From a virus: DNA of 29,253 bases. Shown here in pieces: positions 1-29,253 of this stretch. The position numbers and the translations under genes were made by a program. Each line of letters starts with the position of its first letter. The stretch's first letter is position 1. The notes beneath the pieces were generated by a model. The model saw only the letters and a program-made list of their open reading frames with translations, ran no database searches and was not told the DNA's origin. The DNA lies in the IMG/VR virus record IMGVR_UViG_3300037961_002751, positions 1-29,253 of that record. The stretch is one strand, 5' to 3'.

Positions 1-334
1 CTAAAGGAATTGCGTCAGCTGGTGGACACGGTAACTCCTGCTCTACCATTGATGGCGAAGAGGTTTGAGGCGCTTCTTCGTTCAGGGACGGAATCGGAGG
101 GCTTGACACACCCTCCGGTTTTGCCTCCTCTGCGGGTTGCATCGTCGGTTTTGGACTTACCGGCGGTGCAATCCCAGGTGTCAAGTCCAAAGCATCATAG
201 ACCGGCAGATCTGCTGTTGGTATGTCCATCCATGTCGTAATCGGCGGCACCTTTGGTAAAACTGGATTCGGTATTGGCCTAGGCTCTGGAATCTCTGTCA
301 AACTAATATCCTTGATAGGTCTAATCTGAGGCAT
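1..334 (-). CDS. Proline-rich phage protein, 5' part only (runs off left edge)
   Basis: Reading the minus strand from an ATG at 334 gives 111 codons with no stop before the window edge, so only the N-terminal part is present. The product begins MPQIRPIKDISLTEIPEPRP and is very rich in proline (about a quarter of residues), with acidic and Ser/Thr spacers and a CPP motif near the edge. No signal peptide or membrane helix is visible. From memory, similar proline-rich proteins beginning with MPQIRPI-like sequences occur in marine cyanophages, where function is unknown; a virion or surface role is only a guess. The start codon shares the CATG at 332-335 with a plus-strand gene pointing the other way, so each gene's upstream signals would lie inside its neighbour. 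No Shine-Dalgarno sequence is seen. Confidence 0.6.
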   Translation of the reverse strand, partial: MPQIRPIKDISLTEIPEPRPIPNPVLPKVPPITTWMDIPTADLPVYDALDLTPGIAPPVSPKPTMQPAEEAKPEGVSSPPIPSLNEEAPQTSSPSMVEQELPCPPADAIPL

Positions 335-650
335 GAAGACAGAACGGTTTCAATCAGGGCAGTTGATCGTGGAACGTATCCGAAACCGTGAAGGTCCGCC
401 TGTAGTGTATATCGCTTTCAATGGCAAAACTGCTCGACCGTTTACCAACAAAAAAGAACTGCTCAAATTTATTCGCTGCCCCAAAAGCATTCCAACAGGT
501 GAAGCCATTCGTGATTGGATCGATAGCTTTGAAAAGCAGCCAGCTGCTCCCGCTCCAACACTAGACAAGGCCAAACTCGCAAAAGAAGGCTTTGGGCCAG
601 AAGCTCATGACGCTGACGACCCAACAGCAACCACCAAAATGGTCACCTGA
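333..650 (+). CDS. Small hypothetical protein, the only plus-strand gene
   Basis: This encodes 105 residues and is the only convincing gene on the plus strand. The N-terminal 70 residues look like a compact mixed alpha/beta domain: strand-like LIVERIR and PPVVYIAFN segments, then a basic helix NKKELLKFIR and an amphipathic GEAIRDWIDSF helix. The C-terminal 35 residues are Ala/Pro/Lys-rich and probably disordered, ending KMVT. I recognise no family with certainty and assign no function. It is divergent from the proline-rich gene on its left (start codons overlap) and convergent with the DUF3310 gene (stops 3 bases apart). The antisense frame (350-574) has a much less protein-like composition. 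The only SD-like string, GAGG, is one base from the ATG and too close to be typical. Confidence 0.6.
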   Translation: MKTERFQSGQLIVERIRNREGPPVVYIAFNGKTARPFTNKKELLKFIRCPKSIPTGEAIRDWIDSFEKQPAAPAPTLDKAKLAKEGFGPEAHDADDPTATTKMVT

Positions 651-653
651 CCA

Positions 654-878
654 CTAAGAGTTCAGCTTGGCGATGGCACGGTTCAAATACCATTGTGCCT
701 TCAACAGATCCTGGCCAGCTTGATCCTTGTGCCAAGCACGCAGCAAATACTTCAAGCATTGCCCAACCAGATAACCAACCACAGGCTCAGGAGCACCTGC
801 CACGACATCCTCAATCACCTCGATCGCTTCGATGCGACCTTTGGTGTAATGGGACGGTGAGTTAATTGGATCAGCCAC
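654..878 (-). CDS. DUF3310 family protein
   Basis: The 74-residue product contains NSPSHYTKGRIEAIEVIE followed by GYLVGQCLKYLLRAWHK. This matches the DUF3310 pattern (SHY..G.iE.I.vie, then a helix with K.YLLR..KG) found in many phages, including as part of T7 gp1.7, a nucleotide kinase. Whether this short version has any enzyme activity is unknown; no P-loop is present. I start it at the GTG at 878, which overlaps the stop of the upstream gene (871-873) by a few bases and gives a sensible N terminus (VADPINSPSHY); the longer upstream extension in this frame is Cys/Arg-rich antisense-like sequence of the preceding gene. It is the last gene of the leftward run before the convergent plus-strand gene. 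Confidence 0.75.
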   Translation of the reverse strand: MADPINSPSHYTKGRIEAIEVIEDVVAGAPEPVVGYLVGQCLKYLLRAWHKDQAGQDLLKAQWYLNRAIAKLNS

Positions 879-1125
879 CAGGCAACGTAATCGATGGGAT
901 TGCAGGACCAGTTTCAACCGGCAACTCTGGCATCGCATCCTGTACAGCAGGGGGCAACGCTCCAGCAATGGCTTCACTAATTTTGCTTTGGATCTCAGTC
1001 TGCACTTGATCCATGAACCGTGTCGTCAGTTGCGGAATCTTTGTGTAGGCAACAACAGCGATGGCCGTCAACGCTCCAGACATCAGGAACGCTGTCACAG
1101 CCATGGCATTGACCAGTTTTTGCAT
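871..1125 (-). CDS. Small single-helix membrane or secreted protein
   Basis: The 84-residue protein starts MQKLVNAMAVTAFLMSGALT and has one hydrophobic segment (about residues 7-27), then a soluble region with an amphipathic helix (FMDQVQTEIQSKISEAIAGAL). A Pro-rich tail (MPELPVETGPAIPSITLPGG) follows. It could be a signal-anchor protein or have a cleaved signal. Similar small proteins starting MQKLVN recur, from memory, in T4-like and other cyanophages with no known function. A holin or spanin role is possible for a one-helix late phage protein but nothing here demands it. The ATG follows almost directly after a terminator U-run, with no ordinary Shine-Dalgarno sequence, and the 3' end overlaps the GTG start of the DUF3310 gene. 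Confidence 0.7.
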   Translation of the reverse strand: MQKLVNAMAVTAFLMSGALTAIAVVAYTKIPQLTTRFMDQVQTEIQSKISEAIAGALPPAVQDAMPELPVETGPAIPSITLPGG

Positions 1126-1128
1126 AAT

Positions 1129-1158
1129 AAAAAACCCCCTGTGTGAGGTCAGGGGGTC
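1129..1158 (-). terminator. Rho-independent terminator after the outer-membrane barrel gene
   Basis: On the minus strand a 7-bp stem ACCCCCT/AGGGGGT (1157-1151 with 1140-1134) with a 10-base loop is followed by a run of T's ending at 1129. It lies 20-50 bases after the stop of the barrel gene. The next ATG (1125) begins 3 bases after the U-run. Confidence 0.85.
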
Positions 1159-1180
1159 AGCTCTGCAAATTCAGACTAGC

Positions 1181-1537
1181 TCAGAAAGCGTACTTGACGC
1201 CAATCTTGGTTCCGAAGATAGGGTCGATGTCATCTGTGATGAACGACACCTCTCCATAAAGGCCAAAGTCAGTGACTTGAACGCTACCGCCGATCTTGCC
1301 GCTGATTTCCATTTCGGCTTCTTCACCGTCAGGAGCTACAACAGCAGGACCAGCTTGGACGTAATAGCCGTAAACGTCGCTTGAACCTTCAAATCCAACG
1401 TGAATGTCTGTGGTGCTGCCGAGGAACCCATCGTCACCTTGGTATCCAGCGTTATTCTCGACGTTCACATAGGGGCCAGCCAAGGCAGCTGAACCAACGA
1501 GAACACCAGAAACAGCTAGAGCGAGTGCTTTGATCAT
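1181..1537 (-). CDS. Small outer-membrane beta-barrel-like protein with signal peptide
   Basis: The 118-residue protein starts MIKALALAVSGVLVGSAALA, a textbook Sec signal peptide with a likely cut after ALA-20. The mature part of about 98 residues consists of short alternating strands with aromatic girdle residues (PYVNVENNAGY, TDIHVGFEG, YGYYVQAGPAVV, KIGGSVQV, FGLYGEVSFI) and ends GTKIGVKYAF. The terminal Phe is the usual C-terminal signal for BAM-assembled outer-membrane proteins. The size suits a small barrel or half-barrel. Proteins of this type are known, from memory, in marine cyanophages; the role is unknown. Altering the host envelope, blocking other phages or helping release are all conceivable. 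A strong terminator follows, suggesting a discrete or highly expressed unit. No SD is seen before the ATG. Confidence 0.8.
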   Translation of the reverse strand: MIKALALAVSGVLVGSAALAGPYVNVENNAGYQGDDGFLGSTTDIHVGFEGSSDVYGYYVQAGPAVVAPDGEEAEMEISGKIGGSVQVTDFGLYGEVSFITDDIDPIFGTKIGVKYAF

Positions 1538-1548
1538 GGGAGGAAAGT

Positions 1549-1669
1549 CTACTTGCCTTGGCCACGGTAAGGCTTTTTGCCTTTTTTGGGGCGTGAATTC
1601 TTGCCAGATCCTTGAGTGGTTCGTTTGGGTTTGCTAACAACAAAGCCCGCCGCTGAGTGACTTAGCCAT
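1549..1669 (-). pseudogene. Small basic protein gene apparently broken by a 1-base insertion
   Basis: From the ATG at 1669, coupled as TAATG to the upstream stop, the frame reads MAKSLSGGLCC and then hits TAG. If one base of the GGCGGGC run is skipped, the frame continues as GFVVSKPKRTTQGSGK and ends KKPYRGQGK before TAG at 1549-1551. This gives a 39-residue Lys/Arg/Gly-rich protein. The whole stretch is 121 bases, exactly one more than 40 codons. Tiny proteins beginning MAKSLSGG and ending YRGQGK are, from memory, recurrent in marine cyanophages. The sequence therefore looks like a real gene with a +1 base: a natural frameshift, a sequencing error, or less likely a programmed shift. The downstream frame has no in-frame ATG, GTG or TTG of its own. 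Confidence 0.6.
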
Positions 1670-1851
1670 TAGACCTCTGCCCCTAGCAAAACACCGGCAT
1701 ATTTCTGGTGAAGTCCAGTAAACACGCCGTGTTCTGGGTGGTCAGTGGACTTGCGGCCATCTAGATCATAAAGAAAATTTAGCCACGCCACACGACTTCG
1801 CATGACGTGTACGTCTTCTGCTTTGGGCAGCTTTGGCATCAGTGGATTCAT
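1669..1851 (-). CDS. Small hypothetical protein
   Basis: The 60-residue protein starts MNPLMPKLPKAEDVHVMRSR and contains VAWLNFLYDLDGRKSTDHPEHG and GLHQKYAGVLLGAE, consistent with two or three helices. I do not recognise a family. The ATG at 1851 is preferred over a TTG six bases upstream, because it makes the ATGA overlap with the stop of the upstream gene that is typical in this operon. Its own stop overlaps the next ATG as TAATG. Translational coupling on both sides supports it as a real gene. Confidence 0.65.
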   Translation of the reverse strand: MNPLMPKLPKAEDVHVMRSRVAWLNFLYDLDGRKSTDHPEHGVFTGLHQKYAGVLLGAEV

Positions 1852-2177
1852 TCCCAAGGCTTGCCATGCGCTTTGGTTGGTGCTCGCTTCTCATCGATGC
1901 GTGCTTGGAGCGCATTCTGAATTTCAGTGACCTTTTCGTCACCGCCAAGAGCCTGCTTCGTCCACTGCAGGCAAAGTTCTTCGGTCAAATCGTCGTAAGC
2001 GACAACGGTGTAGCCCTCTTCTGGCGGAGCTTCAAGACCAACGGAACCGTAAGCGCCTTCAGAATAGGTGCCGTCTGTTGCGCTGATGTTGTAATGAACG
2101 CTGAAAATAATTCCTGAACTTGTGTGTCGTTCCAGAGTGTTGATCGACCAAGTGAACGTGGTGACGGGATCAGACAT
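1848..2177 (-). CDS. Conserved phage hypothetical protein
   Basis: The 109-residue protein starts MSDPVTTFTWSINTLERHTS and continues through strand-rich sequence (IIFSVHYNISATDGTYSEGAYGSVGLE). It ends with a helix around LQWTKQALGGDEKVTEIQNALQARIDEKR. Proteins opening with a TWSI..LER.T..G motif are common beside fibre genes of marine phages, as I recall under a DUF7936-type label; the function is unknown. The C-terminal region resembles the end of small proteins associated with fibres, so a virion or fibre-accessory role is possible but unproven. It follows the large fibre gene by about 30 bases without a visible SD. Confidence 0.65.
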   Translation of the reverse strand: MSDPVTTFTWSINTLERHTSSGIIFSVHYNISATDGTYSEGAYGSVGLEAPPEEGYTVVAYDDLTEELCLQWTKQALGGDEKVTEIQNALQARIDEKRAPTKAHGKPWE

Positions 2178-2208
2178 GAGTTAAATGCTTTCGGGGTGAG
2201 TTTAGCCG

Positions 2209-5200
2209 CTAGGACTCTAATGCGGCAATACGGGTTTCTAGACTTTCGATACGTTCCATTGCTTCTTGAAGTGCTTTGACAGCTTTCATGTAAAGCACGG
2301 AGTAGTTAACCGATTTGGTTTTGGTGCCAAGGTCGTTACCCTCTCCGTCAGTGTCAGGCGACTCAGAAACAAGACCAGGTGATACGGTTTCAACTTCTTG
2401 AGCAATTACACCAATTTGAGTGTGTGTGTCGAAACCCGTGCTTTCCTTGAAATTATAATTGCGAACTTGCAAAGACTTAATATCTGACCACTGAGAACTG
2501 GCATCAACGATGTTTTCCTTTAATTTAACGTCTGAAAGACTGCCATAAGAGTTGTTGGTGTTTTCAACATCTCCGTCCTGTCTAACAACAAAACAAACAG
2601 TGCCATTAGTGTTGTCAGTAGCGCCTTTTAAGTAAGCAATAGCAGCATTACTTGTAGACGTAGCACCGTTTCTTATTCCTATAAAGCCACTGCTAGTAAA
2701 GGTGTCAATTTGTCCAACGCCTGAGATTTTTATCCGCTCAGTTTCCGTTCCACCGTTAGACGTGCGGAATACAAGCGAGACATCATCACTTGCAGAAGAT
2801 CCAGCAGTTATCTGTGCTTGTTTGTCACCACTAAGATTTAGGGAACCAAGCGCTGCGTATGCTCCAGAAGTCCCGGATTCATTATCAAATGCTGTAAAAG
2901 CAAAAGCACCGACGTTGTAATTGACAATAGCTCCATCAGCATAAATACGACTTGAAACTGTCCCATCTTCTACAATGGCTACAGCAACATCAGTTGCATT
3001 CGTCCTACGAATTGTCAGCGACCCATTCGCATCAAAATTTGCGTGATCGTTGTCAGCCGTTGATGTGCCGCCAAATAAAACGTGTCCATCATTTAAAATG
3101 CGCATCCGCTCTCCCCAACCACCAGAGTAGGTTTCAAAAGCAATACTTCCACTAGCAGTTCTTGAACCAATGACTCCTGTATTTTGATCAGTTCTTGCGC
3201 CAAACCACAAGCCAGCTGCATTTCCGGATGTCGCTTCATATCCGGTCATGAACAGTCGCGTGTTGCTTGTGCCTGCTCCGGCGCCAGTTGCCAAAACACT
3301 TAATTTTCCATCACCAGCGCTAGCATTATCGATCCCGATGCCAACAGTGCCCGAGCTGTCGATACTCATACGCGGAGTCGGACTTGGCTCACCATCCGCA
3401 GTAGTGGAAAACACTATGCGGCCTGGGCAATCGTTTGATCCTGGAGTTCCATCAACAAATGCAGCAATTGATGCGTGTTGATGATTGGAATCAGTTCCGT
3501 CGTAACCGTAAAAAGCAATTGAGCCAAGTTGATCATCATCGTTAACGATAACTGGAGAGGCCGCTGTTCCTCTGGTGGATCTGAAGTTAATTTGAGGACC
3601 GTAAATATCAGCGACTGATCGGCTTAGTGAAAGTGCGTAGCCAGACGAGGAATCTGTTGATACCTCCAATTGTGCCTGACTATTGCCAATCGTCTGCGAA
3701 CTGGTCGTACCAACTAATACGTTGCCTGAGCTTTTAACAGTTAAATGCTCTGTGTTGTCAGTAAAAACTGCGAAGTCATTGATGCTTGCATCGCCTTGGG
3801 CAATACGTGGACCCCACCCAGTAAGTGCAGGAAATTGTAAATATGCGGCAGATGTATTCGTGCCAACATTGACATTACCCTGAAGATTGCTATTTCCAGC
3901 AAACGTGACAGTTCCATCGGCGCCGATTACGCTGGTCGCTGTGGTACTACCTGTGGGGTAACCAGCGAAAACAGCGGCAGTAGCACTGTTTCTGCATACG
4001 GAAAGAAGACCACTGTCCTCAATCCTTACACCAGGCTCACCAGCCTTAGCGTCACCAACAAACCTGGCTGAGCCATCGGCGGCAATAAAGACGTTAGTGT
4101 TACCGGCATTGTCTAGCGCTCTGAATGCATTTTGAGCACCTCCGTCAATAGAGATGGATACAAATCCACTATTTGAAGTAGACTGAATGAGCGATTGACC
4201 GTATATTTGACCAGCAAAGCGACCTTGACCATTACCAGCATCAAGAAGGATATTTCCATTACCAGATAGGTCACCACCCATCTTCATGGAACCGTTAGCA
4301 AGAATATAAGCTTTGTCAGAGCCATTGAAGTTTGCAGCAAATACAACCGCACTACTAGAACTAGAGTTTCTTGATCTAACTGTGCCCAAGAATTGAGCTG
4401 ATCCATCAGTAGAATCTAACGTAATCCTGTAAATGCCACTTTCAAGATTACCCATTTTAAGAGTGCTATCAGTGTTATAAAGTCCCGCATAACTATTTGT
4501 GCCATTGGCTACCAATAGTCCATACGTGGAGGTAATATTAGTCAAACCACCAGCAAACGAGGCTGAGCCGTCGGTGCCGATAGTTACCGTAGGACTACTT
4601 CCTGCTGTAGTAGGACGAACGCTGATTGCAGAAGTAGAACTATTACGGTCACCCTGAAGTTCAATAATTCCTGAAATAATTCCACCATCTGCAGTGATTT
4701 CAGTTAAGTCGCCAGCAAACGAGGCTGAGCCACTTGAATTAATAGTAACTTTTTTGTTTGCTGGCAATATTCCTGCACCTAGATAACCTTCAAAAATTGG
4801 ATTATCAGCTCCTCTTAAGACTTGAATAACACCGCTGCTGGTATTCACGATATTGCCACTAGCAAACGTAGCTGATCCAGCAGCTGTAATAAACGCTGAC
4901 CACGTATTATTGGCAGCATTTCTTGTAGCAAAGGAGTAATTAGAATCTGAAGGCGGATAAACTGTATAGCCTTCATTTGAACGGACAGTGTTGTCAAACT
5001 CGGCAGCTCCAGCGGCTGTAATAAAAGCCTTTTCTACTTTTGTTCCACCTACATCAGATTGTACTTTAAAAAGTTTAGAACTAACGTTGTCTGATGCTGC
5101 GTATAAATCAATTATGCCGTCGTTAATAGTGACACCACTGTTTTGCGCTAGCTGAACATATGATCCTGAAGTTGGGCCAAACGTGGCAGTTCCAGCAGCT

Positions 5201-6756
5201 GTAATTACTGTCGTGTAGTTGCTCGTAGACGTACCAGCGCGAAAAACATGATTTGCTGCTCCATCAGACCTAGTTGCTTGGAATGCTCCACTTGCTCCAC
5301 TAAGAGTTAATTGACCGTTTGCGGTAATAACTGAGGTGTAATTACTGGTAGACGTTCCACCACGGAAAACATGGTTTGCTGCACCATCACTCCGACTTGC
5401 TTGGAAAGCGCCACTTGTACTATCAGCCTTTACTTGCCCATTAAACTCCGCATTTCCGGTGCTGGTGATTTTTAGCCGCTCGCCGCCGTTTACGTTGAAG
5501 ACCAAATAATTGTCATCTGTGTCATACAAGATTGCACCTTTCTGCACCCCAGCGCTATTTTTAAATAAAATAGCATCATTGCCATCAGTAGATCCTGCCT
5601 CCAAAGTCAAATAGCAATCCGCAGAGCCTTTTACATGCAGCTTTGATGAGGGTGACGTATTAATGCCAACATTGCCCGAGCTGTCGATTTTGATCCTCTC
5701 TTCATCGGCTGTGGCGTCATATACATTTAAAAAGCTATTACCTACACCAACTTCAAAAACTCTCGCACCCGTCCCTGTTTTTTCTAAAACCAGCCGAGAA
5801 ATAGTGCCATCACTGATTTTTAAGTTTTTTCCGTTTGCAGGAAAAGAAGAAGTGCTTACACCAACATTGCCGCTAAACTCCGCATTTCCGGTGCTGGTAA
5901 TTGACAACCTGTTTTGACTATTTGTATTGTCAAAGAAGTTTAATGTCCCGCCTGATGTGTGGTAAATACTAAATTTATTTGTACCACTTGTAGCGAATCT
6001 CAGGGCTGCATCACCGTTGCTATCAATTTTAATTGCAGAAGCTGTTCCATTTACATGCAGAATTTCTCCTGGCTCCTCCGTCCCAACACCCACCTTCCCG
6101 TCAGGGTCAATTCTCATTTTCGTGGTTTCACTACCACTATTTGAGGTCTTAAAGTTTAGGGCTACGCTGTCACTTGCTGAAGACCCTGCTGTTAAATTTG
6201 CATTCAGCCCCAAGGCATCAGCATTGGTCCTAATCTCTGCATACGCCGTGCTGCTAACAGACGTCTGCACACTGATCATATTATTAAATGTCCACGCATT
6301 GGTGCTATCAATCCATTTAATCGTCTTATCAGTTGCACCTTTCAGCGTAATGCCACCGCCATCAGCAGTTACATCCGTAGGAGTGCTAACAACACCCAAC
6401 TCAATGTTTTTATCTTCAATCAATACGGTTTGACCCGTAATAAAAGTTGTCGCTCCTTGTACTGTCAGATCATTCGGAATCGTTACATTACCAGTCGCAT
6501 CAACTAGAATTCGTGCCGCTCCATTCGTCACCAGCGCAATCGCATCCGTTCCAGAGCGATACAGCCCACTGTTCAGGTCTGATTGGAACGCTATCCCTGG
6601 TGCGCTTAATGTCCCGTCTGGTACGGATCGATGCAGATCCGAGATGGCAAGCTTTTTCGTCGCGTCAGCACTAACGTCAACAATCGGCAGAACGTCAGTA
6701 GCCGCCGAATCTGCTGCCGTTAAAGACGTGAGTGCGGTGACTTTGACGTTTGCCAT
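2209..6756 (-). CDS. Large tail fibre with C-terminal S74 self-cleaving chaperone
   Basis: This 1515-residue structural protein has three parts. An N-terminal attachment region (about 1-110) is shared in pattern with the neighbouring fibre gene (PDGT..AP.IAF....G..R). A very long shaft consists of short beta repeats marked by recurring blocks such as ITAAGTATF, INSSGSASFAG and IGADGTVTFAG. The C terminus is an intramolecular chaperone of the peptidase S74 type: LSDVKLKENI, IGVIAQEVE, VNYSVLYMKAVKALQEAMERIESLE. In S74 domains the SD..(K/R).K..I motif carries a Ser-Lys dyad; here these are Ser1408 and Lys1413, so release of about 108 residues after trimerisation is expected. The final helix is a coiled coil. 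An SD-like GAGGG sits 7-8 bases before the ATG. It is likely the receptor-binding side or tip fibre. Confidence 0.9.
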   Translation of the reverse strand: MANVKVTALTSLTAADSAATDVLPIVDVSADATKKLAISDLHRSVPDGTLSAPGIAFQSDLNSGLYRSGTDAIALVTNGAARILVDATGNVTIPNDLTVQGATTFITGQTVLIEDKNIELGVVSTPTDVTADGGGITLKGATDKTIKWIDSTNAWTFNNMISVQTSVSSTAYAEIRTNADALGLNANLTAGSSASDSVALNFKTSNSGSETTKMRIDPDGKVGVGTEEPGEILHVNGTASAIKIDSNGDAALRFATSGTNKFSIYHTSGGTLNFFDNTNSQNRLSITSTGNAEFSGNVGVSTSSFPANGKNLKISDGTISRLVLEKTGTGARVFEVGVGNSFLNVYDATADEERIKIDSSGNVGINTSPSSKLHVKGSADCYLTLEAGSTDGNDAILFKNSAGVQKGAILYDTDDNYLVFNVNGGERLKITSTGNAEFNGQVKADSTSGAFQASRSDGAANHVFRGGTSTSNYTSVITANGQLTLSGASGAFQATRSDGAANHVFRAGTSTSNYTTVITAAGTATFGPTSGSYVQLAQNSGVTINDGIIDLYAASDNVSSKLFKVQSDVGGTKVEKAFITAAGAAEFDNTVRSNEGYTVYPPSDSNYSFATRNAANNTWSAFITAAGSATFASGNIVNTSSGVIQVLRGADNPIFEGYLGAGILPANKKVTINSSGSASFAGDLTEITADGGIISGIIELQGDRNSSTSAISVRPTTAGSSPTVTIGTDGSASFAGGLTNITSTYGLLVANGTNSYAGLYNTDSTLKMGNLESGIYRITLDSTDGSAQFLGTVRSRNSSSSSAVVFAANFNGSDKAYILANGSMKMGGDLSGNGNILLDAGNGQGRFAGQIYGQSLIQSTSNSGFVSISIDGGAQNAFRALDNAGNTNVFIAADGSARFVGDAKAGEPGVRIEDSGLLSVCRNSATAAVFAGYPTGSTTATSVIGADGTVTFAGNSNLQGNVNVGTNTSAAYLQFPALTGWGPRIAQGDASINDFAVFTDNTEHLTVKSSGNVLVGTTSSQTIGNSQAQLEVSTDSSSGYALSLSRSVADIYGPQINFRSTRGTAASPVIVNDDDQLGSIAFYGYDGTDSNHQHASIAAFVDGTPGSNDCPGRIVFSTTADGEPSPTPRMSIDSSGTVGIGIDNASAGDGKLSVLATGAGAGTSNTRLFMTGYEATSGNAAGLWFGARTDQNTGVIGSRTASGSIAFETYSGGWGERMRILNDGHVLFGGTSTADNDHANFDANGSLTIRRTNATDVAVAIVEDGTVSSRIYADGAIVNYNVGAFAFTAFDNESGTSGAYAALGSLNLSGDKQAQITAGSSASDDVSLVFRTSNGGTETERIKISGVGQIDTFTSSGFIGIRNGATSTSNAAIAYLKGATDNTNGTVCFVVRQDGDVENTNNSYGSLSDVKLKENIVDASSQWSDIKSLQVRNYNFKESTGFDTHTQIGVIAQEVETVSPGLVSESPDTDGEGNDLGTKTKSVNYSVLYMKAVKALQEAMERIESLETRIAALES
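5218..5420 (-). repeat. 41-residue tandem repeat inside the fibre gene
   Basis: Two copies of about 80 bp, 123 bp apart, encode SGAFQASRSDGAANHVFRGG and then SGAFQATRSDGAANHVFRAG, each followed by TSTSNYT.VITA. The copies are in frame with each other and differ mostly at third codon positions, so this is an older intragenic duplication kept under protein-level selection. Confidence 0.75.
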
Positions 6757-6803
6757 TGTAAAACCCTCAATATGGCAAGTCTACAAGCTTTGCAACCTAA
6801 CGC

Positions 6804-7901
6804 CTAGAACGCAGAGTGTGCGATACGTCGCCAACGGCTTGTGCTGTCAGTACCAGTCGAAAGACAAATGTAAAGATAGCTGGTGTCCCAACGCAGTTCA
6901 CCTGCCGTTCCAGCAGCTGTTACCGCTGTAGGTGCTGTCCCTTGCGCTAGCACGACAGGCTTGCCAAACGTCGCATGTGTTGAATCAAGCTTTAGCGCGT
7001 CAACAGTGGTGCCAGGACTTTTTACCTTGAATGTAAGGCTGCCAGCCTCCTGACTGTCACTAGCGTCTGCAACCTCAGCCAAAATGCTTGCATAGCTGAT
7101 GTCTTCAGATGCTGCATTCGTTGATTGAAATGTAATTGTACTAATGTCATCCCCGGTAACTCCTGCCCCACTATTCCTAGTGTTTCTAAACAGCAAATCT
7201 GCTCCAGATGCAGCGGAAACAGCAGTACATTCAATTTCTACAGCCGTACCTGCTGTCTGGCTGGTAACGTGTAAAAGATTATCTGGTGCTACCGTTGCTG
7301 CAAGATCACCGATCCCTACATTTGAGCTAGACAGCACCATCCTAGTGGTAACCGTGCCAGCAGACATCGCTTGAAATTCAAGCTTTCCATCCTCTTCTGT
7401 TGCTGTCTCATCAATAATAGATGCACGAATTACACCATAATCCTTTGGTTCTCCACCACTATTATCACCTTTATAAACAAGGCCTCCAAGCAGCTTGCCG
7501 TCTGCACTTGCACTGTTTCTAAACAAAACAACATCTGGGCCTTCTGCGCTGTTATTGTGTGAATTCTCAATAACTAATTGATCGTTTGTAACATCAGTGC
7601 TGAAAAGATGAAGTTGTGCAGTCGCCGTCCCTGTACCAAGCTGAAATCCAGTTGATGTGACCTTACCAACCTCAGAATTAGCAGCGGAAAACCCTAGTTC
7701 ATTGCTCGCCGCCCTAAACAAGCCAGTGCCAGTTGAATTTGTAAATGCGATCGATGGTGCGGCTCCAGTCCCGTCAGGGGCCTTGCTCAAGACAGTTCCG
7801 TATTTAATTTTTTTGTTTTCACTGCCATCAACAACCAGAAAGAGGTCATCTGTCACTGGTGCTGTAAGCTCTGTCAGACTTGAAATTGTGCTGTTAGACA
7901 T
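6804..7901 (-). CDS. Second tail fibre or tip appendage protein
   Basis: The 365-residue protein starts MSNSTISSLTELTAPVTDDL. Its N-terminal 90 residues match the other fibre's N terminus in pattern (LTELTAP..DD...VVD, PDGT.AAPSIAF....TGLFR, G...T). This suggests both attach to the same site or are paralogues. The body is beta-rich with fibre-like phrases (DVVLFRNSAS, ADLLFRNTRN, GVIRASIIDE, SYASILAEV). It ends with GTAPTAVTAAGTAGELRWDT and a YICLSTGTDSTSRWRRI block, a C-terminal motif I have seen in many phage fibres and baseplate proteins. No S74 chaperone domain is present. It sits between the J-like tip protein (11 bases away) and the large fibre. Confidence 0.8.
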   Translation of the reverse strand: MSNSTISSLTELTAPVTDDLFLVVDGSENKKIKYGTVLSKAPDGTGAAPSIAFTNSTGTGLFRAASNELGFSAANSEVGKVTSTGFQLGTGTATAQLHLFSTDVTNDQLVIENSHNNSAEGPDVVLFRNSASADGKLLGGLVYKGDNSGGEPKDYGVIRASIIDETATEEDGKLEFQAMSAGTVTTRMVLSSSNVGIGDLAATVAPDNLLHVTSQTAGTAVEIECTAVSAASGADLLFRNTRNSGAGVTGDDISTITFQSTNAASEDISYASILAEVADASDSQEAGSLTFKVKSPGTTVDALKLDSTHATFGKPVVLAQGTAPTAVTAAGTAGELRWDTSYLYICLSTGTDSTSRWRRIAHSAF

Positions 7902-7912
7902 GGCTTTTTAAC

Positions 7913-10900
7913 TTAGTTGGCAGGGAATTTCTTGCCGAATCCTGTTGCAGTATAGCGGTAGATTCGTTCAACATTGACGTTTGAGGAATTCACTGCCCTT
8001 ATGTAGTAAGCCTCGCCAGGACGTTGTACGACTGAATTAATGAGTGGAGCATAAGGGAAAACAATCAAGCGATCAGTGTCCCCATCGCCTGATGCCTGCT
8101 TAAGTTCAGCAGAAAGCGTTGGTATTTCGTAGAAAGAATTTATATATTTTCTAAAGTTATTGGCTGATATCGTGGCGTCCGTAGTTCTTTCAGCCGTTTC
8201 TATCCGCTGCAATAGTTTTACATCGACTGCAAGCTTGCTGATTTGTGGCACAATCGCTATAGACTCAGTCTTCAATTCAAGTTTGAATTGAAATGTTCTG
8301 CCAGTTGCAAAAACAGAAGTAAACGGCTGCCATTCTGTAAAATCACTCGCATTTGGCTCGGATAATATATGACCACCATCTTCAAGAGTCACAAGATCAG
8401 TGGACGAGCCTTCCTTCGCTATATTATTTGAACTTAGTGCCGAGTTTGAACTTCTGAAGTACAGTTGAGCATCGGTCACTCCCTTAGTCGAATCATTAGT
8501 GTCATTTGTTATGACAGATGTCAATAACACTTCGTATATACCGTTCATGTCAACGCTATTATAAAAGAAGTAAGTGCCTTCTGTATCAACTGGGGAAACA
8601 AGCACTTCCTGCGCCGTGCTTAGCGCTCTAGAGGTAGACGACTCTACAGTGAAAGTCGTAGAAGAGACTGCTGTTACAAAGTATGGATTGGAGAATGTGT
8701 CGATCCTTGCATCTCCCCTGAACAATAAATTTACACAGTCTCCAACTTCAATTCCCAAGTTCGGTGTTATTACTATGTTGTTGCCTGACTGTGTGTAAGT
8801 AGCTAAGGTTTGAGTTCTGGAGTTTAAGCCGCTTTTCTCGAGGGTTAACTTATCACTTTTAACTACAACGCTTTCGCTTTTTACGCCCGAAAATTTTGAA
8901 CCTGGAATCATAGCGCTGCCACTAGAAGTCACTTTTTGCGGTAAATTTTCCTCGATAGTGTGTAAATCATAAAGCTCTCTGGCCTTGCCAGTTTGCCCTG
9001 CAGTGCCAGTACCTGTTGCCGTGAAACGCTCGCCAACAGCATTAAATAATGCGCCAATTGCCGCAAATGTGTTGCCAGTTTCAGTAATAACGTATTGCTT
9101 GCCAACAACAAAGCTTCCGGCGCTTACTACAGGGTTGTATGGCATTGCTTGCACCAAAAGCTTTTCAACGTCAGACGTATCAGTGGCTGTTGTTGTTGTT
9201 GCATTTGCACTTTGAGTATTCGTGCGAATATCACGCAATTTAAAATAATAAACGCCTTTCCTGTATGGAATCGTCATATTTTTTGCCGTAGCAGCAAACT
9301 CATTAACAAAAGTTGTTTTGCCCCAAGATGTCACGCTTTCACTAAACCGTATAACAACTTGCAATTGATCCAATCTTTCGTTTGTAATACTGTCAAAGCT
9401 AACCACTCCGAGTGTCTCCGACACCATTCGCACGGATGGATTCTTAATGTCCGGCGGCGTAATAGCGACATCTTCAGAAGGAATAAATTTTGCAGACTGA
9501 AGGACACCTGCGTTTGGAGATATTACAGATTTTGTCACAGTTTTGCTAATTGAATTCAATCCTACTGCCTCAACAGTTACGATAAGCAGTGAATTTTGTG
9601 GTATGAATAAATCCTCCCCTAGCTGCAGATACTCACTTTTAACCCCTGTAAACGTTCTTGTGGATGTGCCGGTTGCGACCGTAACATTGTAGCCAATTGT
9701 TACTCCTGTTGCCCCACGGCTCCAAGAAACAAGCGCTTGGAATTGCAAGTTGCCAACTGATTGTACTGGTCTGAATGTCACGTTTAGACTTGTTGGCGAC
9801 GATGGTTCAGAGGTATAAGTGCTTACTGGCTGCTCAAACAATTCATTGCCTGCAACATCAGCAACCGCGTAAATACTGTCATTGTGTTGTACCCCAACAA
9901 TTGCGTATGTGCTGTCACCGTTGTCAGACACTGCAATGCATTTAAATTTTTGCTCATTTACAAGGCCTGTTGCGATTGAATACACTCCTTGAGCTGGTGG
10001 TGCTTGGCTAAAAGCTGGCGATACAGTGAGCCTAGTCTTACTGTTTACAACTTCAACAACAGTAATGTTGCTTACTTCTGCGGTCCCCTCGTTCAAAATG
10101 CAGGTCAATTGTGGGTCTGGACCTATTACCGTGCCTGAACCACTGTTTGAATCTCCATTCGCAGATGCTGTAAAACGAACTCCAACTGAATTAGAAGAAG
10201 CGCCAAAAGACTGGAAATTGGTATCATTTACTGCAAGTATAATATAGACTTTTCCTGATTCAATGGCGGTAGCCGTTGTTGAGGGTACTGTCACATTTGC
10301 GTCTAATGTTACTTGAGTCGTTGTTGCTGAACTGACTCTACCTGCAATCCTTGTGCCAGCACGCATTTCATCTGCAACAGCAAAGACTTGTCCTGGCAAT
10401 ACCACAGCGCCATCTAAGCCTATTGAAAAATTAACAACATCATTGTCTAGCTCCTCAGTAGCTAAAACCCATCGCCCAAGACGAGCCGCTTGAGTTTTAG
10501 AAGTGCAGCCAAATCCAACAATTTCACGTACTTGATGTCCATATTTTTCTCTAAGCTCTGTGTTCTCTATGCAAACAAAATCAGGTCTATACAAGTTTGC
10601 TGAGTTGTTGTATCTCACCTTGACGGTCGTGCTCCTAGTTTTTATAGACGTCCCCTCGTACTCAAACCGACCATCAATCACATTGGCATTGTTATATACA
10701 TGCACCGGCTGAATTGAGCTTGGCAGTCCACCGGCTTTGTAAAGCTCTCCGTGGTCTGCAGCAGCGAAAATTCCATTTGTTTGATAGTAAAGCATGCCAC
10801 GAAATATGCTTGCAAAATCTTGCAATACATTGTAAGCCTCTGCTTGGCTAGACACTAATGTATTGCAAGCAAATCGTGGCTCAACTGTTCTTGATACTAA

Positions 10901-12409
10901 GCAAGTTCCGCCGGAACTGTTTGTTTGCTGATCGCTTGTTACCTGCACAGCCACCTGTGTGGTATTTGTTGCTTTGATTGTATAGGTAACAACCTCGCCA
11001 GGCGTCGACAATAAATCCCCATCCATGAAGAATACATTAATGATGTCATTAGCTACATAGCCATGACCTGATCCAATTGTGATATTTATTCTGTTGGGAT
11101 GCGACTGCCCGCTTGTGCTATTGAAGTTAATGCTGTAAGTAGCGCTTAGCGGATCTGTAAGCAACTGCTCATTTGAGTATCTAATTAATGGATAAAGATC
11201 GATCCAGCTCACATTTTCAGCATTTATGAAATCGCCTGCCCCGAATCTTTTATTCAAGAGCAAGTGCCGGAATATGCATACTGGACACGTAGTCCATACA
11301 GTTTCACCTCCTGTGCCATCAAAATCAACACCTTGAGTGACTTGCAAGCTACCATCACTTCTGACGCTCATATTGCTTGGTATTTGCACCTTTATGCCTT
11401 TGATCAGATAAGACCTACTAGGAAGAGATGGGAAAGATTTAGTGCTTATCTCCAAAAAAGCTAAGGCCGAATAATCGTATCCAACTTGTATCGGAGTATG
11501 TTGAACCAAAGAAGTCCATACTAACTGGTTTCCCCTGCCGTTTTGCAGTGAAATCTTTTCCTGCTCAAAAATATTTCCAACTGTTTCATCCTCAATGCTG
11601 TATAAATTAGCCTCAAAGATTGCTTCTTGTCCTCTAAGTCTTCCCCCGCTAGCCTCACTGCTTATGGATTTTATGGAAGTGCCTTTATCAGCAGGAAAGA
11701 CGGCTGGCTCGTAAGTGCTGTTTTCAAATTTAAAAGACTTAGCATTCCCAGTGCTAGTAGTTTCGTTCTTTATGTAAATGTAGTCTAACTTTTTCACTGT
11801 TATCGTGCAGGGGTGACCACACCTATCTGCAATTTCAACACGATTTGTTGCTATTTGGTAGCTTGACGTGGCAATGCCGGTGACTTGATTTCGTCCTTCA
11901 TAAGAGTCAATTTTACCCTTTGGCCCGTTAGCTGTTATCTCGTAACAAATAGTAGCGTTAAATAGTTGATTCTTTGCAAGCCCGTCAACAGCTGTTGAAA
12001 ATAGCCTAGGAATGGTAAGAAGACATGAGAAGTGAGTTACAGCTATGTCTGTAATCGTTTTAGAAACAGATCCGCCCCCATACTCTCTAGATGTGACTTT
12101 TGCGTCAGCGTCAGTTGTTTCCTCATAATTTTTACCCACCTCAGTGCTTACATCAACAAAAGTACTTACATAATCCATGCCTCCTGGAATCTCTTGATTT
12201 GCCGTGCCTTCTGCGATCTCAACTCGTACATCTTCTTTATTGAAATTTTCAACAACATTTCCTGCAGAATCTTTCTCTTGCACTGGGGTGTTATTTAAGA
12301 AAATGCACTGTTTTTTTGAATCAGTGCCCTGTTCGGTGGCAAGGCCCAAAATCTCACCCTCGCATAACAGGTCGAGGAGCTTGATTGAAGTAGTACTTCT
12401 TAGAGTCAT
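7913..12409 (-). CDS. J: Central tail tip / host-specificity protein J
   Basis: This 1498-residue protein matches the lambda gpJ family. The opening STTSIKLLDLLCEGEILGL is the usual J start. SYLIKGIKVQIPSN occurs around residue 345, followed by tail-hub domains. GCTSKTQAARLGRWVLATEE and GLDGAVVLPGQVFAVADEM form the classic J core near residues 640-690. Two fibronectin-III-like domains follow (about 870-965 and 990-1090), then a beta-rich C-terminal region that probably contacts host or fibres. Two odd inserts of one motif (Y.I...G.T.F..IGA..N.VG..FTA.G.G) lie near residues 720-765 and 1100-1145. The length exceeds lambda J (1132 residues). The ATG overlaps the stop of the upstream gpI-like gene as ATGA. 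Confidence 0.9.
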   Translation of the reverse strand: MTLRSTTSIKLLDLLCEGEILGLATEQGTDSKKQCIFLNNTPVQEKDSAGNVVENFNKEDVRVEIAEGTANQEIPGGMDYVSTFVDVSTEVGKNYEETTDADAKVTSREYGGGSVSKTITDIAVTHFSCLLTIPRLFSTAVDGLAKNQLFNATICYEITANGPKGKIDSYEGRNQVTGIATSSYQIATNRVEIADRCGHPCTITVKKLDYIYIKNETTSTGNAKSFKFENSTYEPAVFPADKGTSIKSISSEASGGRLRGQEAIFEANLYSIEDETVGNIFEQEKISLQNGRGNQLVWTSLVQHTPIQVGYDYSALAFLEISTKSFPSLPSRSYLIKGIKVQIPSNMSVRSDGSLQVTQGVDFDGTGGETVWTTCPVCIFRHLLLNKRFGAGDFINAENVSWIDLYPLIRYSNEQLLTDPLSATYSINFNSTSGQSHPNRINITIGSGHGYVANDIINVFFMDGDLLSTPGEVVTYTIKATNTTQVAVQVTSDQQTNSSGGTCLVSRTVEPRFACNTLVSSQAEAYNVLQDFASIFRGMLYYQTNGIFAAADHGELYKAGGLPSSIQPVHVYNNANVIDGRFEYEGTSIKTRSTTVKVRYNNSANLYRPDFVCIENTELREKYGHQVREIVGFGCTSKTQAARLGRWVLATEELDNDVVNFSIGLDGAVVLPGQVFAVADEMRAGTRIAGRVSSATTTQVTLDANVTVPSTTATAIESGKVYIILAVNDTNFQSFGASSNSVGVRFTASANGDSNSGSGTVIGPDPQLTCILNEGTAEVSNITVVEVVNSKTRLTVSPAFSQAPPAQGVYSIATGLVNEQKFKCIAVSDNGDSTYAIVGVQHNDSIYAVADVAGNELFEQPVSTYTSEPSSPTSLNVTFRPVQSVGNLQFQALVSWSRGATGVTIGYNVTVATGTSTRTFTGVKSEYLQLGEDLFIPQNSLLIVTVEAVGLNSISKTVTKSVISPNAGVLQSAKFIPSEDVAITPPDIKNPSVRMVSETLGVVSFDSITNERLDQLQVVIRFSESVTSWGKTTFVNEFAATAKNMTIPYRKGVYYFKLRDIRTNTQSANATTTTATDTSDVEKLLVQAMPYNPVVSAGSFVVGKQYVITETGNTFAAIGALFNAVGERFTATGTGTAGQTGKARELYDLHTIEENLPQKVTSSGSAMIPGSKFSGVKSESVVVKSDKLTLEKSGLNSRTQTLATYTQSGNNIVITPNLGIEVGDCVNLLFRGDARIDTFSNPYFVTAVSSTTFTVESSTSRALSTAQEVLVSPVDTEGTYFFYNSVDMNGIYEVLLTSVITNDTNDSTKGVTDAQLYFRSSNSALSSNNIAKEGSSTDLVTLEDGGHILSEPNASDFTEWQPFTSVFATGRTFQFKLELKTESIAIVPQISKLAVDVKLLQRIETAERTTDATISANNFRKYINSFYEIPTLSAELKQASGDGDTDRLIVFPYAPLINSVVQRPGEAYYIRAVNSSNVNVERIYRYTATGFGKKFPAN

Positions 12410-13755
12410 GATTCGATTAGGGATTCAGTTGAGTTTTCATCTTTATCATTAAACCAATTATAACCAGTAAACCTAACAAACATTTTCATCTGATCAGCTT
12501 GCGTCCCTGGGCGCTTATGCGTGTCGTGATCGATTATCATGACTTTAACCCGAACGTCGGTGCTTGCTGCGTCGTCTTTAGGGATTCTAGGCATGCTTAC
12601 AGCGTGACACCATCGGTACTTAGTGCCTTTGTTCAAAATGCCCTGTATTGTTGCTTGAAATTGAGTCATTATAGGCTCATCTTTATAGTCTTCGGCGTTT
12701 AAAACGACTTTATACGTTATAAACCCTGGCACTTTTGTAGAGCCATCAGTGTCGCCCACCCTGTCGTACAAACCATTGACAGTCTCAAAGAATATCATAA
12801 AATTTTTACGTTCATCGGAGCTTCGCACGTAATCTGTGTCAGTTAGCGTTATTGAATTAAGCTGTTTATTGCCATTGCTGTCTCTAAGCTCTATCAATCT
12901 AAGCTGCTTGACTTTTGTTCCGTCGGCATTACTACTGACGCCACTCTTGTCCAATTGATCGTGCTGCCAAATGCGACTTCTGATTCCCCCTGCTAGCTCA
13001 AACCTGTCCTCCAGCTTTTTTCCATTTACCGTAACGGTTTGAACACCTGGAGCCGTAATTGACTCGCGCAACGCTGAACTTTCATCTGTAACATCAGCTT
13101 GAATTGATAGCAAATGACTGCCCACTAATACTTTTCCAAACGCCACTGGAACTGTGGCGCCAATGCCAACACTGTTCTGACCCCCTCCAGTGTATGCATA
13201 AGACTGAGATCCATTCATGGCCCTTGTAACATTCTGCGGACCTACTCCACGCGATGTCTCTCCAGAGCCAGACAAACGACCTCCAGCGAATGGATCAAGC
13301 TGCGGAGAAATAAGATCAGCAACACCACTCAATAACATGCTTGTACCAAGCGCACCTGCAGTAGTTGAAACAGCTGCAGCGCCGGCAAAAGTAGCGGCCC
13401 CTTTTATTCCTAAAAAACCGCCTCCTGCGGGTGCAGTGACAACGGCAACTGCAATTAAAGCGATGCCAATACCTATCTTCACGTATTTCTCATTGCTACC
13501 ACCAATGACAGGCACGATATACAAATCATTCCTGCCAAGAGGCAAGAACATTTCCTTTGCGGTCATGTCCTGTCCAGACTGAATCACACGATAATAGACA
13601 CCATTTTTATACGATTCTAATAGCTCTTTTTGAAATCCTGGTCTATTAATGCAAAGTAATCTAATCGCATCTGCGGGGGTACGTAAATTATGATAAGTGT
13701 GCTCTTCGCCGTAGCGCTCCCCGAGAGAGTCAAGCAGCCTAACGGTTTGCTGCAT
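12406..13755 (-). CDS. I: Tail assembly protein I, extended form
   Basis: The 449-residue protein starts MQQTVRLLDSLGERYGEEHT, then RTPADAIRLLCINRPGF, which is the ubiquitin-like N-terminal domain of the lambda gpI family (TVRLYGDL..FG; RTPAEAIRALC). A hydrophobic Ala/Gly stretch (about residues 98-155, KIGIGIALIAVAVVTAPAGG onwards) follows, as in gpI. Then come GPQNVTRAMNGSQSYAYTGG and a VPVAFGKVLVGS motif. Lambda gpI is about half this size; the C-terminal 230 residues here are an extra strand-rich domain of unknown role, perhaps part of the tip. I prefer the ATG at 13755 over a TTG at 13773 because it fits the family N terminus. It overlaps the NlpC gene by 17 bases. Confidence 0.85.
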   Translation of the reverse strand: MQQTVRLLDSLGERYGEEHTYHNLRTPADAIRLLCINRPGFQKELLESYKNGVYYRVIQSGQDMTAKEMFLPLGRNDLYIVPVIGGSNEKYVKIGIGIALIAVAVVTAPAGGGFLGIKGAATFAGAAAVSTTAGALGTSMLLSGVADLISPQLDPFAGGRLSGSGETSRGVGPQNVTRAMNGSQSYAYTGGGQNSVGIGATVPVAFGKVLVGSHLLSIQADVTDESSALRESITAPGVQTVTVNGKKLEDRFELAGGIRSRIWQHDQLDKSGVSSNADGTKVKQLRLIELRDSNGNKQLNSITLTDTDYVRSSDERKNFMIFFETVNGLYDRVGDTDGSTKVPGFITYKVVLNAEDYKDEPIMTQFQATIQGILNKGTKYRWCHAVSMPRIPKDDAASTDVRVKVMIIDHDTHKRPGTQADQMKMFVRFTGYNWFNDKDENSTESLIES

Positions 13756-14119
13756 ATCGGTACACAGCTGCAATGCTTTTATAATAGTAGCGCGTCAGCG
13801 CCGCCACACAACTCAATGAATCCCTTCGCTGGTGAAGGATTCTTTGATCACCCACATATATGGCTGCATGCATAGGATATGGCGTACCTAAACGCATGAT
13901 TAGTACATCGCCTGCTCTAGCGTCATCCATGCAAGTTTCGTAAAACCCTAAGCCTCCAGCCTGCTCTAAAAATATGCTAGGAGAATTGTCAAGATCTTCA
14001 GGCCTCTTGAAATCAGGCAGCACTATTCCCGCAAGTTGGTAATAACTGCGAACCAATGAAAAGCAGTCATTTACGCCGTACTCCCACGGCAAGCCAATCA
14101 AGGATTGATAGTTGACCAT
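13739..14119 (-). CDS. NlpC/P60 peptidase, C-terminal half of a split lambda K
   Basis: The 126-residue protein is of the NlpC/P60 cysteine peptidase fold: NDCFSLVRSYY (Cys19), AGDVLIMRLG, then PMHAAIYVGDQRILHQ (His84, and His96 as the likely third residue). In lambda and relatives this domain forms the C-terminal half of K, a tail-tip protein thought to cut peptidoglycan or to work in tip maturation. Here it is a separate gene overlapping the JAMM gene by 22 bases in the -1 frame. I see no good slippery heptamer in the overlap (AAT GAA AAA TGG), so coupled re-initiation at the ATG is more likely than frameshifting. Confidence 0.88.
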   Translation of the reverse strand: MVNYQSLIGLPWEYGVNDCFSLVRSYYQLAGIVLPDFKRPEDLDNSPSIFLEQAGGLGFYETCMDDARAGDVLIMRLGTPYPMHAAIYVGDQRILHQRRDSLSCVAALTRYYYKSIAAVYRYAANR

Positions 14120-14394
14120 TTTTCATTCAGAATGTCAAACACGAACCATGGCAGCTTTGTCGCTTGGCAGGCTTTCTTGTCCATTCCACTGGGCCCCCCA
14201 CCTTTTGGATGAGAATGAACAACTGCCTCTATTTTGCCTGACATGGCAGCCGAAAGGTAGTCGTAAGGACAAATCACAAAATCTTCTTTTGAGTTTGATG
14301 CAACGTTATTGCAGGCGAAGTATCTTCCATTAACTACTAGCCCACACGCTTCTGCAGGTGCAGCGCGAAAAGCGTGAGCCTCTGCATCACTCAT
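14098..14394 (-). CDS. K: JAMM/MPN metallopeptidase, N-terminal half of a split lambda K
   Basis: The 98-residue protein starts MSDAEAHAFRAAPAEACGLV; Glu15 in the E.CG motif and the block VVHSHPKGGGPSGMD give the JAMM metal site (His60, His62, Asp72, plus Ser69). This is the MPN(+) domain that forms the N-terminal half of lambda gpK. The classic motif is H.H, seven residues, S, two residues, D; here only six residues separate the second His from Ser. The geometry may therefore be altered or the loop shortened. I choose the ATG at 14394, which overlaps the L stop by eight bases, over a GTG at 14439 that would overlap L by 53 bases. It is probably translationally coupled to L. Confidence 0.85.
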   Translation of the reverse strand: MSDAEAHAFRAAPAEACGLVVNGRYFACNNVASNSKEDFVICPYDYLSAAMSGKIEAVVHSHPKGGGPSGMDKKACQATKLPWFVFDILNEKWSTINP

Positions 14395-15430
14395 GAATCC
14401 TTGCACCGGGGAAGCCTCCAAAAGGTAATCTGGTGTCACCAGGGAAACGTAATTTGCATGATTTTATGCGTTTACCGCAGCGATCGTTTGCAGAAGTCAC
14501 CCCTGTTGTACTGTCATCGGACTTTGCAACTGGATCCCCTGAATATCCACATTCAACTCCTCTGTACTTCCATGGGCAGTGCTCCACTACTGTACGGCGA
14601 GGCAATAAAAGGTTCGTAAGTTCAAGTTTGGAAGATAACTCAAATTCGACCTCCTGCTGATTTTCACTAGAGATGCGATCAATATACCAAGTTTCGTCTG
14701 GGAATCTAGCCGTGCCGTCTCCTGTTCCATGCGCTGCGAAAACAATAGTATCGCTACTGTCCGAACTTTGATTCAAAGCCATCGCATTTCCGTCTTGAAA
14801 AATATACTGCTGATCAAAAAAATTAACAGCATCGATAAACTTCTTGCAAGTCCTGATCCTTGTAACTTTACCCATTAAGGGGTTTATTGGATTTGTACTT
14901 CTTCGCATGAGCGACGTAATCGTATTGTTAACGTTTGCCACTCTCATGGTTGGTCGTGGCAGAGTTCCCTTGACTCTTTTCTCAAAGCCATCTACCTCAA
15001 CAGGCGCAGCGGCATATGAAATGCCCCCAAAAACAATATTGATGTTAATATTGTTAGTGCCTGGGTGAAAGTAAAGATTTTCCTCGGTCCATGTGTCAGT
15101 GGTTCTTCCGTTGACGTGCGCGTTCTCTCCGTTTTGAACCACTTCAGTCGAGGTAGCAGTAAAGTTTGTGAACCTAATATGGAAAAGCTCTATAATGGCA
15201 TCCGGCTCTAATTTGTATAACTCTTCATAGACAGGGCTAATAGTCTCCCACGTAATCCCATTGTCATTAATTGTTGATCCATAAATCAAAGGAAAGGATG
15301 GTTGAGTGTCGCCTGACCTCCCTTGGACTGCACACCTAAATGCATAAGCGCCATTCCCTGCCAGAGGGTTGCTGTTAACAATATTGCCAACCTCATAGAG
15401 CTTTCCTGTTTCCCAGAATGCGTAACTCAT
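14387..15430 (-). CDS. L: Minor tail protein L with extra N-terminal domain
   Basis: The 347-residue protein has a C-terminal 260 residues matching lambda gpL (about 232 residues). The Cys-rich end contains EHCPWKYRGVECGYSG and RCGKRIKSCKLRF, giving Cys285, Cys294, Cys318 and Cys325. As I recall, lambda gpL uses four Cys with nearly the same spacing to hold a 4Fe-4S cluster. The first 80 residues (FWETGKLYEVGNIV, YAFRCAVQGRSGDTQPSFP, NDNGITWE) are an addition. They resemble the small carbohydrate-binding-like modules seen in fibres (W..G..Y..G..V, Y.C...G.SG...P, DG...W). The ATG overlaps the stop of gene M as ATGA. Confidence 0.88.
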   Translation of the reverse strand: MSYAFWETGKLYEVGNIVNSNPLAGNGAYAFRCAVQGRSGDTQPSFPLIYGSTINDNGITWETISPVYEELYKLEPDAIIELFHIRFTNFTATSTEVVQNGENAHVNGRTTDTWTEENLYFHPGTNNININIVFGGISYAAAPVEVDGFEKRVKGTLPRPTMRVANVNNTITSLMRRSTNPINPLMGKVTRIRTCKKFIDAVNFFDQQYIFQDGNAMALNQSSDSSDTIVFAAHGTGDGTARFPDETWYIDRISSENQQEVEFELSSKLELTNLLLPRRTVVEHCPWKYRGVECGYSGDPVAKSDDSTTGVTSANDRCGKRIKSCKLRFPGDTRLPFGGFPGARIHE

Positions 15431-15771
15431 GGCTCAAACTGCTCGACGAAAGTAGCTGATATATTGAATAAATTAGAATACGGCATTGTCTTTGTCCATG
15501 TTGCGCATGTCCACTTATATGTTTCTGTGTCATCAGGTGGCGACCAGTTAAAAGCTTGAACTCCAGCCCTTGCCTCTAAAAAATCTTCAATTTGATTTGC
15601 TTGTGTTTCATTTATATTCGTCCAATTTAGAGACCATTCCTTCGGATCGTTGTTGATACCTATTTGTACACGTTGGCTGTAACCTGCAAATTGACTTACT
15701 ACCACCCTTGGTTGCGCTTGTTTTGAAGCGCCGTAGTCAGGATTGATGCTTGGGAATGTTTCTATGCTCAT
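15427..15771 (-). CDS. M: Minor tail protein M
   Basis: The 114-residue protein fits the lambda gpM family (tail tip, at the distal end of the tape measure). It has an early SQFAGYSQRVQIGINNDPKE block, then WSLNWTNINETQANQIEDFL, an FNWSPPDDTETYKWTC segment and a final strand ISATFVEQFEP. The pattern of F.W.PP followed by W.C..W is characteristic of this family. Its size is close to lambda M (109). It overlaps the stop of the tape measure gene as ATGA, and its own stop overlaps the start of L the same way, so H-M-L are tightly coupled. Confidence 0.85.
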   Translation of the reverse strand: MSIETFPSINPDYGASKQAQPRVVVSQFAGYSQRVQIGINNDPKEWSLNWTNINETQANQIEDFLEARAGVQAFNWSPPDDTETYKWTCATWTKTMPYSNLFNISATFVEQFEP

Positions 15772-18530
15772 GATGCCAGCAAGCCTCCAGGACGCTTCTG
15801 TTTGATTAATTCAGACTGTACAGCAGCTCCAAGCAGCTTGCCTAACATATTAGCTCTTGGCTCATCTCCCTCAGCCTGTGAACCTTTTGCGTCAACATTG
15901 ACCACAATGTTGCCAACGCCGCCACTATGTGCCTCTACTCCTAACTTGCCATCAGAGCCTCTTCTAAGTGGAAGTATCGCCTCTGGGCCAGCTTCACCCA
16001 TAAGCCCAAGCCTTCCTGATCCACCATTTGCAAACTGGAACAACGTCGGTTTTTTGACAACGCCACCCATCGCGTAAGGAACAATCTTGTTCTGTGCAAA
16101 CGCCATGCCATTAGCAGCCAGTGTTGGCATTGATCCCGGCAGTGGAGTTGGGGCTGGAGTTGAACCGCCACCGCCCCCAAAAATGTTCATGACGCCACTT
16201 AATGCATTTGTAAACGCACTTTGTGCTGCAATGCGTGCCATGTCTTGCAGGATAGAAACCGTCAAAGATCTAAAGTCTGCCTTGCCGGTTGCCACAAAGT
16301 TTGCCAACTCCTCTCCAAGTTGACTGATTGCATTAACGCCCGCCACGGCAAGGTTTTCTGCCAAGTTACCAGATTCTTGGATTAACTCCTGCAATCCAGC
16401 CTTAAACTTGCCTAGCGGAGTTGCGATTTCTGTAAGCTTATCTTTGATTTTTTGATACAACCCAGGGTGATCACTAAGCAGTTCACCCATCTCCTTTAAT
16501 GTTTTGGTGCGATCATATTCCTCTTGAGTAATCTCTCCCGCTAGCACACGCGCTTGCTGTATGCGATCTTGTTTCTGAGCCTCGGCTCGAGCTTTACGAT
16601 CTTCTTCGGCTTGTTCTTTGGCAATCCTTCTATCGGTTTCTTCAGCCTCTCGTCGGTCAAGGTCTATTCTTCTTTTGCTAAATTGATAATCCGCTACCTT
16701 TAGCTTGTACTCTCTGTCCCTACCTTTTGCCGTGGTATCAAGAATTTGCATTCTTGCAATCGCATGCCTTAATCCAAGTTCTTCTTGCTTGGTAAGCGAG
16801 CCAACCTCTTCTGTAAGTCGTGTTTGTAAATCTAACAGGCGTTGAGTTACTGGAACTTTTTCATTGCCGCTGCCACTGCCACCGCCTCCCCCGCCACCAT
16901 TGCCATCGTTAATTGGATCACCAAGGCTGGTGCCAAAAAGACCTTGACTTGGGTTGAACTCATCCATCATGCCGCGATAGCGAGCCGCTATGTCGCTAAA
17001 GCTTTCTTCACCCACAAATCGACCTAGATTTGTGTTGTATTGAGCAAACACTTCCTCTCTCTGCTCTCTTGTAAGCATAGAGTTCCCTCCAAATCTAATA
17101 TTTGTGCCTGGAACTTTAAAATCTTCAATTCCTTTTTGTGCTTTATAGTTAGACAAGGTAGCTTTGTAAATCTCCCCTGGATTGACGCCCATAGTCCGCG
17201 CCTTTATTTCTCTCTGACCCAACTGCATCCTGGTGAACAGGGCTGACAACCCTTTGCCTACAAAATCAAAGAAAGGTCCAAAGGCTGCTGCCATGTTTGC
17301 GACTGCATTCCTAATTGCAGCGACAATTTCAGTGCCAAAAGCAAGAAATTTTGCCGCAACGTTTTTAAGTTTGTCCTCGTTTTCGATGGCAAAGTTAACC
17401 AAATCTGCCATGTAGTTTTGAAAGCCTGCCCCTACCTTTTGGAAAAATCCTCCAAACTTTAAAGTTGCAATACTTAAGGCCAACTCAAGTCTTTGACCTG
17501 CTTTTTCAGGGGCGTCTCCTAACGTGTCTGCCGTTTCTGAATATCTTTCAAAAAGCGTTCTACTAAACTCAACAAAATTTTCAGTACTGACCACCCCGTC
17601 CCGCAACATTTTGTCCAACTCTTGAGTGGAAACTCCAATCGCCTGTGCAAACGTGGCAAACGCACCAGGAAGCCGTTCACCGATTTGCCCTCTAAGCTCT
17701 TCTGCTTGCACCTTATTTTTACTGAACACTTGAGATGCCGCCAGCAATGCCCCACTTAGCTTTTGAGCATCTCCGCCGGTTGCAAGTATTGCTGCTGCAA
17801 AACCTTTGAAAGTGACTACTGCGTCCTCTGTTGATCCTCCAGCCCCAACAACAGCAGCTTTAAGTTTAGTAAATTCTCTGATTGACTGATCAACTGGAAT
17901 CAAGAATTGCTTGGAAATGCTTATAACGCTATCCATGCTCTTGCGATAGTCTTCAGCGCTACTGCTGACACCAGCAAGAGCTATTTTCATTGAATTAATC
18001 TCAGCCACTGTCTCTGCTACTTGACCCAAGGACTGCCTTATTATTCCAACCTGAGCACCAATCGCAGCACCAGCAAAAGCGCCTGGAACTCCTCCAAGAA
18101 CGCCACCACCCAAAGCTCCTAAGAAACCCTCTGGCCCCCCAAATATGCCTCCAGATATTGCAGCACCAGCAATTTGCGTTGTGGCAAGAGCCCTTCCACC
18201 ACTGCGCTGTTGGCGACCTTGCGTTTTTGCTAACTGCTTATCCAGCTTTGCGACATCAGACGTGAGCTGCTTAAAAGTAGTACTGCCAATTTTCGCCTCA
18301 TCTCTTAATGCTTTTAAAGAATCTCTTTGCGCGTTAAGGGTTGCAATGTTTTTAGTGCCTTTCTGAGAAAGGTTCATTATTTCTGCTCTAAGCCCAGCAA
18401 TGTCTGGCTTTGTATCCTTTAAGCTGGACTCTAGGTGCCTGATGCTGTTGGATATTTTTTCAATTACTCTTACCGAGCCTGCGTCGTTGAACTTGACAAG
18501 TATCTTTAGGTCATCAACTTTTTTTGGCAT
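15768..18530 (-). CDS. H: Tape measure protein (H-like)
   Basis: The 920-residue tail length ruler opens with a coiled-coil N-terminal region (about 20-105). A Gly/Ala-rich hydrophobic segment follows (118-165, GGGVLGGVPGAFAGAAIGAQ), then a tape-measure domain from about 178 with SMKIALAGVSSSAEDYRKSM and ELRGQIGERLPGAFATFAQ. A Gly-rich hinge (NGGGGGGGSGSGNEK) leads into a charged helical stretch. The C-terminal region FRSLTVSILQDMARIAAQSA, then GLMGEAGPEAILPLRRG, matches lambda H-like ends. At about 1.5 angstrom per residue this predicts a tail near 140 nm if the whole chain were extended. It overlaps the end of the GT reading frame by 17 bases, as T and H do in lambda-like phages. Confidence 0.92.
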   Translation of the reverse strand: MPKKVDDLKILVKFNDAGSVRVIEKISNSIRHLESSLKDTKPDIAGLRAEIMNLSQKGTKNIATLNAQRDSLKALRDEAKIGSTTFKQLTSDVAKLDKQLAKTQGRQQRSGGRALATTQIAGAAISGGIFGGPEGFLGALGGGVLGGVPGAFAGAAIGAQVGIIRQSLGQVAETVAEINSMKIALAGVSSSAEDYRKSMDSVISISKQFLIPVDQSIREFTKLKAAVVGAGGSTEDAVVTFKGFAAAILATGGDAQKLSGALLAASQVFSKNKVQAEELRGQIGERLPGAFATFAQAIGVSTQELDKMLRDGVVSTENFVEFSRTLFERYSETADTLGDAPEKAGQRLELALSIATLKFGGFFQKVGAGFQNYMADLVNFAIENEDKLKNVAAKFLAFGTEIVAAIRNAVANMAAAFGPFFDFVGKGLSALFTRMQLGQREIKARTMGVNPGEIYKATLSNYKAQKGIEDFKVPGTNIRFGGNSMLTREQREEVFAQYNTNLGRFVGEESFSDIAARYRGMMDEFNPSQGLFGTSLGDPINDGNGGGGGGGSGSGNEKVPVTQRLLDLQTRLTEEVGSLTKQEELGLRHAIARMQILDTTAKGRDREYKLKVADYQFSKRRIDLDRREAEETDRRIAKEQAEEDRKARAEAQKQDRIQQARVLAGEITQEEYDRTKTLKEMGELLSDHPGLYQKIKDKLTEIATPLGKFKAGLQELIQESGNLAENLAVAGVNAISQLGEELANFVATGKADFRSLTVSILQDMARIAAQSAFTNALSGVMNIFGGGGGSTPAPTPLPGSMPTLAANGMAFAQNKIVPYAMGGVVKKPTLFQFANGGSGRLGLMGEAGPEAILPLRRGSDGKLGVEAHSGGVGNIVVNVDAKGSQAEGDEPRANMLGKLLGAAVQSELIKQKRPGGLLAS

Positions 18531-19199
18531 CAGACTGTCTCCTGAGTTCGGTTAGGGCTGATGCCTCCAGGACTTGAAGGCGCTCAAGCATGTCTTGACG
18601 ATCTTCTACATTGTATAGCTCAAACAAGCCACCGGAACCCAGCAGCACCTCATATTTCAGCCCAACATACCCGCTCATGGACACCTGCCACTGGGTCTGC
18701 ATTCGCAGAAACATCATGACAGCGTCCCAATTTTCGTCCCACACCTCGAAATCGTTAGATTCCTTAGGCTTGGGTGCCACGTCTGTGATGCCAAACGCTG
18801 CCAGATCCTCTTGAGTTTTGTCCTCGACAACTTTGCCGCCAGACACCCAGTGAACGGCAGCCTCCTTTAGTTTCCCGCTTCACCCTCCGTGTAAGTGTTG
18901 GTGTAAGCGGTCAAAACTGCTTTGAGCCAGTCGACGTCATCGGCAAGCTCCTCCATTTCTGCAATTGAAAACTTGATTGGGTCGCCGTCCTCGTCAGCAA
19001 CGCCTTCCCATCCAACCAAGACCTTCTTGAGCATTTCTAGCCCAGCACTCTCGTTCAGCGTCTCAAGCTCTGAAAATTTGGCTCTTTTGAAGATAGCCGT
19101 AAACTCAGACGTCTCCATCTTGCCTGCTTTAGTCTCGCTCGGCTCCTGCACTTGCACCGGCCACTTAAAAGTCTTGTCCTTCTTCCGTACAAAAGCCAT
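18514..19199 (-). CDS. GT: Tail assembly chaperone GT, made by -1 frameshifting
   Basis: This is the expected fusion product: 110 residues from the G frame, then a -1 slip at 18870-18876 into the T frame, which is open from there to 18514 and adds 118 residues (228 in total). The joined sequence continues LKEAAVHWVSGGK, a natural-looking domain start. The isolated T frame has only a GTG inside this domain (18846) with SD-like GGAGG 14 bases away, a poor start. The T part (VWDENWDAVMMFLRMQTQWQ, MSGYVGLKYEVLLG) fits small T domains that recruit the tube protein to the tape measure. In lambda, G and GT coat the tape measure during assembly and are absent from the virion. Confidence 0.82.
18867..19199 (-). 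CDS. G: Tail assembly chaperone G
   Basis: The 110-residue acidic protein starts MAFVRKKDKTFKWPVQVQEP and ends in AVLTAYTNTYTEGEAGN. The early KWPV.V..P....K pattern and acidic helices (FTAIFKRAKFSELETLNESA, EMEELADDVDWLKAVLTAY) fit the short tail assembly chaperone of lambda-like siphophages. The start at 19199 is chosen because upstream codons in this frame run back through a terminator hairpin. The ATG has no clear SD. The gene sits between tail tube and tape measure, the position of G in lambda, and its last codons form the slippery heptamer. Confidence 0.85.
   Translation of the reverse strand: MAFVRKKDKTFKWPVQVQEPSETKAGKMETSEFTAIFKRAKFSELETLNESAGLEMLKKVLVGWEGVADEDGDPIKFSIAEMEELADDVDWLKAVLTAYTNTYTEGEAGN
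18870..18876 (-). promoter_or_regulatory. Slippery heptamer G GGA AAC for -1 frameshift
   Basis: In the G frame the last codons read GAA GCG GGA AAC TAA. GGGAAAC is a canonical X XXY YYZ heptamer (lambda uses GGGAAAG at the same place). Slipping back one base replaces the TAA with CTA and opens the T frame. An SD-like GGAGG lies about 8 bases upstream of the heptamer, a spacing resembling the stimulatory SD of bacterial dnaX. Confidence 0.88.
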
Positions 19200-19216
19200 T
19201 AGATAATTGCATAAGC

Positions 19217-19229
19217 GTATGCAGCATAC
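19217..19229. repeat. 13-base palindrome before the G start
   Basis: GTATGCAGCATAC is a perfect inverted repeat with a one-base centre. It lies between the tail-tube terminator and the ATG of G (19199), where a promoter or operator would be expected if G is restarted after termination. No clear -10/-35 pair was recognised. Confidence 0.4.
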
Positions 19230-19231
19230 AC

Positions 19232-19263
19232 AAAAAAAGCCCCTCCGCAAAGGAAGGGGCTTT
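19232..19263 (-). terminator. Rho-independent terminator after the tail tube gene
   Basis: On the minus strand AAAGCCCCTTC pairs with GGAGGGGCTTT (11 bp with one G-U) around a CTTTGC loop. The 3' arm runs into seven T's ending at 19232. It begins 17 bases after the tail tube stop codon. Confidence 0.9.
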
Positions 19264-19279
19264 GTTGCTAAAGCTGCGT

Positions 19280-20227
19280 TTAGGTGTAAACCAAAGAGAA
19301 GTCGGTGTTTGCCGCTGTATCTGGAACGCAAGTGTAAGGAATTTCAAGCATGGCAATACCATCTTGATCGCCATAGCTTACATCCCCAATATCAATCTTG
19401 GATGACGTAAATTGAGCTTTATTGCCTGCCACCGTGCCATGAGTGAATTGCAGGTTGCCCAGAGTCGCATCGTCGTCGACAGCCGAATCAAAGTAATTTT
19501 TAGTGGCCATCTTAACGGCTTCAATTGAAACCGAACCCGTGGCTGCGCGATCAGTAATTAAAACTTCTTTTGAGCCGCCGATCAGCTCTCTGTAGACAAG
19601 TGAGTTGCCTAAGTCAAATGAGAAGCTTTGAAGCGCTCCTGCGTATGACAACAACTCAAAGCTTGTGGTGTTTCCGTTCTTGAAAATTAGAGGGTCGCTT
19701 TGATTTGAATATGTTGGTGTCACCAAAGTGGCGTCATCAGGGGCTACGTAGATGCCAGTGAATGAAAAGTTGATTTGTGGAATTTCACCAACAGTGGCAT
19801 TCAGCGAAAACGTTCCACGACATCCCCTGACCATATGGCGTACGCCATCAATCATGTAGTGAATGGTGACGGACTCAAAGTTTTCACTGACAGGCGTGTA
19901 ACTGACTGTATCCGTCACTGAGGTGGCATCCTCGTTCAAGCCACAAGCCAACAGCGCTTTGCGATACTGAGGCGCAGTGCCTGCAGTGCCAGACCCTGCA
20001 AGCTCAACACTAAATGTGCATTCCACTTTTGTGTTGGCAAGCAACTGCTGTGACGCGCCAAGGTATGGACGGATCAAGTTGCGAGAAACGACATCACTGC
20101 TTTGTGGGGTGATACTTAGATCAGTGACCATGACAGCATCAGCACCTGTGACGGCGATGCCAGTCTCTGTCCCATAAGTGCTCTCAAGTTCAATCAAGAT
20201 GACTCGTTTGCGCAGTAGCAGTGCCAT
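19280..20227 (-). CDS. V: Major tail tube protein (V-like)
   Basis: The 315-residue protein has the beta-rich character of siphophage tail tube subunits. MALLLRKRVILIELESTYGT is a typical opening (E...G....). It is followed by TDLSITPQSSDVVSRNLIRP, TFSVELAGSGTAGTAPQYRK and a strand series (VTIHYMIDGVRHMVRGCRGT, GEIPQINFSFTGIYV). It is larger than lambda V (246) and may carry an added surface domain in the C-terminal half (SFDLGNSLVYRELIGG onward). It lies between the tail terminator-like and chaperone genes, the V position in lambda. A strong terminator follows, in keeping with a high-copy product whose transcript is cut before low-copy genes. Confidence 0.85.
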   Translation of the reverse strand: MALLLRKRVILIELESTYGTETGIAVTGADAVMVTDLSITPQSSDVVSRNLIRPYLGASQQLLANTKVECTFSVELAGSGTAGTAPQYRKALLACGLNEDATSVTDTVSYTPVSENFESVTIHYMIDGVRHMVRGCRGTFSLNATVGEIPQINFSFTGIYVAPDDATLVTPTYSNQSDPLIFKNGNTTSFELLSYAGALQSFSFDLGNSLVYRELIGGSKEVLITDRAATGSVSIEAVKMATKNYFDSAVDDDATLGNLQFTHGTVAGNKAQFTSSKIDIGDVSYGDQDGIAMLEIPYTCVPDTAANTDFSLVYT

Positions 20228-20266
20228 CGTTTTTTCTGGGTGTCTTGTGTGGCGTCTGGACCACGG

Positions 20267-20279
20267 TGTTCATTGAACA
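20267..20279. repeat. 13-base palindrome upstream of the tail tube gene
   Basis: TGTTCATTGAACA is a perfect inverted repeat with a one-base centre, in the 78-base gap between the U-like and tail tube genes. It may be an operator or part of a promoter; no T-run follows, so it is not a terminator. Confidence 0.35.
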
Positions 20280-20305
20280 TCGTAGGCCCACAGGGTTGTT
20301 AGGTT

Positions 20306-20731
20306 TTACTGGGTCAAGTCACTGAGTTCTGTTCTGTAGAGAACGTCAAACTCGCACAGGATCACCCCAGTGGGCTGATCGGCCTCTAATAATTGAAAAC
20401 TGGTTTGAGCTGGCTGCACGTCAATGGCATAACCGCCTAATGTCAGATCTGCCGTCATCTTGGCGTGCAAACTTTCTATGGTGTCGTCCGCTGCTTGGTC
20501 GGGGACCGAAGAACGCTCGATCACGACGATCCGAACTCTCAAAGTCCAGTCTAGGAAAGGCATTGAGCCTCTCTGGATCGGCGTATCGGTGACCGGCTCG
20601 ATCACAAGCGCAGGGGCCTCCCCCCTACTGAAAGGTTCCACCCTGCTGCGATAAATCCTTGTCCCAACGCCTGTCGTGTTGGTGAGTGCGGTCTTGATGG
20701 CCGCCAGGATATTCTCTCTTTTTGTTGTCAT
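20306..20731 (-). CDS. Tail terminator protein (U-like)
   Basis: The 141-residue protein has an N-terminal helix MTTKRENILAAIKTALTNTT followed by IYRSRVEPFSRGEAPALVIEP. Strands LRVRIVVIER and ILCEFDVLYRTELS flank a helix (DDTIESLHAKMTADLTLGGY). This layout (helix, R.R..P....EAPA..V., strand pair, helix, closing strand) is common to tail terminator proteins of siphophages, and the position directly before the tube gene matches lambda U. It caps the tail at its head-proximal end and joins it to the neck. The ATG overlaps the stop of the 47-residue gene as ATGA. Confidence 0.7.
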   Translation of the reverse strand: MTTKRENILAAIKTALTNTTGVGTRIYRSRVEPFSRGEAPALVIEPVTDTPIQRGSMPFLDWTLRVRIVVIERSSVPDQAADDTIESLHAKMTADLTLGGYAIDVQPAQTSFQLLEADQPTGVILCEFDVLYRTELSDLTQ

Positions 20732-20871
20732 GCCTTTGGAATGCCAGGGCCAAGGTCACGTCCATTCTGCAGCACATACACTGCACGCTTGTAGTAAAAG
20801 CTGTCTGTCTTGCCCGCTTTTTCTAGTGTTTCTCTTATCCTGACCCAGTTCTCATAAGTCGTCTTGTCCAC
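20728..20871 (-). CDS. Small 47-residue neck-region gene with GTG start
   Basis: The frame from GTG at 20871 encodes 47 residues opening VDKTTYENWVRIRETLEKAG and closing YVLQNGRDLGPGIPKA. An SD-like AAGGA sits 7 bases before the GTG and inside the end of the upstream gene. The stop overlaps the ATG of the U-like gene as ATGA. Together these are strong signs of a coupled real gene that length cut-offs would miss. The protein is predicted to be mostly one basic helix plus a short tail. I recognise no family. It lies where lambda has Z and may help head-tail joining, but that is position only. Confidence 0.65.
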   Translation of the reverse strand: MDKTTYENWVRIRETLEKAGKTDSFYYKRAVYVLQNGRDLGPGIPKA

Positions 20872-20874
20872 CAA

Positions 20875-21165
20875 TCAGTCCTTCATCAACATTATGCGCA
20901 TAATTTTACCGTCATCGAGCAACATTGGCTCGCGCACTGTGTAAGCAACGCTGTCAACAGTCATTGCATCCCCGCGCGCAACCGACGAAAAAACAGAAGT
21001 CTTGACTACGACTGCATAGTCTGTAGTCAGCACAACTCCATCTGCAATAATTTCTGTTGGCGACTCGAAATAACCTACATCTGTTGCTGCGCCAAAAGTT
21101 ACCGGCACAGTGAATCCAGGTGTGTCGAAGAAAGCGTCGAGATCTTCGGTGAAAGAAATGGTCAT
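20875..21165 (-). CDS. Head-tail joining protein (FII-like)
   Basis: The 96-residue protein starts MTISFTEDLDAFFDTPGFTV, then VTFGAATDVGYFESP. The C-terminal half is a barrel-like strand set SVFSSVARGDAMTVDSVAYT, VREPMLLDDGKIMRIMLMKD. The 'RGD...VDG..Y.V......DG....I.L' pattern is that of lambda gpFII-type neck proteins. The order head genes, FII-like, U-like, V matches lambda. Translation starts directly after the six U's of a terminator, with no separate SD; the G-rich 3' arm of the hairpin would be the only purine-rich sequence near the ATG. Confidence 0.72.
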   Translation of the reverse strand: MTISFTEDLDAFFDTPGFTVPVTFGAATDVGYFESPTEIIADGVVLTTDYAVVVKTSVFSSVARGDAMTVDSVAYTVREPMLLDDGKIMRIMLMKD

Positions 21166-21192
21166 AAAAAATGCCCCCGGATGGCCGAGGGC
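21166..21192 (-). terminator. Rho-independent terminator abutting a start codon
   Basis: On the minus strand GCCCTCGG pairs with CCGGGGGC (8 bp, one U-G) around a CCAT loop, followed by A and six T's. The T-run ends at 21166 and the ATG of the FII-like gene starts at 21165, so terminator and start codon touch. It follows the decoration-like gene by about 10 bases. Confidence 0.82.
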
Positions 21193-21202
21193 GCTTTTGG
21201 AA

Positions 21203-21580
21203 TCAGTTGTACTTCTTCCGGCCTAGGCCAGTGACACTCACGGCGCCTGCGCCAGTTCCACCAGCGACTGTGATTACAGCACGCGCATAACGCTTGATCT
21301 CGTCACTGTTGATGACAAGAGTCTCGACAAGCGCAGTGTTGGCAGTCGTAGTGGTGAAAGCAGCGTCGGTGACATCCGCGAAACTGCTGTTGTCAGCAGA
21401 ATCTTGGATCTTCACTGCATACGTGATGCCTGAGCCACCGGCTTCAGCGTCAAGAATCAAGGTGATATCACCCTCGTAATCGAGAAGGTCAACCCCTGTC
21501 TCGTTGCCAGTTGCGGTGACAACGTCATTTGGTGCGAAAGACAAGACAGTCAGCGTCCGTCTAGTGTTGCCGATGCTCAT
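21203..21580 (-). CDS. Beta-rich structural protein, probable capsid decoration
   Basis: The 125-residue protein starts MSIGNTRRTLTVLSFAPNDV and is strand-rich throughout. It contains GDITLILDAEAGGSGITYAV, VKIQDSADNSSFADVTDAAF and a closing RYARAVITVAGGTGAGAVSV. The phrase KIQ.S.DN..F.DV is typical of phage proteins found next to the capsid gene and often called decoration or structural proteins with an Ig-like or jelly-roll fold. Its position (after capsid, before neck) fits decoration. A terminator directly after it separates it from low-copy neck genes, which fits high copy number. The function is inferred from position and composition. Confidence 0.6.
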   Translation of the reverse strand: MSIGNTRRTLTVLSFAPNDVVTATGNETGVDLLDYEGDITLILDAEAGGSGITYAVKIQDSADNSSFADVTDAAFTTTTANTALVETLVINSDEIKRYARAVITVAGGTGAGAVSVTGLGRKKYN

Positions 21581-21804
21581 TGCTTAGTCCTCTTGCGAGT
21601 GGTTTTTGGCTTAGGCGCCTCTTCCTGAGAAGGCTCTGCTGGTGCAGTGACTTCGACATCTGGCTCGGTAGCCGCTTCTTTAAAAACAACTGCTTTGCCT
21701 AAATTCAACAAAGTCACTGCAACACTGTCGCTGACTTCCAAAATGGAGCCCGCCATGGCGGGCTCCCCGGAAATCATTACTGGCCTCAGAATTTCAATCT
21801 TCAT
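21577..21804 (-). CDS. Small head-region protein with charged tail
   Basis: The 75-residue protein has a short folded part MKIEILRPVMISGEPAMAGS, ILEVSDSVAVTLLNLGKAVV. It ends in an acidic-then-basic Pro/Glu/Lys tail (EPSQEEAPKPKTTRKRTKQ). Proteins with a VLRP....G....G....V.D..A..L...GKA pattern recur just after capsid genes in many phages and probably fill a head-completion or FI-like role; the exact function is unknown. The stop overlaps the ATG of the decoration-like gene as ATGA. It follows the capsid polyprotein by about 31 bases. Confidence 0.65.
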   Translation of the reverse strand: MKIEILRPVMISGEPAMAGSILEVSDSVAVTLLNLGKAVVFKEAATEPDVEVTAPAEPSQEEAPKPKTTRKRTKQ

Positions 21805-21835
21805 GAGTCAGAAACGATGTGACAGTTCACCTGTA

Positions 21836-24589
21836 TCAGGTTGCGTAGCAGAATGCACCAGGCTGTTTGACTGCAAAGTCAACGTCCTGCAGCGCAATGA
21901 TGCGAACTGTGCCAGCAGTTGCACCTGCATAAGGATCAACAGTTAGATCCAGGCCAGACCACATCGCCATAATCAGCTGTGAGAAGTCACCGAACAAAGC
22001 GTCGTTGTTCTCAAGCTGGTTGGAAACGGTGACTGGATAACCGTTGATTTCATCGTCCTGGTAAACGAACTGAGCCGTGCCAGAAGCCTTCTCAGTGCTC
22101 TTGAGAGCGCCACGAGCGGAGGCGTTGATGATGTAACGCAAAGCGCCAGCATCAGCGTTAGCCGCTGCAACATCTGTTTCCATGCCGATGTACTCGGCGA
22201 AGGTTCCAAAGCTAGTCAGAGACTGAGTACCAATACCAGTGGTGTTGATGATTCCCAGCGGCTGGTTAGAAGATCCAGAGCCGTTCAGGCCAACACGATC
22301 AAGCTCAAGAGCAAGAGACTTGGCAAGATCATCGCGAACCATGCTCTCAACACTAATGTCAGATTGAAGCAGAAGCTTTCTGCTGAAATCAGTGAATGCA
22401 CCACATGTTTTAGGTGAAAGGTTCACCTGCTCGATGGTTTGCTGAGACTCAGTAGGAGAAGATCCCTCGCCAACCCAGTAAGCAGTGCTGCTACCGGACT
22501 GCTTCGGAATTGAAATGTTTCCGTTAATGCCGCTCAGAGTCGTCATGCCAGCCTGAGCTAGTGCAAGACGATTTCTCAATAACTGGATAAACGAGCCTGA
22601 CAAGAGCACATCGTCAACAAGGTTGCCCCCAGCGGTTGCGGTGCCAACGTTCAAGTCACGACGCAGCACCTCGTTAGGCACCACAATGCCATTGGAAGAG
22701 CGATCGTACTTTTTGGCAGCCTCGCGTCCAACCTCAATCTCAAATTCAGCAGCTTGGCGAGCTTGTGTGTCACCAGGGCTGGCAAGATGATTCAGCGCAC
22801 GAATGAAGCTGAAGCGCTTGATTTCTTTTTGAGAAAGACCAACATCGTTAGAGGCGACGTCGGTGGAGCGAATTGGCTGTTCCACTTGAGAAGTTCCGAT
22901 TTTGTCGAGGAATGCAGCACGAGCTTCGTCGAGGGAGTTGTCTCCGTCGATCAACTCTCGTGCAAGATCTGCCATGTGGTGCTGAGCACCCAAAGCAGTG
23001 ATAGAGGCGACACGGTCTTTTTCAGCCTTTTTGGCTTCCGACCGAATTACCTCCAGATTTGGAGATTGTTCTTCCATTTCAGGAGCGGGGATAGATGCGG
23101 TCGTGACCGCTGAACGAGTTTCCTGCTTTTCAACAGGAGCTTCATTTTCGATAATAGTAGCCTCGGCTTGCGAAGATTCAGGCGACTGCTGCTCTGGAGA
23201 CAACAGTGACCTGCCAATTCCAATCGTTGGATCCGCTGGAATGGAAACCAAGCTCAGCTCGTGTGGAGTCCAGCCAGTGGCAAGCACTCCACCCTCACGT
23301 TCTTCTACCTCATCTAGCGAGTAGCCAAACGAAATACCACGCAAGATGCCGTCTTTAACGTCATCTAAGTATTGTTTTGCAAATTCAGAGCGAGAAAAGC
23401 GAACTTTTGCATAAGCACGTTTTTTCTTCTTGTCATGCCACGCCCTCTCGACAACACCTAAGACTTTGTCTGGATTGTGGTTGAAAAGAAAGGGTGCGCC
23501 ATCGTTAAGACGCATGAAATTGGGTGCGTCATCATCATGACTCAGCACTTCAGTGCCGAAATACCGTTGAACCGGATACTCAGAGCTGAACGGAAACTCA
23601 AATGTCCGCTCATCAATGGTCGTCAGTTCAGTGGCCTCGGTGCGCTGCATCCGCTCGCCGACGAGCTTTCGCGCCTCAAGCTTCTCAACTTCTCGCAATG
23701 AAGCGATTTTGGTGAGTGTGCTGAATCGGTGCCCCACTCGGGTCTCAGTCTTCATGTACCCACCGTCTGGATCTGGTCGATACACGCAGATCAGCGCTGC
23801 AGGGTCGTCCTCTGTCCCAGTAACAGTGAAGCTTGAGTCAGGCACATCAATGGTTCCATCACGCTCAATGCGTTCAATAACGCCACGAGCACGTCCACCA
23901 CTGCTGTTCCAAGAGACTGAGTCTCCAATGCTGAGCGCATCCGGTGCTGCTCGTTGAGTTTCAGGTTCCATAGCCTTTTCGTTGGTTGCGGGCTCGAACT
24001 CAAGAGGTTCGTATTCGTTGTCGCGAAGCCATTGTTTTGCTTCGCCAGCCGTGTAACGACTTATCTTGAATCTTATCGACTGAAGCTCCGCACCTTCCTC
24101 GTCGTCCATTATTCCGAAAATAAAGTCGATTCCAACGCCTCCACGATCATTTGAGCGCCTAAATCCGTCAAATTTGTCAGGATCAGCGATTCTTGCCGCA
24201 TGTTCATTTGGGTAAGGGCGCTCCATTTCAGCAAATCCTGCGCGATCACGCGCTTCTTTGATGCGCTTTGAGCGTGCGTCAGACCATGACTTGCCAGCGT
24301 CACCACCCCATGCCGCCCAAGCGACTCTGCCATTGCTGGGATAACCCTCTTCTCCAGGGCTGAACCCCTTGCCTTGTTTATCCACAAAATGACGCGCGAA
24401 CCAGGCAGACATGGTCACTACCGTGTCCGCACTTAGCTCGTTGCCACTTAAAATTTGCGTGGCTCTGCGTGCTGCTACGTCAGTGCCGCCTCCTTCGCCA
24501 TCAGCCTTCCAGTCTCTATAACGTTGAGCCTCCTCTCTCATGCCCTCAGTTGGCATGAGATCAATTTCAACTCCGTTTACGTTTGCCAT
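21836..24589 (-). CDS. Capsid polyprotein: prohead protease fused to HK97-type major capsid protein
   Basis: This is one 917-residue frame. I start at the ATG at 24589 (SD AGGAAG 7 bases away) rather than 13 codons upstream. Its domains are as follows. Residues 1-115 form a phage domain with WFARHFVDKQGKGFSPGEEG and GRVAWAAWGGDAGKSW. Residues 135-195 hold a short domain with SIRFKISRYTAGEAKQWLRD. Residues 210-295 hold a Tudor-like DUF2945/Hva1 domain (GDSVSWNSSGGRARGVIERI, VGHRFSTLTKI). Residues 320-465 are a prohead protease: His371 in LFNH and Ser420 in GISFGY, 49 apart, much like HK97 protease, then HELSLVSIPADP. Residues 505-570 look like a scaffold (delta) segment. Residues 590-917 are the HK97-fold capsid (AGGNLVDDVL, ISIPKQSGSSTAYWVGEG, NGSGSSNQPLGI). 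No separate scaffold or protease gene is seen. Confidence 0.88.
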   Translation of the reverse strand: MANVNGVEIDLMPTEGMREEAQRYRDWKADGEGGGTDVAARRATQILSGNELSADTVVTMSAWFARHFVDKQGKGFSPGEEGYPSNGRVAWAAWGGDAGKSWSDARSKRIKEARDRAGFAEMERPYPNEHAARIADPDKFDGFRRSNDRGGVGIDFIFGIMDDEEGAELQSIRFKISRYTAGEAKQWLRDNEYEPLEFEPATNEKAMEPETQRAAPDALSIGDSVSWNSSGGRARGVIERIERDGTIDVPDSSFTVTGTEDDPAALICVYRPDPDGGYMKTETRVGHRFSTLTKIASLREVEKLEARKLVGERMQRTEATELTTIDERTFEFPFSSEYPVQRYFGTEVLSHDDDAPNFMRLNDGAPFLFNHNPDKVLGVVERAWHDKKKKRAYAKVRFSRSEFAKQYLDDVKDGILRGISFGYSLDEVEEREGGVLATGWTPHELSLVSIPADPTIGIGRSLLSPEQQSPESSQAEATIIENEAPVEKQETRSAVTTASIPAPEMEEQSPNLEVIRSEAKKAEKDRVASITALGAQHHMADLARELIDGDNSLDEARAAFLDKIGTSQVEQPIRSTDVASNDVGLSQKEIKRFSFIRALNHLASPGDTQARQAAEFEIEVGREAAKKYDRSSNGIVVPNEVLRRDLNVGTATAGGNLVDDVLLSGSFIQLLRNRLALAQAGMTTLSGINGNISIPKQSGSSTAYWVGEGSSPTESQQTIEQVNLSPKTCGAFTDFSRKLLLQSDISVESMVRDDLAKSLALELDRVGLNGSGSSNQPLGIINTTGIGTQSLTSFGTFAEYIGMETDVAAANADAGALRYIINASARGALKSTEKASGTAQFVYQDDEINGYPVTVSNQLENNDALFGDFSQLIMAMWSGLDLTVDPYAGATAGTVRIIALQDVDFAVKQPGAFCYAT

Positions 24590-26108
24590 TCGCCTGCTTC
24601 CTGGTAGGTGTGGGCTGCTCTGATTCAAGCAACTCCAGTTGCATAGTCTCGTCAGTCAAGTCCAGATCCTTGTCTAACTTGACGCCTGCATCACTTGCGA
24701 TTTGCTGTTCGCGAGCCAAAGCGCTGATGTTGTCGTCGTAGTCGCCACCAGAATATGCAATCACATCGCTCTTGGTCATGTAACCAGCCTGTTCTGCCTC
24801 GCGGTAAGCCTTGACTTCTTTCAATGGGTCAACCCAGCTCCATCCTCTTGGCATCCAGCGTGGGCTGTCATACCGGCCAGGACGTAGCTCATAGTCAGGA
24901 AAATCACAATAGCCACTCAAGACAGCAAGATTCAGCCACTCGCGGTAGACACGCATATGGAAATTATCAATCAAATACTTCTGTACGACTCTCCAGTGCT
25001 CGCGATCCTCAAGCAAGCTCAAGCGGCTGCTGCTGTAATTAGTCTCGCTGAAATCTCTGGACAACGTCTCATAAGAACAACCAAAGCCTGACGCAAAGCG
25101 CCGTACCTTGTTTTTGACAAACATATCAAACTGCTGATCTGGAGAGTCGATATCAGGAACTGAAACCGTTTCACCAGGAGAAAGGTACTTAAATGTACCT
25201 GGCTCAAACTCACTAATACGCTGGCTGTTTTCCACATCGTCACCAACTAACTCGCCCTCGTTATTAGTAATGAATCCCATGATGCTCGCGCCAGCACGAG
25301 CACGAATGACAGCAGCTTCTTCGTATCCCTGCAGCTGATGAGCATCGGCCATCACGCTGTGGAACCAAGGCACACCCCTGTTCTGACCGGGGCGATCAGG
25401 CATGAATAAGTGGATGACATCATCAGCAGGCAAAAATATGTGTTTGACGTTGGGAGACGGATTACCTTGAAACCAAGTGTCACCAGGATGTCTGGTAAGA
25501 ATCGCGTACCTCACTGGACGCCCCCATTCGTTCACCTCGACGCCATTTCTCCACTCATTACTGGCTGCAAGCGTATCTCCAATGTAACTTTCATCTAATA
25601 GGTCGCTCTCAAGCATTTGCAGCGCTAAAGGCACCTTAGATTCGCCAAATGGCCGCCTAATGACCCTAAAAAGAGCTTCTCCTGACTCGCACATTGCGCC
25701 TACCGCAAGCCACTCAAAGTCATGAAAACTATGGCGACCAGCGCAATCACAATGATTTGGCCGTGTCCACAACGACCACTTTTGCTCTAGCTCAGTATTG
25801 ATCCGGTTGTCGCGCCTGCTGCCGCGCAACTGCAGTACTTGTGACTGCAGCTTTATCCCAGTGCCGATTACATTAATCTGCGTTGTCCTTTTTGCCTGTC
25901 GTGCATAAGGATTATTGCGAACCATCTCTCGTGAGCGGTCACGCAAACGGCGCAAATTGTTTTTAATCTCACTATCAGCGCTAGCCTGACTTGTCATCCA
26001 GTCAGACGTAAGCCGCGACACCATCGCTCCGGTATATCCACGACGGAATGTGCGTGGGTTTGGCTTGCCGAAACCCAGGAAGTTCATGACGGTTGTGCGA
26101 ATACCCAT
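24567..26108 (-). CDS. B: Portal protein (lambda B family)
   Basis: The 513-residue protein matches the lambda portal family in length (lambda B is 533) and features. The N terminus has NLRRLRDRSREMVRNNPYAR and the INVIGTGIKLQSQ motif (R.L..RSR.L.RNNPYA, ..V.G.GI). W.LWTRPNHCDCAGRHSFHD follows, then VGAMCESGEALFRVIRR, QMLESDLLD, DDVIHLFMPDRPGQNRGVPW and YSSSRLSLLEDREHWR. It forms the dodecameric ring at the packaging vertex. It starts 2 bases after the gpW-like gene stops. Its 3' end overlaps the start of the capsid polyprotein by 23 bases, so portal and capsid translation are linked. Confidence 0.93.
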   Translation of the reverse strand: MGIRTTVMNFLGFGKPNPRTFRRGYTGAMVSRLTSDWMTSQASADSEIKNNLRRLRDRSREMVRNNPYARQAKRTTQINVIGTGIKLQSQVLQLRGSRRDNRINTELEQKWSLWTRPNHCDCAGRHSFHDFEWLAVGAMCESGEALFRVIRRPFGESKVPLALQMLESDLLDESYIGDTLAASNEWRNGVEVNEWGRPVRYAILTRHPGDTWFQGNPSPNVKHIFLPADDVIHLFMPDRPGQNRGVPWFHSVMADAHQLQGYEEAAVIRARAGASIMGFITNNEGELVGDDVENSQRISEFEPGTFKYLSPGETVSVPDIDSPDQQFDMFVKNKVRRFASGFGCSYETLSRDFSETNYSSSRLSLLEDREHWRVVQKYLIDNFHMRVYREWLNLAVLSGYCDFPDYELRPGRYDSPRWMPRGWSWVDPLKEVKAYREAEQAGYMTKSDVIAYSGGDYDDNISALAREQQIASDAGVKLDKDLDLTDETMQLELLESEQPTPTRKQANGKRKRS

Positions 26109-26110
26109 GA

Positions 26111-26683
26111 TCAGTTAAACCTCACGAACATGTTGCGGGGATTGCCAAGGCCATTGGCAATCTTTTCAGCCATTTCTTCTCTGTTCACCTCAGCCTTCAA
26201 CTTGCCCTCAAGCAAAAATAAATCAGCCAAGTCATATCGTTTCAAATTACGATTGCCAATCTTGTACTCCTGTACCGCGCCGCCAGTCGCGAGAGCGCGA
26301 ATCGCAGCCTGTACAGCCTCAAGATCTTTTTTTGCCTGCGATCTGCCGTCGTAAGCAGTAGCGCTGCCGCTGTAACTTAACGTTGCTTCGACTTCTAGCG
26401 ACCCATATCCAAGCGTGATCTTCTCAGATCCCTTGGTGGCAATCGCCTGCCAATACCAAGTGCCGGCATCAAAGCCTGCGCTGTCAGTTGCTGAAATGGT
26501 GAATTCCCAGCCTGTGCCATACGCTGACCCAACACTTGTATGCGCCTCACTCGCACTATTGAACCTTAAGTAATACGTGAGCGTCCACTCGTCGGACTTG
26601 ATGTCATTGCCAAAAACATCAGTTGACGAGTCGTCTCGCCATTTGACGGTGTCGCCAGCTCGGATTTCGCTTGGGATGTTCAC
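26111..26683 (-). CDS. Head-tail joining protein W with added Ig-like domain
   Basis: The 190-residue protein has two parts. Residues 1-108 are strand-rich and Ig/BppU-like (IPSEIRAGDTVKWRD, WTLTYYLRFN, AGTWYWQAIATKGSEKITLG). Residues 112-175 are helical with RSQAKKDLEAVQAAIRALAT, GGAVQEYKIGNRNLKRYDLA and DLFLLEGKLKAEV. The latter follows the small lambda gpW pattern (A...L..L.TG..V.....GR......L..L...I..L). Lambda W (68 residues) lies between terminase A and portal B, exactly as here. The gpW-like part would plug the portal; the N-terminal domain is an addition whose role is unknown, possibly surface display or protein contact. Confidence 0.75.
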   Translation of the reverse strand: MNIPSEIRAGDTVKWRDDSSTDVFGNDIKSDEWTLTYYLRFNSASEAHTSVGSAYGTGWEFTISATDSAGFDAGTWYWQAIATKGSEKITLGYGSLEVEATLSYSGSATAYDGRSQAKKDLEAVQAAIRALATGGAVQEYKIGNRNLKRYDLADLFLLEGKLKAEVNREEMAEKIANGLGNPRNMFVRFN

Positions 26684-26689
26684 AGGCGA

Positions 26690-28549
26690 CTACCAGTTTT
26701 GGACGAAATTGCGGTTTTTAGGCCGCTTTTGCTGCCTTGATCCTAGCTGAGACACCTTGGCAGGCTCATTCCTCTTCTCAAACTGATCCCAAATGCTTCG
26801 GCGATCATATTTTTGGTACAGCCGATGCAATGCTGCATAGGCGTAGACCATTTCATCAAGCGCTTCGTTTGCGCTTTGGCTTTTTTTGACCCAAACTCGC
26901 TCCGGGAAGCCGTTGCGATAACGCAGGACTTGGCGTTCGGCTGTAAGTTCAGCGAAGTATTCAGCGCCAACCGTTGGGTAGAAATGCAAATACCCTGGTC
27001 CTGGATCATTGTGCTTGAGTCGCCCAAATAGCAGCGACTTCACTCCATCAACGCCGACCGGGAACAACTGAGCGCCATTTTTCATCGCTCGGCCTTTGAA
27101 ATTAATGTCAACCTTGGTTGGCTTGCCTAGCGGCGGCTTACCTTTTTGCCCCATGCCTTTGATGGCAATCACTCCCATTGCCGCACGCTCCCTTGCGTAG
27201 CCATAGACTTCCTGCGTGTGGTGGCCACCTGAGTCCACACAGCACACCTCAATATTTAATTTGCGGCCGTCTTCCGTCTCGTATGGGTTCTGCAGAACTT
27301 CGTCTAGTTGCTTCCAGACCTCAGGCCTGGACGGTGATCCATAAAGAACCACTCGATCAACCAAATACATTTCTTCATCCCTTGCAATCCCAAACACCGA
27401 CAGAGAAAGTCTGTCATCCTGGCAGTCGGTTCCGCAAGTTAGCAACAAAACTTCTGCTGGTGGCACTGTGTGTTTGTATTTCTCTTCTGCAGCGCGTTGT
27501 TGTAACGCTTCTCCGCTAATCTTGCTTGCATATTCATCTTCCCAGACTTCGCCCAAAATAGTATTTACCCAAGTTTTTAGCTGCTCTGCGTCATGCTTAG
27601 CGTCTAAAAATTCTTCTACAAGGTTGCTCCACGCCGCGTTTGGCGAATAACTATACGCCGCCCAGATGTGAAATCCAGCATGTTTGCCATTGAAAGGTGA
27701 TGTACTGCGCCATTCGCCTCTTTCCACCATCCATCTTTTCTTGGCGTGAGGAATCAGGCTTTTGCACTTCTCGCACTCATAACAAGCTGTTGATGGGTCA
27801 TCATCAAACCACTTGATGTTTGACCACTTCAGATACTGCATGTGCCCACAATCTGGGCAGGGCACATAATACCTTCTGGCATCAGATTGCTGATACATCC
27901 TTTCGATCCGACTAAAGTCCTTCACGGTCGGCGTAGACCCGGACACAATCTTTCGGTTCCAGTAGTACTCAGTACGCCTAATACCAAGCTTGATCTGATC
28001 ACCTTCAGATCCAGCTGACGGCGGATATCCATCGACCTCATCGAATAGGACAATCCGCCTGCTCACACGCCGGAAGCCACGCGGTGAGTTGGCTCCCACA
28101 AGGCTGAGAGTCCCGCCTGGAAACTGTTTTTGCAAAATCGTGTTTGCACCATCCTTGGCTTTCGCTTCGCTCACCAAACCTTTCAGCACAGGGGTGTCAC
28201 GCAGCATCGGAGCAATCTCCTCCTTGGAATACCCTTGCGCGTCCTCAATCGTCGGCTGCACCAGCATGATCGGTGCTGGATCCTGGTGGATGTGATACGC
28301 GACCACATGGTTCAAAATTTTTGAATAGCCCACCCTTGCTGACTTCATCACTGTCACCTGCTCGATCTCAGGGTCGGTGATCGCGTCCATAATCCCCTTC
28401 TGATACGGCAGCGTTCTCCACCTGCCACCCTCAGCACTTGACTCAGCACTCAAGTAAGCGTTCTCGTCTGCCCACTCGCTAAGACTCAGCTTTTTTGGTG
28501 GCTTGAATGCCATGTAAGCCTTTTTCTCGATCAGCTCGATCCGTCTCAT
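26690..28549 (-). CDS. A: Terminase large subunit (GpA family)
   Basis: The 619-residue packaging motor and nuclease has a Walker A-like KSARVGYSK at 69-77, identical as I recall to lambda gpA. Walker B IVLFDEVD is at 166-173. A zinc-ribbon-like insert has CPDC (231-234) and CYECEKC (256-262), as in other GpA proteins. The C-terminal RNase H-like nuclease has Asp375 (GTDCQDD), Asp439 (CVDSGG) and Asp565 (NEALDEMVYAYAA). The GpA type cuts at cos sites in lambda, which suggests cohesive ends here. The ATG at 28549 overlaps the TerS stop as ATGA and has a strong SD (GAGGAGG, 7 bases); a second ATG 12 codons in is a weaker choice. Confidence 0.95.
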   Translation of the reverse strand: MRRIELIEKKAYMAFKPPKKLSLSEWADENAYLSAESSAEGGRWRTLPYQKGIMDAITDPEIEQVTVMKSARVGYSKILNHVVAYHIHQDPAPIMLVQPTIEDAQGYSKEEIAPMLRDTPVLKGLVSEAKAKDGANTILQKQFPGGTLSLVGANSPRGFRRVSRRIVLFDEVDGYPPSAGSEGDQIKLGIRRTEYYWNRKIVSGSTPTVKDFSRIERMYQQSDARRYYVPCPDCGHMQYLKWSNIKWFDDDPSTACYECEKCKSLIPHAKKRWMVERGEWRSTSPFNGKHAGFHIWAAYSYSPNAAWSNLVEEFLDAKHDAEQLKTWVNTILGEVWEDEYASKISGEALQQRAAEEKYKHTVPPAEVLLLTCGTDCQDDRLSLSVFGIARDEEMYLVDRVVLYGSPSRPEVWKQLDEVLQNPYETEDGRKLNIEVCCVDSGGHHTQEVYGYARERAAMGVIAIKGMGQKGKPPLGKPTKVDINFKGRAMKNGAQLFPVGVDGVKSLLFGRLKHNDPGPGYLHFYPTVGAEYFAELTAERQVLRYRNGFPERVWVKKSQSANEALDEMVYAYAALHRLYQKYDRRSIWDQFEKRNEPAKVSQLGSRQQKRPKNRNFVQNW

Positions 28550-29112
28550 GCTTCTGCCTCCTCGGCTAGATCTTCCAAGCTTTCGCGAACAATATCTTCT
28601 AAACAGCTCATTGCATTAGCGTCCAGCTCTGGGATTCTCTGCTTTGCCTTGCTTGGTATGCCAAGCATTTTGTTGCGCGCCATCGTGATGATCTCAACCC
28701 ACTTGGCCTCAACATCCACTGCAGGGACTAGCTTTCCCTCCTTTTGCTGCCTGTCCAGTTCAAGCAGCTCAGCCTTCAGGTGCTCAGTCCTAGCCCTGCT
28801 CTCGTCATAGTCAGGAATGTATTCCTTTGTCCGGCTCATCCGCCCTGCTGACTGCGGAGTCGGCTTCGGCTGTGGAGGTAGAGGCGGTGCTTCGCGCTGC
28901 TCCGCCTCTACTTGCATCGCTTTCTTGTGAGCAGTAGTCTTGCGGGTTTGCGTGCTTTTCCGATAGTCCTCAGCGAGCGTGGACGTATCGAGACACTTCT
29001 TCCCTTTCTCGTTTAAGACAATTTTTAAGCGACCTTTTTTGATCGCCTGGTTTATGGCGGGCGGCGAGATGCCGAGAATTCGTGCTGCTTCGGACTGAGA
29101 TACGAGTGCCAT
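28546..29112 (-). CDS. Terminase small subunit (Nu1-like)
   Basis: The 188-residue protein opens MALVSQSEAARILGISPPAI, then NQAIKKGRL. This is a helix-turn-helix like the winged domain of lambda Nu1 (SK.E.A...G.S...I..W...G.P), which binds the cos region. A Pro/Gln/Lys linker (about 65-95) leads to a helical region (DESRARTEHLKAELLELDRQ, MARNKMLGIPSKAKQRIPEL) of the Nu1-like oligomerisation type, with an acidic C-terminal end (EDIVRESLEDLAEEAEA) that would contact the large subunit. No SD is seen at the sensible distance; an AGG touches the ATG. It is the first gene of the late operon in the window. Confidence 0.85.
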   Translation of the reverse strand: MALVSQSEAARILGISPPAINQAIKKGRLKIVLNEKGKKCLDTSTLAEDYRKSTQTRKTTAHKKAMQVEAEQREAPPLPPQPKPTPQSAGRMSRTKEYIPDYDESRARTEHLKAELLELDRQQKEGKLVPAVDVEAKWVEIITMARNKMLGIPSKAKQRIPELDANAMSCLEDIVRESLEDLAEEAEA

Positions 29113-29253
29113 CCTGCGTTTAGGGCGAAATCAAAAAATGCAATGTGCAAAAAACGCTTTTGCTGAGTTCTAGTAGTTTTTCACCAAGGATTGTAGATTA
29201 TTAATCTACTTTAAGCACATGTGCCTAGCTGAAGTGAGCGCATCGAAAGACCG
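29113..29253 (-). promoter_or_regulatory. Leader upstream of TerS with two palindromes (candidate cos/operator/promoter region)
   Basis: No gene was found in these 141 bases. They hold two perfect inverted repeats: a 17-base repeat GTAGATTATTAATCTAC (29193-29209) and GCACATGTGC (29215-29224), 5 bases apart. A -10-like TACAAT on the minus strand (29195-29190) overlaps the first repeat. A short GCAAAA/TTTTGC hairpin lies at 29147-29163. In lambda the cos and Nu1 binding sites lie just upstream of nu1, so this is where they would be expected. Which of promoter, operator or cos applies cannot be decided from the sequence. Confidence 0.45.

Follow-up and report, generated by a model that had tools for sequence, protein, structure and literature searches.

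We found that the window, the 29,253-nucleotide stretch analysed here, which is a complete IMG/VR virus record from a marine phage, carries a protease–capsid fusion gene that is best read as encoding two nested products: a 917-amino-acid protease carrier and a 413-amino-acid scaffold–capsid protein, the latter translated from an internal start codon, M505. From comparative sequence evidence, we give this reading a probability of about 0.77. The 917-amino-acid protein would probably be the minor product. Protease–capsid fusions as such are already catalogued (NF045541, PHROG 617); the new part is the conserved candidate internal start and its signals, which lie between protease and scaffold. 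The features of the gene, all on the minus strand, are as follows.

24589..21836, minus strand: whole fusion gene, 917 aa plus stop, 100.0 kDa, start ATG at 24589
24239..24589, minus strand: D1, residues 1–117, helical, phrog_2859 type, low-confidence model
23960..24238, minus strand: D2, residues 118–210, alpha/beta, model pLDDT of about 80 over residues 130–200
23654..23959, minus strand: D3, residues 211–312, Tudor-like beta barrel, Pfam Hva1_TUDOR at residues 222–267
23195..23614, minus strand: S78 prohead protease, residues 326–465, from the Peptidase_S78 and PHROG matches
23122..23137, minus strand: upstream linker hairpin CCTGTT-GAAA-AGCAGG, observed in the clade to which the window belongs
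23097..23110, minus strand: tetraloop hairpin GCGGT-CACG-ACCGC, 5 bp, conserved and covarying in 42 distinct relatives
23078..23096, minus strand: unpaired 19-nt spacer from hairpin to internal ATG, without a Shine-Dalgarno sequence
23075..23077, minus strand: proposed internal start M505, ATG; ATG or GTG in 106 of 108 distinct relatives
21836..23077, minus strand: proposed short product, residues 505–917, 413 aa, 44.0 kDa, scaffold plus capsid
22658..23077, minus strand: scaffold (delta-like) domain, residues 505–644, mostly helical, presumably removed on maturation
21839..22657, minus strand: mature shell protein, residues ~645–917, HK97 fold; the R4C virion chain aligns to residues 654–909

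The 917-codon frame contains no internal stops. A TTG at 24628, upstream of the ATG, would lengthen the product to 930 aa; we preferred the ATG at 24589 because M1 of the fusion protein is invariant in 40 aligned relatives. The gene comes after those for a small terminase, a large terminase, a head–tail joining protein and a lambda-type portal, in that order, and its start shares 23 nt with the portal gene (24567..26108). We searched related genomes for the same domain order and found about 100 related contigs in which the fusion frame is open; in these the front domains are variously there, missing, exchanged or duplicated. Direct relatives in IMG/VR comprised 30 loci, besides which D1 was encoded by at least 594 other candidate stretches; a search of viral contigs with R4C as the query returned no relatives. 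Protease, linker and capsid lie in one frame in every inspected locus that is not ended by a contig edge, and among family members having both domains we found neither a split between protease and capsid nor a separate capsid gene. Because all relatives remain open from the protease across the linker to the capsid, a stop or frameshift missed between protease and capsid, which the original prediction had named as one result that would overturn it, is excluded.

Pfam searches of the fusion protein returned the three families that had been anticipated, namely Hva1_TUDOR at residues 222–267 (E 5.6e-6), Peptidase_S78 at 365–452 (E 9.9e-7) and Phage_capsid at 654–916 (E 2.7e-45), all exceeding curated cut-offs. 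Among PHROGs, phrog_617 (protease plus head protein) spans residues 320–916 (E 3e-156) and phrog_2859 spans residues 10–111 (E 7.5e-24). Residues H371, S420 and E444, which we take to be the S78 catalytic triad as in HK97 gp4, show no variation among the 59 aligned sequences. AlphaFold2 modelled the front part as three units with low-confidence stretches between them at 116–125, 204–212 and 302–325; D2 and D3 reached pLDDT values of about 80–90, and D1 appeared as low-confidence helices only. The profile matches and predicted units together uphold the original view of separate modules, with protease, scaffold and capsid in one frame. The Tudor-like segment is likewise real: PF11160 scored 26.8 bits against a gathering score of 24.1, and an SH3-like barrel was predicted at residues 222–300 with pLDDT of about 80–90. 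D2 has no Pfam family. A sequence search of the PDB with D1 gave no match, and a PDB fold search with residues 1–325 gave nothing below E 0.001, only weak KOW, Tudor and PWWP barrels.

The front part varies widely among relatives. The order D1-D2-D3 occurs in the window and in contigs L001, L049, L096 and L111; D1-D3 in L003, L008 and L076; and D1-D2 in S-CBS3 and L100. D1 is the sole front domain in L093 and L103, and in L051, L060, L063 and L069 it is accompanied by two tandem Tudor-like domains ahead of the protease. S-LBS1, L020, R4C and VP882 have no front domains. D2 is absent from many relatives, and D3 is absent or duplicated in some. An N-terminal extension of about 300 residues, first thought to be unusual, proved to be standard in many marine siphovirus contigs, in S-CBS1 and S-CBS3 and in the CRP roseophages.

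The front domains also occur outside such fusions. In HATV-3, D1 follows the portal domain; HRTV-4 has it within its portal-MuF protein, phiPsal1 and HGTV-1 within their prohead proteases, and Vibrio phage 1.122 in the protein immediately ahead of the capsid gene. In Limnohabitans phage DC31 (L119, 1329-3340), D1 is fused in front of an XkdF-type protease, with the Tudor domain encoded by the next gene, an arrangement that looks as if the window's fusion had been split. As a free small protein, D1 occurs in PaBG (L123:3426-3758), S-CBS4 (L125:3420-3728) and 150E35-1 (L121:3372-3755); the PaBG protein, annotated as putative DNA-binding, adjoins topoisomerase and primase genes. Searching viral models by structure likewise brought up prohead proteases, XkdF and portal proteins. 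The original view, in which the Tudor segment was not generally associated with prohead proteases, needs amending, as modules of the front part also occur with other head proteins: D1 on separate prohead proteases and portals, and a Tudor domain in a gene beside an XkdF protease. From these occurrences, the front domains appear to be general head-interior modules joined to the protease half of the fusion, and their shuffling points to a common, unstudied set of prohead-interior modules.

We gathered 234 protease–capsid frames, in which 108 distinct linkers could be anchored. The codon at the M505 position was ATG in 92 of these and GTG in 14; the two linkers with neither had an ATG a few codons upstream. 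All 14 valines at this site were encoded by GTG, which accounts for 47% of Val codons in the same genes. On a tree of 36 members, the site had switched between ATG and GTG at least five times, or eight times by parsimony. After thinning to 41 distinct linkers, the site was M or V in 41 of 41, and residues −9 to −1 varied widely. By these measures and the signals described below, M505 has the properties of an internal start that is conserved, in frame and equipped with initiation signals, and we infer that it is actually used as a start. Its equivalents are M409 in S-CBS3 and, as candidates, M189 or M221 in R4C. The suggestion that internal starts could yield free capsid protein is thus well supported at M505 by the sequence comparisons. 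We rejected an internal ATG located earlier, near codon 469, which has a Shine-Dalgarno sequence in L015 and L051; it is unconserved, and the window has TCG there. The Shine-Dalgarno-bearing ATG of R4C and VP882 matches roughly codon 469, and the linker ATG of Mica, FoX5 and Alexa lies at a somewhat different place; the exact position may vary by branch.

The linker ahead of M505 carries RNA-level signals. Within the hairpin-bearing wing of the family, the 5-bp stem was fully paired in all 42 distinct sequences, three of its five pairs having changed on both sides, with 13 double-change cells against 1.9 in shuffles. A hairpin of at least 5 bp with at least four GC pairs was present in 37 of the 42, against a mean of 17.7 and a maximum of 25 in 200 synonymous shuffles. 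The start region was less folded than in shuffles (−4.0 versus −5.9 kcal/mol), and the G content of the spacer was 9%, compared with 30% in the genes. Weighing against an internal start, the tetraloop hairpin by itself is short and the folding z-score for the window sequence alone was only −1.8. Rfam gave no match.

Shine-Dalgarno sequences were distributed unevenly across the family. We found none before the internal start in S-CBS3, S-LBS1 or the window, and its lack in the window also counts against use of M505. Strong ones precede the linker ATG in CRP-811 and CRP-821 (both AAGGAG), VP882 (AGAGGTG) and R4C (GGAGG); those of RcRhea, ep3 and phiHAP-1 are moderate, those of Alexa and Mica weak to moderate, and FoX5 has hardly any. 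For the ten isolates combined, the Shine-Dalgarno runs gave P = 9e-5 when every codon position in those genes served as the comparison. Elsewhere in the window, the likely genes for the small terminase, the tail tube and the 126-aa and 1498-aa tail proteins also lack a Shine-Dalgarno sequence, and initiation without one may be usual in this phage.

Synonymous variation is depressed over the same stretch. In the window's clade, variation at fourfold sites of codons 470–519 was 0.11–0.40 of the pairwise expectation, with the rest of the gene mostly at about 1.0–1.5; equally low values occurred only in the portal overlap, which served as a positive control. The constrained stretch contains the two hairpins, the unpaired spacer and the in-frame ATG of M505. 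The window's clade and clades B and E show the dip clearly; in some others it is weaker or absent, which weighs against an internal start. Milder dips in the window's clade lie at codons 390–415 (~23345-23422) and 550–570 (~22880-22942).

For the capsid half, profile (PF05065) and predicted fold agree on an HK97-fold major capsid protein. The model of residues 505–917 has N-terminal helices (512–565), a low-confidence stretch at 647–664 and the HK97 fold. Foldseek with this model gave the R4C capsid (8gta) as the best PDB match (E 1.4e-23), with HK97 entries at E of about 1e-12. The R4C gene encodes a 629-aa protease–capsid fusion, and its virion has a T = 7 shell of 415 copies. The deposited R4C shell chain starts at its residue 362, equivalent to residue 654 of the window's protein; the window's shell domain is homologous to a virion shell in which all that precedes the cut is missing. 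Given this chain start, a conserved basic residue at 644 and the analogy with HK97, we place the final cut at about 644/645, which would leave a 273-residue shell protein. The cut had originally been expected near residues 570–600; the structural homologue would move it to near 644.

We propose the following scheme. Translation from the first ATG, which overlaps the portal gene, would yield the 100-kDa chain of D1-D2-D3, S78 protease, scaffold and capsid domain, and translation from M505 would yield a 44-kDa scaffold–capsid protein resembling HK97 gp5 (43 kDa) in layout and size. The two products would co-assemble through the scaffold and capsid domains that they share. Long subunits would be the minority and would thereby bring the protease and the front domains inside the prohead as a built-in cargo. 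Cleavage near residue 644 by this protease would then free the front part and scaffold while the shell protein stays, after which the head could expand and take in DNA. At the internal start, the hairpin and the G-poor unstructured spacer may replace a Shine-Dalgarno sequence in the window's phage and its near kin, and a Shine-Dalgarno sequence would serve the same purpose in several proteobacterial relatives.

The foremost alternative is that all shell subunits are made as the 917-aa protein, that the protease cuts itself and its neighbours and the pieces leave, and that M505 is merely a conserved residue. In its favour, the frame is unbroken in all relatives, and short fusions such as those of R4C and VP882 would fit in a prohead even if every subunit were long. 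HK97 Prohead 1 contains 415 capsid subunits and about 60 proteases. With all 415 subunits long, front parts of 71.5 kDa each would fill about 70–107% of an HK97-sized prohead interior, a rough estimate in which the range reflects an inner radius of 200–230 Å assumed from HK97; with 60 long and 355 short subunits, they would fill 23–35% by the same rough estimate. Reported capsid sizes are 63.9 nm for CRP-822 and 66 nm for R4C. On account of this filling, a shell in which every subunit is long is unlikely. The original reading had allowed for about 590 residues per capsid subunit being removed or kept inside the head; it is with 590–644 such residues on every subunit that this filling would be reached. 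All-long assembly also leaves unexplained a site restricted to ATG and GTG in a variable linker, the Shine-Dalgarno sequences of the isolates, the covarying hairpin and the synonymous constraint, and we consider it an unlikely account.

Less probable still is that the linker RNA serves RNase processing, a pause for protease folding or module recombination, the Met/Val site being a protease recognition site. Hairpins in coding linkers can do such things, and this one lies right at the junction of protease and scaffold, where modules swap. However, a site acting at the protein level should also use Leu, Ile and non-GTG Val codons, none of which was seen; the spacer is G-poor and unfolded beside the ATG, as expected for an initiation region; and isolates without the hairpin mostly have a Shine-Dalgarno sequence at the corresponding place. 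Programmed frameshifting, or a gene overlapping in another frame, is a very improbable source of the synonymous constraint: the +1 frame is open for 58 codons in the window (codons ~456–514), much of it constrained, but we rejected an overlapping +1 gene because the frame is interrupted in many close relatives, with stops at differing places in L003, L008, L014, L015, L058 and L070 and an unconserved start, and because all three codon positions are equally held, whereas position 2 is free in the portal overlap.

The window's gene is of the S78 protease–capsid fusion type. Like the NF045541 and PHROG 617 and 4523 fusions (VP882, phiHAP-1, R4C, RcRhea, ep3 and S-LBS1), it joins an S78 protease, a scaffold and an HK97 capsid domain within a single frame, and NF045541-type fusions too come after an overlapping portal gene. 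Unlike them, it has 300 extra N-terminal residues, and it scores 179 bits against the NF045541 cut-off of 525; we therefore file it outside NF045541, with its match to PHROG 617 noted. The Synechococcus phages S-CBS1 and S-CBS3 and the roseophages CRP-811 and CRP-821 also have the long architecture, with D1 plus D2 and/or D3, under the annotation of plain major capsid protein. They differ from the window in that S-CBS3 lacks D3, CRP-811 lacks D2 and the internal start of the CRP phages has a Shine-Dalgarno sequence. As in HK97 gp4/gp5, a scaffold precedes the capsid domain, the protease is of the S78 type and the proposed precursor would be close in size to the HK97 one of about 43 kDa, its scaffold presumably being cut off here as well; by contrast, HK97 has separate protease and capsid genes, and the window has one gene with a proposed nested start.

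Two other systems offer partial parallels. In lambda C/Nu3, the protease gene has an in-frame internal start that gives the scaffold alone; that protease is of the S49 type, whereas the window has an S78 protease and its proposed nested product is scaffold plus shell. In retroviral Gag/Gag-Pol, a minority of structural subunits bear the protease fusion, which arises by frameshift or readthrough on the C-terminal side; the window, by analogy only, would use an internal start and has an N-terminal protease.

Taking the relatives together, we think it likely that one gene supplies both subunits, via internal initiation, in a large family of tailed phages that are mostly marine and freshwater ones, with a cyanophage-like wing that depends on the hairpin and a G-poor leader in place of a Shine-Dalgarno sequence, and with Gag/Gag-Pol-like protease dosage. 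Protease–capsid fusions raise the question of how a protease-to-shell ratio of about 1:7 is kept from one chain, and an internal start would be a direct answer for the whole family, including R4C with its solved virion, the culturable cyanophages and the roseophages. The databases would then miss the main capsid precursor, as the records examined annotate the long frame only, and the hairpin with its unfolded leader would be a natural case of Shine-Dalgarno-free initiation inside a gene. The fusion records examined (NF045541, PHROG 617 and 4523) and the R4C paper do not mention internal initiation, and we found no account of it for protease–capsid fusions in the literature searched, which lay mostly outside subscription journals.

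Three other minus-strand genes of the window deserve mention. The gene at 21203-21580 encodes a 125-aa protein that weakly resembles Bbp16 (E 1.2e-4) and may be a capsid cement protein. That at 2209-6756 encodes a 1515-aa tail protein with a C-terminal Peptidase_S74 intramolecular chaperone domain. Judging from its sequence, the 118-aa product of 1181-1537 resembles a small outer-membrane beta-barrel preceded by a signal peptide.
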